From Thermoanaerobaculales bacterium (GTDB taxonomy: Bacteria; Acidobacteriota; Thermoanaerobaculia; Thermoanaerobaculales; Sulfomarinibacteraceae): 64,000 bases of DNA. The notes beneath the pieces were generated by a model. That model did not search any database, was not told the origin of the DNA, and worked only from the letters and a program-made list of their open reading frames with translations. Of the stretch, positions 1-64,000 are shown one piece after another; the first letter of the stretch is position 1, and every line of letters begins with the position of its first letter. A program made the position numbers and the translations under genes. The stretch is taken from the NCBI GenBank assembly GCA_025456145.1, contig JALOLD010000009.1:1-64000 (forward strand), written 5' to 3'.

Positions 1-1
1 C

Positions 2-1198
2 CTTTTCCTGCTCAACGACCACCTCGGCGGCGACGACCGGGCCCACCGGCCGCTCAGCTCGGAGGTCGTCGACGCTCTCCTCGAGGCCCGGCGGCGCGTT
101 CCGGAGATGCCGGTCGTCCTGGTCACCGACCCGATCAACGAGGTCTACGGCGGCGACCCGTCGCCCCAGCTCGACGTCCTGCGCGCGGCCGGGGTCGCGG
201 TGGTGGTGACCGATCTCGACCGGCTGCGCGACTCGAACCCGCTGTACTCGGGCGGCTGGCGGCTCGCCGGGCAGTGGTGGGGCAACTCGCCGACCGGCGG
301 CTGGTTGCCCAACCTGCTCGACCCGAACGGTCCGCCGGTGACCCTGCGCACCTACCTCCGGCTCGCCAACTTCAAGGCCAACCACCGCAAGGTCGTCCTC
401 GCCGACTCGGGCCGCCGCTGGCTGACCCTGGTGACCTCGGCCAACCCGCACGACGCCTCGAGCGCCCACTCCAACGTCGCCCTCGCGGTCGCGAGCGCCG
501 GGCTCGCCCGCCAGGTCCACCGCGCCGAGATGGAGGTCGTCCGGCTGTCCGGCGGCGCACCGCCCTTAGCCGAGCTCCCCGACCTCGGCGGCGCCGAGGC
601 CTCCGGCGACCACCGGGTCGCCTACCTCACCGAGAGCGCGATCCGCGACCGGGTGCTCGAGCTGGTCGCGGCGGCCGGACCGGGCGACGAGATCGACCTC
701 GCGATGTTCTACCTGTCGCACCGCGAGGTCCTCGACGCCCTCGCCGCGGCCGCCCGGCGCGGGGTCTGGGTCCGGGTCGTCCTCGACCCGGCGCGCGACG
801 CCTTCGGCCACTCCAAGTCGGGGATCCCCAACCGCCAGGCGGCGGCCCGGCTGCTCGCCGAGAGCGGCGGGGCGATCGCCCTGCGCTGGTACGCCACCCA
901 CGGCGAGCAGTTCCACACCAAGCTCCTGGTCGTCCGCCGCCGGGCCACCGTCGAGGCGGTGCTCGGCTCGGCCAACCTGACCCGGCGCAACCTCGACGAC
1001 TACAACCTCGAGGCCTCGCTGTGGGTCTCGGCACCGCGCGGCTCCCGGCTCGACCGCGAGCTGCGCCTCTTCGTCGATCGGATCTGGACCAACCGCGACG
1101 GGCTGTGCACCGTCCCCTACGAGGCCTTCCGCGACCCGTCGGCCTTCCGTCGGCTCGCCGCGTGGCTCCAGGAGACGACCGGCGTCGGAACCTTCTGA
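2..1198 (+). CDS. Phospholipase D-like (HKD) domain protein, 5' partial
   Basis: Frame is open from base 2. Two HxK-type motifs: NHRKVVLADSG...TSANPHD and QFHTKLLVV...GSANLTRRN. Confidence 0.85.
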   Translation, partial: LFLLNDHLGGDDRAHRPLSSEVVDALLEARRRVPEMPVVLVTDPINEVYGGDPSPQLDVLRAAGVAVVVTDLDRLRDSNPLYSGGWRLAGQWWGNSPTGGWLPNLLDPNGPPVTLRTYLRLANFKANHRKVVLADSGRRWLTLVTSANPHDASSAHSNVALAVASAGLARQVHRAEMEVVRLSGGAPPLAELPDLGGAEASGDHRVAYLTESAIRDRVLELVAAAGPGDEIDLAMFYLSHREVLDALAAAARRGVWVRVVLDPARDAFGHSKSGIPNRQAAARLLAESGGAIALRWYATHGEQFHTKLLVVRRRATVEAVLGSANLTRRNLDDYNLEASLWVSAPRGSRLDRELRLFVDRIWTNRDGLCTVPYEAFRDPSAFRRLAAWLQETTGVGTF

Positions 1199-1212
1199 GC
1201 GAGCGCTCCCGG

Positions 1213-2298
1213 TCAACCCTCGGCGGTTTCGACCACCCCACGGTCCCCTTCGCCGAGCCACGGCGGCAGGACCCGGATCAGCAGCCAGAGGATGGCGAAG
1301 GGGAGGATCATGAGGAGGATCGCCGGCAGCATCCCCTCGCGGGTCGCGAAGCCCATCTTGTAGACGGTGTAGCCGAGGAAGCTCTTGGAGAAGAGCTGAC
1401 CGCCGATGACCACGTTCCAGCGCATGGCGAAGATGCCGATCAGGGTCAGCACGCCGGCGGTGGCGTACCGCGTCTTGACCATGAAGTCGAGGCTCTTGAA
1501 CGACTCGTCGGCCTCGTACATCCGGTGGATGAGGTCGAGGACCTCGAGCGAGAAATCGATGAGGAACGCGTAGAAGAGGTAGCGCGCGATGGTGTCGAGA
1601 CAGGTCATGTCGACGGTCCGACCGCGCAGCCAGGACACCGTCATGTAGACCAGCATGACCAGCGCGATACCCGAAACGATCGCCGAGAACAGGAAGACCA
1701 CCGGCATCAAGGGCGTCGACCACCACGGGTTCGCCTTGACCGAGCCGAAGATGAACCCGACATAGCCGTGCAGCAGGAACGCCGAGGGGATCCCGACGAT
1801 GGTGACGAAGCGGCCGACCCGGTCGTCGATCTCGAGCGCCCGCGGGCCGATGTCGTCGGAGCCGAGCGCGAGCGCCCGGTAGAAGAGCCGGACCGGACCG
1901 GTGCTCGATCGCGCCTTGAGGACGATGTCCTTCCGGTAGTCGAGCCAGATCTCGACCACCAGCACCCCCATCAGGTACCACAGGTAGACGAAGCCGAACA
2001 TCGCCATCGCCGAGTCGGTCTTGGGCGTGAGGTACATCTCGAAGGACCGCTCGGGGTGCCCGAGGTGGAGCTGGAGCGGCAGCGGCGCGACCAGCAGGAA
2101 GGCGAGCGCGGTGAGCAGCGCCAGACGGTAGGTCGGCTTCACCGCCTCGACGTTGAAGACCCGCTCGAGCGACGCCAGGATGAACGCGCCCGCGACCAGC
2201 CCGGTGATGTAGGGGTACAGGACGATCAGCACGCTCCACTGGAGCTCGATCTCGTTCGGGTACATGAAGCCGTCGACCTGGGCGAGCAGCGAGTCCAC
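1213..2298 (-). CDS. NrfD/polysulfide reductase-type integral membrane subunit
   Basis: Multi-TM protein (VDSLLAQVDGFMYPNEIELQWSVLIVLYPYITGLVAGAFILASLERVF...LHLGHPERSFEMY) immediately downstream of a 4Fe-4S subunit. GTG start inferred at 2298. Confidence 0.85.
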   Translation of the reverse strand: MDSLLAQVDGFMYPNEIELQWSVLIVLYPYITGLVAGAFILASLERVFNVEAVKPTYRLALLTALAFLLVAPLPLQLHLGHPERSFEMYLTPKTDSAMAMFGFVYLWYLMGVLVVEIWLDYRKDIVLKARSSTGPVRLFYRALALGSDDIGPRALEIDDRVGRFVTIVGIPSAFLLHGYVGFIFGSVKANPWWSTPLMPVVFLFSAIVSGIALVMLVYMTVSWLRGRTVDMTCLDTIARYLFYAFLIDFSLEVLDLIHRMYEADESFKSLDFMVKTRYATAGVLTLIGIFAMRWNVVIGGQLFSKSFLGYTVYKMGFATREGMLPAILLMILPFAILWLLIRVLPPWLGEGDRGVVETAEG

Positions 2299-2306
2299 GG
2301 CCCCTC

Positions 2307-3074
2307 CTATCGCACCGAGCCGTCGAGGTCGGCGTAGTAGACCTTGGCGCCGGTGGCCATCTGGGGTTTCAGGACGTGCACCATGTTGGTCCGCAGGAAC
2401 TCGTGGATCGGGTCGTCGGGGTCCTTGAGGTCGCCGAGGGCCCGCGCGCCGGTCGGGCAGACCTCGCAGCAGGCGGTGGTCAGACCCCTGCTGATCCGGT
2501 GGTAGCACAGGGTGCACTTGTCCACGGTGTGGGTCCTGGGGTCGATGAACCGGCAGCCGTAGGGGCAGGCCTGGACGCAGTACCGGCAGCCGAGACAGTA
2601 GGTCTTGTCGACCAGCACGACCCCGTCGGGGCTCTCGAAGGTCGCCCCGACCGGGCAGACCTGGACGCAGGGCGAGTGCGCGCAGTGGTTGCACAGCTTG
2701 GGGACGAAGAAGCTCTTGGCCTCGCTGTCGGCCTGACTGGCCGCGGGGAAGCCGTCGTACCCGCCGTTGGGCGAGTCGACGTGGGGGTGCTCCTCGTCCA
2801 CCGCTGGGACCCGGTACCGCTCGACCCAGGTCCGGAAGTAGAACGGCTCGAGGGGCACGTCGTTCTCGGTCTTGCAGGCGCGTACGCAGCCGCCGCAGCC
2901 GATGCACTTGTCGATGTCGATCGCCATCGCCCACCAGTGCTCGGCCTCGAGCTCCCGCTGGATCGCATCGACGGTGCCGGCCATCACGTGCTCGACCGCC
3001 CGGGCGGCGACCGTGGTCAGCACCAGCAGCTTGCCGCCGGTGCGGATGAGCTCTCGTCGATCGACCGACACGTC
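2307..3074 (-). CDS. 4Fe-4S dicluster ferredoxin subunit (DmsB/NrfC/HybA-like) with Tat-like N-terminus
   Basis: CIGCGGCVRAC, CNHCAHSPCVQVCP, CLGCRYCVQACPYGC and CTLCYHR cluster motifs; N-terminal RRELIRTGGKLLVL. GTG start inferred inside ORF 2307..3113. Confidence 0.9.
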   Translation of the reverse strand, partial: DVSVDRRELIRTGGKLLVLTTVAARAVEHVMAGTVDAIQRELEAEHWWAMAIDIDKCIGCGGCVRACKTENDVPLEPFYFRTWVERYRVPAVDEEHPHVDSPNGGYDGFPAASQADSEAKSFFVPKLCNHCAHSPCVQVCPVGATFESPDGVVLVDKTYCLGCRYCVQACPYGCRFIDPRTHTVDKCTLCYHRISRGLTTACCEVCPTGARALGDLKDPDDPIHEFLRTNMVHVLKPQMATGAKVYYADLDGSVR

Positions 3075-3082
3075 ACACCTCC

Positions 3083-3547
3083 TCAGACTCCGGGTTGGTG
3101 CGGCACATGGCACTCGTCACAGGCGTCGTCACCGGCGTGCTCCGCCGCCACAACCTGGGGAAACCAGCCCGGCTTGGCGGGCTCGGCGGCATGGCAGGTC
3201 GCGCACAACGAGCGGGTGTCGAGCGCGGGCGGGACCTCGGTGTCGGGATCCGCCGCATGACCGGCGAGCGGACCGTGGCAGGCCTCGCAGCCGATCGCCG
3301 CGTGGGCGCCGCCGGCGAGCTCCTCAGGGGCCAGATCGTGGCACTCCGCACAGGCCCCGCGCCCCGCGAAGCGCGGCTCGACCCGCGCGTTGTCGTCGAG
3401 GGCGCCGGACCGGTAGTGGCCGAGCTCGCCGAAGCCGGCGGGGATCAGCGCGCTCCGCAGGACCAGGAACCCGACCCCGGCGACCAGGAACAGCCCGGCC
3501 ATTCTCACCAGGTGCCTCGCGTCCTTGAGCGGCTGGGGCATGACCAC
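3083..3547 (-). CDS. Tetraheme c-type cytochrome, membrane anchored
   Basis: Four CxxCH motifs (CAECH, CEACH, CATCH, CDECH) after one N-terminal hydrophobic helix; first gene of the minus-strand NrfD operon. Confidence 0.85.
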   Translation of the reverse strand: MVMPQPLKDARHLVRMAGLFLVAGVGFLVLRSALIPAGFGELGHYRSGALDDNARVEPRFAGRGACAECHDLAPEELAGGAHAAIGCEACHGPLAGHAADPDTEVPPALDTRSLCATCHAAEPAKPGWFPQVVAAEHAGDDACDECHVPHQPGV

Positions 3548-3627
3548 GCCTCCCCTGTTCGCTGTGGAAACCCGGGCCCGGGAACGGCTCCAGCTGATGA
3601 TACCAACTCATCAACACTTGTTCAACC

Positions 3628-3642
3628 ACTCATACTATGAGT
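3628..3642. promoter_or_regulatory. Perfect palindrome ACTCATA-C-TATGAGT upstream of cytochrome/FeS/NrfD operon
   Basis: Read directly; lies about 80 bp upstream of the 3547 start in an AT-richer intergenic stretch. Confidence 0.45.
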
Positions 3643-3742
3643 CTCGGCACGCCGGTGTTTTTCGAGACTTGATCTCATGTTCGGCGGCCCCCGGGACCGA
3701 TCCGACGGATGCGACGCCGTCAGGCGTCCCCGCGACGGGTCG

Positions 3743-4594
3743 TCACCGTCGAGCGAGCCAGCCCATCGCCTCCGCCCAGAGCCGGTGGCAGGTCGGTCGG
3801 AAGAACCCGAGGTGCCCGATGGCCTCGAGCCCGACCGCCGAAGGGACGAGGTGCCGGCGCTCGAGGTTGGGGTAGGCGCCCATCATCGCGTCGACCGATC
3901 GCGCCGTTCCCCACGCGTCGTCGTCGATGCTGTAGGCGAGCACCGGCGCGGTGAAGCGGGCGTAGCGGTCGAGGGGCAGGCTGGTGTCGCCGAGCAGGTA
4001 GTCGCGGCGCCGGCACCATCGCGCCCACTCGAGGGCGACCCCGGCCGGCAGGTTCTCGCCTGCCCCCATCGCCCGCATCGGCATGTAGCCCAGGATCCTC
4101 GGCAGGAGCCTCAGGGTGAGGTGGGCGTGGAGCCACACCACGAGCTTCTGCTCGCCGCCCTGGAGCCGCCAGTGACCGCTCTGCGCCGACATCGTGACCA
4201 TCCCGGCGACCCGCTCCGGTCGGTCGTACATCCCGGCGACCTGGCCGCCGAAGCTGTGACCGACCAGAAAGAGCCGCTCCGGGCCGAGCACCTCGGCGAC
4301 CCAGTCGACGACCCCCGGGAGATCGCTCAACGCCCAGTCGCGGGCGGTCGCGTCGAGGCGCCTCAGCTCGGACGTGCTCGCGAGCTCGATGCCGCGGTAG
4401 TCGTAGGTCAGCGCCGTGTACCCAGCCTCGGCCAGGGCCGCCGCGAAGTGGCGGTAGAAGCGCTGCGGCACCGCGGTCGCCGAGCTGATCACGACCGCGC
4501 GGTCGCGCCCCCCGCCGAAGATCCGGGCGGCGAGCGGGTAGCCGTCCCGGGCGGGGATGGTGAGATCGGCGGGCTCGGCCGTCGGCTCGGTCAT
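3743..4594 (-). CDS. Alpha/beta hydrolase
   Basis: GHSFGG nucleophile elbow, YDYRGIELAS and C-terminal His region (AIGHLGFFR). Start chosen at MTEPTAEPADLTIPARDGYPLAARIFG. Confidence 0.8.
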   Translation of the reverse strand: MTEPTAEPADLTIPARDGYPLAARIFGGGRDRAVVISSATAVPQRFYRHFAAALAEAGYTALTYDYRGIELASTSELRRLDATARDWALSDLPGVVDWVAEVLGPERLFLVGHSFGGQVAGMYDRPERVAGMVTMSAQSGHWRLQGGEQKLVVWLHAHLTLRLLPRILGYMPMRAMGAGENLPAGVALEWARWCRRRDYLLGDTSLPLDRYARFTAPVLAYSIDDDAWGTARSVDAMMGAYPNLERRHLVPSAVGLEAIGHLGFFRPTCHRLWAEAMGWLARR

Positions 4595-4700
4595 GGTGAG
4601 GTCCACTGTACCCCTCCGTCCTCCCTCTCCCTCTCCCTCTCCTTCTCCTTCGGAATGCCGGTCGCCCCGAAGGGAGCAGGAGAGGGAATATGATGAACCC

Positions 4701-5147
4701 ATGCCGAGACGAGGAGAACCACCCGGCGAGACCGACGCCGATGCCGGCGTCTACCACGGCCGGTCGGTGGCCCGGGTCGTGACCTCGCCCGACGGGATGA
4801 CGGTGCTCGTCGGACGGACCGCGAGCGACAACGACGTGCTCTCGCTCAGGCTCGCCGCGCCGGTCGACTTCTGGTTCCACGTCGCCGGCGAGTCGGGCTC
4901 GCACGTCGTGGTGCGCAACCCCGACAAGCTCGACGCCCTGCCGCGCGAGACCCGTCTGTTCGCCGCCGCCCTCGCCGCCGGCTACTCGAAGGCCCGCCGC
5001 GGTGGCCGGACCGCGGTCCACATGGCCCGCGCCGGCGACGTCGGCAAGAGCCGCGGCGCGCCGCCGGGGCAGGTCACCCTGCGCCGCTTCGCCACCGTCC
5101 ACGTCCACCCGAAGCGGCTCGACGGCGACGAGGTGGAGGGGCCGTGA
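4701..5147 (+). CDS. NFACT-R (DUF814-type) RNA-binding domain protein, stand-alone
   Basis: VTSPDGMTVLVGRTASDNDVLSLRLA..DFWFHVAGESGSHVVVRNP...AAGYSKARRGG matches the NFACT-R signature. Confidence 0.75.
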   Translation: MPRRGEPPGETDADAGVYHGRSVARVVTSPDGMTVLVGRTASDNDVLSLRLAAPVDFWFHVAGESGSHVVVRNPDKLDALPRETRLFAAALAAGYSKARRGGRTAVHMARAGDVGKSRGAPPGQVTLRRFATVHVHPKRLDGDEVEGP

Positions 5148-6010
5148 CGCGGAGCTTCGGCGCCCAGAGCATGGTCGAGCCCCTCCGCCGGGTTCTCGTC
5201 CGCCCCCCGGATGAGGCGTTCGGCGCCGCCGACCCCGACCGCTGGCACTACACCGCCCGCCCCGACCTCGGCCGGGCCAGGGCCGAGCACGACGCCCTGG
5301 TCGAAATCCTCCGTGGCGCGTGCTGCGAGGTACTGGTCCACGACGCCCCGTTGCCGGATCATGCCGACGCGGTCTTCGTCCACGACCCGGTGATCGTGAC
5401 CGACGCCGGGGCCCTGGTGCTGCGCATGGGCAAGCCGCTGCGCCGCGGCGAGGAGGCGGCCGCCGCGGCGGTCCTCGAAACGCTCGGCGTGCCGGTCGTC
5501 GCGGCACTCGAAGGCAAGGCCAGAGCCGAAGGCGGCGACCTGCTGTGGCTCGACCACGACACCCTGGCCGTGGGCCGAGGCAGCCGAACCAACGCCGAAG
5601 GCGTGCGCCAGCTGACTGCGGCCCTGCGGCCTCTCGGAGTCGAGATCGTCCCGGTCCCCCTGCCCTGGGGCGGCGGCCCGGAAGCCTGCCTGCACCTCAT
5701 GTCACTGATCTCCATGCTCGACCACGACCTCGCCGTGGTCCACCTGCCGCTGCTGCCGGTGCCCTTCGTGGAGCTGCTCGAGAGTCGCCGCATCGAGCTG
5801 GTCGCGGTTCCCGAGGACGAGTTCGCCACCATGGCGCCCAACGTGCTCGCCCTCGCGCCCCGCCGCTGCCTTGCCCTCGACGGCAACCCGGTGACCAGAC
5901 GGCGGCTGGAGGCGGCCGGCTGCGAGGTTCTCACCTACCGGGGCGACGAGCTCTCCCTCAAGGCCGAGGGCGGTCCGACCTGCCTCACGCGGCCGATCCT
6001 CCGCGGTTGA
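5144..6010 (+). CDS. Dimethylargininase/arginine deiminase-superfamily amidinohydrolase
   Basis: VLVRPPDEAFG..., FVHDPVIVTDAGALVLRMGKPLRRGE, EGGDLLWLDHDTLAVGRGSRTN; conserved DDAH-like layout. Overlaps the upstream stop by 4 nt. Confidence 0.8.
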   Translation: MTRSFGAQSMVEPLRRVLVRPPDEAFGAADPDRWHYTARPDLGRARAEHDALVEILRGACCEVLVHDAPLPDHADAVFVHDPVIVTDAGALVLRMGKPLRRGEEAAAAAVLETLGVPVVAALEGKARAEGGDLLWLDHDTLAVGRGSRTNAEGVRQLTAALRPLGVEIVPVPLPWGGGPEACLHLMSLISMLDHDLAVVHLPLLPVPFVELLESRRIELVAVPEDEFATMAPNVLALAPRRCLALDGNPVTRRRLEAAGCEVLTYRGDELSLKAEGGPTCLTRPILRG

Positions 6011-6024
6011 CGCGCGAGCCCGGA

Positions 6025-6190
6025 CTGTTCATGAGCTGTCTGCTGCGGCCAAAGACGCATCCGCGTCAGCTGCGTTTTCTCACCTCGGGGTGCTCGACGT
6101 ACCGTCAAGTACATGCCGCGCCCCAGGTTGAGAACACGCGACTGCCATCGGCGCCTCGTCGCCCTCGCGACGAAACCTCACGCATGGTCC
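6025..6190. repeat. Structured intergenic element with imperfect long inverted repeat
   Basis: GCGTTTTCTCACCTCGGGGTGC versus GCGCCCCAGGTTGAGAACACGC arms around a GTAC-N6-GTAC apical region. Confidence 0.45.
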
Positions 6191-6198
6191 GGGCCAGC

Positions 6199-7209
6199 TC
6201 ACCCCACGACGACCTTTGACGGGGCGCCCGGCACCTCGCGGACGAGACGAGGGACGAGGTAGCCGGGAAGGCGGCCGCGAAGCTCGTCGATGATCCCGAG
6301 GGCCCGGGTCTCGTCGACCTCGAAGTGGGCGGCGCCGGCGACCCGGTCGAGGAGGTGGAGGTAGTAGGGCACGACGCCGCAGTCGGCGAGGCGCTGCGAC
6401 AGCCCGACCAGGGCGTCGGCGGAGTCGTTGACCCCGGCGAGGAGGACCGCCTGGTTGAGCAGGACCGCGCCCGCGGCGCGCAGGGTGGCGAGAGCCCGCT
6501 CGACGTCGCCGTCGATCTCGTTCGGGTGGTTGGCGTGGATCACCACGATCACCGGCAAGGGGCAGGCGGCGAGCCAGGCCACGAGGGCCTCGTCGACCCG
6601 CTCGGGGAGCACCACCGGGAGCCGGGTGTGGATCCGCAGGCGGCGGACGTGGCCGATCGCGGCGACCCGCCCGGCGATCCTCGCCAGACGGTCGTCGGCG
6701 AGGACCAGCGGGTCGCCACCCGACAGGATGACCTCGTCGACGGTGGGGTCCGCCGCCACCGCCGCGAGCGCCGGCTCGAGCCCGTCCTCGCCCGGCGCCT
6801 GCTCGTCATAGGGGAAGTGCCGCCGGAAGCAGTAGCGGCAGTGGACCGCGCAGGCGCCGGTGACGACGAGCAGCGCCCGGCCGTGGTACTTGACGAGCAG
6901 GCCGTCGCCCCGGACGACCGCGAGCTCGCCGACCGGGTCGGCGGTGAAGCCGGGCACGTCGTCGTCCTCGGCCGGTGCCGGAAGCACCTGCCGGAGCAGC
7001 GGGTCGGCGGGGTCGCCGCGGCGCATCCGGCCGGCAAAGCCCCGTGGTACCCTGAGCGGGAATCGGCCGGCCGAAGCGGCGGTTGGACCGTCGCCGAGGC
7101 CCTCGCGGTCGAGCCCGAGCAGCTCGCCGAGCTCGTCGAGATCGCGTACCGCGGCGGCGAGGCGGCGACGCCACTCGCCGGCGGGCCAGGGTTCCGAGCG
7201 GGCGGTCAC
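6199..7209 (-). CDS. epmB: EpmB-like EF-P (R)-beta-lysylation lysine 2,3-aminomutase (radical SAM)
   Basis: KamA-family radical SAM with [15 protein letters not shown] cluster motif; divergent to efp. Confidence 0.85.
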
Positions 7210-7273
7210 GGGCCGCAGTCTCGCAGCATCGGGTACGGCAACGCAACAACCAGGGAAAGTGAGAGAGAAGCAG

Positions 7274-7837
7274 ATGGCGACCTACAACATGAACCAGGTG
7301 CGGGTCGGGCTCAAGATCCTGATGGACGGCGACCCCTGCCTCATCGTCGACACCGACGTCGTCAAGCCCGGTAAGGGCCAGGCCTTCACCCGGGTCCGGC
7401 ACAAGAACTACAAGACCGGGCGGGTCATCGAGACCACCATGAAGGCCTCGGACACGGTCGAGGCCGCCGACATCCACGAGACCGAGATGCAGTTCCTCTT
7501 CTCCGACGGCGACATGTGGACCTTCATGGACCAGGAGACCTTCGAGCAGGTCGCCGCCACCGCCGAGGTCGTCGGCGACGCCAAGCTGTGGATCAAGGAG
7601 GAGGACCTCTGCACGGTCACCCTCTTCGAGGGCAACCCGATCGTCGTCGACCCGCCGACCTTCGTCTACCTCGAGGTCGCCGAGACCGACCCCGGTCTCA
7701 AGGGCGACACCTCGTCGGGCGGCAACAAGCCGGCGACCATGGAGACCGGCGCCGTCGTCCGGGTGCCGCTGTTCATCCAGATCGGCGAGAAGATCAAGGT
7801 CGACACCCGCACCGGCGAGTACGTCAGCCGGGCCTAG
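7274..7837 (+). CDS. efp: Elongation factor P
   Basis: [21 protein letters not shown]...[16 protein letters not shown]; full-length EF-P with lysine at position 34. Confidence 0.97.
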
Positions 7838-7845
7838 CCCACCTC

Positions 7846-7880
7846 CCGCGTCCGAGTCCGCGTCCGAGTCCGCGTCCGAT
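7846..7880. repeat. GCGTCC/GAGTCC hexamer tract ending CCGATGTC (element A copy 1)
   Basis: cgcgtccgagtccgcgtccgagtccgcgtccgatgtcagcggcagc read directly. Confidence 0.8.
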
Positions 7881-7896
7881 GTCAGCGGCAGCGGTG

Positions 7897-7937
7897 GCAA
7901 TTCGTCGAACGAATTGCGGCGGCGCGTCGGACGCGCC
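7897..7937. repeat. Double palindrome element B copy 1
   Basis: GCAATTCGTCGAACGAATTGC followed by GGCGCGTCGGACGCGCC; recurs near 14043 and 14665. Confidence 0.85.
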
Positions 7938-7974
7938 GACCACCCCGGAGCGCCACCCGCACGCCCTCCTGAGC

Positions 7975-8100
7975 ACCGCTGCTCACCGGGCGTGCCGGGC
8001 TCGACATTGTGCTCAGTAACGCGCTCACGGCCGCAACGCCTCACCCACAATGTCCAGCCGGGCAACCCCGGGAGGCGCGCCCCTGAGCAGGTGCCGAAGC
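7975..8100. repeat. Long imperfect hairpin
   Basis: GAGCACCGCTGCTCACCGGGCGTGCCGGGCTCGACATTGTG pairs with CCACAATGTCCAGCCGGGCAACCCCGGGAGGCGCGCCCCTGAGCAGGTGC. Confidence 0.6.
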
Positions 8101-8160
8101 AACGATGCAGGCCGCCGCTCGCGGCGCCGGCGCGGTCGCAGCTCTCCCGGTTCGCCACGA

Positions 8161-8226
8161 GCGACCGCGCCGGCGGCGCGACGCCGGGCCGCGCGGCCGT
8201 CCAGGCCGCACGGCCCGGAAGGCCGG
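8161..8226. repeat. Palindromic element C copy 1
   Basis: GCGACCGCGCCGGCGGCGCGACGCCGGGCCGCGCGGCC-GTCCA-GGCCGCACGGCCCGGAAGGCCGG; near-identical copy at 14895. Confidence 0.8.
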
Positions 8227-8283
8227 TGCTTCTGAGAGCCCGCACGCCTCACCGACGGTCACGGCCGGTCCGGCCGCGACCGA

Positions 8284-8442
8284 ATGCAGCGCTGGCGGAT
8301 CGCCTTCGGCTTCGCCAAGGAGGTCGACGCCCACCTCCGGCTGCTGGTTGCCGCAGGGGTGGTCGATCCCGCCGCTGCGCGGCAGGCGCTCGGCCTCCTC
8401 GACGAGGTCCGGGCCATCACCTGGCGGTTGCTCCATCCGTGA
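8284..8442 (+). pseudogene. C-terminal remnant resembling a four-helix-bundle (bIVP/S23-type) protein
   Basis: MQRWRIAFGFAKEVDAHLRLLVAAGVVDPAAARQALGLLDEVRAITWRLLHP*; too short for the ORF track. Upstream half appears replaced by repeat elements. Confidence 0.45.
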
Positions 8443-8528
8443 CGCGGCGCCCCCCGGCTGACGCTGCCGCTGTCCCTGACGCTATCGCTGATTGCTGCCG
8501 CTGTCGCTTTTCCTGCCGTTGCCGCTGA

Positions 8529-8622
8529 CATCGGACGCGGACGCGGACTCGGACGCGGGTGCTGCCGCTGTCTCTGACATCGGACGCGGACGCGGACGCG
8601 GACGCGGGCTCGGACACGGGTG
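8529..8622. repeat. GCGGAC/TCGGAC hexamer tracts with GACATCGG starts (element A copy 2, inverted relative to copy 1)
   Basis: tgacatcggacgcggacgcggactcggacgcgg ... tgacatcggacgcggacgcggacgcggacgcgg. Confidence 0.8.
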
Positions 8623-8736
8623 ATGCCACTGCCCCGCCCGGCGATCCTCCGGCTTTCCCCTGGGCCATCCCTGGGCTTTCCCGGGGACTTTGAAAAGGCC
8701 TGGGTCGACATTGCCTCCAGCTGCAAAGGAGGCACC

Positions 8737-11064
8737 ATGAGCTCGCACCACCCCCGTCCCGTCGTCGCCGTCGCGATCGCCCTCGCGATCGCCTCGGCCC
8801 TTCTCACCGGACCGAGCTGCCAGGCCGAGGTCCTCGCCCAGGGCAACCTGCCCGGCACCTTCGGCCTGCGCTTCGGTCCGGACGGCAACCTCTACGTCTG
8901 CAGCACGGCCGGGATCGCCGTGCTCGACCTGGCCACCGGCGCGCTCGCCGACCTGATCGGCGCCGAGCGCGGCGTCGTCGGGCCCGAGGATGTGATCTTC
9001 GGTCCCGACGGGTCGATGTACTGGTCCGCGATGTTCACCGGCGTGGTCGGGCGGATGACCCCGGACGGCGGCGTGACGACCCAGATGATCGGGCCGATGG
9101 TCAACTCGCTGGTCTTCTCGGCCGACGGCCGCCTCTTCGCCACCGAACCGTGGATCACCGACACGCTGTGGGAGCTCGACCCGACGCTGGCGGCGCCGCC
9201 GACCGTCCTCGCCCAGGGCCTCGGTGGGGTCAAGAACCCCGAGTTCGGTCCCGACGGCAGGCTCTATGCCGCGCTGATGTGGGCCGACCGGGTGGTGAGC
9301 TTCGGCATCGACGACCCGGCGGGCACCCTCGAGGTGGTCGCCGAGGGCATCCCGGGCCCGTTCACCGCTCGCTTCGGCCCCGACGGCATGCTCTACGTCG
9401 TCGAACGGAACGGCTTCACGGTGCAGCGGGTCGACCCCGCGACCGGCGGCCGGGCCACCGTGGTCGAGCTGCCCTTCGGACCCGACAACATCGCCTTCGC
9501 CCCGACCGGCGCCCTGTTCGTGAGCTCGTACACCGATGGCGCGGTGGCGGTCGTGATGCCCGACGGGTCGCTCCAGGGGGTCGTCCCGGGCGGGCTCACC
9601 CTGCCCTCGGGCATCGCCGTCAAGGCACGCCCCGACGGCGAGTCGGTCTTCGTCGGCAACCTGTTCTCGCTGCGCGAGTACGACGGCGCGACCGGCGCGC
9701 TGCTCGGCGTCGAGCGCTACCGCTTTCCGGCGACCGTGTTCGGCGGCGCCATCTCGGTGGCGAGCGACGGCGCCGACCTCGCTTTGACCTGCTTCTTCCC
9801 CCCCGGACAGGCACGCGTCCAGCGCTGGGACCCGGCCGCCGGAGCCGTCGTCGAGGAGCTGCCCGGCTTCGTCTCGCCGATGAACGCGGTCGCGTTCGCC
9901 GGTGACCTGGTCGTCGTCGACCTCGGTCTGGGCCCCGGCGAGGCGCGAGTGGTCCGGGTCGGCAGCGGCGGCACGACGGTCCTCGCCGACGCCTCCGACC
10001 AGCTCTTCGCTCCGCTCGGGCTGGCCGCCACCGACGACGACCTGTGGGTCGGCGACTGGGCGACCGGGATGATCTGGCAGCTCGTCGCCGACGGCGTCGA
10101 GCTCGCCGCGCCGGCGCCGGTGGCACAGGGGCTGTCCGGCCCCGAGGGCCTCGCGGTCGACCGCGACGGCTCGCTGCTCGTCGTCGAAGGGACCGCCGGG
10201 CGGGTCGTGAGAGTCCGGCCGGAGACCGGCTCGGTGACCCCGCTGGTCAGCGGCCTCGCGCTGTCGATGCAGGGCGCCGGGATGCTCCCGCCGTTCGGCG
10301 TCCTCAACGGGATCGCGATCGGCCCCTCGGGCAGCATCTACGTCGCCGGCGATCTCGGTCCGCTGGTCTACCGGCTCGTCCCGAGGACCCTCTACCTGCC
10401 AGGCGCGGCCCACAGCTCCGGGTTCAAGGGCAGCGAGTGGACCACCGATCTCGAGCTCCACAACCGGGGCGACGCCGGGGCCTCGTACACCGTCGAGCTG
10501 CTGGTTCGCGGACAGGCGAACACCGCCCCCCCGGCCGTCGCCTTCGAGCTCGCGCCCCAGACGAGCGTGCGCTACCGGGACGCGGTCGGCGAGCTGTTCG
10601 ACATCGCCGGAGCGGGCACGCTCCGGGTCACCTCGGTGGGCGGTGACCTGCTCGCGAGCGCCCACACGCTCACCGCGGAGGGCAGCGGTCACTACGGTCA
10701 GTTCATCGGCGGCTTCGACGACGACGACGACGCCGGGCCGGGCGACGAGCTGCGTCTGATCGGTCTCGAGGCGTCGGCGTCCGCACGAACCAACATCGGC
10801 CTGGTCAGCGCGTGCGGGACGCCGATCACCGTCGACATCCGGACCTTCCTCGCCGACGGAAGCGCCGCCGGTGAGGTGCAGGTCGAGCTCGCCCCCTTCG
10901 CCAACGACCAGCTCAACGACGTCTTCGCGAGCCTCGGCGGCAAGACGGTGGGCGACGACCTCTATGCCACGGTGAGCTCGGCGACTCCGGGTGCGAGGTT
11001 CTTCGCCTACGCCTCGGTGGTCGACAACGGGACCAACGACCCGATCTTCGTCCCGGGTCGCTGA
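8737..11064 (+). CDS. Secreted NHL/SMP-30-like beta-propeller protein
   Basis: Signal peptide followed by repeated FGPDGxLYV motifs. Confidence 0.75.
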   Translation: MSSHHPRPVVAVAIALAIASALLTGPSCQAEVLAQGNLPGTFGLRFGPDGNLYVCSTAGIAVLDLATGALADLIGAERGVVGPEDVIFGPDGSMYWSAMFTGVVGRMTPDGGVTTQMIGPMVNSLVFSADGRLFATEPWITDTLWELDPTLAAPPTVLAQGLGGVKNPEFGPDGRLYAALMWADRVVSFGIDDPAGTLEVVAEGIPGPFTARFGPDGMLYVVERNGFTVQRVDPATGGRATVVELPFGPDNIAFAPTGALFVSSYTDGAVAVVMPDGSLQGVVPGGLTLPSGIAVKARPDGESVFVGNLFSLREYDGATGALLGVERYRFPATVFGGAISVASDGADLALTCFFPPGQARVQRWDPAAGAVVEELPGFVSPMNAVAFAGDLVVVDLGLGPGEARVVRVGSGGTTVLADASDQLFAPLGLAATDDDLWVGDWATGMIWQLVADGVELAAPAPVAQGLSGPEGLAVDRDGSLLVVEGTAGRVVRVRPETGSVTPLVSGLALSMQGAGMLPPFGVLNGIAIGPSGSIYVAGDLGPLVYRLVPRTLYLPGAAHSSGFKGSEWTTDLELHNRGDAGASYTVELLVRGQANTAPPAVAFELAPQTSVRYRDAVGELFDIAGAGTLRVTSVGGDLLASAHTLTAEGSGHYGQFIGGFDDDDDAGPGDELRLIGLEASASARTNIGLVSACGTPITVDIRTFLADGSAAGEVQVELAPFANDQLNDVFASLGGKTVGDDLYATVSSATPGARFFAYASVVDNGTNDPIFVPGR

Positions 11065-11237
11065 TCCGGCAGGCTCGGACCGGAGCCCGGGCGCCGCCGC
11101 CCGGGCTCCCCCTTTTCGGAAGGAGCCCGACCATGGCGACAGCGCGACGGCAACGGGGCGGCGGCGCGGGCCGCACGGGCGTCGTCGTCGCCTTCCCGGG
11201 CAAAGGGGCCGGGAAACCGGACTACAATGAGCCCACC

Positions 11238-13340
11238 ATGCGCCCCGAAGCCGCGCCCGTCCGCCGGCCGATCGGTCCGTTCCGGCTCGGTGACTGGACG
11301 GTTTTCCCCGATCGCGGCGTCGTCGAGTCGGCGCTCGGTGCCCGCCATCTCGAGCCCCGGGCGATGGACGCCCTGACCCTGCTCGCCGGCCGGCGGGGCG
11401 AGGTCGTCACCAAGGACGAGCTGATCGACGAGGTCTGGGAAGGTCGGATCATCTCCGAAGGGACCCTGACCAACACCATCGCCGAGCTCCGCCGGGCGCT
11501 CGGCGACGACGCCCGCCAGCCGCGGTTCATCGAGACCATCCCGAAGCGGGGCTACCGGCTGGTCTGTGAGGTCGGCGAGCCCGAGCCCGACGCGGACCAC
11601 GTCGGCCCGGCGCCGCCGGCCGTCGACCGGCGCCGGCGCACCGCGCTTCTGATCGTCGGTGTCGTCATCGTCGCCGCCGCCGCGATTGCCCTCGTCCGCT
11701 CGCTTCAGACCCCCGGGATCGACCCCGGACGGGTGCTGGTCGTGCCCTTCGCCAACCGTACCGGCGACCCGGACCTCGAGCCCCTCGCCGTCCTCGCCCG
11801 CGACCTCGCGGTGGGGGAGCTGACCTCGTCGGGCTTCGCCTCGGCGCTCCCGGCGAGCGAGGGCGCCACCACCGGCGACCTCGAGGCGGTGTGCCGGCTC
11901 GCGCGAGGGTACGGCGCCGGGATCGCGATCACCGGGGCGCTCTACCTGCACGACGGCGACCTGGCGGTCCAGGCGCAGCTCGTCGACGTGGGCGAGGGCG
12001 CGCTCCTCTACGCGATCCGACCGGTCGTCGGCTCGCGGGAGGCCGCCGGCGCGTCGGTCGAGGCGGCCACCCAGCGGGTGCTCGGCGCCCTCGCGACCCA
12101 CCTCAACGCCCACGCGCACTCCAACCTGCAGGCGCGACCGCCGGGCTTCGCGGCCTACCGCGAGTTCATCGCGGGCTCGGAGATCTGGACGGACGACCTT
12201 CCCGCCGCCATCCGCCACCTCGAGCGCGCGGTCGAGCTCGACCCGGACTTCACCTCGGCGCAGCTCAGGCTGGCGATGGCGCTCAAGGTGGCCGACCGCC
12301 ATGGCGAGGGGCGGGCGATCCTCGACCGGCTCGACCGCCGGCGGGCCGAGCTCACCGAGTTCGAGTGGCTCTGGATCGACGCCTTCATCGCCGACTTCGA
12401 GGGCCGCAGCCAGGACGAGCTCGCCGCCCTCGATCGGATTCTCGAGATGGCGCCGACCGACTGGACGGTCCACTTCCTGATCTCCGGGGTGTCTCTCAGG
12501 CTCAACCGGCCTCACGGGGCGATCGCGGCGCTGACCGCGCTGCACGACGCGGACCTCCCCGGCTTCGTGACCCGACACGGGCTGTACGCCGAGTCGTACC
12601 GCCGCCTGGCGACCGCCAGCCACATGATCGGCGACCACCGGGGAGAGCTGGTCGCGGCGCGGGACGGTCGGGGTCGGTTCCCGACCGACCCGGGGCTGAT
12701 GGCCGCCGAGGCGCGGGCCTGCGCCGCCCTCGCCGACGCGGAGGGTCTCGAGCGGTTGATCGCCGCGGCCGCGGTCACCCCGGCGGCGGGCAACCCGGCC
12801 CGGCTGCTCGTCGTCGCCGCGGCGACCGCCGCCGCCCACGGCCGGCCGTCCGAGGCGCGGCGACTCGCCGAGCGGGCGGTGATCGGGTTCGACGAGGCCG
12901 ACCCGGATGGCGCCCCGGCTGACGATCGTCTCGGTCTCGCCCAGGCCCTCGTCCTGCTCGTCGATCTCGAGCGGGCGCAGGCGGTGCTCACCGCGATCGA
13001 GGCCGAGCTCGGCGACCGGTCCGGTCGCCTGCCAGAGGCGGTCCGGGGCTGGCTCGGCGTCGTGGCGGCGCGACGCGGCGACCTCGCCACTGCGCTCGCC
13101 ATGTCGGACCGGCTCGCCACCCTCGACGCCGAGGCCTCGTCCGGCAACCCGAGCTTCTACCGGGGCGCCATCGCCGCCTGGCTCGGGCATCGCGAGGCGG
13201 CGATCGACCACCTCCGCGAGGCGCGCGCCGCCGGCTGGGGGGCCTTCGGACGGCTGCACGACGAGGAGCGAGGCCTGCTTGCCCCCCTCGAGGGAGTGCC
13301 CGAGGTCGACGCCATGCTCGGCCCCGAGACCGATCGCTGA
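11238..13340 (+). CDS. CadC-like winged-helix, single-TM, TPR-containing regulator
   Basis: OmpR-type wHTH (HLEPRAMDALTLLAGRRGEVVTKDELIDEVWEG..IETIPKRGYRLV), TM helix LLIVGVVIVAAAAIALV, then helical repeats. Confidence 0.85.
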   Translation: MRPEAAPVRRPIGPFRLGDWTVFPDRGVVESALGARHLEPRAMDALTLLAGRRGEVVTKDELIDEVWEGRIISEGTLTNTIAELRRALGDDARQPRFIETIPKRGYRLVCEVGEPEPDADHVGPAPPAVDRRRRTALLIVGVVIVAAAAIALVRSLQTPGIDPGRVLVVPFANRTGDPDLEPLAVLARDLAVGELTSSGFASALPASEGATTGDLEAVCRLARGYGAGIAITGALYLHDGDLAVQAQLVDVGEGALLYAIRPVVGSREAAGASVEAATQRVLGALATHLNAHAHSNLQARPPGFAAYREFIAGSEIWTDDLPAAIRHLERAVELDPDFTSAQLRLAMALKVADRHGEGRAILDRLDRRRAELTEFEWLWIDAFIADFEGRSQDELAALDRILEMAPTDWTVHFLISGVSLRLNRPHGAIAALTALHDADLPGFVTRHGLYAESYRRLATASHMIGDHRGELVAARDGRGRFPTDPGLMAAEARACAALADAEGLERLIAAAAVTPAAGNPARLLVVAAATAAAHGRPSEARRLAERAVIGFDEADPDGAPADDRLGLAQALVLLVDLERAQAVLTAIEAELGDRSGRLPEAVRGWLGVVAARRGDLATALAMSDRLATLDAEASSGNPSFYRGAIAAWLGHREAAIDHLREARAAGWGAFGRLHDEERGLLAPLEGVPEVDAMLGPETDR

Positions 13341-13418
13341 GGCGCGACCGACGGCTCGCCCGGCCGGCCCCGCCGGACCCCATGGCCCACCCGCACCGAG
13401 GTGGGCGATAATCCCCCG

Positions 13419-14660
13419 ATGACCACCGACTGGCGTCCGACCGCCCGGCTCGAGGTGCTCCGGCGGCGCGCCGAGATCCTCGCCGCGATTCGCTCGTTCT
13501 TCGCCTCGCGGGGGGTGCTCGAGGTCGAGATGCCGCTGCTCGGAGCGGCGCCGGTCACCGATCTCCACCTCCACGCCCTGTCGACCCGCTACCGCGGGCC
13601 GGGCCACGACGGCGGCCGCGAGCTGTGGCTCCAGACCTCGCCGGAGTTCGCGATGAAGCGGCTGCTCGCCGCCGGCAGCGGACCGATTTACTCGCTCGGC
13701 AAGGCCTTCCGCGACGGCGAGGCGGGCAGCCGCCACAACCCCGAGTTCACCCTGCTCGAGTGGTACCGACCGGGCTGGGACCACCACCGGCTGATGGACG
13801 AGGTCGAGGCGCTGCTCGCGGCGGTGCTCGGGGGCGGTGGCAGCGGCAGCGACAGCGACAGCGACAGCGGCAGCGGCAGCGGCAGCGGCAGCGGCAGCGG
13901 CAGCGAACAGTCGCCCACTCTGGATCGGTCGTCAACCTCTCCCTCGCCCCACCCTTCCTCCTCCCCCGTTCGATCTCGGGCTCGTCGGGAGCGGGAGCGG
14001 GAGGGGGAGCGGGAGCGACTCAGCGATGCTCCCGGGACGGTCGGCGCGTCCGACGCGCCGCCGCAATCCGTCCGACGGATTGCCGACGACGACTCCCACG
14101 TCGTAACCCTCAATGCCGAACGCCTCACCTACGCCGAGGCGTTTCTCCGGTACGCGGGGGTCGATCCCCACACCGCGCCGCCGGCCGAGCTCGCCCGCAC
14201 CGCCCGCGAGCGGATCGGCGGCGCCCCCGAGCTCGGCGAAGACCGCGACGCCTGGCTCGAGCTCCTGCTCAGCCACCTCGTCGAGCCCGAGCTCGGCCGG
14301 GGTCGCCCGACCTTCGTCCACGACTTCCCGGCCTCCCAGGCGGCGCTCGCCCGGATCCGCCTCGGCAGCCCGCCCCTCGCGGAGCGCTTCGAGGTCTTCG
14401 TCGATGGCCTCGAGCTCGCCAACGGCTACCACGAGCTCGTCGACCCGGCCGAGCAGCGTCGACGGTTCGAGGCCGATCTCGCCGCCCGCCGTGCCCGCGG
14501 CCTGCCGGTGGTGCCGCTCGACGAACGCCTGCTGGCCGCCCTCTCGCACGGGCTGCCCGACTGCGCCGGGGTCGCCCTCGGCGTCGACCGGCTCGTCATG
14601 CTCTCAGTCGGCGCCACACGGATCGACGAGGTCATCACCTTCCCCGTCGACCGCGCGTGA
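13419..14660 (+). CDS. epmA: EF-P--(R)-beta-lysine ligase (EpmA/PoxA/GenX family) with internal repeat-derived insertion
   Basis: LWLQTSPEFAMKRLLAAGSGPIYSLGKAFRDGEAGSRHNPEFTLLEWYRPGWD ... FPASQAALARI ... RFEVFVDGLELANGYHELVDPAEQRRRFE ... GVALGVDRLVML. Low-complexity insert between AAVL and RLTYAEAFLRY. Confidence 0.9.
   Translation: MTTDWRPTARLEVLRRRAEILAAIRSFFASRGVLEVEMPLLGAAPVTDLHLHALSTRYRGPGHDGGRELWLQTSPEFAMKRLLAAGSGPIYSLGKAFRDGEAGSRHNPEFTLLEWYRPGWDHHRLMDEVEALLAAVLGGGGSGSDSDSDSGSGSGSGSGSGSEQSPTLDRSSTSPSPHPSSSPVRSRARREREREGERERLSDAPGTVGASDAPPQSVRRIADDDSHVVTLNAERLTYAEAFLRYAGVDPHTAPPAELARTARERIGGAPELGEDRDAWLELLLSHLVEPELGRGRPTFVHDFPASQAALARIRLGSPPLAERFEVFVDGLELANGYHELVDPAEQRRRFEADLAARRARGLPVVPLDERLLAALSHGLPDCAGVALGVDRLVMLSVGATRIDEVITFPVDRA
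13836..14083. repeat. Repeat-derived insert inside epmA (hexamer tract, polypurine tract, element B copy 2)
   Basis: (GGCAGC/GACAGC)n tract 13836-13905, (GGGAGC)n tract about 13988-14017, palindromes GGCGCGTCCGACGCGCC and GCAATCCGTCCGACGGATTGC at 14043-14083. Confidence 0.85.
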
Positions 14661-14664
14661 GCTG

Positions 14665-14704
14665 GCAATCCGTCGGACGGATTGCGGCGGCGCGTCGGAC
14701 GCGC
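14665..14704. repeat. Double palindrome element B copy 3
   Basis: GCAATCCGTCGGACGGATTGC + GGCGCGTCGGACGCGCC, immediately after the epmA stop. Confidence 0.85.
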
Positions 14705-14727
14705 CGAGCGGTCGGGGGTGGCCGCAC

Positions 14728-14836
<109 letters not shown>

Positions 14837-14894
14837 GCTGCCGCTGCACAACCTCAAGTCCTCAAACCCCCAGGCCCTCAAGCCCTCATCGTCA

Positions 14895-14960
14895 GCGACC
14901 GCGCCGGCGGCGCGACGCCGGGCCGCTCGGCCGCCATGGCCGTGCGGCCCGGAAGGCCGG
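14895..14960. repeat. Palindromic element C copy 2
   Basis: gcgaccgcgccggcggcgcgacgccgggccgctcggccgccatggccgtgcggcccggaaggccgg. Confidence 0.8.
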
Positions 14961-15115
14961 GGCTCACAGGACCTGCTGCCGCTGCCGGGCAAGGTAGAAG
15001 AGGGAGAGGGCTGGTTGAACAACGCCGGGCCGCCCCGGCTTCGCCACCCCGGAAGGCCGGCGCCCCCTCGGACCGTTGTAGACTCGAAAGGCCTCGATCT
15101 CGGAGGAGAGCCGCC

Positions 15116-15682
15116 ATGAGTCCTCGACGTTGCGCCCTGATCCTGCTCGCGCTGGCGACGACGGTCGTCGGCATCCCGCTGGCCGCCGCCGGCGATCCGC
15201 CCGGCCGCGAGTTCACCGGCACCGCGGTGGTCGACGGTCCCCAGGGGACCCGCTCCATGCCCCTGACCCTGGTCGTCCACCGCTTCACCCCGGTGGCCGA
15301 GGTCCAGGAGCTCGGCGCCCTCCTCGAGAAGGGCGGGCAGGGCACGCTGCTCGCCGCGCTGCGCGGCCGCGCCGACGGCGAGCTGCGGCTCGGCGCCCTG
15401 ACCACGGAGATCGCCCTGGTGGCGACCGAGGAGACCTCGGACGGCTACCGCTACCTGTTCCTCAGCCCGCGCCGCATCCAGTTCAACGAGAGCCAGCTCG
15501 GCGAGGAGTCCCTCGACTACCCCTTCGGGATCGCGGTCTTCGAGGTCGACGGCTTCTCAGGCATCGGCGAGGGCAGCCTGCACGTCGCGGCCGCGCTCTC
15601 GATCGACGAGACCGGCCACATCGAGGTCGACGACTACGACGGCCGCGACGGCCACTTCCGCGACCTGCGCCAGGTCCGATAG
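15116..15682 (+). CDS. Secreted hypothetical protein
   Basis: Signal peptide MSPRRCALILLALATTVVGIPLAAA; RBS-like ggaggag upstream; coherent coding frame. Confidence 0.6.
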   Translation: MSPRRCALILLALATTVVGIPLAAAGDPPGREFTGTAVVDGPQGTRSMPLTLVVHRFTPVAEVQELGALLEKGGQGTLLAALRGRADGELRLGALTTEIALVATEETSDGYRYLFLSPRRIQFNESQLGEESLDYPFGIAVFEVDGFSGIGEGSLHVAAALSIDETGHIEVDDYDGRDGHFRDLRQVR

Positions 15683-15703
15683 GACCGGCGTGAAGGAGGC
15701 ATC

Positions 15704-16756
15704 ATGAGCGATCCGAAGACCACCGAGGGGCGGATCCCGCGCCGTGATCTCATCAAGCTCGGCACCGCGGCCGCCGCCGGATTCGTCGCCAAGGGGGTGA
15801 TCGGCGACGAGGCGAAGCGGCTGCCGCCCCTGCCGAGCAACCCGCTGACCCCGACCGCGATGCCGACCCGCAACCTCGGCCGGACCGGCTACCGGGTCGG
15901 GATCTTCTCGCTCGGCGGCCAGTCGGCGATCGAGAAGGCCGACAACTTCGAGATCGCGGTGCCGCTCATCGAGCGCGCCCTCGACCTCGGGGTCAACTAC
16001 GTCGACACCTCGGCGCGCTACGGCGGGGTCGACGAGCGCTGGTCCGAGCGCTACTTCGGCGAGGTCATGAAGCGCCGCCGCGCCGAGGCCTACCTCGCGA
16101 CCAAGAGCCACGACCGGACCCGCGACGGCTCGTGGAAGCTCCTCGAGCGGTCGCTCGAGCTGCTCAAGACCGACCACGTCGACCTCTGGCAGATGCACGC
16201 GCTGTCGCGGATGGACCAGGTCGAGGAGAGCTTCGCCCCGGGCGGCGCCATCGAGGCCTTTGTCGAGGCCCGCGACCAGGGCGTCGTCCGCCACCTCGGG
16301 ATCTCCGGTCACACCGACCCGGAGGTGCTCATCGCGGCGATCGAGCGCTTCCCCTTCGACACCATCCTGCTCGCCCTCAACGCCGCCGACCCGCACCACC
16401 TGAGCTTCAAGGCCAAGCTGCTGCCGCTGGCGGTCGAGCGCGAGATGGGGATCATCGGGATGAAGATCCCGGCCCGCGGCCTCATCCTCAAGTCGTGGAC
16501 CGCCCCGGCCGACCCCGAGTCGCGCTACGCCGGCACCGTGCCCGGCACCCTCGACATGCGCGAGGCCATGCGCTACGTGCTCTCGCTGCCGGTCAGCACG
16601 GTGATCGTCGGCTGCGACGACATCGCCCAGCTCGAGGAGAACGTCGCCATCGCCCGCGCCTTCAACCCGCTCAACGAGCAGCAGCTCGCCGAGCTCGAGA
16701 CCCGGGCCGAGCCGGTCCACAAGCAGGCCCTGTTCTTCCGCAACTGGAACGGGTGA
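15704..16756 (+). CDS. Tat-exported aldo/keto reductase
   Basis: RRDLIKLGTAAAAGFVAKG Tat-like N-terminus; NLGRTGYRVGIFSLGGQSAIE, GVNYVDTSARYGG. Confidence 0.85.
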   Translation: MSDPKTTEGRIPRRDLIKLGTAAAAGFVAKGVIGDEAKRLPPLPSNPLTPTAMPTRNLGRTGYRVGIFSLGGQSAIEKADNFEIAVPLIERALDLGVNYVDTSARYGGVDERWSERYFGEVMKRRRAEAYLATKSHDRTRDGSWKLLERSLELLKTDHVDLWQMHALSRMDQVEESFAPGGAIEAFVEARDQGVVRHLGISGHTDPEVLIAAIERFPFDTILLALNAADPHHLSFKAKLLPLAVEREMGIIGMKIPARGLILKSWTAPADPESRYAGTVPGTLDMREAMRYVLSLPVSTVIVGCDDIAQLEENVAIARAFNPLNEQQLAELETRAEPVHKQALFFRNWNG

Positions 16757-16793
16757 GGGCCCTCGCCGACCGCCCGTCGGATCTCCCCCGGGA

Positions 16794-19163
16794 TCACCGC
16801 CACGGGCTGTAGCCGAGGACGACCTCGCGGTCGCCGGGGGGCACGGCGATCCCCCGGAAGGCGACGTCGACCGGGAAGATCGCCGCGGCCTCGCCGTCGA
16901 CCGTGGCCCGCCAGCCCGGCGTGTAGGTGTCGCTGACCACCAGGATCCCGCCCCCGCCGCCGGTCCTGACCACCAGCTCGTCGCCCGAGTCGGAGACGAT
17001 CCGCGCCGTCCCCGGTCCGGTCCCGGGCGCCGGGGCGATCGAGGCCAGCGTCGCCGACTCGACGAGCGCGCTCCTCGCGAACAGGTCGTCGGGCGCCTCG
17101 ACGACCAGCCGGATGAGCCCGTCGAAGCCGTCGTAGGGCGAGAGCTCCGGGACGACCCGGACCCGCGGCTGGGCGAGGCGGTTGCGCACTAGGTGGACCG
17201 GCGTTCCGGGGGGCAGCGGGATCGGCGTGACCTGGGGGCCCTCGACCGGCCGGGTCGACACGACGTGGGTCACCCCCGCGGCGCCGGCGAGCATCATCTT
17301 CTCGCGCAGCGGCGCGTCGTTGACGAGCACCGAGAGCTGGGTGGAGCGCAGCGTCGAGAAGGCCTCCATGTCCGGGTTGAAGGCCAGGGCCAGGCCGTAG
17401 GAGGCGCCGGTCAGCAGCCGCAGGGTCTGGCGCTCCCAGCGGTAGTAGTCGCGGGCGTCGCCGTCGACCCCCGAGGGCCAGGGCACCCGGTCGACCTCGG
17501 CGAGGGTCATCACCCGGCCGACCCGGTCGTCGGCGAGGATCGCCCGGACCACCGCCGGCGGCTCGCTGTAGAACGCCGGCTCGACGGTGGGTGCGAGGTG
17601 GCGGTTGTTGAGCCAGAGATCGGCGCCGACGATCAGGGGCAGCAGGGCCGCGACGCGACGCGGGTCGACCGACCCGCGGATCGCGGCGAGCAGCGCGAGC
17701 GCTGCCACGAGGAGCGGCGCCGCGGCGAGCGCCACCCGACCGAGCAGGAGGTCCCGCACCGCCTGGGTCTGCTCCGCCGTGACGACCCCCGAGAGCCCGG
17801 CCAGCCAGCGGTCCAGACCGAGCGGCAGCGCGGCCGAGACGAGCGCCAGCCCGACCAGACCGAGCAGCGCAACGGCCGCCGGCCCTCGCCGGTCCGACGC
17901 CTCGCGGATCCTCGCCACCCCGAGGGCCGCGAGCAGGGCCAGGGGCAGCATCGCGGGGACCAGCCACTTGACCGGGTAGCGAATCGAGTCGACCAGCGTC
18001 TCGTCGATCGCGATGAGCAGGGGGTAGACCGGGCCGTAGCGGCCGAGCGCCATCAGGAGGAGCGCCCCGAACCACGCCGCAAGGGCGAGCCGCAGCCGAC
18101 CCCGGCGCGACAGCCCGACGATCGCCAGCACCACCACGAGCGCGCCGACATAGCTGCCCTGGAAGAGGAAGTGGGCCCGCGGCGCGACCAGCTCCTGGCC
18201 CCAGAACGCGGTCGGACCGTAGGTCGTGGGATCGCCGAACGGGTCGGAGACGACCAGGCCGGTGAGCTCGAGGGGGTGCATCGACCACTGGAGCGACCCG
18301 GCCGTCTCGAAGCCGCTCGCGCGGACCGAGCTCGCGAAGAGCCGGCTCGAGGCGAGGATGTGAGGCAGGGCCGCGGCGCCGCCGATGGCCAGCCCGAGAA
18401 CGGTGCGGACCGACCCTCGCCCCCGTCCCGCCGACGCCTCGTCGGGGAAGGCGAGGGCCAGCCGGGCGGCCATCCCGGCGAGGGCGCCGACGATGACGAA
18501 GGGCTCGCCGGCGACCAGGATGAAGAAGGTGGAGAGCGCCAGCGCGACCACCGCCCGCCCGCCCCGCTCCGCGGTCAGCACCGCCTCGAAGGCGAGCACC
18601 AACCATGGCGCCCAGGCCAGGGTCCAGCCATAGGCGCACGGCGCGGTCGCCGAGATCGCCAGCCCCGAGAAGCCGAAGGCCAGCCCCGCGGTGAGGGCGG
18701 GGGCGCCGCCGAGCCCGTAACGGCGCGCGAGCAGCATGGCGCCGAGCCCACCCCAGAGCACGTGCGCCGCGCCGAGCACCGTCAGACCGAAGGCCGGGGA
18801 GAGCGGGACGATCGCCCACCGGGGCGGGTAGAAGGCCGCGTAGATCGGGTTGGCGAGCAGGGGGACCCCGTTCGACAGGAGCGGGTTCCACGACACCGAG
18901 CCGCGGGCGACCGCCGCGCGGACGCAGGCCTGCTGCGGCTCGAAGGTCTGGTGGAAGTCCATGTGGACGAACGGCCGGCCGGCGACGACGGGGTGGAAGA
19001 AGGCGAGGGCGAAGAGCCCGAGCAGCGCCGCGAGCAGGATCGGGCGGGGCTCGCGGCTCACCTGCGCCGCCCCGCGCGCGGCGCCGCGCGTCGTCCCCGA
19101 CCCTCGCCGGCGCGGCTGGCTCCGGCGCCCGAGCCCGACTCGGCCTCTCTCATGCCACGCCAT
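16794..19163 (-). CDS. YfhO-like polytopic membrane protein
   Basis: Many TM helices with soluble C-terminal beta-domain (FSTLRSTQLSVLVNDA...GILVVSDTYTPGWRATVDGEAAAIFPVDVAFRGIAVPPGDREVVLGYSPW). Confidence 0.8.
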   Translation of the reverse strand: MAWHERGRVGLGRRSQPRRRGSGTTRGAARGAAQVSREPRPILLAALLGLFALAFFHPVVAGRPFVHMDFHQTFEPQQACVRAAVARGSVSWNPLLSNGVPLLANPIYAAFYPPRWAIVPLSPAFGLTVLGAAHVLWGGLGAMLLARRYGLGGAPALTAGLAFGFSGLAISATAPCAYGWTLAWAPWLVLAFEAVLTAERGGRAVVALALSTFFILVAGEPFVIVGALAGMAARLALAFPDEASAGRGRGSVRTVLGLAIGGAAALPHILASSRLFASSVRASGFETAGSLQWSMHPLELTGLVVSDPFGDPTTYGPTAFWGQELVAPRAHFLFQGSYVGALVVVLAIVGLSRRGRLRLALAAWFGALLLMALGRYGPVYPLLIAIDETLVDSIRYPVKWLVPAMLPLALLAALGVARIREASDRRGPAAVALLGLVGLALVSAALPLGLDRWLAGLSGVVTAEQTQAVRDLLLGRVALAAAPLLVAALALLAAIRGSVDPRRVAALLPLIVGADLWLNNRHLAPTVEPAFYSEPPAVVRAILADDRVGRVMTLAEVDRVPWPSGVDGDARDYYRWERQTLRLLTGASYGLALAFNPDMEAFSTLRSTQLSVLVNDAPLREKMMLAGAAGVTHVVSTRPVEGPQVTPIPLPPGTPVHLVRNRLAQPRVRVVPELSPYDGFDGLIRLVVEAPDDLFARSALVESATLASIAPAPGTGPGTARIVSDSGDELVVRTGGGGGILVVSDTYTPGWRATVDGEAAAIFPVDVAFRGIAVPPGDREVVLGYSPWR

Positions 19164-19279
19164 CCTACGTCAGCGGGCGACCCCGGGGAATCGGGGCCGC
19201 CGAGCCCGATGGCCGGCAGCCCCCGCCGCGTGCCTCGACGGTCAGTCGTCGCCCGGCGGTTGGCTATACTACGCCCACC

Positions 19280-19957
19280 ATGATCCTGATCCTCATCGTC
19301 ACGCTCTCCTCGCTCTTCGTCCTCACCCACCTGGGGCTCTCGCACGGGGCGATCCGCGAGGGCCTCGTCGCCCGGCTCGGCCAGTGGCCGTTCCGCGGCC
19401 TTTACTCGGCGGTCTCGTTTCTCACCCTCGCGCCGGTGTCGGTGCTGTGGTGGCAGAACCGTCACCTCGGACCGCTCCTCTGGCAGCTCGACCCGTGGCT
19501 CGAGCGCGCCATCGCCCTGGTGCTCATGCTGCTCGCCGTCGAGCTGCTGGTGCTCATGCTCGCCACCCCGAGCCCGGCCAGCATGATCCCCGGCAACCTC
19601 GAGCCGCGCGGCATCCTGAGGGTCACCCGGCACCCGATGAACATCGGTCTCGCGCTGTTCGGCCTGGCCCACCTGGCGGCCAACGGCGCGCTCGGCGACG
19701 TCGCCTTCTTCGGCGCCTTCGTCGTCGTCGGGCTGGTCGGGCCCTTCCACATGGACGCCCGGCTCCGCAAGAGCCGCGGCGAGGGCTTCGCCGAGTTCTG
19801 CCGCCGGACCTCGGTCCTCCCCTTCGTCGCCATCGCGCGCGGCCGCACGGCGTTCCGCGCCGACGAGATCTCCTTCCCGCTCTTCGTCCTCGGGGTCGTC
19901 GTCTACGTCGCGCTGGTCGTCCTCCACGGCCGGCTCTTCGGCGCCGATCTGTTCTGA
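19280..19957 (+). CDS. NnrU-family/isoprenylcysteine methyltransferase-like membrane protein
   Basis: LTHLGLSHGAIREGLVARLGQWPFRGLYSAVSFLTL...VTRHPMNIGLALFGLAHLAANG. Confidence 0.75.
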   Translation: MILILIVTLSSLFVLTHLGLSHGAIREGLVARLGQWPFRGLYSAVSFLTLAPVSVLWWQNRHLGPLLWQLDPWLERAIALVLMLLAVELLVLMLATPSPASMIPGNLEPRGILRVTRHPMNIGLALFGLAHLAANGALGDVAFFGAFVVVGLVGPFHMDARLRKSRGEGFAEFCRRTSVLPFVAIARGRTAFRADEISFPLFVLGVVVYVALVVLHGRLFGADLF

Positions 19958-19992
19958 GCCACGTCCATCACGGGTGTCCGGAGCCGCAGCCC

Positions 19993-20075
19993 CTTGTAGC
20001 CCCAGGCTTCCAGCCTGCGCTCGGTCCGCTCCGCAACGTCCTCCCAACGGCAGGCAGTATGCCTGCCGCTACAAG
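19993..20075. repeat. REP-like structured intergenic element
   Basis: Bounded by CTTGTAGC...GCTACAAG; internal CAGGCTTCCAGCCTG and GCAGGCAGTATGCCTGC hairpins. Confidence 0.7.
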
Positions 20076-20179
20076 ACAAGCAGGCATGGCTGCCGCGACG
20101 AGACAGGGCGGTTGACGGTTGCCGCAGACGTATCGCCCGAGAGCTTGCCGCCGTCTCGACGTCGGAATATCCTGTGCCG

Positions 20180-20911
20180 ATGACGACCGCGGCGGCCCTG
20201 ATCATCGGCGACGAGATCCTCTCGGGCAAGGTCCGCGACAGCAACGCCGAGCGGATCATCGACCTGATGCGCGAGCTCGGCGTCGAGCTCCAGCGCATCG
20301 TCACCCTCGGCGACGATGTCGAGCCCCTCGCCGCCGAGATCCGCTTCTGCGCGGCGCGCTTCGACGCCGTCGTCACCTCGGGGGGGGTCGGTCCGACGCA
20401 TGACGACCGGACCGTCGCCGCGGTGGCACGGGCCTTCGGCGTCGGCATCGAGCGCAACATCGAGCTCGAGCGGATGATCCGTTCGTGGTGGGGCGACCGG
20501 GTCAACGCCGCCGCGCTGCGGATGGCCGACGTCCCCGCCGGGACCACCCTGCTCTACACCGGCGACGGCAACATGCCCCTGGTCGTCTGCCGAAACGTCT
20601 ACCTGCTGCCCGGGATCCCGCGGCTGTTCGCCGCCAAGGTCGGCGCGCTGCGCGCGGTGCTTCGCGGCGGGCCGCACGTCGTGGCCAGCCTCTACCTGAG
20701 CTCCGACGAGAGCGCGGTGGCGGCGATCCTCAGCGCGGTCGACAACGCCTATCCGGCGGTCAAGATCGGCAGCTACCCGACCTATGGCGAGGCTGACCAC
20801 CAGGTCTGGGTGACCGTCGAGGCGTCGAGCCGGGCCGACACCGACGTCGCGGTCGACCGGCTGCTCGAGCTGCTGCCCGCCGACGAGGTCGTCCGCGTCG
20901 ACCGCGGGTAG
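20180..20911 (+). CDS. Molybdopterin-binding (CinA N-terminal/MoCF) domain protein
   Basis: ALIIGDEILSGKVRDSNAERIIDLMRELGV...VTSGGVGPTHDDRTVAAVARAFG. Confidence 0.85.
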   Translation: MTTAAALIIGDEILSGKVRDSNAERIIDLMRELGVELQRIVTLGDDVEPLAAEIRFCAARFDAVVTSGGVGPTHDDRTVAAVARAFGVGIERNIELERMIRSWWGDRVNAAALRMADVPAGTTLLYTGDGNMPLVVCRNVYLLPGIPRLFAAKVGALRAVLRGGPHVVASLYLSSDESAVAAILSAVDNAYPAVKIGSYPTYGEADHQVWVTVEASSRADTDVAVDRLLELLPADEVVRVDRG

Positions 20912-20949
20912 GCGGCGTTCGCGAGCGCCGGCGGGCGACGCGTCGTCTT

Positions 20950-21021
20950 TTTCCCCTCCTTCTCCCTCTCCCCTGCGAGACCGGTCGAGATCTGCCGACG
21001 ACGAGGGAGAAGGAGGGGAAA
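20950..21021. repeat. Inverted repeat with 19-bp perfect polypyrimidine/polypurine arms
   Basis: TTTCCCCTCCTTCTCCCTC (20950-20968) versus GAGGGAGAAGGAGGGGAAA (21003-21021). Confidence 0.7.
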
Positions 21022-21083
21022 GAGAAATGGAGGCCACACCACCGACGGGGGCCATGACTGCCGCTCGGCTATGATCGGGCACG

Positions 21084-23051
21084 ATGAGCCCACCGAGAGT
21101 CGATCACCGGGCGGCGGACTGGCTGGCGTTTGTCGAGGAGGTGCGCCGCGACCCGTCGATCGGCTTCGAGGTCCAGTGGGCGCGTTTCCTCGAGCTCTCC
21201 GCGGCGCGCGATCCCGCGCTCGGGCCGCTGCCGACCTGGGTCCCCGACCCGGCCCGGATCGCCCGCTCGGGGATCGGCCGCCTCATGGCCGAGCTCGGGA
21301 TCGGCAGCTACGACGAGCTCCACCGCTGGTCGACGACCGACCGCGCCGGCTTCTGGCGGGTCGTGATCGAGCGCCTCGGCGTCGTCTTCAGTCGACCGCC
21401 CGAGACCATCCTCGACCTCGCCGGCGGCGCGACGGCGCCGCGCTGGCTGCCCGGCGCCCGGCTCAACATCGCCGACTCGTGCTTCCTCGCCGAGGGCTGC
21501 GCCACCGCCCTCGTCCAGGGCCGCGAGGGCAGCGATCGCGACCTCTACGTCACTTACGGCGAGCTCGAGGCGCTCGTCAACCGGGTCGCCAACGGCCTGG
21601 CCGGGCACGGCCTCGGCCGGGGCGCCCGGATCGCGCTCTACATGCCGATGAACCTCGAGTGCGTCGCCGCCTATTTAGGCGTCGTCCGGGCCGGCGGCGC
21701 GGTGGTCTCGATCGCCGACAGCTTCGCCGCGCGCGAGCTCGCACGCCGCCTCGAGATCGCCGGCGCCGATGCCGTCGTCACGGTCGACGTCTTCAACCGC
21801 GGCGGACGGGCGATCCCGCTCTACGGCACGGTCCGCGAGGCGGCGGCGCCGCGCGCGGTCGTCATCCCGGCCGACCCGGCGGCGCCGCCCGATCTACGCG
21901 CCGGCGACCTGCTGTGGGACGACCTCCTCGGCGACGCGACGCCGAGCGGGCTCGCAGACTGCGCTCCCGACGACCTGACCAACGTGCTCTTCTCCTCGGG
22001 CACCACCGGCGACCCCAAGGCGATCCCGTGGACCCACCTGACCCCGCTCAAGTGCGCCGCCGACGGTTGGCTCCACCAGGACATCGGGCCGGGCAGCGTC
22101 GTCTGCTGGCCGACCAACATCGGCTGGATGATGGGGCCGTGGCTGGTCTACGCGAGCCTCGTCAACCGCGGCTGCATGGCCCTCTACGAGGGGCTGCCGG
22201 GCGGCCCGGGCTTCGCCCGCTTCGTCGAGCGGGCCGGGGTGACCATGCTCGGCGTCGTGCCTTCCCTGGTCCGCGCCTGGCGCACCTCGGGGGTGTGCGA
22301 GGGCGCGGACTGGTCGCGGATCGAGGTCTTCAGCTCGACCGGCGAGCCCTCGAACCGCCAGGACTACCTGTGGCTGACCTCGCTCAACGGGTACCGGGCG
22401 CCGGTCGTCGAGTACTGCGGCGGCACCGAGATCGGCGGCGGCTACATCACCGGCGCCGTCGTCCAGCCGGCGTCGCCCGCGACCTTCACCACCCCGGCCC
22501 TCGGCCTCGACCTCGTCATCCTCGACGACGCCGGCCGTCCGGTCGCCGAGGGCGAGGAGGGCGAGGTCTTTCTCGTGCCCCCGTCGATCGGCCTGTCGCA
22601 GGCCCTGCTCAACCGCGACCACGACGAGGTCTACTACCGCGGCTGCCCGGCCGGCCCGAACGGCGAGCCCCTGCGCCGCCACGGCGACCGGCTGGCGCGG
22701 CTGCCGGGCGGCTTCTACCGCGCCCAGGGCCGGGCCGACGACACCATGAACCTGGGCGGGATCAAGGTCTCCTCCCTCGAGCTCGAACGGGTGGTCGACC
22801 GCCACCCCGCGGTCGCCGAGTCCGCCGCGGTGGCGGTCCAACCGGGCGGCGAGGGCGCCGAGGCCCTGGTCGTCTTCGCGGTGCTCGCCGCCGAGGTCGA
22901 CCGCGGACAGCTCCTCGCCGAGCTGCGCCGGCAGATCGCCCGAGACCTCAACCCCCTCTTCAAGATCCACGACCTGGTCGTCGTCGACTCCCTCCCCCGC
23001 ACCGCCTCCAACAAGCTGATGCGCCGCGAGCTCCGCGGCCGCTACGACTAG
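21084..23051 (+). CDS. AMP-forming acyl-CoA synthetase (acetyl/acetoacetyl-CoA synthetase-like)
   Basis: LFSSGTTGDPKAIPWTH, STGEPSN, YCGGTEIGGGYI, GRADDTMNLGGIKVSSLELE, PRTASNKLMRRELR. Confidence 0.9.
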   Translation: MSPPRVDHRAADWLAFVEEVRRDPSIGFEVQWARFLELSAARDPALGPLPTWVPDPARIARSGIGRLMAELGIGSYDELHRWSTTDRAGFWRVVIERLGVVFSRPPETILDLAGGATAPRWLPGARLNIADSCFLAEGCATALVQGREGSDRDLYVTYGELEALVNRVANGLAGHGLGRGARIALYMPMNLECVAAYLGVVRAGGAVVSIADSFAARELARRLEIAGADAVVTVDVFNRGGRAIPLYGTVREAAAPRAVVIPADPAAPPDLRAGDLLWDDLLGDATPSGLADCAPDDLTNVLFSSGTTGDPKAIPWTHLTPLKCAADGWLHQDIGPGSVVCWPTNIGWMMGPWLVYASLVNRGCMALYEGLPGGPGFARFVERAGVTMLGVVPSLVRAWRTSGVCEGADWSRIEVFSSTGEPSNRQDYLWLTSLNGYRAPVVEYCGGTEIGGGYITGAVVQPASPATFTTPALGLDLVILDDAGRPVAEGEEGEVFLVPPSIGLSQALLNRDHDEVYYRGCPAGPNGEPLRRHGDRLARLPGGFYRAQGRADDTMNLGGIKVSSLELERVVDRHPAVAESAAVAVQPGGEGAEALVVFAVLAAEVDRGQLLAELRRQIARDLNPLFKIHDLVVVDSLPRTASNKLMRRELRGRYD

Positions 23052-23167
23052 CCCGACCGGCGCCGGGCCCGGCGAGCTCACCAACATCCCCGCCGGACCT
23101 CTCGTCGGCCACCCCGGCGCCACGCAGGAAGCCGGTCCGCCCGCGGGGCGACCCGCCTCCGGGCGGG

Positions 23168-23782
23168 CTATCCGGGTGGTCGTCGACTCTCCGGCTTGGC
23201 GGCGACGAACCACCCGAACCGGTCGGCGAGGCCCCGGCGCCCGGTCAGCTCGAAGCCGGCATCGCCGAGCGCGCCTGCAAAGCCGTCGCCGTCGAACCGC
23301 TCGTCGGCCGGGTGCTTCGCCAGGTACCGCCACGGGGAGCCGTTGATGAGGCGAGCGAACACCTCCTCCGCGTAGAACCGGCCGCCGGGCTTGAGCACCC
23401 GATACACCTCGGAGATCGCCGATCGCCAGTTCGGCACGTGGTGCACGATGCCGAAGTCGAACACGGCGTCGTACGAGGCGGCCGGTCTCGGGATCGAGCA
23501 GGCGTCGCCGGTCCAGATCGAGACCGCCTCACCGAAACGAGCGCACCTCCGCCTGGCCAGGCTCACCATCCGGGGATCGAGGTCGAAGGCGTCGACATGG
23601 CTCGCGCGAAAGACCTGCAGGATGATCTCGATCCCGACACCTCGGCCGCAGCCGATCTCGAGCGCGGTCCAGCCGTCGACCGCACCGCCCAGCCCGAGCA
23701 GGCGGGGCGCCTCGAAATGACGCTGGACCCACGCCCGGATCGGGTTGTTCATCGCGAGGCGCTCGAGTCGGTTGAGCTTCAT
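23168..23782 (-). CDS. Class I SAM-dependent methyltransferase
   Basis: ALEIGCGRGVGIEIIL, FDLDPRMVSLARRR, FDFGIVHHVPNW, VYRVLKPGGRFYAEEV. Confidence 0.85.
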   Translation of the reverse strand: MKLNRLERLAMNNPIRAWVQRHFEAPRLLGLGGAVDGWTALEIGCGRGVGIEIILQVFRASHVDAFDLDPRMVSLARRRCARFGEAVSIWTGDACSIPRPAASYDAVFDFGIVHHVPNWRSAISEVYRVLKPGGRFYAEEVFARLINGSPWRYLAKHPADERFDGDGFAGALGDAGFELTGRRGLADRFGWFVAAKPESRRPPG

Positions 23783-23863
23783 GTCGGCTGTGAGCCCCGG
23801 GCGCGAGGCTCGCCGGCCGGGTCCGCCGCACGCCGTATCGGCCGGCGCGTCCCGGGCACCGGC

Positions 23864-24097
23864 CTACCGTGAGCGCTCATTGCCACGCTTGAAGTTCCCC
23901 GTGACCTTGGCCATCGCGAGCTGCTGGCCGGCGGCATCGAGACCGGCCACCCGGGCAAGGAATGACGCAGCCCGGCGCCCCCCGAGAACCGCGGCTCGCC
24001 GGCCCCGCCAGGAGATGAAGACCTCCCCGTCCTTGCCGGTACGATACGAGAACGGTGGATCGGCGAGACCACCCCGCCCGTCGTCGTCCGCACCCAT
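23864..24097 (-). CDS. Small conserved-looking hypothetical protein (77 aa)
   Basis: PFSYRTGKDGEVFISWRGRRAAVLGGRRAASFLARVAGLDAAGQQLAMAKVTGNFKRGNERSR; coherent small-protein composition. Confidence 0.5.
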   Translation of the reverse strand: MGADDDGRGGLADPPFSYRTGKDGEVFISWRGRRAAVLGGRRAASFLARVAGLDAAGQQLAMAKVTGNFKRGNERSR

Positions 24098-24191
24098 GGT
24101 CAGCTCGACCCCTGAGGCCTGACGGCTCGAGCCTCAGATGACCGGCGAGGCTCTGGCCCGCCGGACGTCACGTCAGACCCCCGTGTCCGGT

Positions 24192-24518
24192 TCATGATTC
24201 CCGGTTCTCCTCCTCGGCGAACACCCATGTCCGTCCTCCCAACGAGACGGCAATCCTGTCATCGGACGTGGTCTTCTCCAGGCCTGGAGCCTGAACCACC
24301 TCGACCGGCGCGAAATGGGTCTCGCCAGCCGCATAGGTGTAGCCCACCCTCACCTCGCACCACCAGAGCTGAACATCCGAGGTTTCGCCGCACCCTCTGC
24401 AGACATGGCTGACCGTCAGCAACCGCGGCGAGAACCCACGGCGCGAGTCGAGAAACTCCGGAAGATCCGACCGGGCCCCGCATCGGCACACCCAGAGGAA
24501 CTCGTCCTGACCCTTCAT
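24192..24518 (-). CDS. Zinc-ribbon-like hypothetical protein
   Basis: CRCGARSDLPEFL...VCRGCGETSDVQLWWCEVRVGYTYAAGETHFAPVEVVQ; Cys pairs and balanced composition. Confidence 0.45.
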   Translation of the reverse strand: MKGQDEFLWVCRCGARSDLPEFLDSRRGFSPRLLTVSHVCRGCGETSDVQLWWCEVRVGYTYAAGETHFAPVEVVQAPGLEKTTSDDRIAVSLGGRTWVFAEEENRES

Positions 24519-25308
24519 CCGCCAGCAAAGCCCCCGCCAAGCCGAATTCCGCAGGACATTCCCCCGACCGGATTGCAGGAGCTGCCGTCGGAATCGCCGC
24601 TGTCGATCACGTGGGCCATGCAGGGAATCGGCATGGCAACGGGAAACACAGAAATACCGTAACCCATGGGTCCGGAACCCGATGCAGGAAAGCAGCTCGA
24701 TTCAGTTGCGACTCGATCCCAGAACAGGTGGAATTCCGAATGGAACAATGCTGCTCCGGACCCCGAATGGACGGGAGATGAGGTCGATTCGACCGATTTC
24801 CACCGCATGGTCCACTGACCGATTCGAGCGTTAGTTTCAAAGCCGCATGCTGGGACCTGGTTTTCAGGGAGGTCAAAACACGCCACAGAAACCTGGGAGG
24901 CAACTGCAACCTCCAAAAAGAACCAGTGCAGTCCTCTTCATCCGAATCGTCCGCGGTATTTCTGCCATGTGAACGTCCCGCGTAGATGGTACTTCAGTCC
25001 TGCTTGATGTCCACCACCACCCAGCCGCGGATCTCCGCCTCGTCGAGGCCGCGGTCCGGCCGGCCGACGAGGGGGTCGCAGACGTAAGCCCACTCGCGGA
25101 CGCTCGATAAGGACCTCGGGATACGCCTGCGGCTGATGCACCGAGGGACGGCTTCACCGTGGGGGGAGACCGCCGTCCCACCGGGACTGCGCCAGACCCT
25201 TGGTGTGCGAGCAAGACTTCACCGACAGGCAACGATAGCCGTTCACACTCGAGGCATGCGGGGCGCCCGGCCCCGCCGACCGGTCGGACGGCGGGGCCGG
25301 CGGCCGAC

Positions 25309-27480
25309 TCAGCTCAGCCGCTGCCTGATGACGAGGACGCCGGCTCCGGCGAGCACCAGCACCAGAAGCAGCCGACCCAGGCCCCCGAGGTCCGGGACCT
25401 GGTTCACCGGACCGCCGATGCCCACCGTCGTTGGATCGTCGTCCGGGATCGTGCTGGGGTCGTTGGTCGGCTCGCTCGGCAGGGTGTCGCTGTGGACGAT
25501 TCCCTGGTTCGAGATCTGGGTCGTTCCCGGAGGAATCGTGAGATTGACGATGACGTCGAACACGACGATCACGCTCTGCCCCACGTTCAGATTGCCGATC
25601 ACGACCTCCACCGACAGGTCGCCGGCACCGTTGCCGACCGTCACCGTCCCCTGAGTCGAGGTCACCGAGCCGACCACCAGCGTCGTCAACGGGTCCGGGG
25701 TGTCCTGGAGCACGACATTCTCGATCACGGTGTCACCGTCATTGATGATCGTGATGGTGTAGCGGAGCACGTCGCCCGGGTCGGCGAGCTGGTTGCCGCC
25801 CGGATCAAAGACGATCTCGACCTCCTTGAGAGCCTCGAGAGACGGGTTCGACGGGACATCCACCGGTGTGGTGTCGGAGCTGGTGTTGTTGCCCGGGGTC
25901 GGGTCCGCGCCGTTGGCGCCGTCGTCGGCGACGGTCGCGGTGTTGCTCACCAGGACGAAGCCCGGCGGCACCGGGTTGTCCACGGTCACGGCGAAGTCCG
26001 CCGATCCCGAGGCGCCCGCTGCAAGAGCACCGATCGCCAGCGTGCAGACGCTGCCCGCTCCGGTCCCCGGCACGCACACCCAGCCCGCCGTGCTCGCCCC
26101 CGCGTTGAAGGTCGTGCCCGCCGGCACCGTGTCGGAAAGCACCACCCCCGTCGCGTCCTGGTTGCCCGTGTTCTGATAGCTCAGCGTGTAGACGATCACA
26201 CCGCCCGGCACCGTCGTGATCCCGCCGTCGTCCTTGACGATCGTCAGGTCCGGCGCCGCGTTGACCGGCGTCACCGTCGGATCGTCGTCGGGCACCGTGT
26301 CCGGGTCGTTCGTCGGCTCCGGCCCGAGCTCGTTCGAGCTCACCGTGCCCTGGTTCGAGATCTCGGTCACACCCGCCGCCAGCGGGTTGTCGATCACCAC
26401 GTGGAAGCTGATCGTCACCGATCCCGCCGCCGCGATCGTGCCGACGGTCACCTGGACCGGGTCCTCGCTGTCCACCGTGCCCTGGCTCGTCGCCACCGAC
26501 CCCGCCACCACCGTCGTGTTCGCCGGAATCGGGTCCGTGAAGACCACCCCCGTCGCGTCCGTGTTGCCCGTGTTGCTGATCACCACCGTGTACGACAGCG
26601 TGTCCCCCGGCGACACGTCGCCACTGCCGTCCGCGTCGATCAGCAGCGTGTCCGTCTTGTCCGCCTCGAGCACCGGCTCCGCCGTCATCGGCGTCACCGT
26701 CGGGTCGTCGTCCGGCGCCGTGTCCGGGTCGTTCGTCGGCTCGTCCGGGTGGTTCCCCGCCGACACCACACCCTGGTTCGCGACCTGCGTCACACCGCCC
26801 GGCAGCGGGTTGTCCACCAGCACGTCGAAGATGATCGTCACCGACCCGCCCGCCGCAATGTCACCGATGGTGACGTCCACCGGGTCTTCACCGTTGACCG
26901 TGCCCTGCGTCGTCGTCACCGACCCCGCCACCACCGTCGTGTACGTCGGGATCGGGTCCGTGAAGAAGACCGCCGTCGCCGCGGTGTTGCCGCTGTTCGT
27001 GATCACCACCGTGTAGCGCAGGGTGTCCCCGGGCGACGGAATCCCGTTGCCGTCCGCGTCGATGAACAGCGCATCAGCCTTGTCCGCCTCGAGCACCGGG
27101 GCCGCCGTCACCGTCGTCGACGTCGGGTCGTCGTCCGGCAGCGTCTCCGGATCGTTCGTCGGCTCGTCCGGCGTCTCGTTCGTCGTCACCGTGCCCTGGT
27201 TCGCGACGCTCGTCACACCCACCGGCAGCGGGCTGTCGATCGTCACCCGGAAGGTGATCGTCGCCGTCCCGCTGACCGCGACCGTGCCCACGTCGACACC
27301 CACCGAGGCGTCGCCCGCGGTGTTGCCGCTCGTCACCACGCCCTGCGTCGTCGTCACCGACCCCACCACCAGCGCCGTGTTCGCGTCCGGCGTGTCCGCG
27401 AAGGTGACTCCCGTCAGGTCCATGTTCCCGGTGTTCGTGATCACCACCGTGTACTCGAGCGTGTCCCCAGGCGACGGCAC
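25309..27480 (-). CDS. DUF11-repeat surface protein, C-terminal part (separated from 27441..31724 by a frameshift)
   Basis: Repeated GDTLxYTVVISNTGNTDATGVVFTDPIPANTTVVAGSV units; C-terminal LGGLGRLLLVLVLAGAGVLVIRQRLS anchor-like tail. Confidence 0.85.
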   Translation of the reverse strand: MPSPGDTLEYTVVITNTGNMDLTGVTFADTPDANTALVVGSVTTTQGVVTSGNTAGDASVGVDVGTVAVSGTATITFRVTIDSPLPVGVTSVANQGTVTTNETPDEPTNDPETLPDDDPTSTTVTAAPVLEADKADALFIDADGNGIPSPGDTLRYTVVITNSGNTAATAVFFTDPIPTYTTVVAGSVTTTQGTVNGEDPVDVTIGDIAAGGSVTIIFDVLVDNPLPGGVTQVANQGVVSAGNHPDEPTNDPDTAPDDDPTVTPMTAEPVLEADKTDTLLIDADGSGDVSPGDTLSYTVVISNTGNTDATGVVFTDPIPANTTVVAGSVATSQGTVDSEDPVQVTVGTIAAAGSVTISFHVVIDNPLAAGVTEISNQGTVSSNELGPEPTNDPDTVPDDDPTVTPVNAAPDLTIVKDDGGITTVPGGVIVYTLSYQNTGNQDATGVVLSDTVPAGTTFNAGASTAGWVCVPGTGAGSVCTLAIGALAAGASGSADFAVTVDNPVPPGFVLVSNTATVADDGANGADPTPGNNTSSDTTPVDVPSNPSLEALKEVEIVFDPGGNQLADPGDVLRYTITIINDGDTVIENVVLQDTPDPLTTLVVGSVTSTQGTVTVGNGAGDLSVEVVIGNLNVGQSVIVVFDVIVNLTIPPGTTQISNQGIVHSDTLPSEPTNDPSTIPDDDPTTVGIGGPVNQVPDLGGLGRLLLVLVLAGAGVLVIRQRLS

Positions 27481-30400
27481 GCCGTCGCCATCAGCGTCGA
27501 TCGCCAGCCCGGCGTCACCGTCGGATCGCCCGCCGGAGCAGTGTCCGGGTCGTCCGTCGGCACCGAGATCCCGCCGTCCCCCGTCACCAGACCCTGGTTC
27601 GCGACCACCGTCGCCCCCGCCGGGAAAGGCGAGCCCACCACCACGTCAAACGTGATCGTCACCGACCCCGACGCCGCCAGCGTCCCGATCGAGACGCCCA
27701 CCGAGATGTCGCCCGCCGTGTTGCCCGCGGTCACCACACCCTGCGTCGTCGTCACCGACCCCACCACCAGCGCCGTGTTCGCGTCCGGCGTGTCCGCGAA
27801 GACCACGCTCGTCGCCGCCGTCGTCCCCGTGTTCGACACCACCACCGTGTACCGCAGCACATCGCCCGGATCCACCACCCCGTCACCGTCGTTGTCCACG
27901 ACCAAGGCATCCGCCTTCGTCGCCGATACGTCCGGCGCGACCACGTCAAGGGTGTCCGAGCCCGTCGTCGTCCCGACGACCTGGTCCGAGCTCACCACCG
28001 ACGTCGTGTTGGTGTAGCTGCCGGCCACGTCCCCGGTGACGTCGATCGTCACCGCGCAGGCGGTGTTCGCGGCGAGCGTCCCGCCGGCCAGCGTCAACGT
28101 GTCGAATGTGCCGTTCACCGTCGCGGTTCCGCCACAGGTGTTGCTCGTCACCGCCGCGGCGAAGCTCAGCCCCGCCGGCAGGGTGTCCGAAAAGCCCACG
28201 CCGGTGAGACCGACCACCGCGTTGCTGGCGACGGTGATGGTCAGCGCGCTCGATGTCCCCACCGGGATCGGATTGGAGGCGAAGGCCTTGGCGATGGTCG
28301 GCTCGGCCACCGGAACCGTCACCGTCGCCGAGTCGGGGGGCGAGTCGATCCCGCCCGTGCTCGCGAAGGCGGTGTTGGTCACCCCGAGGTTGGTCACGTC
28401 GGAGGGTTGGGTCGTGTAGCTGCCGGTGCAGACGAGAACCTCGGCGGGGTCGAAGAAGTTGTCGTTGTTGCCGATCGTCGTCAGCGACGGACACGAGGCG
28501 CCCGGGACCAGCGGATCGGTGATGGTCACCGGTCCGGCGAGGATCGCGTTGCCGGTGTTGGTGACCGTGAAGGTGTAGCTGATGACTTGGCCGGCCGCGG
28601 TGAAGGTGAGCGGGCTCGCGGTCTTGGCGAGATCGAGCTCGGCGGTGGCGTAGGTCGCGGTGTCGGTGGTCGGTCCCGGCACCTCGGCGGACACCACGCT
28701 CGCCGTGTTGGTCCGCACCCCGGCAAGGGTGGTGACCGGGCCGACGATGCACACCGCGATGTGCGCCGTCGGAAATGTCGCGTCGGCAACGGGCAGCGTT
28801 GCCGGCCAGGTGCAGCCCGACAGGTTGAGCATCGGGTCGCTGACCGCGATGCCGGTCAGCGGGACCTCGCCGGTGTTTTCGACGGTGAGCCTGTACCAGA
28901 CCTGGTCGCCGGCTGTCACCGCCAGGTAGTCCGACCACGCCCCGTCGAGGTCTCCGGTCGGTCCGATCTCCTTGCGGAAGGCGAGGCTCGGAATCGGCTG
29001 GTCGATGACCACGGTGTCGGAGGCGGTCAGACCGTTGCTGACGGTCGCTCCGCCGACCACGTGCGAGACCGGGCTCGAGGTGTTCGGGTAGACCCCTGCG
29101 GGTCCGGTGACGTCGACCGACACGGTGCAGGTGCCGCCCGCGCCGATCGCGCCGCCGGTGAAGCTCACCGACCCGGCGCCGGGGACGGCGGTGAGCGTGC
29201 CGGCGCACGTCGACGACCCGTTCGCCGGCGTCGCGACCACCAGGCCCGCGGGGAAGGTGTCGGAGAAGCTGACACCGACGATGCCGGCGTCCGGGTTGGG
29301 GTTGCTGATCGTGAACGACAGCACCGAGGCGTCGCCCGGGGTGACGCCGAGCAGGACCAGGTTCGGGTCGAAGTCCTTGGCGATGGTCGGCGGCGCGAGG
29401 ACGTCGAGCTGCGCCTGCGCGATGCCGGTCGCGAGATCGGTGTTGTACCCGGACTCGGCGGCGTAGATCGCGTCGCTGAGGTTGAGCTGCGAGCCCACCG
29501 CCAACGCGGTCACGTCGACCGTCAGGGTGCACGAGGCGCCGCCGGCGAGGGCGCCGTCGGTATGCAGCAGGGTCGTGCCGTCGCCCGGATCGAGGCCCCA
29601 GAAGCCGGTGCAGGTCCCACCGAAGGTGCCGGGAACGAGCGCGAGGCTCGAGGGGAGCGTGTCGCGCACCATGATGCCGGTCAGGGGGTCGGCCGGGTTC
29701 GGGTTGGTGATGCCGAAGGTCAAGGTCGACTGCTGCCCGACACCGATCGGGTTCGGCGAGAAGGACTTGCTGATCGTCGGCGGGACCCTGCCCGGAATTG
29801 GCGGCGGCGGCGGAACCTCGACGCAGTAGAGCCCGCGGAAGCGGACCAGGTCGACGAAGACGGCGTGGCCGTTGTTGTTCTGCCCCGAGCTGTAGACGTA
29901 GAGGCGGAACCGGGTGCTTCCGGTCGGGTTCAAACCGGTGGTGATGGTCACCGGCCCGAAGGGGAGCCAGACGTTGGCCGACCCCAGCGAGTACACCGGA
30001 CCCGCGGTCTCGGTGCCGGTGACCGGCCCGTAGTAGAGCTGGATGCTCTGGGCCCCCTGCGATGTCCGACGCCCCTGGAAGTCCAGCGTGATCTCGTCGA
30101 GCCCGGTGGTGTCGACGACGAGCTCGAAGTACTCGTCGTTGCCGAGCACGAGGGCGCCCTGGGAGATGTAGTCCGAGCTCCAGGAACCCGTACCGACGTC
30201 CGATGTGTCGGTCTCGATGGTCGGCGTCAAGCCGGCGCCGGCGGCGGCGCTGGCAGTGACGAGATTGACCGACGGCGCGGGCGCGGTTGTGCTCGAGCCG
30301 ACCGGGAACCGCCACAGCGCGAGCTCCGCGAGGTCGTTGCAGCTCAGCACGGGCGGCGGCGTGGCGCTGACCTCGAGGGTGGCCGTTGCGCTTTCGCCGG

Positions 30401-31724
30401 TGTCGAAGCCGCCGATGAAGAGGTTGTTCGACGTGTTGTCGTAGGTCCCGGCGGCGGCCGCCGTGACATCGACCAGCAGGGTGCAGCTGCCGTTGGCGCT
30501 GATGGTGCCGTCGTCGAACGCCAGGACGGTGTCCGCGGCGAGCGGGCTCCAGATGCCGCCGCAGGTGGTGCTCGCGTTCGGCGGGCTGGCGACCTCGAGA
30601 CCGGCGGGGAGGTTGTCGATGAAGTTGTAGCCCGAGATCTCGATGGGGTTGGGATTGGAGATCGTGAAGCGCAGCCGCGAGCTGTCGCCGATGCCGATGA
30701 CATCGGGGACGAAGCGCTTCGAGATGCTCGACTCGGTCGGATCGTAGGTGGCCAGGCTGCCCGGCGACTCGCTGTAGTCGGTGTTGTAGTGGAAGCTGCC
30801 GCCGGAGCGGTCGTAGATGAGGGCCTCGAGACCGACCCGGTCGCCGCCGGTACTGATGATCCGGATCTCGTAGACCGTGACCACGGTGCCGCCGGCCTTG
30901 CCGTCGGCGAGGCACGAGAGGTAGTTCGGGCTGTCCGGGTCGCTGTCCCAGAGACAGCCGTCGGCCCAGAGGCTCGGGTTCGGTACCGGCACGCGCGACG
31001 GCGGCGCCGTGAGGTCGGTGTAGGTGGTCGAGACCGACATCACCTGGAAGATCGTGTTCGACAGGGTGATGAACGACTGGAGCTCCTCGTACGCCGTGGA
31101 CGTCGCCGTGGTCAGCTCGAAGAAGTAGGTCTCGTTGATGGCGAGGCTGATCGTGCCGCCGGATCCGAGGACCTGCCAGTCGCTCTGGTCCTGCTGCTGT
31201 CCCCAGCGGATTTGCTCGGTGGTGTTGCGGTTCTGCGAAACCAGGTACTCCACGAAGATCTGTCGCGGGCTCGGGGAGAAGCCGGTTTCGACGCCGTCGC
31301 TGGCCTGAATCACGTACTCCCGCGACTGCCCGAACGCCGCCGCCGATCGTGTCAGCTGGAGCTCGAAGTAGGCGTCGACGCACTCTCCGGCGCCGATGAC
31401 GGGGAACGCGAGAGAGGTCAGTGAAGAAGGACGAAGGTTGATGAAGGGGTCCCCCGGACCGAAGTCCCAGCCGTTCCCGTTCCCGTCGGGCCACACGAAA
31501 CCGACGGTGACGTTCGTCGTCGCGACCGCCGAGCACACCTCGGCGCCCACCGGAAACAGCTCCGGACCGCTGGTCAGCGGCCGGTTGCTGTCGAGGCCGA
31601 CCACGTCCCAGGTGATGGGAGTGACCGTGATCTGTGCCGACGCCTGCCCCGCGACGAAGAGGCCGCCGACCGCGAGAATCAAAGCGAGGCAGCGCGCGCC
31701 CACCGAGTGATGAGTCTGAGACAT
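27441..31724 (-). CDS. DUF11-repeat giant secreted protein, N-terminal part
   Basis: Signal peptide (LALILAVGGLFVAGQASAQ) followed by multiple ISNPNPxxxxGxxFxDxLPAGL and DUF11 repeats. Confidence 0.85.
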   Translation of the reverse strand: MSQTHHSVGARCLALILAVGGLFVAGQASAQITVTPITWDVVGLDSNRPLTSGPELFPVGAEVCSAVATTNVTVGFVWPDGNGNGWDFGPGDPFINLRPSSLTSLAFPVIGAGECVDAYFELQLTRSAAAFGQSREYVIQASDGVETGFSPSPRQIFVEYLVSQNRNTTEQIRWGQQQDQSDWQVLGSGGTISLAINETYFFELTTATSTAYEELQSFITLSNTIFQVMSVSTTYTDLTAPPSRVPVPNPSLWADGCLWDSDPDSPNYLSCLADGKAGGTVVTVYEIRIISTGGDRVGLEALIYDRSGGSFHYNTDYSESPGSLATYDPTESSISKRFVPDVIGIGDSSRLRFTISNPNPIEISGYNFIDNLPAGLEVASPPNASTTCGGIWSPLAADTVLAFDDGTISANGSCTLLVDVTAAAAGTYDNTSNNLFIGGFDTGESATATLEVSATPPPVLSCNDLAELALWRFPVGSSTTAPAPSVNLVTASAAAGAGLTPTIETDTSDVGTGSWSSDYISQGALVLGNDEYFELVVDTTGLDEITLDFQGRRTSQGAQSIQLYYGPVTGTETAGPVYSLGSANVWLPFGPVTITTGLNPTGSTRFRLYVYSSGQNNNGHAVFVDLVRFRGLYCVEVPPPPPIPGRVPPTISKSFSPNPIGVGQQSTLTFGITNPNPADPLTGIMVRDTLPSSLALVPGTFGGTCTGFWGLDPGDGTTLLHTDGALAGGASCTLTVDVTALAVGSQLNLSDAIYAAESGYNTDLATGIAQAQLDVLAPPTIAKDFDPNLVLLGVTPGDASVLSFTISNPNPDAGIVGVSFSDTFPAGLVVATPANGSSTCAGTLTAVPGAGSVSFTGGAIGAGGTCTVSVDVTGPAGVYPNTSSPVSHVVGGATVSNGLTASDTVVIDQPIPSLAFRKEIGPTGDLDGAWSDYLAVTAGDQVWYRLTVENTGEVPLTGIAVSDPMLNLSGCTWPATLPVADATFPTAHIAVCIVGPVTTLAGVRTNTASVVSAEVPGPTTDTATYATAELDLAKTASPLTFTAAGQVISYTFTVTNTGNAILAGPVTITDPLVPGASCPSLTTIGNNDNFFDPAEVLVCTGSYTTQPSDVTNLGVTNTAFASTGGIDSPPDSATVTVPVAEPTIAKAFASNPIPVGTSSALTITVASNAVVGLTGVGFSDTLPAGLSFAAAVTSNTCGGTATVNGTFDTLTLAGGTLAANTACAVTIDVTGDVAGSYTNTTSVVSSDQVVGTTTGSDTLDVVAPDVSATKADALVVDNDGDGVVDPGDVLRYTVVVSNTGTTAATSVVFADTPDANTALVVGSVTTTQGVVTAGNTAGDISVGVSIGTLAASGSVTITFDVVVGSPFPAGATVVANQGLVTGDGGISVPTDDPDTAPAGDPTVTPGWRSTLMATACRRLGTRSSTRW

Positions 31725-31958
31725 GGATGACCTCGTTTTCCTTCGGAGTTGTTCACGATTCGCCTACGTGATCCGGGTCAGGCCCGCCCGCTCGGCCCTC
31801 ACGACCGCTCAGCGCGGTCGCGGCCGGGGAATCAGCCGCTGTGCGGATCGCCCTCCACAACGAGCCAGTGGCAAGATTTGTGCCTAAGGGAGAATCATTC
31901 CTGGAGGCCGGGCATCGACCCTGCCGTCCCTTCTCGAGACACTCCGCCGGCGCGCGTA

Positions 31959-32268
31959 CTACCTCGGGACACCGTCGGTGGTGTCACAGGGCGCCGTCGA
32001 GCACCTCTCCGGAGGGAAGATCCTACCCTCGACCGGATGGCGGCGCGAGCACGACTTGCGTACCAGGTCGGTGAGGAAGCGGTTGATCTCGTCGGAGGAG
32101 AGCTCCTTCGGGTGGCGGCGGGTGAAGGCGAAGAAGCGGCGGACCCAGGCGAGGTAGGCCTGCTCGGTGCGCAGCGAGTAGTGGCGGACGCGGATCGCCC
32201 GGCGCATCTGCTCGACAAGGCGGGGCGCCTCGGGTTGGGGTCGCGGCCGGGTGGGCGACGACGTTCAT
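31959..32268 (-). pseudogene. Truncated integron/phage-type tyrosine integrase, N-terminal SAM-like domain only
   Basis: MRRAIRVRHYSLRTEQAYLAWVRRFFAFTRRHPKELSSDEINRFLTDLV then unrelated sequence; no catalytic domain follows. Confidence 0.65.
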
Positions 32269-32328
32269 GGTGTAAAGGGAGTGTAAGTCTGTGGAACGCG
32301 GATGTCAAGGGAGGCGGTGCGGGAAGAC

Positions 32329-32398
32329 CCCGCGTCCGAGTCCGCGTCCGCGTCCGCGTCCGAACTCCGCCCTCGAACGCCTGAGCGATCGAGGGCGG
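32329..32398. repeat. GCGTCC/GAGTCC hexamer tract plus hairpin CGCCCTCGA/TCGAGGGCG
   Basis: Read directly; opposite orientation to the array at 32469-32762. Confidence 0.75.
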
Positions 32399-32468
32399 CG
32401 CCGGGGGTGGGATGCAGGTGAGAGGTCCGTACCGGGGAGACGTTCGTGATCGCCGTCGTGGCGTCGTG

Positions 32469-32762
32469 TCGGACGCGGGGGAGGACATCGCATCGGACGC
32501 GGGATATCGCATCGGATGCGGACTCGGACGCGGACGCGGACGCGGGACATCGCATCGGACGCGGACTCGGACGCGGACGCGGACGCGGGACATCGCATCG
32601 GACGCGGACTCGGACGCGGACGCGGACGCGGGGCATCGCAACGGACGCGGACGCGGACGCGGGACATTGCATCGGACGCGGACTCGGACGCGGACTCGGA
32701 CGCGGACTCGGACGCGGGACAGGGCATCGCATCGGACGCGGACGCGGACGCGGACATCGGGA
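32469..32762. repeat. Higher-order minisatellite: GCGGAC/TCGGAC hexamers punctuated by GGGACATCGCATCGGAC (element A copy 4)
   Basis: About six blocks of GGGACATCGCATCGGACGCGGACTCGGACGCGGAC..., ending GGACATCGG about 23 bp before the next start codon. Confidence 0.9.
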
Positions 32763-32785
32763 GGGCATTCGGCTATCCTGACCTG

Positions 32786-33904
32786 ATGAAGATTGACGAG
32801 CTCCCCACCCCGTGCGCGCTGGTCGATCTCGACCGGCTCGAGGCCAACGCCGAGCGGATGGCGGAGCGGGCGCACGAGCTCGGGGTGCGGCTGCGGCCCC
32901 ACGTCAAGACCCACAAGTGCGTCGAGGCGGCGCGGATCCAGACCAGGGGGCACTTCGGCGGGATCACGGTGTCGACGCTGGCCGAGGCGCGCGGGTTCGT
33001 GGAGGCCGGGTTCACCGACCTCACCTACGCCGTCCCGGTGGCGCCGCAGAGGCTCGCGGAGGTGGTCGAGCTCGGCGCGCGGGTCGAGCGGCTCGCTGTG
33101 CTCGTCGACCACCTCGACACGGTCCGGGCGATCGAGGAGGTGGGACGTACCCACTCGGTCGTGCTCCCGGTGTGGCTCAAGCTCGACTGCGGGCTGCACC
33201 GGTCGGGGGTCGACCCCGAGGCGGAGGCGTCGGTGGTTCTCGCGCAGCGCCTGGCGGCGTCGCCGCAGATCGACTTCCGGGGCGTGCTCACCCACGCCGG
33301 CCAGTCGTACCGCGCGACCGGCCGCGAGGAGGCCGCGGTGGTCGCGCGCGACGAGTGTCGGGTCAGCCGCGCTTTCGTCAACCGGCTCGCCGAGGACGGC
33401 ATCGCCGTCCCCGAGGTCAGCATCGGCTCGACCCCGACCATGACCTCGGCCGACGATCTCGCCGGGGTCGACGAGATCCGCCCCGGCAACTACCTCTTCT
33501 TCGACGCCTTCCAAGCGGCGATCGGGAGCTGCGGCCTCGAGGACGTCGCCTTCTCGGTCCTCGCCACGGTGGTCAGCGCCTTCCCCGAGCGGCAGCGCGC
33601 GGTGGTCGACGCCGGCGCCCTCGCGCTGTCGAAGGACCCCGGTCCGACCCACGTCGACCCGGCGTGCGGCTTCGGCCGGCCGGTCGCTACCGAGGACCAG
33701 CACCCGCTGCCCGGTCTCCGGCTGACCTCGCTGTCCCAGGAGCACGGGGTGGTCGAGGGCCCCGGCACGGCGGCGCTCCGTCCCGGGACCCGGCTGCGCA
33801 TCCTGCCCAACCACAGCTGCCTCGCCGCCGCCGGCTTCGACCGCTATCGGGTGGTCCGCGGTCTCGAGGTCGTCGACGTGTGGCGCCCTATCAGGGGGTG
33901 GTGA
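32786..33904 (+). CDS. D-threonine aldolase/D-serine dehydratase-like PLP enzyme (alanine racemase N-terminal fold)
   Basis: DELPTPCALVDLDRLEANAERMAERAHELGVRLRPHVKTHKC; C-terminal LRILPNHSCLAAAGFD. Confidence 0.85.
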   Translation: MKIDELPTPCALVDLDRLEANAERMAERAHELGVRLRPHVKTHKCVEAARIQTRGHFGGITVSTLAEARGFVEAGFTDLTYAVPVAPQRLAEVVELGARVERLAVLVDHLDTVRAIEEVGRTHSVVLPVWLKLDCGLHRSGVDPEAEASVVLAQRLAASPQIDFRGVLTHAGQSYRATGREEAAVVARDECRVSRAFVNRLAEDGIAVPEVSIGSTPTMTSADDLAGVDEIRPGNYLFFDAFQAAIGSCGLEDVAFSVLATVVSAFPERQRAVVDAGALALSKDPGPTHVDPACGFGRPVATEDQHPLPGLRLTSLSQEHGVVEGPGTAALRPGTRLRILPNHSCLAAAGFDRYRVVRGLEVVDVWRPIRGW

Positions 33905-33932
33905 GGCAGCGCGGCGGCTGGATGCCAAGTCT

Positions 33933-33950
33933 ATTATCATATATGATAAT
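33933..33950. promoter_or_regulatory. Perfect 18-bp palindrome ATTATCATATATGATAAT, putative operator of the XRE/AbiEii operon
   Basis: AT-only-biased perfect palindrome 3 bp upstream of the XRE ATG in a GC-rich genome. Confidence 0.7.
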
Positions 33951-33953
33951 ACA

Positions 33954-34490
33954 ATGAGCTCCCACCGCGACCTGTCGCAGCAGATCCGCGCTCGACGTCT
34001 CGAGCTCGGTCTGACCCAGGCCGAGCTGGCGCGCCGCGCTGACACCTCGGTCCCGACCGTCTCCCGGTACGAGGGGGGATGGTCGCGCTTCGAGGTCTCG
34101 ACGCTCCGCAGAATCGCCACCGCGCTGCGCTGTGAGCTGGTCGTCGAGCTCGTGCCGAAGCCCGCCCGATCGGCCGCCCCGAACCCGACCGAGGTCGTCG
34201 AGAGGCTCGGGCGGCTCTTCTGGGATGTCCGGCTCACCGAGGCTCACCTCGCGGAGAACACCGTCTGGGTCGTCGAGCGGGTGCTCGAGCTCGGCGCCCT
34301 CGACGACGTCCGGATGCTGATCGCGCACCTCGGCCGGCCGGCCTTTCTCCGGTGTGCCGCCGAAGCGCGGTTGGCGTCGCCGAGGGCCCGGGCGTTCTGG
34401 GACCGGGTGCTCGAAGGGGAGGGGGTGACATGCACGAGAAGGTTCTCCCGCGAGGAAGCCGCGAGGTTCTGGCGAGGCTCGAGCCCCTGA
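33954..34490 (+). CDS. XRE-family HTH protein with DUF6922-like C-terminal domain, putative antitoxin
   Basis: LSQQIRARRLELGLTQAELARRADTSVPTVSRYEGG HTH; C-terminal RLFWDVRLTEAHLAENTVWVVERVLELGALDDVRMLIAHLG. Confidence 0.75.
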   Translation: MSSHRDLSQQIRARRLELGLTQAELARRADTSVPTVSRYEGGWSRFEVSTLRRIATALRCELVVELVPKPARSAAPNPTEVVERLGRLFWDVRLTEAHLAENTVWVVERVLELGALDDVRMLIAHLGRPAFLRCAAEARLASPRARAFWDRVLEGEGVTCTRRFSREEAARFWRGSSP

Positions 34491-35059
34491 GGCGACCCGA
34501 GCTCGAGGGCTGGGTGCTCGCCGGCGGGACCGGGCTCGCCCTGCAGCTCGGCCATCGGGTGTCGGAGGACTTCGACCTCTTCCGCACCACCCCCTTCTCC
34601 GCCGACCGCCTCGCTCGAGGCCTGGGCGAGATCGGCGACCTCGAGGTGCTGCAGGACGAGGAGCACACGCTGACCGTGATCCTGTCGGGGGTCAAGATCT
34701 CGTTCTTCTCGGCTCCCGAGAGCTTCCTGTTCCCGACGGCGCCGTACTCGTTCTTCGAGATCGCCGACCCCCGCGACATCGCGCTGATGAAGCTGGCGGC
34801 GGTCTCGGGGCGGGGCAGCCGGAAGGACTTCGTCGACCTCTACACCATCCTGCGCGGCGGTCTCTCGCTCGAGCAGTGCCTCGACTGGCTGCCGAAGAGG
34901 TACGGGGAGGGGCGGGTCAACGCCTACCACGTCCTCAAGAGCCTGACCTACTTCGAGGATGCCGAGCGCGAGCCGATGCCGCGGATGCTCGAGCCCTTCG
35001 ACTGGTCCGAGTGCACGCGGTTCTTCGTGCGCGAGGCGCACGCGATCGTGCTGCCGTGA
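34430..35059 (+). CDS. AbiEii/AbiGii-type nucleotidyltransferase, putative toxin
   Basis: LEGWVLAGGTGLALQLGHRVSEDFDLF NTase motif; RDIALMKLAAVSGRGSRKDFVDLYTIL. Overlaps the upstream gene by 61 nt. Confidence 0.8.
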   Translation: MHEKVLPRGSREVLARLEPLRRPELEGWVLAGGTGLALQLGHRVSEDFDLFRTTPFSADRLARGLGEIGDLEVLQDEEHTLTVILSGVKISFFSAPESFLFPTAPYSFFEIADPRDIALMKLAAVSGRGSRKDFVDLYTILRGGLSLEQCLDWLPKRYGEGRVNAYHVLKSLTYFEDAEREPMPRMLEPFDWSECTRFFVREAHAIVLP

Positions 35060-35100
35060 CCGGCGGGGCCGCGGTCGTCGAGGCCGGCCGGTCCCCTGCC

Positions 35101-37047
35101 CTACTCCACCTCGAACCGCCGCGGGTCGGGCTGCAGCGCCTTCTCGATGGTGTTGTTGGCGAGGCGCTCCTTGAGCAGGGTCATCGTGTTCTTCGGGTGG
35201 AGCAGCCGGAAGTCCTCGTCGCCCTCGCGCGGCGTCGCGCCCTCCATGATCAGCTCGATGACCGCCTCGGGGGTCAGCATCGGCTCGACCGCGAGGATCT
35301 TGGCCGCCAGGTTGACCACCTGGGGCGCCGACATCGAGGTCCCCGACGCCGCCAGCCGTCCGCCGCCCGGCACGAAGCTCTCGACCTCGAAGCCGTTGGC
35401 GTAGAGCCGGACGTTGGCGCCCTGGCTGGTGAAGCCGGTCGGGTCGCCCGCCTGGTCGACCGCGCCGACCACCAGCAGGTTGGGCAGGTTGAAGGACGAG
35501 GGGATGTTCTGGGCGAAGTCGACGTCGTCGTCGGAGTTGCCGGCGGCGTTGACGAAGAGGATGTTGCGCGCCTCGGCCATCTCCTTCTTGAGCGAGCTCG
35601 TCAGGATGCCGAAGATCTCGCGGGTCAGCGCGGCGCGCTCGTCGGGGGTGGCGCCGACGCCGTTCGCCTCGAGCGCCGACTCGATCTCCTTGAGCGTCCA
35701 GCCCCAGCTCATGTTGACCACCCGGACGCCGTAGGAGCGGAAGTAGCGGATCGTCTGGCGGAACGACTCGGCGAGCTTCTTGGCGATCGCCACCGACAGC
35801 GGCGCCGGCGGGTTGTGGTAGTCGAAGCTGAGCCGCGCGACCATGATCCGGGCGTACGGGTTGTCCTCGATCGCGATGCCGGCGACGTGGGTGCCGTGCA
35901 TGTAGAGCGCGGCGAAAGAGAGCGCCTCGAGGAAGTCGTTGACCTTGTCGGGCTCGATCGAACCGAGGTGGCGCTTGAGCTCGGTGGCCTCGGGGCTGTC
36001 GATCGACGAGGTGAGATCCATGAACCCCTTGGTGTAGCCCATCGCCTCGTCGACCCGGCCGGCCATGTCGCCCTCGGGGTGGAGGAGGAATGGCGTCTTG
36101 TTGCCCTCGAAGTCGTAGGCGATGCCGTTGATGTCGTCGACAAAGGCGTTGGTGTCGCTGTCCTCGCCGTCGGCCTTCTCGCTCGGGTTGACCCAGAGCC
36201 GGCCCTCGAAGACCGAGACGTCGACGCCCGAGTCCCAGATGCCGACGATCACCGGCCGCGTGCCCTCGTCGGCGCCGAGGATGTAGTCCCGGGTCAGCCA
36301 GATGTTGGGCTTGTCTTTCTTGTTGGCGGCGATCAGCCGGCCGTAGACGTCGATCACCTCGGCGTTGAGCGGGATCGAGGTGGTCAAAGCGTAGCGGATC
36401 GCGACCACGGTGCCCACGAGATCCGAGCTGATCGCGCCGCTCGCCGCCACCGCCGGGTCGATCTGGCTCTTGGCCATCCCGAGGACGAGGTTGTCGGACA
36501 AGATCTCGGCGCGGCCCTTGGTCTCCTCGATTTCGTCCTGGACGACCGCCCAGGGCAGCGCGGTCACCGCCTTCTCGAGGTGCGCGGCAAAGGCCGCGGC
36601 GAAGGCCTCGAAATCGGCCGCCGGGTCGGCCTCGGCGCGCGCGGCGACCCAGGCCCTGGTGAACAGCCCGGTGGTCAGCCTGCCCGCCTCCTTGTCCTCG
36701 AGCTCGCGGATCTGCTCGGTGCGGGCCAGGGCCGAGTCGTAGTCGCCGGCCATCAGGTCGAGCCGCGACAGGATCGAGTAGTAGCCCTGGAGCGTCGCCG
36801 CGTCGTCGATCTCGTAGGTCGCGAGCACCCCCTCGATGTCGGCGCGGACCTTGGCGGCGAGCTCGGCGAAGGCCTCGTCCGAGGTCAGGATGGGCACCAC
36901 CGAGCCCTCGACCGGGTAGCTGAAGCGCGGCAGCTCGTCGAGGCTCGAGATCTTGACCTTGTCGGCGGCCACCGCCGGAAGGGCGCTCGCCAGAGAGGCG
37001 ATCACGCACCACAGGAGGGCGATTCGGAGAGCGGACGGGACACGCAT
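35101..37047 (-). CDS. Secreted S8 (subtilisin-like) peptidase
   Basis: VGIWDSGVDVSVF (Asp), HGTHVAGIA (His), GTSMSAPQVVNLAA (Ser); signal peptide MRVPSALRIALLWCVIASLASALPAVAA. Confidence 0.9.
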   Translation of the reverse strand: MRVPSALRIALLWCVIASLASALPAVAADKVKISSLDELPRFSYPVEGSVVPILTSDEAFAELAAKVRADIEGVLATYEIDDAATLQGYYSILSRLDLMAGDYDSALARTEQIRELEDKEAGRLTTGLFTRAWVAARAEADPAADFEAFAAAFAAHLEKAVTALPWAVVQDEIEETKGRAEILSDNLVLGMAKSQIDPAVAASGAISSDLVGTVVAIRYALTTSIPLNAEVIDVYGRLIAANKKDKPNIWLTRDYILGADEGTRPVIVGIWDSGVDVSVFEGRLWVNPSEKADGEDSDTNAFVDDINGIAYDFEGNKTPFLLHPEGDMAGRVDEAMGYTKGFMDLTSSIDSPEATELKRHLGSIEPDKVNDFLEALSFAALYMHGTHVAGIAIEDNPYARIMVARLSFDYHNPPAPLSVAIAKKLAESFRQTIRYFRSYGVRVVNMSWGWTLKEIESALEANGVGATPDERAALTREIFGILTSSLKKEMAEARNILFVNAAGNSDDDVDFAQNIPSSFNLPNLLVVGAVDQAGDPTGFTSQGANVRLYANGFEVESFVPGGGRLAASGTSMSAPQVVNLAAKILAVEPMLTPEAVIELIMEGATPREGDEDFRLLHPKNTMTLLKERLANNTIEKALQPDPRRFEVE

Positions 37048-37174
37048 GGGCAGGCTCCTTCTCGTTCGGATCTGATACGCGCGAAGCCCGCCCCGGGTTC
37101 TCCCGCGAGCCCGGCGAGCTCCGGAAGGGGAATGGTATTCTACCCCTCGTGAAAGGGGTGTAATCAAGGCGATC

Positions 37175-38992
37175 ATGGCCCAGCGCAAGGTTGAGTACGA
37201 CGAGAAGGCGATCCAGACCCTCGACCCCCTCGAGCACATCCGGCTGCGCACCGGGATGTACATCGGTCGCATCGGAGACGGCTCGAACCCCGCCGACGGG
37301 ATCTACGTCATGCTCAAGGAGGTCATCGACAACTCGGTCGACGAGTTCATCATGGGCCAGGGCCGGCGGATCGCGATCACCCGCGACGGCAAGGGGATCG
37401 AGGTCCGCGACTTCGGGCGCGGGATCCCACTCGGCAAGGTCGTCGACTGCGTCTCCAAGATCAACACCGGCGGCAAGTACAACGACGACGTCTTCCAGTT
37501 CTCGGTCGGCCTCAACGGGGTCGGCAACAAGGCGGTCAACGCGCTGTCGTCGTCCTTCGAGGTGGTCAGCTTCCGCGACGGCAAGTTCAAGCGGGCGCTC
37601 TTCGAGCGCGGCCTCAAGGTCAAGGAGGAGGGCGGCAAGGAGACGAAGGAGCGCCCCGGGACGCTCATCCGCTTCACCCCCGACCCCGAGATCTTCGGCG
37701 ACTACGACTGGCGCGAGGAGTACCTCGAGCACCGGCTGCGCTACTACGCCTTCCTCAACAGCGGTCTGACCCTCGACTACAACGGCCGCAAGTTCACCTC
37801 GTCGAACGGTCTGTGCGACCTGCTGGCCTACGAGCTCGGCGACGAGATGGCGCTGTACGAGCCGATGCACTGCAAGCTCGACCGGCTCGAGTTCGCCTTC
37901 ACCCACACCCACGCCTATGGCGAGAGCTACTTCAGCTTCGTCAACGGCCAGTACACCAACGACGGCGGCACCCACCAGAGCGCCTTCCGCGAGGGCGTGC
38001 TCAAGGGGGTCAACGAGTTCGCCCGGAACGGCTTCGCCGGCGAGGACGTCCGCGACGGCCTGATCGGCGCGGTGGCGGTCAAGGTCCAGGACCCGGTCTT
38101 CGAGTCGCAGACCAAGAACAAGCTCGGCTCGACCGAGGTGAGGTCGTGGGTGGTCACCGCGGTCAAGGACCAGGTCGTGCTGTGGCTCCACAAGAACCGC
38201 GACGAGGCCGACAAGCTGCTCGACAAGGTCAAGAGCAACCAGCGGCTGCGCAAGGAGCTGTCGGCGATCAAGAAGGAGGCCCGCGAGCGGGCCAAGAAGG
38301 TCGCGATCCGGATCCCCAAGCTCATCGACTGCAAGGTCCACCTGACCGACGACAAGGGCAAGCGCCGCGAGGAGACGACGATCTTCCTCACCGAGGGCGA
38401 CTCGGCGGGGGGCGCGATGATCCAGGCCCGCGACGTCCAGACCCAGGCGATCTACTCGCTCAAGGGCAAGCCGCTCAACACCCACGGCATGGGCCGCGAG
38501 GCGGTGTACAAGAACGAGGAGCTCTACAACATCATGCGCGCCCTCGGCATCGAGGAGGACCTCGAGGGGCTGCGCTACAACCGGGTGGTCATCGCCACCG
38601 ACGCCGACGTCGACGGGATGCACATCCGAAACCTCCTCCTGACCTACTTCCTGCGCTTCTTCGAGGAGCTCGTCTCGACCGGTCACGTCTTCATCCTCGA
38701 CACCCCGATCTTCAGGGTGCGCAACAAGAAGGAGACCGTCTACTGCTACTCCGAGCGCGAGCGCGACGAGGCGGTGGCGCGGCTTGCGGGCAACGAGGTG
38801 ACCCGGTTCAAGGGCCTCGGCGAGATCAGCCCGAGGGAGTTCAAGCAGTTCATCGCCGACGACGACCACCTGCGGCCGGTCGTGGTCGGCTCGATGGGCG
38901 ACGTCAAGGCCGCGCTCGACTTCTTCATGGGCAAGAACACCCCGGCGCGCAAGCAGTTCATCATCGAGCGGTTGATTGCTGATATCGCGTGA
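37175..38992 (+). CDS. parE: DNA topoisomerase IV subunit B-like (ParE type)
   Basis: GHKL ATPase (LKEVIDNSVDEF, DFGRGIPLG, GLNGVGNKAVNAL) and TOPRIM (LTEGDSAGG, TDADVDGMHIRNL). Confidence 0.85.
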   Translation: MAQRKVEYDEKAIQTLDPLEHIRLRTGMYIGRIGDGSNPADGIYVMLKEVIDNSVDEFIMGQGRRIAITRDGKGIEVRDFGRGIPLGKVVDCVSKINTGGKYNDDVFQFSVGLNGVGNKAVNALSSSFEVVSFRDGKFKRALFERGLKVKEEGGKETKERPGTLIRFTPDPEIFGDYDWREEYLEHRLRYYAFLNSGLTLDYNGRKFTSSNGLCDLLAYELGDEMALYEPMHCKLDRLEFAFTHTHAYGESYFSFVNGQYTNDGGTHQSAFREGVLKGVNEFARNGFAGEDVRDGLIGAVAVKVQDPVFESQTKNKLGSTEVRSWVVTAVKDQVVLWLHKNRDEADKLLDKVKSNQRLRKELSAIKKEARERAKKVAIRIPKLIDCKVHLTDDKGKRREETTIFLTEGDSAGGAMIQARDVQTQAIYSLKGKPLNTHGMGREAVYKNEELYNIMRALGIEEDLEGLRYNRVVIATDADVDGMHIRNLLLTYFLRFFEELVSTGHVFILDTPIFRVRNKKETVYCYSERERDEAVARLAGNEVTRFKGLGEISPREFKQFIADDDHLRPVVVGSMGDVKAALDFFMGKNTPARKQFIIERLIADIA

Positions 38993-38996
38993 TCCC

Positions 38997-39062
38997 GCGT
39001 CCGCGTCCGCGTCCGACGACCCGGATTCGGGCACGGACGCGGACGCGGACTCGGACGCGGGT
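38997..39062. repeat. Inverted hexamer tracts between parE and parC (element A copy 5)
   Basis: cgcgtccgcgtccgcgtccg acgacccggattcgggca cggacgcggacgcggactcggacgcggg; can form a long hairpin. Confidence 0.85.
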
Positions 39063-39073
39063 TCGGGAGTGAA

Positions 39074-41059
39074 ATGACCAAAGTCAAGTCCCTGATGGGA
39101 CAGAACTTCATCGAGTACGCCAGCTACGTGATCATGGATCGCGCGATCCCCGATCTGCGCGACGGCCTCAAGCCGGTGCAGCGCCGCATCCTGGCCACCC
39201 TCGAGAGGATGGACGACGGCAAGTTCCACAAGGTCGCCAACGTCATCGGCGACACGATGAAGCTCCACCCCCACGGCGACGCGTCGATCGGCGACGCGCT
39301 GGTCGTGCTCGCCAACAAGGACTACTTCATCGAGCGCCAGGGCAACTTCGGCAACATCGTCACCGGCCACGCCGCGGCCGCTCCCCGGTACATCGAGTGC
39401 CGGCTCACCGACCTCGCCCGCGAGACGCTGTTCAACAAGGCGCTCACCGAGCTCCGTCCGTCCTACGACGGCCGCAACACCGAGCCGGTGGTCCTCCCGG
39501 CCAAGCTGCCGGTGCTCCTGCTGCTCGGCGCCGAGGGCATCGCGGTCGGGATGTCGACCCGCATCCTGCCCCACAACTTCGGCGAGCTGCTTACCGCCCA
39601 GATCAGGATCCTCCGCAACGAGCCGATGGAGCTCTTCCCCGACTTCCCGACCGGCGGGCTGGTCGACGTCAGCGAGTACGACGACGGTCGCGGCCGGATC
39701 CGGGTCCGGGCGCGGATCGAGAGCAAGGACCCCAAGACCGTCGTCATCCGGGAGATCCCGCCCACCACCACCACCGAGGGGCTCATCGCCTCGATCGAAG
39801 CCGCGGCCCAGAAGGGCAAGGTCAAGATCGGCTCGATCGACGACTTCACGACCGAGAAGGTCGAGATCGAGATCGGGCTGCCGCGCGGGGTGTACGCGGA
39901 GGAGGTCGTCCCGCAGCTCTATGCCCACACCGACTGCGAGGTCTCGATCACCGCCAACATGGTGATGATCAAGGACGACCGCCCGGTCGAGATCGGCGTC
40001 TCGGAGGCCCTGTGCTTCCTCACCGACCGGCTGCGCGGCATCGTCAGGGCCGAGCTCGAGCTCGAGCTCGACCGGCTCGCCGAGAGGAAGCTCTGGCTCG
40101 ACCTCGAGCGGATCTTCATCGAAAACCGGGTCTACAAGCGGATCGAGAAGGCGACCACCGCCGAGCAGGTGACGACCGAGGTCCGGACCGGGCTCGCGCC
40201 CTTCCTCGACGAGCTCGACCGCGAGATCACCGACGACGACATCGAGCGGCTGCTCAAGATCCCGATCCGGCGGATCTCGCAGTACGACATCGACAAGAAC
40301 CGCAGCGAGATCGACGCCACCCTCAAGGCGATCAAGGCCGCCCGCTCAAAGCTGCGCAAGCTCACCGAGACGACCATCGCCTGGATCGAGGAGGTGCTCG
40401 CGAAGTACCACCACCGCTGGCCGCGCCGCTCCGAGCTGGCGGCGTTCGAGACGGTCAACGTCCGGGCGGTGGCGCGGCAGAACCTCAAGGTCGCCTACGA
40501 CCCCGACACCGGGCTGTTCGGGACCGCCGTCCGGGGCGAGCGCTTCGCGCTGTCGGTGTCGGAGTACGACAAGATCCTGCTCGTCTCCAAGGACGGCAGC
40601 TACCGCGTGGTCGGCCCGGAGGAGAAGATCTTCGTCCCCGGCAAGGTCATCTGGGCCGGGGTGCTCGACCCCGACCAGGGGCGCACCTTCACCGTCGTCT
40701 ACCGCACCGGCGACCGCATCGCCTGGGGCAAGAAGGTCCACATCAGAGCCTTCATCAAGGACCGCGAGTACCAGCTCGTCAAGGACCCCAAGGGCGCCGT
40801 CGACCTGCTCATCGAGGGCGAGTCGGACGACCTGGTCCACCTCGACTTCGTCCCGGCCAAGCGCCAGCGGGTGCACGAGGCCGACTTCGACCTCGCCGAG
40901 CTCGAGCTCAAAGGGGTCGCCGCCCTGGGCCGCCGGCTCGCCCCCAAGCCGGTCGCCCGGATCAAGCGGTACCGGCGCGGCGACACGCCGCTGCCCGAGC
41001 CCGCCGCGGATGGCTCGCCCGACTCGGACGACCAGCCCACCCTCTTCGAAGGAGAGTGA
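39074..41059 (+). CDS. parC: DNA topoisomerase IV subunit A-like (ParC/GyrA family)
   Basis: YASYVIMDRAIPDLRDGLKPVQRRIL, MKLHPHGDASIGDALV, catalytic-Tyr region AAAPRYIECRLTDLA. Confidence 0.85.
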   Translation: MTKVKSLMGQNFIEYASYVIMDRAIPDLRDGLKPVQRRILATLERMDDGKFHKVANVIGDTMKLHPHGDASIGDALVVLANKDYFIERQGNFGNIVTGHAAAAPRYIECRLTDLARETLFNKALTELRPSYDGRNTEPVVLPAKLPVLLLLGAEGIAVGMSTRILPHNFGELLTAQIRILRNEPMELFPDFPTGGLVDVSEYDDGRGRIRVRARIESKDPKTVVIREIPPTTTTEGLIASIEAAAQKGKVKIGSIDDFTTEKVEIEIGLPRGVYAEEVVPQLYAHTDCEVSITANMVMIKDDRPVEIGVSEALCFLTDRLRGIVRAELELELDRLAERKLWLDLERIFIENRVYKRIEKATTAEQVTTEVRTGLAPFLDELDREITDDDIERLLKIPIRRISQYDIDKNRSEIDATLKAIKAARSKLRKLTETTIAWIEEVLAKYHHRWPRRSELAAFETVNVRAVARQNLKVAYDPDTGLFGTAVRGERFALSVSEYDKILLVSKDGSYRVVGPEEKIFVPGKVIWAGVLDPDQGRTFTVVYRTGDRIAWGKKVHIRAFIKDREYQLVKDPKGAVDLLIEGESDDLVHLDFVPAKRQRVHEADFDLAELELKGVAALGRRLAPKPVARIKRYRRGDTPLPEPAADGSPDSDDQPTLFEGE

Positions 41060-41102
41060 CCCTGGCTCGGATCATACTCACCCGGATCGCTCAGGTTCTG
41101 AC

Positions 41103-41420
41103 CGATCCCGATCCCGATCCCGATCCCGTTCCCGATGCGACGTCCCGTGAACCGTCGCAACCACGAAGTCACGAAGACACGAAGGCGAGCACGAAGGGGA
41201 TGGTGGTGCGGGCGTCCCGTCCGCAGGGTCGCGATCGATGAGATCGAGAACCCGATGGCTGGGTCCAGCGTGAGTCGGGATCGGGACCGATGACTCCCCC
41301 AACCTGACTCAAGGGGATAGGTGAGGCCCGGAGTATTCACGAGCAGTCTGCTGCGGCAGACGATTCATCCGCCGCAGCCGCGTCTTCGCGCTTGCGACGA
41401 TGCGATGTCTCCGTGCCTCA
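41103..41420. repeat. Dispersed repeat element F copy 1 (GATCCC tract, ACGAAGACACGAAG motif, CGCTTGCGACGATGCG motif)
   Basis: Shares motifs in inverted orientation with 44400-44610. Confidence 0.55.
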
Positions 41421-42551
41421 CCGAGTCGACGGGGACCAGGCGCCGAGATCGCCGCTTTCGAAGTCGTCGAAGAAGAGACCGGAGGTGATCCGGTACACCG
41501 CATCCGCCGCGGTCGAGGAGTGGAACGCCGCCAGATAGAGGCTGCCCCCGTGAAGGGTGAAGAAGTACGGGACGTGCCGGTCCGGGAGGAGGTGGCTGAG
41601 CTCCTCCCAGCTCCCGTTCGCCAGGTCGTCCCAGGTTCGGAAGCGGACCAGCTTGAACCGGTTGTGGTCGGTGCCGGAGGCGTAGGCCGGGTGGAAGAAG
41701 TTCGAGAGGTACCAGTAGCCGTCATAGCGCTCGATGTCGTTGGGGATGAAGCCGGTGGTCTCCCACGACCCGGCCACCGCGTGGGCGATCTTGCCGTAGC
41801 TCGGGTGGACGGTCACCAGGCCGGCGTCGAAGTCGTCGATTTCGATCACCAGCCCCTCCGCGGAGGCGGCGAGGAGGACCTTTCCGTCGACCACCGTCAG
41901 ACCCCTCGAGTACCCGCCCGCCACGGCCGAGAGGTCGAGCGCCGCCTCGTCGACGCCGAACGCCGAGAACCTCATCACGGCCGGGGCGTTGGGGTTGAGC
42001 ACGTAGACCAGCCCGGTGGCCGGGTCCGAGACGACGTCGTGGGGGCGGTGCAGCGCGACTCCGGCGATCGAGGAGCGACCGGTCGCGTCGCCGCCGTCGA
42101 CCCGCTCGAAGGAGAGCACCCGGTGGTTGTCGGTGTCGACGCAGTACAGGAGCTGCTGGGTCGGCGAGGAGGTCAACGCGTGGGGGCCGTCGACCGCGTG
42201 CGGCGACGTCTGCCAGGCCGAGGCGCTCCCAAGGGGGCGGTAGCTGAAGCGGTCGTTCGTGACCTCGGAGATGATCTCGAAGCCGTCGGCGAAGGCGATG
42301 TGGGTCGGCAGGTCGAGGATCACCCCCGAGGCGCCCGGTGCGAACTCCTCGATCGTGAGGCTGTGCGGCGGGACCGAGCGCGCCGGCGCCGGCGGTCTCA
42401 GCGTGGGGTCGACGGGCGGGAAGACCGGGGCCTCGGGCGACCGCTCGGTCGCGGTCGCCGCCGTCGCCATGACGAGCAGCGCTCCGGCCATGAGCCGCGC
42501 AGCTCGGCCCGATCGCCCCGCCGGGCCGGCTGTTCGAAGCTGGGTGAGCAC
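41418..42551 (-). CDS. Secreted beta-propeller-like hypothetical protein with C-terminal LFFDDFESGDLGAWS tail
   Basis: Signal peptide, propeller-type repeats (LLYCVDTDNHRVLSFE, GLVYVLNPNAPAVMRFS), conserved tail. Confidence 0.7.
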   Translation of the reverse strand: MLTQLRTAGPAGRSGRAARLMAGALLVMATAATATERSPEAPVFPPVDPTLRPPAPARSVPPHSLTIEEFAPGASGVILDLPTHIAFADGFEIISEVTNDRFSYRPLGSASAWQTSPHAVDGPHALTSSPTQQLLYCVDTDNHRVLSFERVDGGDATGRSSIAGVALHRPHDVVSDPATGLVYVLNPNAPAVMRFSAFGVDEAALDLSAVAGGYSRGLTVVDGKVLLAASAEGLVIEIDDFDAGLVTVHPSYGKIAHAVAGSWETTGFIPNDIERYDGYWYLSNFFHPAYASGTDHNRFKLVRFRTWDDLANGSWEELSHLLPDRHVPYFFTLHGGSLYLAAFHSSTAADAVYRITSGLFFDDFESGDLGAWSPSTR

Positions 42552-42596
42552 CGTCGGATCCGTCCGTTTCGCTATGATAGCAATGGAGGTTCCGGC

Positions 42597-43994
42597 GTGG
42601 TGATCGCACACCGCCCTGGGCTCGGAGCCCTCGCGAGGTCCTCGACCTTCGCCCTCACGCTCTCGGTGGTCCTGCTCTGGCCGGGCTTGTCGGCGGCCCA
42701 GTCTTTGGTCCGCGGACCCTATCTGCAGACGCCGACCGCGGACGGCGTCATTGTCAGGTGGCGCACCGATGTCCCCTCGGACACGCGGCTCGCCTACGGG
42801 CCGTCCTTCGGCCAGCTCGGCTCGGTGATCACCGACCCGCAGCTGGTAGTCGACCACGAGGTCGAGATCGTCGGTCTCGAGCCGGCGACCAGGACCTACT
42901 ACTCGATCGGGTCGTCGGCCGCGGTCCTCGCCGGCGCCGACCCCGAGCACTGGTTCACCACCGCGCCGGTCGGTAACGACCGTTCGTTCACCCAGATCTG
43001 GGCGATCGGCGACTCGGGGACCGCCGACGCCAACTCAGCCGCCGTCAGGGACGGCTACCTGATCGCCAGCGGCGGCGTCCCCAGCGACGTCTGGCTGATG
43101 CTCGGCGACAACGCCTACCCCGACGGCACCGACCCCGAGTACCAGGCCGCGGTCTTCGACACCTACCCCACGATCCTCCGCAGCACTCCCCTGTGGCCCG
43201 CCTTCGGCAACCACGACGCCCACAGCGCGACATCGGCCACCCAGTCCGGCCCGTACTTCGAGATCTTCAGCCTCCCCGTCGCCGGTCAGGCGGTCGGCCT
43301 GGCATCCGGCACCGAGGCCTACTACTCCTTCGACCACGGCAACATCCACTTCGTCTGCCTCGACACCTCGGACAGCTCGCTCGACCCCGGCGACGAGATG
43401 CTCCAGTGGATGGTGGCCGATCTCCGGGCCACCACGAGGGACTGGATCATCGCGTTCTTCCACCACCCGCCCTACACCAAGGGCTCGCACGACTCCGATG
43501 TCGAGCCCAATTTGATCGCGGTCCGGGAGAACGTCATCCCGCTCCTCGAGGAGCTCGGGGTCGACCTCGTGCTGAGCGGCCACAGCCACCACTACGAACG
43601 GTCCTTCCTGCTCGACGGTCACTACGGGCTCTCGAGCACCTTCGATCCGACGACCATGGCGCTCGACGGCGGCGACGGCCGGCCGGAGGGCGACGGACCG
43701 TACGTCAAGCAGCCGGGGCCCCACAACGGCGCCGTCTACGTGGTCAACGGGACGGGCGGCGAGGTCGGCGGCGCCGGGGCGGGGCTCGACCACCCCGCGA
43801 TGTTCATCAGCCACGCCAAGCTGGGCTCGATGATCCTCCAGGCGACCGGCGACACCCTCGACGTCCGCTTCGTCAACAAGCTCGGCGTGAGGAAGGACTG
43901 GTTCACCCTGGTCAAGCAGGGGCTGCCGATCTTCAGGGACGGGTTCGAGTACGCGAGCACCGCCTCGTGGAGCGGGGTCGAGCCCGGCGGCTGA
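42597..43994 (+). CDS. Secreted purple acid phosphatase-like metallophosphoesterase with C-terminal IFRDGFEYASTASWS tail
   Basis: GDSGTADANS, LGDNAYPDG, FGNHDAHS, FFHHPPYTKG, LSGHSHHYERS metallophosphoesterase motifs; fibronectin-like N-terminal domain. Confidence 0.9.
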   Translation: MVIAHRPGLGALARSSTFALTLSVVLLWPGLSAAQSLVRGPYLQTPTADGVIVRWRTDVPSDTRLAYGPSFGQLGSVITDPQLVVDHEVEIVGLEPATRTYYSIGSSAAVLAGADPEHWFTTAPVGNDRSFTQIWAIGDSGTADANSAAVRDGYLIASGGVPSDVWLMLGDNAYPDGTDPEYQAAVFDTYPTILRSTPLWPAFGNHDAHSATSATQSGPYFEIFSLPVAGQAVGLASGTEAYYSFDHGNIHFVCLDTSDSSLDPGDEMLQWMVADLRATTRDWIIAFFHHPPYTKGSHDSDVEPNLIAVRENVIPLLEELGVDLVLSGHSHHYERSFLLDGHYGLSSTFDPTTMALDGGDGRPEGDGPYVKQPGPHNGAVYVVNGTGGEVGGAGAGLDHPAMFISHAKLGSMILQATGDTLDVRFVNKLGVRKDWFTLVKQGLPIFRDGFEYASTASWSGVEPGG

Positions 43995-44046
43995 CCGGCG
44001 GGCCACCCGGTCGTGCTGCGCGTTGCCCGGCGGACAGCGACTCCGC

Positions 44047-44349
44047 TTACGGCTGGACCTCGTCGAGCAGGCCGAGGAAGGCGTCGTAGTCCATGGCCTG
44101 CCACGACTCCGCCGACACCGCGCCCCCGGCGCGCGAGATGACCGACACCTTGTGGGCGGTCTCGACGTCGGGGGCGTCGTAGATGTCCATGAAGTCATAG
44201 GGCCCGAGGATCGCGTAGTGGGCGTGCCAGGTCACCTCGGGGCAGGCCGTCTTGACCTTCTTGAGCCAGGCGCGGCCCATGGCGCGGCGTACCTCGGCGT
44301 CGTGCAGGCTCTCCGGCGCGAGACGGGTCATCAGGACGAATCGCGGCAT
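44047..44349 (-). CDS. GYD-domain protein
   Basis: MPRFVLMTRLAPESL...WHAHYAILGPYDFMDIYDAPDVETAHKVS. Confidence 0.75.
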   Translation of the reverse strand: MPRFVLMTRLAPESLHDAEVRRAMGRAWLKKVKTACPEVTWHAHYAILGPYDFMDIYDAPDVETAHKVSVISRAGGAVSAESWQAMDYDAFLGLLDEVQP

Positions 44350-44399
44350 GGCTCACCTCCGGTGGCTCAGGTTTGCCACCACCATAGCGCCATCCGACC

Positions 44400-44610
44400 C
44401 GCGGGAAAAGAGCTGCCTGCCGTCGGAGGCACAGAGACGCCGCATCGTCGCAAGCGCGAAGACACGAAGACGCGAAGGAGATCGCGAAGCCGTCGCGATC
44501 AGGGTCATCGCAGGGGTTTGGTGGGGGGCCGGGGGCGTTCGTGAACCAGTGTGGAAACCCGGAGGCGTCGCATCGGGATCGGGATCGGGAACGAAGGCTC
44601 CACCTCCGCG
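44400..44610. repeat. Dispersed repeat element F copy 2 (inverted relative to copy 1)
   Basis: ggcacagagacgccgcatcgtcgcaagcgcgaagacacgaag and cgtcgcatcgggatcgggatcgggaacg. Confidence 0.55.
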
Positions 44611-44636
44611 ATCCGAGCGGAAAGGCAAGGATCGGG

Positions 44637-45059
44637 CTAGGACCGACCGGGAGGAACGGGGTAGAGCGCGAGCTCGAGACCCGGGATGCCGTCGAAATGC
44701 CTGGCGTTCCGGGTGGCCAGGGGGGCGGCGTGCTGAACGGCCCAGGCGGCGATCCAGAGATCGGGCTTCGAGCGTCCGACGAGAGCCGAGCCGCTTCTCA
44801 GCCCGGCGACGATGGTCGCATACCGGTGGGCGGTCTCGAGGTCCACGTCGCCGATCCGAAAGAGGCGCAGAAGGGCGAGCGACTGGGCGAGACGCTCCGG
44901 TGAGACCGCCGCGCCTCCCTCGAGAAACTCCCCGGCGGCGTGCGCCGGGACGACGAACTCGGCCCCCGGGTTGGCGTCAAGGAGGTCCTTGCAGGGAGAC
45001 TCGGGCAGGTCCCGGGTTCGCCAGAGATCGACCAGGAACGTGGTGTCAACGCAGATCAT
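44637..45059 (-). CDS. PIN-domain VapC-like toxin
   Basis: MICVDTTFLVDLWR..., VPAHAAGEFLEG, SKPDLWIAAWAVQHAAPLATRNARHFDGIPGLEL. Confidence 0.85.
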   Translation of the reverse strand: MICVDTTFLVDLWRTRDLPESPCKDLLDANPGAEFVVPAHAAGEFLEGGAAVSPERLAQSLALLRLFRIGDVDLETAHRYATIVAGLRSGSALVGRSKPDLWIAAWAVQHAAPLATRNARHFDGIPGLELALYPVPPGRS

Positions 45060-45297
45060 GGTCGTCCCAGGTCTCGATCTCCCGGTTCTCCGCGACCACC
45101 GCGAGCATCGTCTCCGCGTCGTCGAAGGACAGCGAGGCCACGCTCGAGAGCCCGCGCAGGATGTCGCGCCCGGTGTGGGCCTCCCCCAGCTGATCGATGA
45201 GGCGGTCGATGGTCCTCGAGAAGGACTCGCCCTCGCGCTTGACCCCGGCGAGCTTCTCGTAGACATGCGTGTCGACGGCGATGGTCTTGGAGCTCAT
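45046..45297 (-). CDS. VapB-like antitoxin
   Basis: MSSKTIAVDTHVYEKLAGVKREGESFSRTIDRLI; overlaps the vapC start. Confidence 0.8.
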   Translation of the reverse strand: MSSKTIAVDTHVYEKLAGVKREGESFSRTIDRLIDQLGEAHTGRDILRGLSSVASLSFDDAETMLAVVAENREIETWDDHDLR

Positions 45298-45333
45298 ACA
45301 TACAGAAATATATGTAGAGCCTCGAGCTGTCAA
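45297..45333 (-). promoter_or_regulatory. Putative vapBC promoter/operator
   Basis: Minus strand TTGACA (45333-45328), 17-nt spacer, TATTTC (45310-45305); arms TACATA (45297-45302) and TATGTA (45311-45316) overlap the -10. Confidence 0.55.
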
Positions 45334-45560
45334 GACCGGCCGGTCGCCGGTGGTCGGGCGATCGATCCACGACGCCGGTTGACCGCGCCGTCGGCTCACG
45401 GGCAACTGGCGAGTCGGGGCATGAAGGGCCCCCGGGACACTGCCTCGACGAGACCACGCCCGCTCTCCCTTCCGATGACCGCCGAGCGGACGAACCGAAT
45501 CCGAGCATCGACGTTCAATTCTCTGGAGCGCCCGGTGCATCCACCACGAGGGAGGAGCCC

Positions 45561-46481
45561 ATGAAGATGATCCGCCCGCTGATCGTCGGTGTCCTGCTCA
45601 CCGCCGCCACCCAGACCCAGGCCGGCGTCGAGCTCCGTCAGGAGCACGTCTTCGAAGCGCGTCCCGGTCAGAAGGTCTCGATCGAGGCCACCTTCCACAC
45701 CGTCGAGGTCGAGGTCGTCCCGGGCTCGACGGTTCGCGCGGTCGTCGAGATCACGTCGGCGTCGTCGGGAAGCAAGGCCGAGCGTGCGGTCGAGGAGCTG
45801 CGTCCGGTGTTCGAGGAAAAGGGCGACACCCTCCTCATCCGGTCGGTCCGCAGGGGCGGCTGGGGATGGTCGGGCGGCGGCCTCCGCGGCCGGGTCGTCG
45901 TGACCATGCCGTCGGGGCTCGACCTCGCGGTCGAGAGCTCGTCGGGCTCGATCACCGTCGCTGGCGATCTCGGCGACGCCGCGGCGCGCTGCAGCGCCTC
46001 GTCGGGCTCGGTGACCGTCCGCGGCGCGATGCGCGAGCTCGCGGCCGACACCTCGTCGGGCGCCATCCGGGTCACGGTCAGCCGCCCCCTCGATCGCTTC
46101 ACCGCCGACGCCTCGTCGGGCAGCGTCCGGCTCTCCGGCGGCGCCCATGACGCCTTCGCCGACACCTCGTCGGGCAGCATCGATCTCGACGGGCTGCTCG
46201 GCGACGCCGGGATGAGCGCCTCGTCGGGGAGCATCGAGGCGCGCTGGGACTCGATCCCCGCCGGAGCGTCGGTCAAGGCGAGCGCGAGCTCGGGCAGCGT
46301 CACCCTGACGCTGCCGCCGGGCACCCCCGTCGCGGGCACCGCCGACACCGGCTCGGGCGGCATCCGCAGCGACTTCAAGGGCACCTTCGAGCGCCGCCAC
46401 GCGACCTTCGCCGGCGGCCCGGGCGCGGTCCAGGTCCGGGTCAGCACCTCGTCGGGCGGCGTCTCGGTGACCTCGGGCTGA
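45561..46481 (+). CDS. Secreted DUF4097-family beta-strand repeat protein
   Basis: Repeated SSSGSITV/ASSGSVTV/DTSSGSIDL motifs after a signal peptide. Confidence 0.85.
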   Translation: MKMIRPLIVGVLLTAATQTQAGVELRQEHVFEARPGQKVSIEATFHTVEVEVVPGSTVRAVVEITSASSGSKAERAVEELRPVFEEKGDTLLIRSVRRGGWGWSGGGLRGRVVVTMPSGLDLAVESSSGSITVAGDLGDAAARCSASSGSVTVRGAMRELAADTSSGAIRVTVSRPLDRFTADASSGSVRLSGGAHDAFADTSSGSIDLDGLLGDAGMSASSGSIEARWDSIPAGASVKASASSGSVTLTLPPGTPVAGTADTGSGGIRSDFKGTFERRHATFAGGPGAVQVRVSTSSGGVSVTSG

Positions 46482-46734
46482 GCCCGCCCGGCCCGCGCAC
46501 CGGAGCTCGTCGCGTGCCGATGGCGCCGTGTCCTTCGGCGGACGTCCGGCGAGGGAGGCCCCGTTCCCCGGCGACGGCGGGGCGATGGCCACCAGGAGGG
46601 CGCGAGTGGCGCCGGCTTCGGCAAGGCGGGCGAGGAGCTCGCGACCGACTCCGCCGCGGACCGGTCACTCGGCTCGGCTGGCGTGCACCCCTCTCCCGAT
46701 TCGAGGCGACCCGGAGCATCGCGCCGGCGCTGGC

Positions 46735-48708
46735 TCAGGGCAGGCTCAGGCTCCACGCCGCGAGGCTGCCGTCCTCGAAGTCGTCGGCGAAGATCAGACC
46801 TCCGAAATCGACCTGGTGGCTGTAGACCCCCGCCGCGCCGAGCTCGGTCGACAGATAGACCGGCCAGGAGTGCTCGCCGGCCGCCGCGAGACCGCTGTAG
46901 TCGCCGATGAACTGGCCGTTTCCGAGGTCGGTGAGACCGGTGTCGAAGGGCGAGCCGGTCAGCAGGTGGGTCGTCCAGCTGGCGCCGCCGTCATCGCTCC
47001 AGGCATAGACCGCCTCGAGCCAAGCGGTGGCGGCGCTGTCGGGTTGCACGGTTCCGCTGCTGTCGAGGTAGAGCAGGTGGAGCCGGCCGCTGGAGTCGAC
47101 CTCGAGCCATGGGAAGAACTGGTCGCCCGGAGGATCGGGATCGGCCGAGATGACCACCGGCGCGGTCCAGGTCGACCCGTCGTCATCGGAGCGGGTCAGG
47201 AAGAGGTCGACATCGGCATCGCTCCCAACCACCGCGGAGGTGTCGAAGTAGACGCAGTAGAGTGTCCCCTCTACCGGGTCCACGGTCAGGGCCGGCAGCT
47301 GTGGGACCCGGAAGTTGCCCGGCACCTGGGGCGAGCTGAAGATGTCCCAGAGGTCGAGCAGGGTCGTGATGCGGATCGGCGCCGACATCGTCTGGCCGCC
47401 GTCGGTGCTCCGCTGCAGTCGGTGGCCGTCCAGGTAGTCCCAGTACGAGATGTAAACCGTGCCATCCGGCCCGACTCGCGGCAGAAACCCGACCCCGGAG
47501 CCCAGCGATACCGGCGACGACCAGCTGGCGCCGAGGTCGTCCGAGTGCTGGAGGCCGAGGTTGTAGGCCGCGTAGAGTCGGGTCGAGTCCGGTTCGGACG
47601 GACGGGGACCCGCCGCCAACCAGCCCTTGTCGGCAGAGCCGCTTGCCAGGGTCATCACCGCCGGTTCGAAGACGCTAGCGCCGGGCTGCTTCCGGGCCAC
47701 GAAGAGGCCGCCGTTGCCGGCAAAGCTGATCGCCCCGACCCACAGCGTCCCGGTGCGGGGGTCGACCGCCGTCATCGGGTCACCCTCGACGTCCGACTGG
47801 TTGGCGACCGGCGCCCGCACCACCTGATCGGTCCAGGTCGCACCATCGAGGCTGGTCGCCACCCCCAGACGAATCACCCCCGCCGGGCTGTAGTCGTTCC
47901 AGCCGGCCACCACCTCGCCTGCGCCCCACGCGGCCGCCGTGGTCTCATTGGCCCGAACCGAGCCGAGGGTCGGGTTGAGGCGGACCTGCTGGCCGACCAC
48001 CGGCTGGTTGGCAGCGAAGGGGGCCTCACCGGCTGGCGCCCCTGCGGTCACCACGGCGGCGGCCGGCCCCTCCCCGGTCACGAGTTGGGCGAGATGCCCC
48101 GGCAGCGGCGTCCCCGCTGCCTGGGCGGCGGCCACCCGCCCGGCCGCCTCCTCGACATCGCCGGCGAGCCAGGCGGCCACCGCCAGCCGTACGTGGGCCG
48201 GTCCGAGCCCGGGGTCGACCGCCAGCGCCTCGTGCCAGGCCGCCGCGGCCCGGTCGTCGTGCCCGGAGCGGTCGAGTGCCGCACCGAGCAGGAACCAGGC
48301 GCCGGCGTCGCGCGGCTCGAGATCGACCGCCGTAGCGAAGGCCGCGACCGCGACGTCGGTGCGATCGGTTGTGAGAAGGGCCCGTCCCAGGGCGACGCAG
48401 GCGTCGGCGCTGCCCGGAGCGCCCCGCACCACCGCCACGGCGGCGGCGAGGGCCGCCGGTCGCAACCCCCGGTCCAGGAGATCGTCGACCTCGGCGAGGC
48501 GTCCCCTGATCTCGGCCGGAGCGAGCGGCGGCGCCGGCTCGGCGACGAGCCGCCCATCGACCACCGCCACGCCTTCGAGGGCCGCGTCGATCTGCCGTTT
48601 CCGATACTCCAGCGCCGGGCTCAGGCTGTCGCCGTCGCGGCCTCCGCAGCCCAGCAGGGCGATCACCGTCGCCGCGATCACCGCACCGGTCAGGCTCCGT
48701 TCGAACAT
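46735..48708 (-). CDS. Lipoprotein with TPR-like N-terminus and BNR/sialidase-like propeller, C-terminal IFADDFEDGSLAAWS tail
   Basis: Lipobox-like IALLGC; SDDLGASWSS, STDGGQTMS, SDDDGSTWTAP, SDDGGASWTT Asp-box motifs. Confidence 0.8.
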   Translation of the reverse strand: MFERSLTGAVIAATVIALLGCGGRDGDSLSPALEYRKRQIDAALEGVAVVDGRLVAEPAPPLAPAEIRGRLAEVDDLLDRGLRPAALAAAVAVVRGAPGSADACVALGRALLTTDRTDVAVAAFATAVDLEPRDAGAWFLLGAALDRSGHDDRAAAAWHEALAVDPGLGPAHVRLAVAAWLAGDVEEAAGRVAAAQAAGTPLPGHLAQLVTGEGPAAAVVTAGAPAGEAPFAANQPVVGQQVRLNPTLGSVRANETTAAAWGAGEVVAGWNDYSPAGVIRLGVATSLDGATWTDQVVRAPVANQSDVEGDPMTAVDPRTGTLWVGAISFAGNGGLFVARKQPGASVFEPAVMTLASGSADKGWLAAGPRPSEPDSTRLYAAYNLGLQHSDDLGASWSSPVSLGSGVGFLPRVGPDGTVYISYWDYLDGHRLQRSTDGGQTMSAPIRITTLLDLWDIFSSPQVPGNFRVPQLPALTVDPVEGTLYCVYFDTSAVVGSDADVDLFLTRSDDDGSTWTAPVVISADPDPPGDQFFPWLEVDSSGRLHLLYLDSSGTVQPDSAATAWLEAVYAWSDDGGASWTTHLLTGSPFDTGLTDLGNGQFIGDYSGLAAAGEHSWPVYLSTELGAAGVYSHQVDFGGLIFADDFEDGSLAAWSLSLP

Positions 48709-48741
48709 CGCTCGCCCTCCGCCGGTCAGAGGTCGTTCAGC

Positions 48742-50094
48742 TCAGACCTGCCGGCCGTTCCTGGTCGCCATCTTGCGGGCGATCAGCAGTGCCATCTCCA
48801 AGGATTGCTCATAGTTGAGGCGGGGGTCGACGCGCGACTCGTAGGCCCGGCGAAGATCGGCCTCGGCGAGGCCCCGGGCGCCCCCGATGCACTCGGTGAC
48901 GTTGTCGCCGGAGAGCTCGAAGTGGATCCCGCCGAGGTAGGAGCCCAGCTCGTGGTGGATGTCGAAGCTCGCCTCGACCTCGCCGAGGATGTTGTCGAAG
49001 CGGCGGGTCTTGATGCCGTCGGCGGTCTTCTCGGTGTTGCCGTGCATCGGGTCGCAGCACCACACGACCTGCCGTCCGGTCGCCCGCACCGCCTCGACGA
49101 GGGGCGGCAGGCAGCTTGCGACCCGACCGACGCCGAAGCGGTGGATCAGGGTCAGGCGGCCGGGCTCGCGGCCGGGGTCGAGGACCTCGACGAGCTCGCC
49201 GAGCCACTCGGGCGTCATCGCCGGGCCGACCTTGACGCCGATGGGATTGCGGATGCCGCGGTAGTACTCGACGTGGGCGCCGTCGAGCTCGCAGGTCCGC
49301 ATCCCGAGCCAGGGCAGGTGGGTGCCGAGGTTGTACCAGCCGTCGCGCCGCGGCACCCGGCGGGTCACCGCCTGCTCGTAGGGCAGGTGGAGCCCCTCGT
49401 GGCTGGTGAAGAAGTCGACCCGGCTCATCTCGGAGACGTGGGCGTCGGCGAGGATCTCCATGAACCGGACCGAGTCGGAGATCGACTCGACCATCCGCTG
49501 GTACTCGCGGGCTCGCGGCGAGTGCTCGACGAACTCGAGGTCCCAGTACTCGGGGTGGCGGATGTCGGCGAAGCCGCCCTCGACGAGCGCCCGGATGAAG
49601 TTGAGGGTCAGCGCCGCCGCCTCGTAGCCGCGGAGCAGCCGGTCGGGGTCGGGGGTCCGCTCGGCGGCGGTGAAGCCGGCGCCGTTGACCAGGTCGCCGC
49701 GGTAGGCGGGGAGGGTGACCCCGTCCCGGGTTTCGGTGTCGGAGGAGCGCGGCTTGGCGTACTGGCCGGCGAACCGGCCGACCCGGATGATCCGGCGCTT
49801 GAGGCCGTAGGTCAGGACCAGGCTCATCTGGAGCAGGACCTTGAGCTTGTTGGTGATGACGTCGGCCGTGCACTGGTCGAGACGCTCGGCGCAGGCCCCG
49901 CCCTGGAGCAGGAAGCGGCGCCCCGCCGCGGCGTCGGCGAGCTGGCCCTTGAGCCGCTCGACCTCCCACGAGGTGACCAGGGGCGGCAGGGTGGAGAGCT
50001 CGGCCACCGCCCGGTCGAGCGCGGGCTCGTCGGGGTAGGTCGGCTGCTGGCCCGCCGGCCGGGCGCGCCACGAGGAGGGCGTCCAGTCGCTCAT
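48742..50094 (-). CDS. Class II 3-deoxy-7-phosphoheptulonate (DAHP) synthase
   Basis: LLQGGACAERLDQCTAD, RVGRFAGQYAKPRSSDTE, GTHLPWLGMRT, RNPIGVKVGPAM, WCCDPMHGNT, GGIHFELSGDNVTECIGG. Confidence 0.95.
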   Translation of the reverse strand: MSDWTPSSWRARPAGQQPTYPDEPALDRAVAELSTLPPLVTSWEVERLKGQLADAAAGRRFLLQGGACAERLDQCTADVITNKLKVLLQMSLVLTYGLKRRIIRVGRFAGQYAKPRSSDTETRDGVTLPAYRGDLVNGAGFTAAERTPDPDRLLRGYEAAALTLNFIRALVEGGFADIRHPEYWDLEFVEHSPRAREYQRMVESISDSVRFMEILADAHVSEMSRVDFFTSHEGLHLPYEQAVTRRVPRRDGWYNLGTHLPWLGMRTCELDGAHVEYYRGIRNPIGVKVGPAMTPEWLGELVEVLDPGREPGRLTLIHRFGVGRVASCLPPLVEAVRATGRQVVWCCDPMHGNTEKTADGIKTRRFDNILGEVEASFDIHHELGSYLGGIHFELSGDNVTECIGGARGLAEADLRRAYESRVDPRLNYEQSLEMALLIARKMATRNGRQV

Positions 50095-50125
50095 GGAGGC
50101 GGAATCATACCCCACGCACTCGCGC

Positions 50126-51877
50126 TCAGCCGGCTGCGGGCTCGAGCGGCGACCAGCCGGTCAAGACCCAGACGCCGTCGACGGGCTCGAAGACGAGCTC
50201 GGCGGCGACCGGGGCGACCCGCCGGTGGGCATGGCCCCAGTGTCCGACCGTGATCACCACCGACCAGCGGCAGCGGGCCTCGAAGCCCCGGCCGCGCGGT
50301 CTCGCGCTCACCGCGACCACCTCGACCTCCCGGAAGAGGGCGAGATCGCGATCTCCGCCGGCCAGCTCGAGAGGGCGGCGGGCCGCCGCCGAGACCTCAT
50401 CGACCAGGCCCTGGGCGACGCCCGGCCCGAGCCCGGCGCGGTCTCCCGCCGCGCCCGTGAGGTAGAGGTTGTGGAGGGTCGCGGCGATGATCCTCCCGGC
50501 CCGCGCGTCGTCGATGGTGACGGCCCGGCCGGCGAGCCAGACCGCCCCGGCGAGGGCCGCCGCCAGCCCGGCGAGCGCGCCGGTCCGCGCCCACGAGCCG
50601 GCGCCGCCGGCCGCCCGGGCGGCGGCGCCGACGAGCAACAGGGCGATCACGGCGAGCCCGGCCCGGCCGAGCCAGAGCAGCGGCCGGAGAGCCGGCGAGG
50701 GCGGCGGGGCGACGGTCATCGGTCCGACCCTGTCGTCATCGGCCGACCAGCAAAGCCGGCTCTCCTCGGTCGCCAGATCGGTGGCGACCGCCCCCCTCGA
50801 CCCGATCACCACACCGGTCGCCGCGAGCCCGGCCGGCCGCCGCCGCCAGACCAGCTCGACCCGCTCGGCGGGCGTCTCCAGCGAACGGACGAAGACCGCT
50901 CGCAGAAACGCGGCCCCGGCCGACGGGTCGGCGCTCGAGCCCGGCGTTGACGACCGGATCAGCCGTCGCTCGACGAGCTCGGCGCGGTGGAGGACCGGGG
51001 TCGCCGGCTCGCCGTCGATCGTCAGCTCGAGACCGGCGACGAGGCGCTCGGCGAGACGCCGGGCGACCGCCCACCTGGCGGCGTCGGTGGCGGCGGCGGG
51101 CGCTTCCCCGTCAGGCTCCTCGAGAGGCTCGATATCGTGCGGCCGCGCCACGAGCTCGAGCCACACCCGCCCCGGCTCGACCGAGAGCTGGGCGACCAGC
51201 GGCTCGCCGAGCTCCCGCCCGAGCTCGGGCTCGAGGAGCCGCGATCGCCACGGCTGGTCCCAGTCGAGCTCGACGACCACCGGGCCGGTCAGGGCCGTCG
51301 CGTCGATGACCGGTACGCCGAGGTGGTGGACGACGAGGGCCGCCGTCGCCTTCGGCCGGCCACCCGAGACCATCGCCGGCGTCAGCCGCAGCCGCGCCGG
51401 GCGTCCGGCCAGGTCACAGGCGAAACCGACCACGGCGACCGGCCTCCCGCCGCCGGGGGCGCCGGCGACCGGCCCGCCGGTCAGCCCGTCGCGCGGCCAC
51501 CGCCGGTCGGTCCGGAACGCGGTCCGGCGCCCTGGTAGCGGCGCGCCACCGTCGAAAGAAAGAACCAGCTCCTCAGCGAAGAACCGTGCGACCCGCTCGT
51601 CGTCGTCGGACGGATCGAGGCCCATCCGCACCCGGAAATCGTCGGGCAGCACGCCCTCGAAGGCGATGAGGTCGGGGACCCCGGTCTCCAGCTCGGCGCG
51701 GACCCCGCCCTCGTCGACGAAGACCTCGAGCAGGGTCGTGGCGGAGGCCGCCGCCGCGTCGGCGCCGGCGATGGTGTCGGCCGCGGCCGGCGGCGCCGCG
51801 AGCCCGAGCAGCGCGGCGGCGAGCACGATCGGGGTTGCGGTTCGCCACGGGCCGCCCGGGCTCCGGCGGGTCGTCAT
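50126..51877 (-). CDS. Exported membrane hypothetical protein
   Basis: Signal peptide; C-terminal TM segments LAVIALLLVGAAARAA and ALAGLAAALAGAVWLAG. Confidence 0.65.
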   Translation of the reverse strand: MTTRRSPGGPWRTATPIVLAAALLGLAAPPAAADTIAGADAAAASATTLLEVFVDEGGVRAELETGVPDLIAFEGVLPDDFRVRMGLDPSDDDERVARFFAEELVLSFDGGAPLPGRRTAFRTDRRWPRDGLTGGPVAGAPGGGRPVAVVGFACDLAGRPARLRLTPAMVSGGRPKATAALVVHHLGVPVIDATALTGPVVVELDWDQPWRSRLLEPELGRELGEPLVAQLSVEPGRVWLELVARPHDIEPLEEPDGEAPAAATDAARWAVARRLAERLVAGLELTIDGEPATPVLHRAELVERRLIRSSTPGSSADPSAGAAFLRAVFVRSLETPAERVELVWRRRPAGLAATGVVIGSRGAVATDLATEESRLCWSADDDRVGPMTVAPPPSPALRPLLWLGRAGLAVIALLLVGAAARAAGGAGSWARTGALAGLAAALAGAVWLAGRAVTIDDARAGRIIAATLHNLYLTGAAGDRAGLGPGVAQGLVDEVSAAARRPLELAGGDRDLALFREVEVVAVSARPRGRGFEARCRWSVVITVGHWGHAHRRVAPVAAELVFEPVDGVWVLTGWSPLEPAAG

Positions 51878-51896
51878 CTTCGACGCGGGCCTTCGA

Positions 51897-53375
51897 TCAT
51901 CGCCAGCCGGGCACCGGCAGCGGCCGGAACTGGTAGCGCAGCAGCACGATGTTCGCGCGACCCCGGTCCTCGACATCGGACCGGATGAAGTTGAGCTTGA
52001 CGATCGAGGTCGGGCTCAGATACCAGTTGAGGCCGACGCTGAGGTTCTTCATCACGCCGCCCCGCAGCCCGCCGTCGTCGAGGTCGACCTTCGACACCCG
52101 GCCGACCAGCTCGAGGGCGCCGCCCGGCCGCTTGGTGAACAGGCCGGCGATCGGGCGCGTCGCGTCGGTCTTCGGAACCATCCGGCTGAACACCCCGAGC
52201 TCGCGATCGTACGAGTGATGCTCGCCGGTGATGAACCACCCGGCCTGGACGTAGTAGCCCCAGAGGTCGAGGTCGCCGTAGTCGGTCTGCTCGAGCTGCG
52301 ACAGGATGGCCTCGGACTGGACGTGGATCGGCCCCATGACCGCGACCGCCTCGACCCCGAGGAGCTGGATCTTCCCCGCCTCGATCTCGCCGGTGTCGAT
52401 GAGGAAGTCGACGAAGCGCGCCTCGGGCCGCGACCGGTAGTGGACGGTGCCGTTCTTCGGGTCGCGGGTCGAGAACGACGCCCCGACGTGGAGCAGCCTG
52501 CTCTCGTCCTGGTTGACGATCGGCAGCCCGGACACCCGGGTGGTCAGCGAGAGCACCGAGTTGGACGAGTTGGCCTCGGTGGTCTGGCCGAAGGAGAAGA
52601 AGCCGACCGCCCACTGCATCCGATGGTTGAACGCGGTGTCGTGGAGCATGTAGCCGAGGTTGTAGCCGGGCGAGAAGGTCCACACCGGCAGCGCGCGCTC
52701 GAGCAGGCCGGTGTAGTGGCTGCTCATGGTTCGCTCGAAGCTGAACGGCTCCTGGAAGAGACCGACGCGGAACTGGCCGACCCGGTAGCCGAAGACCTCG
52801 AGTCCCCGGTCGCGGCCTTCGACGAAGGCGTCGCCGAGGCCAGTGTCGGCGCCGAAGTCGAACGAGATGCTGTAGCGCAGGCGATGGTCGACCGTGCCCT
52901 GGGCCCACAGCGAGAGCTCGCGGAACCTGACCTCCTGGTCGACCTCGCCGTAGAAGCTCTCGTAGGTCTCGTCGGACCAGCCGAGGGTGCCGTCGACCTT
53001 GACCCGGGCCTGGCTCCGGATCGTCAGCCGCCCATCGAAGAGGTCCCAGACCAGCAGCCCCTGGGTCGCCTGGGTGAAGATCCGCCACTTGTCCGAGAAG
53101 CCCTCCTTCGCGAGGAGGGCCTCCTCCTCGGTCAGCTCGACGGTCGGCACCTCGACGGGCTCGGCCGGCTCGGGCTGATCCGTCGCGGGGTCCCCGTCAA
53201 CCGCCCCGGTCGCCTCCTCCGCCGGCGCGGCGGGCGTCGGGGCGGTCGTTTCGGGGGCTGGCGGCGGCGGCAAGGTGGGCGGCGGCCCGAGCCCCTGGGC
53301 GCCGGCCGCCCCCGCCCCGAGCAGGAGCAGGGTGAGGACGGTCATCCGGCCGACTGCCGACATCGAAGGGGTCAT
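51897..53375 (-). CDS. Phosphate-selective porin O/P-like outer membrane protein
   Basis: Signal peptide; FGYRVGQFRVGLFQEPFSFERTMSSHYTGLLERALP; C-terminal aromatic-rich beta strands. Confidence 0.8.
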   Translation of the reverse strand: MTPSMSAVGRMTVLTLLLLGAGAAGAQGLGPPPTLPPPPAPETTAPTPAAPAEEATGAVDGDPATDQPEPAEPVEVPTVELTEEEALLAKEGFSDKWRIFTQATQGLLVWDLFDGRLTIRSQARVKVDGTLGWSDETYESFYGEVDQEVRFRELSLWAQGTVDHRLRYSISFDFGADTGLGDAFVEGRDRGLEVFGYRVGQFRVGLFQEPFSFERTMSSHYTGLLERALPVWTFSPGYNLGYMLHDTAFNHRMQWAVGFFSFGQTTEANSSNSVLSLTTRVSGLPIVNQDESRLLHVGASFSTRDPKNGTVHYRSRPEARFVDFLIDTGEIEAGKIQLLGVEAVAVMGPIHVQSEAILSQLEQTDYGDLDLWGYYVQAGWFITGEHHSYDRELGVFSRMVPKTDATRPIAGLFTKRPGGALELVGRVSKVDLDDGGLRGGVMKNLSVGLNWYLSPTSIVKLNFIRSDVEDRGRANIVLLRYQFRPLPVPGWR

Positions 53376-53956
53376 CAGAAGCGCACCTCGAGGTTCACGC
53401 CGTAGACCCAGACCTCGTGGCCGTCGACGAGATCGAGGTTGACCGCCGGCGCGATACCGTAACGGGACCCGATGTGGATCCAGTAGGCCGCGCCGACGCG
53501 AAAGACGAAGTAGGTTTCGTCCTCGTCGACTGCGGTCGCGTCGGCCTTGCCGAGGTGGTGCTCGACCTCGCCGCGGCCGTCGTGCCACTCGATTCCCGGC
53601 GCCGCGATCAGCGTGAAGCCGCCTCCGAAGGGCTGCCAGAGGACCGCCGGCGCGACGACCAGGTTGCGCTGCTCGCCGCCGGCGTAGTCGATCAGACCGC
53701 CGAGGCCCCACCTCGGCCCCATCCGCCGGCCGTACTCGAGGCCCCAGGTCGCCTCGGAGCCGTGGCCCGGCTCGTCGGTGACGCCGAGGAACACGGCGAA
53801 GGCGTTGCGAAAGCCGTGGTCGCCGGTCGTGGCCCCGCCGTGCTGGTCGGCGGCCGCCGGCTCGCCGTGCTCGGACGGCGCGCCCGCCACCGCCGGCCCG
53901 GCGACGAGCATCGCGCCGAGGACGATCGCGACGGTCAGGCTCCGCATCGACGTCAT
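53375..53956 (-). CDS. Outer-membrane-like beta-barrel hypothetical protein
   Basis: Signal peptide, alternating beta pattern, C-terminal VYGVNLEVRF; overlaps the porin start (ATGA). Confidence 0.65.
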   Translation of the reverse strand: MTSMRSLTVAIVLGAMLVAGPAVAGAPSEHGEPAAADQHGGATTGDHGFRNAFAVFLGVTDEPGHGSEATWGLEYGRRMGPRWGLGGLIDYAGGEQRNLVVAPAVLWQPFGGGFTLIAAPGIEWHDGRGEVEHHLGKADATAVDEDETYFVFRVGAAYWIHIGSRYGIAPAVNLDLVDGHEVWVYGVNLEVRF

Positions 53957-54041
53957 CGCACCTCCCGTCACCTCGCCGACGCCCGCACGAGAAACGACGG
54001 GCGGGACCGGCGGCCCACCCGGCGCCCCGGGCTCGACCGAC

Positions 54042-54386
54042 TCACTCGCCCGATGAGAACAGACCGATGAAGAACGAGATGACGCTGAAGACCAGCGCCC
54101 CGAGCACCGACCACCAGAAGCCGCCGACCTGGAACCCGGGCACCAGGAACGCCGCCAGCATGAAGGTGAAGCCGTTGACCGCCAGGTAGAAGAGGCCGAG
54201 GGTGAGGATCGTGATCGGCAGGGTGAGGATCGTCAGGACCGGCCGTACCAGGGCGTTGACCAGCCCGAGCACGATCGCCGCGACGGCGAGCGCACCGTAG
54301 GAGCTGACGTTGACACCGGGCAGGATGTAGGCCGTCGCCCAGAGCGCGATCGCGATCACGAGCCAGTGAATGAGGAACCGTTTCAT
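54042..54386 (-). CDS. YvlD/phage holin-like (4TM) membrane protein
   Basis: MKRFLIHWLVIAIALWATAYILPGVNVSSYGALAVAAIVLGLVNALVRPVLTILTLPITILTLGLF. Confidence 0.9.
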   Translation of the reverse strand: MKRFLIHWLVIAIALWATAYILPGVNVSSYGALAVAAIVLGLVNALVRPVLTILTLPITILTLGLFYLAVNGFTFMLAAFLVPGFQVGGFWWSVLGALVFSVISFFIGLFSSGE

Positions 54387-54495
54387 GAGCCCTCCCTCTC
54401 GACCTCCGTGGATCTGCGCCATCATACCCCGCGGCGGCGAATGGTGTATCGTCGCAGCGCCCCGGAGCGTGCGGGGCGAAAGGGGGCGGCGAGAG

Positions 54496-55104
54496 ATGAC
54501 GACGACACGGACGCTCACCCTGCTCGGCGTGACCCTCATCATCGTGGGCGCGGCGGCACCCGCGGCGGCCCAGCGGATCGAGATCACCCCCTTCGCCGGG
54601 TATCAGTTCGGCGGCGAGCTCGCCGAGCTCGGCGATGAGACGGTTCTCCGCGACCTCGACCAGGCCTCGAGCTGGGGCCTGATGCTCGGTGCGAGCGTCA
54701 CCGCCCTCGACGTGGTCGAGCTCTACTACTCGTCGCAGGGAACCGAGCTCGACCGGGGGGATCAGCCTCCCGAGGAGGTCACCGTCGACACGCTGCAGAT
54801 CGGCGCCGTGCACGAGTACGCACCCAGGCGGCCGATCAACCCCTATGTCGGCGCGACCCTCGGGGCGACCCGCTTCGAGGTCGCCGGTGACAGCGACACC
54901 CGCTTCTCTGCCGGGCTCGCCCTCGGGCTCAAGATGGTCGTGTCGGACCATCTCGGCTTTCGTTTCGACGGCCGCATCTTCGGGATCAGCACCGGTTCGG
55001 GGGAGATCGGCTGCGCCGGCGGGGCCTGCTTCGGCTACCCCGACGACTCGGTGATCTGGCAGTACGCGGTCAACGTCGGCATCATCGTCCGCCTCGGCGG
55101 CTGA
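54496..55104 (+). CDS. Outer membrane beta-barrel protein
   Basis: Signal peptide; ITPFAGYQFGGE..., NPYVGATLGATRFE, C-terminal NVGIIVRLGG. Confidence 0.75.
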   Translation: MTTTRTLTLLGVTLIIVGAAAPAAAQRIEITPFAGYQFGGELAELGDETVLRDLDQASSWGLMLGASVTALDVVELYYSSQGTELDRGDQPPEEVTVDTLQIGAVHEYAPRRPINPYVGATLGATRFEVAGDSDTRFSAGLALGLKMVVSDHLGFRFDGRIFGISTGSGEIGCAGGACFGYPDDSVIWQYAVNVGIIVRLGG

Positions 55105-55181
55105 CCGCCGCCCGGCCGGTTCCTGCGATACAATCTCCCCGTCGCTCCGCAGCCGTGACCGGACCGCCGATGGGAGAGCCG

Positions 55182-55550
55182 ATGATCAAGTTCATCCAGT
55201 GCGTCAGGAAGAAGCCCGAGATCTCGATCCAGGAGTTCCGGCGTTATTGGGGGCTGTACCAGGCCAAGGCGACCGAGCTCGCCCGCGCGGTCAACGCCGT
55301 CGGTCTGAGCTTCTCGACCGCGCTGGCGGTCGACGAGAACCTCCAGGTGATGCTCGTCCGGGGCACCAGCGAGCCCTTCGACGGCCTCGCCGAGATGAGC
55401 ATTTCCAACGCCCCGAGGATGCTCGAGAAGCTCGGCGAAGAGCCGGCCAGGTCGATCTGGGAAGCGTTCAAGAAGCTCCAGACCGAGTTCGTCGACCTCG
55501 AGGGCTCGTCCTTCTTCTTCGCCTCCGAGGAAGTGGTGCTGCGGCGATGA
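55182..55550 (+). CDS. EthD-domain-like protein
   Basis: MIKFIQCVRKKPEISIQEFRRYWGLYQ; overlaps the next start. Confidence 0.7.
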   Translation: MIKFIQCVRKKPEISIQEFRRYWGLYQAKATELARAVNAVGLSFSTALAVDENLQVMLVRGTSEPFDGLAEMSISNAPRMLEKLGEEPARSIWEAFKKLQTEFVDLEGSSFFFASEEVVLRR

Positions 55551-56590
55551 GCCGGGTCGGGGTGATCGCGCTCGCGCTCGTGCCGGGGCTCGCCGTGGCC
55601 TCGGCGCCGGCGCTCGCCGGCGGTCTCGCCGACCTCTTCGAGCGGGTCGACCCGGCGGTGGTCGAGATCGCCACCATCCAGCAGGTGGTCGGTGACGACG
55701 GTCCGGCGAAACGGGTCCGCTCGGGCGGGCTCGGCTCGGGCTTCCTGGTGTCGGACGACGGTCTCATCCTGACCGCGGCCCACGTCGTCCACCTCGCCGA
55801 GGATGTCGCGGTGCGCTGGCTCGACGGCGAGGTGTCGGCGGCCGTGATCGTCTCGTCGAACCCCGGCGCCGACCTCGCCCTGATCCGCGCCGACCGGGTC
55901 CCGGTCGGCGTGAAGCCCCTGACCCTGGCGGACTCCGACAGGGTCCGGGTCGGCGACGAGGTCTTCGTCATCGGCGCGCCGCGCAGCCACGCCCACAGCC
56001 TCTCGGTCGGCCACGTCAGCGCCCGCCGCGCGCCCACGGATCTGTTCGGCGGGATCGAGCCGGTCGAGCTCCTCCAGACCGACGCCGCGATCAACGAGGG
56101 CAACTCGGGCGGACCGATGTTCAACCTGGACGGCGAGGTGATCGGCGTGGTCAGCCATATCCTGTCGAGGTCGGGCGGGTCCGAGGGCCTCGGCTTCGTC
56201 GTCACGTCGAACATGGCGCGGACCGAGATGCTCGAGCGGCGGCCGTTCTGGAGCGGTCTCGACGGCTATCAGCTGAACCAGAGCTGGGCGGCGATCTTCA
56301 ACCTGCCCCAGGCCGCGGGCATCCTCGTCGAGAACGTCGTCGCCGGGTCGCCGGCGGCGCGGATCGGGCTGCGGCCGGGTCTCGTCCGGGCCGAGATCGA
56401 CGGCCAGCGGCTGACCGTCGGCGGCGACGTCGTCCTCGCCATCCAGGGGATCCCGGTCGGCGCCGAGGGCTTCACCGCCAAGGTCGAGCGGGCGGTCGGC
56501 GAGCTGGCCGATGACGATCTCCTCGAGCTCAAGGTGCTGCGCGCCGGCCAGGTCATCTCGCTGACCATGCCGATCGGCGAGCTGCGGTAA
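55547..56590 (+). CDS. HtrA/DegP-like trypsin-type serine protease with PDZ domain
   Basis: ILTAAHVV (His), GADLALIR (Asp), INEGNSGGPMFN (Ser), C-terminal PDZ. Confidence 0.9.
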   Translation: MSRVGVIALALVPGLAVASAPALAGGLADLFERVDPAVVEIATIQQVVGDDGPAKRVRSGGLGSGFLVSDDGLILTAAHVVHLAEDVAVRWLDGEVSAAVIVSSNPGADLALIRADRVPVGVKPLTLADSDRVRVGDEVFVIGAPRSHAHSLSVGHVSARRAPTDLFGGIEPVELLQTDAAINEGNSGGPMFNLDGEVIGVVSHILSRSGGSEGLGFVVTSNMARTEMLERRPFWSGLDGYQLNQSWAAIFNLPQAAGILVENVVAGSPAARIGLRPGLVRAEIDGQRLTVGGDVVLAIQGIPVGAEGFTAKVERAVGELADDDLLELKVLRAGQVISLTMPIGELR

Positions 56591-56715
56591 GAGGGCTTGG
56601 CCGGCGCGGTTGAGGGCGTGGCCGGCGCCTGCGGCGCCTGGGCTTGAGGGTGTGGCCGGCGCCGTTGGCGCCTGGGCTTGAGGGCTTGGCCGGCGCTTTC
56701 GGCGCCTGGGCTTGA
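56588..56715. repeat. 34-bp direct tandem repeat (three full units plus a partial), each containing a GCCGGCGC/GGCGCC hairpin
   Basis: Units 56610-56643, 56644-56677 and 56678-56711: TTGAGGGCxTGGCCGGCGCxxxxGGCGCCTGGGC. Confidence 0.85.
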
Positions 56716-56725
56716 TGGACTGCGG

Positions 56726-58039
56726 TCACGCCTTGGCGGCGTAGGCGAGCATGAGGGCGCGCCACGGACCGGTCGCGCGGAGCCGCGACAGGTTGCCGAA
56801 GTGGCCGCTGAGCGACCGGTTGACGAAGATCACGTCCTCGGGGAAGGTCATGTCACGCTTGACTTCCCAGCCCTCGAGCCCGAGCCGGATGATCTCGCGG
56901 TAGATCGCCTCGTTGCCCTCGCCGAAGGTGTAGGGCGGGCTCTCCCGGAAGACCTCGGCGATGACCTCGATGTACGGCTCGATCGCCTCGAGCGGAATCT
57001 CGCCGCCGTCGGCCATCGCCAGCCCGATCCCGGCGAAGATCGCCGGCAGGTCGGAGATCCGCCCGTCGATCACCGCGACGAAGGCGTCGGCATAGGCGCG
57101 GGCCAGGGCCTCGGGCACCTCCTTGACGCAGCCGAAGTCGTAGACCACCACCGAGCCGTCCTCGCGGAAGGCGAAGTTCGCCAGGTTGGGGTCGGCGTGG
57201 AGCAGCCGGTGCTCGAGCAGACCGCGCAGCTGGAGCTCGGCGAGCACGACGCCCCAGCGGTCGCGGAGCTCGGAGGGGTAGCGGTCGGAGCAGGCCTCGG
57301 CCGCCGGGATGCCCTCGACCAGCTCCATGGTCAGCACGGTGCGCGCCGTCGCCTCGTCGACCACCCGCGGGATGACGATCTCGGGCACCTCGGCGTGGAG
57401 CTCGGTCAGCCGGCGGATGTTCTCGGCCTCGTGGAGGTAGTCGATCTCGGCGAGCAGGCCGGCCCTCAGCTCGCCCCAGATCGGCTCGAAGTCGGCGTCG
57501 GTGAAGAGCGCGAACAGCCGCTTGAGCAGGGTCTTGAGGTTGTCGAGGTCGGCCTTGACGATCTCGTCGATCAGGGGGTACTGGACCTTGACCGCGACCT
57601 CGCGTCCGTCGCGCAGCCGGCCCCGGTGGACCTGGCCGATCGAGGCCGCGGCGAAGGCGTCGTAGTCGAAGCTGGCGAACAGCTCGTCGAAGTCGTCGAT
57701 CGCCCCGCGGACCTCGAACCCGACGACCTCGGCGGGGACCGGCGGCGCCTGCTTCTGCAACGTCCGCAGCACCTCGGCGACCTCGGGGGGCAGCAGGCCC
57801 TCGTGCAGGCTGAGCATCTGGCCGACCTTCATCGCCGCGCCCTTGAGCTCGCCGAGGGTCTCGACGACGCGCACCGCGTTGCGGACCAAGTTCTCGGTCC
57901 GGCGCGCGCTTCTCGACGGTCCGGAGCGCAGCAGACCGAGCGCCTGGCTCGCCGCGACCGACGCGCCGACCCGACCGGCCAGCCCGCCGAGCTTGAGGAC
58001 CCGGCGGGTCGCCGAGGTGATCATCCCGTCGTCGGCCAC
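56726..58039 (-). CDS. ABC1/AarF/UbiB-family kinase-like protein
   Basis: GELKGAAMKVGQMLSLHEGLLPPEV, AAASIGQVHRGRLRDGREVAVKVQYP, HADPNLANFAFREDGSVVVYDFG. Confidence 0.93.
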   Translation of the reverse strand: MADDGMITSATRRVLKLGGLAGRVGASVAASQALGLLRSGPSRSARRTENLVRNAVRVVETLGELKGAAMKVGQMLSLHEGLLPPEVAEVLRTLQKQAPPVPAEVVGFEVRGAIDDFDELFASFDYDAFAAASIGQVHRGRLRDGREVAVKVQYPLIDEIVKADLDNLKTLLKRLFALFTDADFEPIWGELRAGLLAEIDYLHEAENIRRLTELHAEVPEIVIPRVVDEATARTVLTMELVEGIPAAEACSDRYPSELRDRWGVVLAELQLRGLLEHRLLHADPNLANFAFREDGSVVVYDFGCVKEVPEALARAYADAFVAVIDGRISDLPAIFAGIGLAMADGGEIPLEAIEPYIEVIAEVFRESPPYTFGEGNEAIYREIIRLGLEGWEVKRDMTFPEDVIFVNRSLSGHFGNLSRLRATGPWRALMLAYAAKA

Positions 58040-58064
58040 CGTCGTCGCTCCGCCGCCCCCCGCG

Positions 58065-59363
58065 TCAGAGGAGGTGGCGCTCGCCGGCGGCCCGCTCGAG
58101 ATCGGCTCGGAAGTCGGGGTGGGCGATGTCGATCAGGGCCCGGGCCCGCTCGCGCAGGCTCCTGCCCCACAGGCTGGCGATGCCGTACTCGGTGACGACG
58201 TAGTGGACGTCGGCCCGCGTCGTCACCACGCCCGAACCCGGGAGCAGGGTGTCGACCAGCCGCGAGACCTTGCCGTCCATGGCCGTCGACGGCAAGGCGA
58301 TGATCGGAACGCCGCCCTTCGACCGGGCCGCGCCGCGGACGAAGTCGAGCTGGCCGCCGAAGCCCGAGTAGACCCGGACGCCGATCGAGTCGGCGCAGAC
58401 CTGACCGGTCAGGTCGACCGAGATCGCCGAGTTGATCGCGACCATGGCGTCGTTCTGGGCGACGATGAAGGGGTCGTTGACGTACTCGTTGGGGTGGAAC
58501 TCCATGAACGGGTTGTTGTCGACGAAGTCGAAGGCCCGCCGGGTGCCGATCACGAAGGAGGCGACGATCTTGCCGCGGTGCAGGGTCTTGCGCTCGTTGG
58601 TCACGACCCCGGCCTCGAACAGGTCGACCAGCCCGTCCGAGAACATCTCGGTGTGGACCCCGAGGTGCTTCTTGCCCTCGAGAAAGTCGAGCACCGCGTC
58701 GGGGATCTCGCCGATCCCCATCTGGAGCGTCGCGCCGTCGGGAATCAGCGAGGCGATGTTCTCGCCGATCCGCCGGGCGACGTCCGAGATCTCCGGCGCC
58801 ATCGGGTGCTCGAGCACCGGCGCGTCGACCTCGACCACCCGGGTCAGCTTGGAGACGTGGACGAAGGAGTCGCCGAGCGAGCGCGGCATCTGCTGGTTGA
58901 CCAGCGCGATGACGGTGCGCGCGTTCTCGACCGCGGCCTTGGTCGCGTCGACCCCGACCCCGTACGAGCAGAAGCCGTGCTCGTCGGGCGGCGACAGGTG
59001 GACCAGGGCGACGTCGACCGGCATCAGCCCGCCGGTGATCAGCGACGGCACCTCGTGGAGGTGGATCGGGACGAAGTCGGCCCGGCCCTCGTTGACCGCC
59101 TGGCGGACGTTGCCCCCGGCGAACAGCGCGCGGTGGCGGAAGTGGGGCTCCATCCCGGCGTCGACATAGGGCGCCGCGGCCAGGGTCAGGATGTGAACCA
59201 CCTCGACGTTCTCGAGCTCGGGCGCCCGCGCCACCATGGCGTCGATGAGCTGCACCGGGGTGTTGCACCCGGGGTGGACCCAGACCCGGTCGCCCGAGGC
59301 GATGTCCCTGACCGCCTGGGCGGCGGTGGTCGTGCGGCTTCGGTAGATGTCGACCCACTTCAT
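58065..59363 (-). CDS. Acetyl-CoA hydrolase/4-hydroxybutyrate CoA-transferase family
   Basis: GDRVWVHPGCNTP, SPPDEHGFCSYGVGVDATKAA, LGVHTEMFSDGLVDLFEAGVVTNERKT, VVTEYGIASLWGRSLRERA. Confidence 0.92.
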   Translation of the reverse strand: MKWVDIYRSRTTTAAQAVRDIASGDRVWVHPGCNTPVQLIDAMVARAPELENVEVVHILTLAAAPYVDAGMEPHFRHRALFAGGNVRQAVNEGRADFVPIHLHEVPSLITGGLMPVDVALVHLSPPDEHGFCSYGVGVDATKAAVENARTVIALVNQQMPRSLGDSFVHVSKLTRVVEVDAPVLEHPMAPEISDVARRIGENIASLIPDGATLQMGIGEIPDAVLDFLEGKKHLGVHTEMFSDGLVDLFEAGVVTNERKTLHRGKIVASFVIGTRRAFDFVDNNPFMEFHPNEYVNDPFIVAQNDAMVAINSAISVDLTGQVCADSIGVRVYSGFGGQLDFVRGAARSKGGVPIIALPSTAMDGKVSRLVDTLLPGSGVVTTRADVHYVVTEYGIASLWGRSLRERARALIDIAHPDFRADLERAAGERHLL

Positions 59364-59373
59364 GACCGGCTCC

Positions 59374-60486
59374 TCACCCGCACTCGATGTCGAGGTAGGG
59401 CACCCCGAGATCGTCGGCCAGCCCCTTGCGGACGCAGTGACCGTCGTGGGTGTAGGTCCCCCGCCGGACCGCGCTGTTGGTCCGGACCGCGCGGTCGAAG
59501 CCCTGGTCGGCGATCGCCTGGATGTAGGGCAGCATCGAGTTGGTCAGCGCGCGGGTCGAGGCGCGCGAGGCCGACGACGGCAGGTTGGGGACGCAGAAGT
59601 GGATGACGTCGTCGACCATGAAGGTGGGGTTCGAGAAGTCGGTCGGCCGCGAGGTCTCGCAGCACCCACCCTGGTCGATCGACAGATCCATGATCACCGA
59701 GCGGGGCTTCATGCTCTTGAGCATCTCCCGGGTCACCAGGATCGGCGCGCGCTCGCCGTGCACCGCCACCGCGCAGACGAAGAGGTCGGCGAAGGCCAGC
59801 GCCTTCTCGATGTGGGCGGGGGTGGCGATCATCGTCGGCACCTCGTAGCCGACGTGGCTCTGGAGGCGCCGCATGGCGTCGATGTCGCGGTCGAGGACGA
59901 CCACGTGGGCGCCGATCCCATGCGCGTACCGGGCGGCGGCCCTGCCGAGGGTCCCGGCGCCGAGGATCACCATCGACGCCGGCGGAATCCCCGGGGCGCC
60001 GCAGATCAGCAGCCCCTTGCCCCCGAACTCGTTGAGCAGCAGACCCGAGCCGACGATCACCGCGAGCCGGCCGGCGATCTCGGACATCGCCTCGAGGACC
60101 GGCGCCTTGCCGTCGTCCTCCTCGATGATCTCGTAGCCGACGGTGGTGATCTTCCGCTCCAGCAGGGTGGCGAAGGCATCGGCCGGCGCCAGCGCCAGGT
60201 GCCAGCTCGAGACCACGATCTGGCCCTCCTGGAAACGGCCGTAGTCGGCGGGCGAGGGCGGCGAGATCCGGAGCACCAGCTCGGATCGGAGGAGCACGTC
60301 GTCCTCGGAGTAGACCACCGTCGCGCCGACCTTCTCGTAGGCGCCATTGCCGAAGCCGGCCTCGATCCCGGCGCCATCCTGGATGTAGACCCGGTGGCCC
60401 CGCTCGGTCATCAGTCGAACCCCGCCCGGGGTCAGCCCGATCCGATGCTCGAGCGGTCGCCGGTCCTTGACCAGTCCGATGTCCAT
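59374..60486 (-). CDS. ald: Alanine dehydrogenase family
   Basis: EHRIGLTPGGVRLMTERGHRVYIQDGAG, VILGAGTLGRAAARYAHGIGAHVVVLDRD, MKPRSVIMDLSIDQGGCCETSRPT. Confidence 0.9.
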   Translation of the reverse strand: MDIGLVKDRRPLEHRIGLTPGGVRLMTERGHRVYIQDGAGIEAGFGNGAYEKVGATVVYSEDDVLLRSELVLRISPPSPADYGRFQEGQIVVSSWHLALAPADAFATLLERKITTVGYEIIEEDDGKAPVLEAMSEIAGRLAVIVGSGLLLNEFGGKGLLICGAPGIPPASMVILGAGTLGRAAARYAHGIGAHVVVLDRDIDAMRRLQSHVGYEVPTMIATPAHIEKALAFADLFVCAVAVHGERAPILVTREMLKSMKPRSVIMDLSIDQGGCCETSRPTDFSNPTFMVDDVIHFCVPNLPSSASRASTRALTNSMLPYIQAIADQGFDRAVRTNSAVRRGTYTHDGHCVRKGLADDLGVPYLDIECG

Positions 60487-60593
60487 GCCTGCCTCCACCG
60501 CCCCGCGCGGGCTCCCGGGGATTCCAGCACAACCCCGGTCGGGGGGCAAACCCCGCAGCGGCATCGCCAGCCGCAGCGACCGCGGATGCTAGG

Positions 60594-62837
60594 ATGAACC
60601 CCGTGACCACGGGAGCCTCAAAAAGCACCGGCCACGGCTTCGGAACGGCGCCGGTCTTCCTCGCTTCGATCAGCACCATCCTCGGCGCGGTGCTCTTTCT
60701 GAGGTTCGGTTATGCGGTCGCCAACGTCGGGCTGCTCGGGGCGATCTTCATCGTCCTTCTCGGCCACGCGGTCACCATTCCGACCGCGCTCGCGATCTCC
60801 GAGATCGCGACCAACCGGCGGGTCGAGGGCGGCGGCGAGTACTTCATCATCTCGCGCTCGTTCGGCACGACGATCGGCGCCACCATCGGCACCGCTCTCT
60901 ACATGTCGCAGGCGATCTCGGTCGCCTTCTACTCGATCGCCTTCGCCGAGGCCTTCCAGCCCCTCGCGCCGCTGCTCGAGAGCACCACCGGGTGGTCGTT
61001 CGACCCGCGGATGGTGTCGCTGCCCTTTGTCATCGGCCTGCTCGTCCTGATCTACTACCGCGGCGCCAACGCCGGAGTGGTCGGTCTCTACATCATCGCC
61101 GGGCTGCTCGCCGCGGCGCTCGCGCTGTTCTTCGTCGGCTCGCCCCTCGACGACGCCCCGGCCGACATCCCGCTGCTCGCCAAGACCGCCGGGGCCGACC
61201 CCTTCTTCCTGGTCTTCGCCATCGTCTTCCCGGCCTTCACCGGGATGACCGCGGGCGTCGGGCTCTCGGGCGACCTCGCCAACCCCCGGCGTTCGATCCC
61301 CCTCGGCACGTTGACCGCCACCGGCGTCGGGATGGTGGTGTACATCCTGGTGGTCGTCAAGCTCTCGGCGTCGGCGTCGCCCGAGGCCCTCGCCGGCGAC
61401 CAGCTCATCATGAGCCGGATCGCGCTGTGGGGGCCGATCATCCCGATCGGACTCGCCTGTGCGACGGTGTCCTCCGCCCTCGGATCGGTCCTCGTCGCGC
61501 CGCGCACCCTCCAGGCGATCGCCAAGGATGGCGTCGTCCGCTGGCGGTCGATCACCGAATTCCTCGGCCGCGGCGCCGGTGTGGCCAACGAGCCGCGCAA
61601 CGCGACGGCAGTCACCGCGGTGATCGCGATCAGCTTCGTGGTCGCCGGCAACGTCGACTTCGTCGCCCGGATCATCTCGATGTTCTTCATGGTCACCTAC
61701 GGCTCGCTGTGCGCGATCTCCTTCTTCGAGCACTTCGCCGCCCGGCCGAGCTACCGGCCGACCTTCCACTCCCGCTGGTACCTCAGCCTGGTCGGCGCGG
61801 TCGGCTGCCTGCTGCTGATGTTCCAGATGGACCCGGCCTTCGCGCTGGTGGCGATCGTCGCGATGGCGCTGATCTACCGGGTGATCCGCGCCTCGCGCGG
61901 CCAGCGCGGCGACGACCTCGGCGCGATCTTCCGCGCGGTGATGGTCCAGGCGACGCGGCAGATGCAGGTCGGGCTCCAGGCGAGCGGCGGCCAGGGGAGC
62001 GCCGACCAATGGCGGCCGAGCATCATCATGGTCGACGGACGGACCTTCGACCGCTCGTCGCCGCTGCGCCTGCTCAGCTGGCTCGCCCACCGCCACGCGG
62101 TCGGCACCTATCTCCACTTCATCCCCGGTCGGCTCGACCGCGACAGCTACCTCGAGTCGAAGAAGACGCTCGAGCGGCTGATCCGGCTCGTCCACGACCG
62201 GGCGAGCGGGATCTTCGTCGACACCATCGTCAGCCCGTCGATGCGCTCGGCCCTCGCCCAGAGCCTGCAGGTCCCCGGCATCTCGGGGATGGAGAACAAC
62301 ACCGTCCTCTTCGAGTTCGCCTTCAACGACCCGCCGGAGGTCCTCCAAGAGGTCGTCGAGGGCTGCGTCGACGCGGCCGCGACCGAGATGGACATCCTGG
62401 TGCTGCGGCACTCCAACGTCTTTTTCGGGGGCCGCGACCGGATCCACATCTGGCTGACCTGGCACGACTACAAGAACGCCAGCCTGATGATCCTCACCGC
62501 CTACATGCTGGTCGGCCACCCGGACTGGAAGCACGCCGAGATCGAGATCCTGGTCGCCGCCCCCGAGGAGCGGGCGGCGGGCGAGGAGGCCAAGATCGAG
62601 CAGACCCTGGCGACCGGCAGGATCCCGGTCAGCCCGCGCAACGTCCGCATCTTCCCGACCGACGCCCAGGTCGACTTCGGCCGGTTGGTGGCCGAGCACT
62701 CGGCCTCCGCCGACCTGGTCATCCTCGGCTTCACCATGCCACGGCTGAACGCCAAGGGCGCCGACCTGTTCGAGCGCCACCCCGAGCTCAACGACGTGCT
62801 CTTCGTCTGCGCCGAGGCCCGGCTCGCCATCGAGTAG
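60594..62837 (+). CDS. SLC12-type (cation-chloride cotransporter-like) APC-superfamily transporter
   Basis: GTAPVFLASISTILGAVLFLRFGYAVANVGLLGAI, FPAFTGMTAGVGLSGDLANPRRSIPLGT; long cytosolic C-terminus. Confidence 0.85.
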   Translation: MNPVTTGASKSTGHGFGTAPVFLASISTILGAVLFLRFGYAVANVGLLGAIFIVLLGHAVTIPTALAISEIATNRRVEGGGEYFIISRSFGTTIGATIGTALYMSQAISVAFYSIAFAEAFQPLAPLLESTTGWSFDPRMVSLPFVIGLLVLIYYRGANAGVVGLYIIAGLLAAALALFFVGSPLDDAPADIPLLAKTAGADPFFLVFAIVFPAFTGMTAGVGLSGDLANPRRSIPLGTLTATGVGMVVYILVVVKLSASASPEALAGDQLIMSRIALWGPIIPIGLACATVSSALGSVLVAPRTLQAIAKDGVVRWRSITEFLGRGAGVANEPRNATAVTAVIAISFVVAGNVDFVARIISMFFMVTYGSLCAISFFEHFAARPSYRPTFHSRWYLSLVGAVGCLLLMFQMDPAFALVAIVAMALIYRVIRASRGQRGDDLGAIFRAVMVQATRQMQVGLQASGGQGSADQWRPSIIMVDGRTFDRSSPLRLLSWLAHRHAVGTYLHFIPGRLDRDSYLESKKTLERLIRLVHDRASGIFVDTIVSPSMRSALAQSLQVPGISGMENNTVLFEFAFNDPPEVLQEVVEGCVDAAATEMDILVLRHSNVFFGGRDRIHIWLTWHDYKNASLMILTAYMLVGHPDWKHAEIEILVAAPEERAAGEEAKIEQTLATGRIPVSPRNVRIFPTDAQVDFGRLVAEHSASADLVILGFTMPRLNAKGADLFERHPELNDVLFVCAEARLAIE

Positions 62838-62853
62838 CCCCCGACACCCGGGT

Positions 62854-62881
62854 CATCATTCATCATTCATCATTCATCATT
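62854..62881. repeat. Heptanucleotide tandem repeat (CATCATT)x4
   Basis: Read directly, downstream of the transporter stop. Confidence 0.9.
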
Positions 62882-62955
62882 CACAACGGATGGGCCCCCT
62901 CATTGCCGTCCGCCCCTCTCCCCTCTCGAACCGCTCCTTGATATGATGAGTGGCT

Positions 62956-64000
62956 ATGACTCGTGAACCCCATCCGACCGGTCGGCCCGCACGACCGGTC
63001 GGCCTGTTCCACATCCGGCGCGGCGAGATCCTCGGCGACCTGCCGCGCGGCGTCGCCGAGCGCGGCTACCACCTCTACACCGAGCGCCGGATCATCCGCA
63101 TTGTGTGGACCGGGGACGGTCTCGAGTCGGAGCTCTCCCAGCCGCCGTGCACGGTGACGATCAGCGACAACGCCGGACCCTTCTCGGCGGTCCGCTGCAC
63201 CGCCTGCGAGCCGGCCAACGGTCCGTGCCCGCACGCCGTGGCCACCCTGCTGCAGTGGCTCGACGTCCGCCCGACCATGCAGCGCCTCGGTCCGGGCTCC
63301 GCCTGGCGGGCCAACTCTCGCCACCCCTTCATCGCCCCCGGCCGCGCCTCCGCCGAACGGCTCGATCTCAGCCACCTGACCGGACACGACCTGCGGTCCG
63401 CGCTCGAGCTCCAGCTGTCGCTCCAGAAGACCGGCGCGGCCACCGCGAGGATCTCGGGCCACGAGGTCGAGATCCACATCATCCTCCCCTCCGGAGGCCG
63501 GCGGGTCGTCGTCTTCAACGCCACCCTCCTGCCGTCCGCGCTGCCGCTGCTCCGGTCGCTGCCCGGGATCAAGCTCGCCGGCGAGCTGACCACCCTCGAG
63601 CTGTCCGAGGCGCGGCTCCACCCGGTGCTCATCGCCGCCTGGACCGAAGCCGGGATCACGGTCGAGCCCGGCTATCGGCTGGGCAGCGGCAAGGTGCTGC
63701 GCGGCTCGAGCCTCGAAGGGCACATCTTCGGCCGCTGGGCGAGGATCGGCAACCACCTGTGCCGGGTCCTCGACCCGGCGACGCCGCTCGTCCCCTTCCA
63801 CCGGCGCGGGCTGCAGGTCCTCAACGGGCAGGAGGCGCTGCGCTTCCTCAACCTCGACCACCCGCAGCTGCTCCAGCACCCGTGGTACATCCCCCTCGGC
63901 GAGCTCGCCGCCTTCCGCCAGCCGGTCGCGCCGCGGCCGGTGGCTCTCGAGGCAGAGCTCACCCCCAACGGACGGGTCCGCATCCGACCCTCGTTCAAAG
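62956..64000 (+). CDS. SWIM-like zinc-finger protein, likely N-terminal part of an SNF2-type helicase; 3' partial
   Basis: Open frame from ATG 62956 to window end; RCTACEPANGPCPHAVATLLQWL zinc finger. Absent from the ORF track because no stop lies in the window. Confidence 0.7.
   Translation, partial: MTREPHPTGRPARPVGLFHIRRGEILGDLPRGVAERGYHLYTERRIIRIVWTGDGLESELSQPPCTVTISDNAGPFSAVRCTACEPANGPCPHAVATLLQWLDVRPTMQRLGPGSAWRANSRHPFIAPGRASAERLDLSHLTGHDLRSALELQLSLQKTGAATARISGHEVEIHIILPSGGRRVVVFNATLLPSALPLLRSLPGIKLAGELTTLELSEARLHPVLIAAWTEAGITVEPGYRLGSGKVLRGSSLEGHIFGRWARIGNHLCRVLDPATPLVPFHRRGLQVLNGQEALRFLNLDHPQLLQHPWYIPLGELAAFRQPVAPRPVALEAELTPNGRVRIRPSFK

Follow-up and report, generated by a model that had tools for sequence, protein, structure and literature searches.

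Donor-strand exchange is used by chaperone-usher pili, and in pilins of the FimC/FimH-FimG type a strand from another protein completes a beta-sandwich; the fold is of the immunoglobulin type and the donor is an N-terminal extension. A different arrangement is that of dockerin and cohesin in cellulosomes, where a small C-terminal module present on many exported enzymes, a folded Ca-binding module of duplicated helices, docks to a common partner. PEP-CTERM, GlyGly-CTERM, MYXO-CTERM and LPXTG are short homologous C-termini of many unrelated exported proteins with a sporadic distribution, characterised by a signature motif, a transmembrane helix, a basic end and processing by a membrane enzyme. 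The C-terminal domain (CTD) of T9SS is an immunoglobulin-like domain of about 70-100 residues cleaved by PorU; the proteins that carry it are exported by Sec, C25 and M36 peptidases among them. Finally, the one-piece relatives known as choice-of-anchor J, MAM and LamG have a jelly-roll fold and open with a DFExG...W strand.

Here we describe a C-terminal tail of about 18 residues which, as judged from sequence, probably acts as a donor strand completing a shared lectin-like acceptor in trans for many exported client proteins. As in chaperone-usher pilins, a strand from another protein would complete a beta-sandwich; however, the fold is ConA/LamG-like, the donor is C-terminal, a genome may have as many as about 160 unrelated clients, and no usher or pilin was seen among the neighbouring genes. 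An acceptor without one strand and a donor sequence corresponding to the missing strand were both found; the ConA-like fold and the C-terminal donor do not fit immunoglobulin-fold pilins with an N-terminal donor extension. The proposed docking of many exported proteins to a common partner resembles the dockerin system, but the tail has only 18 residues and would be part of the partner's own fold; no dockerin was present on tailed proteins among the 25 families listed from the Pfam/NCBIfam scan. The tail also shares its shortness, its unrelated exported hosts and its sporadic occurrence with the PEP-CTERM group, yet has none of the four characteristics of the latter: tails end with WSxxxP, with neither a hydrophobic helix nor basic residues at the C-terminus, and the comparison of 70 tailed proteins with NCBIfam and Pfam gave no tag model among the 25 families listed for each. 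The T9SS domain is far larger than the tail, and no such family appeared among the matches listed for tailed proteins. Choice-of-anchor J, MAM and LamG domains open with a similar strand and differ in that the tail system splits the first strand and the rest into separate genes. No description of the tail motif or of the tagging system was found in the open-access literature; we know of no earlier case of such a tag on clients throughout a genome, while the physical principle, donor-strand complementation, is known.

The tail and its host proteins

The analysed stretch of DNA, hereafter the window, comprises 64,000 nucleotides. The first-pass annotation had noticed a 15-residue C-terminal pattern on three unrelated secreted proteins of the window, and all three tails were indeed located at the ends given, aligning without gaps: LFFDDFESGDLGAWSPSTR (41418, minus strand), IFRDGFEYASTASWSGVEPGG (43994, plus strand) and IFADDFEDGSLAAWSLSLP (46735, minus strand), each followed by the stop. 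The hosts are unrelated, as had been claimed, their upstream domains being a weak NHL-like propeller, a calcineurin-like phosphoesterase and TPR with BNR repeats (in a lipoprotein), according to the family-model scan, and the tail region is covered by no Pfam or NCBIfam model (Table 1). The extent of the pattern had to be revised, since the unit proper spans about 18 residues, [LI]FxD[GD]FExGxxxxWSxxxP, usually closing with proline. The tail of the TPR and BNR protein is the nearest to the consensus among the three, and that of the metallophosphoesterase has no G two residues after FE and extends two residues beyond the usual terminal P.

Table 1. Tailed proteins of the window and their proposed donor strands
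Feature	Position	Strand	Details
Exported propeller-like protein with tail	41418..42551	-	Longest ORF starts at 42950; a signal peptide is plausible if GTG near 42551 is taken as the start
Tail of propeller-like protein, proposed donor strand	41418..41474	-	FFDDFESGDLGAWSPSTR, then stop
Calcineurin-like metallophosphoesterase with purple-acid-phosphatase N-domain and tail	42597..43994	+	Signal peptide MVIAHRPGLGALARSSTFALTLSVVLLWPGLSAAQS
Tail of metallophosphoesterase, proposed donor strand	43932..43994	+	FRDGFEYASTASWSGVEPGG, then stop; divergent
TPR and BNR protein with tail	46735..48708	-	Lipobox-like N-terminus MFERSLTGAVIAATVIALLGC
Tail of TPR and BNR protein, proposed donor strand	46735..46791	-	FADDFEDGSLAAWSLSLP, then stop

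Other elements of the window should be mentioned. A repeated DNA element some 120 bp long, with dozens of copies genome-wide, often in arrays, lies at 44426-44544 and, as a 41-base part overlapping the stop of the propeller gene, at 41379-41419. A likely VapBC-type toxin-antitoxin pair was recognised by eye at 44637-45310 (minus strand), with a PIN-domain-like protein (MICVDTTFLVDLWRTRDL...) and a small upstream antitoxin (MSSKTIAVDTHVYEKLAGVKREGESFSRTIDRL...). Furthermore, a large exported protein at 27444-31703 (minus strand) was grouped by similarity with many tailed proteins and is itself without a recognisable tail.

In the 4.55-Mb source assembly the pattern D[DG]FEx6W[ST] gave 48 matches and its reversed form none; the looser D[DEG]F[DE]x6W gave 74 matches against one reversed, with 0-1 matches for the controls of the looser form. 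The DNA around every match was taken for ORF analysis in six-frame translation. The first-pass annotation had made its reading depend on C-terminal enrichment of the motif in signal-peptide proteins, and this enrichment is pronounced: 72 of the 77 motif-bearing ORFs carry it as a C-terminal tail, the remaining five being chance internal matches, and a crude signal-peptide heuristic was positive for 46/68 tailed proteins versus 81/304 neighbouring genes (odds ratio 5.8, p=6e-10). With alternative starts 61/72 tailed proteins were positive, gene starts as well as signal peptides being heuristic throughout; most tailed proteins without a signal-peptide call were cut by a contig or locus end, or had an uncertain start.

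Seventy tails were analysed in detail, with the consensus [LI]FAD[GD]FESGxTSAWSxxVP-COOH. D, F and W are invariant in all 70, E is present in 69 and G in 67; the distance from the first D to the C-terminus is exactly 15 residues in 56/70, and proline is the last residue in 54/70. The serine of "WS" is encoded by TCN in 27 and by AGN in 18 of the 48 D[DG]FEx6W[ST] matches. This mixture of codon families points to conservation at the protein level with no recent copying of DNA, and an origin of the tails as a DNA repeat was ruled out on the same grounds. Tailed hosts include M14, M36-like, C25, S8 and trypsin-like peptidases, Kelch, BNR and FG-GAP propellers, DUF11 and MAM proteins and, at locus L060, a DUF1501 protein; three tailed C25 peptidases are distant relatives of PorU.

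One-piece domain and proposed acceptor protein

Genomes with few tails were expected to expose the core of the system, and low-copy loci were therefore examined. In these genomes the motif takes two forms. As a C-terminal tail it is carried chiefly by DUF1501 proteins, whose start is twin-arginine-like and which adjoin DUF1800; otherwise it opens a complete domain, about 195 or 260 aa long, at the C-terminus. This one-piece domain matched no Pfam family. Its structural model (pLDDT 88, pTM 0.87) is a ConA/LamG-like jelly-roll, with strands at motif residues 9-11 and directly past the W. The acceptor described below gave, when modelled alone, the same fold class at lower confidence (pLDDT 73), and in Foldseek searches both matched alginate lyases, Cip1 and further jelly-rolls of the ConA-like type with E about 1e-7, so that by jelly-roll similarity both resemble the ConA-like lectin/glucanase fold. 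Pfam matches below the cut-off were to lyase/CBM families. Glycan binding in the manner of lectins is suggested by the modelled fold. Since the motif opens a complete ConA/LamG-like domain, the tail corresponds to the first strand and loop of that domain.

From this correspondence, the rest of the domain was predicted to exist as a separate protein, which was then found by searching with a profile of the one-piece domain. In 16 genomes searched, the profile picked out a small protein in tail-positive genomes, aligned only from model position 24-39 onwards and thus missing the first strand; the five tail-negative genomes gave no match. In these acceptors the signal peptide runs straight into strand 2 of the domain. 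One acceptor gene was found in the source genome (C97:54693-55337), encoding 215 aa: MKALRTTLIVAAVIALAGSAMA (signal peptide) followed by ANTVYVDATAAMNGTNYGLVL... (strand-less domain). No anchor of their own is visible in acceptors. In one-piece domains W lies 20-23 residues from the L conserved in strand 2, and the tail (5 residues after W) together with the mature acceptor (17-19, with cleavage sites predicted by eye) gives 22-24.

In a test of 39 domain starts, which used a profile free of the strand and motif on loci found with related profiles (one-piece domains having initially been found via the motif), a signal peptide came before 23 and the motif in cis before 13, while three had neither and none had both; two of the three "neither" cases are degenerate motifs. 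Locus L214 holds tail and acceptor parts in one chain and in that order, an uncut form (SAWSSSVPLPQSVHGGGELLAVNN). For most pairs a frameshift artefact can be dismissed, the acceptor having a start and a signal peptide of its own; the case of G334, with no clear in-frame signal peptide in its acceptor, is doubtful. A further exported chain (L243, 1486-3024, in genome G327) begins, at the N-terminus, with an acceptor domain lacking the strand and ends, at the C-terminus, with a donor tail; chains of this type could link head to tail.

It should be added that in G144, a genome with one tail, the acceptor (L316 / L376) has a dockerin-like C-terminal extension, GDADGNGTVDSNDLPAL...DVNCDGDFDAADLSAL, as seen by eye. 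The genomes G343, G344 and G345 have 13-21 acceptor/domain profile matches each, frequently as tandem copies within very large proteins, and some of them have the motif in cis.

Distribution and gene neighbourhood

In the class Thermoanaerobaculia (149 genomes) tail counts follow a bimodal distribution, a genome having either 0 or as many as 161, while the reversed pattern gave 0-1 matches and a control with the gap one base short 0-2 matches per genome. Many of the genomes analysed are MAG assemblies. Only four of 297 genomes of the phylum are tail-rich, all of them in Thermoanaerobaculia, and tail-rich and tail-free genera coexist in one family (f1, f7). In a scan of named genomes, matches fell mostly in Thermoanaerobaculia and other Acidobacteriota MAGs, and 86 of 98 motif ORFs had the motif at the C-terminus. 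Apparent tails in Chloroflexi and Acidimicrobiia were rejected, as their motifs are internal, and single matches in Kangiella and Actinomycetota MAGs (one each) are probably misbinned or due to chance.

Within the class, the domain, counted as one-piece domains as well as acceptors, is present in 51/60 genomes with two or more tails and in 4/89 others. The p-value of 1.3e-25 overstates independence as the genomes are related, yet changes between presence and absence occur inside families f1, f7 and f82. At completeness of at least 90% the figures are 38/41 and 3/70. Phylum-wide, the domain was found in 8/297 genomes, seven of the eight in Thermoanaerobaculia. Exceptions exist in both directions: eight genomes with at least three tails gave no acceptor match, three of these being at least 91% complete (G375, G318, G338), and the 2.0-Mb, 97% complete genome G200 has an acceptor gene (L403, G200:C34:86000-98000) and no tail by pattern, this acceptor perhaps working with a variant tail.

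Acceptor genes border tail genes in several low-copy genomes. The two lie side by side on one strand in G326, G327 (twice), G332, G334, G336, G363, G364 and G365. The same holds for Sulfidibacter corallicola, a cultured organism with a complete genome: both of its pattern matches are C-terminal tails, and an acceptor adjoins on the same strand at both loci. The acceptor of the source genome on C97 lies about 60 bp after the gene of a 245-residue exported protein ending with VFFDNFGTGGTDRWSGTSGS, a variant tail. A pattern match near the G198 acceptor was rejected as a tail since it is not C-terminal. In high-copy genomes, neighbours of acceptors recognised by eye often include sulfatase-like proteins (ending ..LGYL) and glycosyltransferases (L364, L366, L368, L373, L378), and the clustering of neighbours around tail genes revealed no sorting enzyme.

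Proposed mechanism, alternatives and implications

We propose that the first beta-strand and loop of a ConA/LamG-like jelly-roll have become detached and fixed to the C-termini of client proteins, and that a small exported protein encoded elsewhere, the acceptor, supplies the remainder. Client and acceptor would be exported separately by Sec (by Tat in the case of DUF1501 clients), after which the tail would insert into the strand-less acceptor and complete the jelly-roll fold, so that unrelated clients would share a single lectin-like module in trans. The completed module would confer a common property on the clients, most plausibly attachment to a surface glycan or matrix. The steps differ in strength. 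Physical complementation of the acceptor by the tail is quite likely, given the complementarity of sequences, the co-occurrence and the gene order. That the completed module holds clients on a surface glycan or another matrix is suggested by the fold and some neighbouring genes, and we put it forward tentatively, at somewhat less than even confidence. The chances are evenly balanced for the wider picture, in which one universal strand-less socket would serve the 18-residue tails of up to about 160 clients per genome as a shared glycan- or surface-binding module, and could chain into fibres where acceptor and tail lie at opposite ends of a protein.

The first-pass annotation had read the tail as a sorting, secretion or surface-attachment signal. 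A modular C-terminal tag on exported proteins is supported, but one that does not resemble known sorting signals, with neither a transmembrane helix, nor a basic end, nor a large CTD; surface attachment via the tail is possible and would depend on the role of its partner. Were the tail a signal read by an enzyme or outer-membrane machine, with the acceptor as a chaperone or receptor subunit and no stable partner, then the signal-peptide hosts, the constant distance to the C-terminus and the terminal proline would be explained, and tailed proteins do include relatives of M36 peptidases which elsewhere bear GlyGly-CTERM, MYXO-CTERM or T9SS signals. Moreover, DUF1501 clients look Tat-exported and others Sec-exported, and since both types are tailed, the tag would act past the inner membrane. 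Nevertheless, we consider this explanation unlikely, for besides the atypical tail, clustering gave no conserved neighbour except the acceptor, and acceptor and tail complement each other exactly within one domain, which need not hold for a signal reader.

Two other explanations are less probable still. The acceptor might be a periplasmic chaperone or cap shielding the tails, with clients passing to another strand-less acceptor or polymerising head to tail as in pilus assembly; the precedent of donor-strand exchange in chaperone-usher pili and the L243 chain, which could polymerise, speak for this improbable scheme, whereas most clients have only the tail and most acceptors are tail-less, leaving only pairs possible for most. 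Tails might instead be relics of a lectin-like C-terminal domain that was repeatedly truncated, acceptors being surviving members of the family without any interaction. One-piece and short forms do occur in the same lineage, but a motif would not survive decay, a genome may hold as many as 161 copies in which D, F and W never vary and the end is fixed, and acceptors and tails co-occur with their genes adjoining; we regard such an origin as very improbable. The donor-strand reading is preferred.

If it is true, the C-terminal tag is read via structural completion and not by a protease, sortase or secretion machine, and the DUF1800-DUF1501-acceptor operon of some genomes is accounted for. Tail and acceptor would be a natural pair of tag and socket that biotechnology might exploit. 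The system is directly testable with two small proteins, and S. corallicola has just two such pairs. The finding would also tell the destination of dozens of uncharacterised proteases, propellers and phosphatases in a phylum rich in uncultured members.
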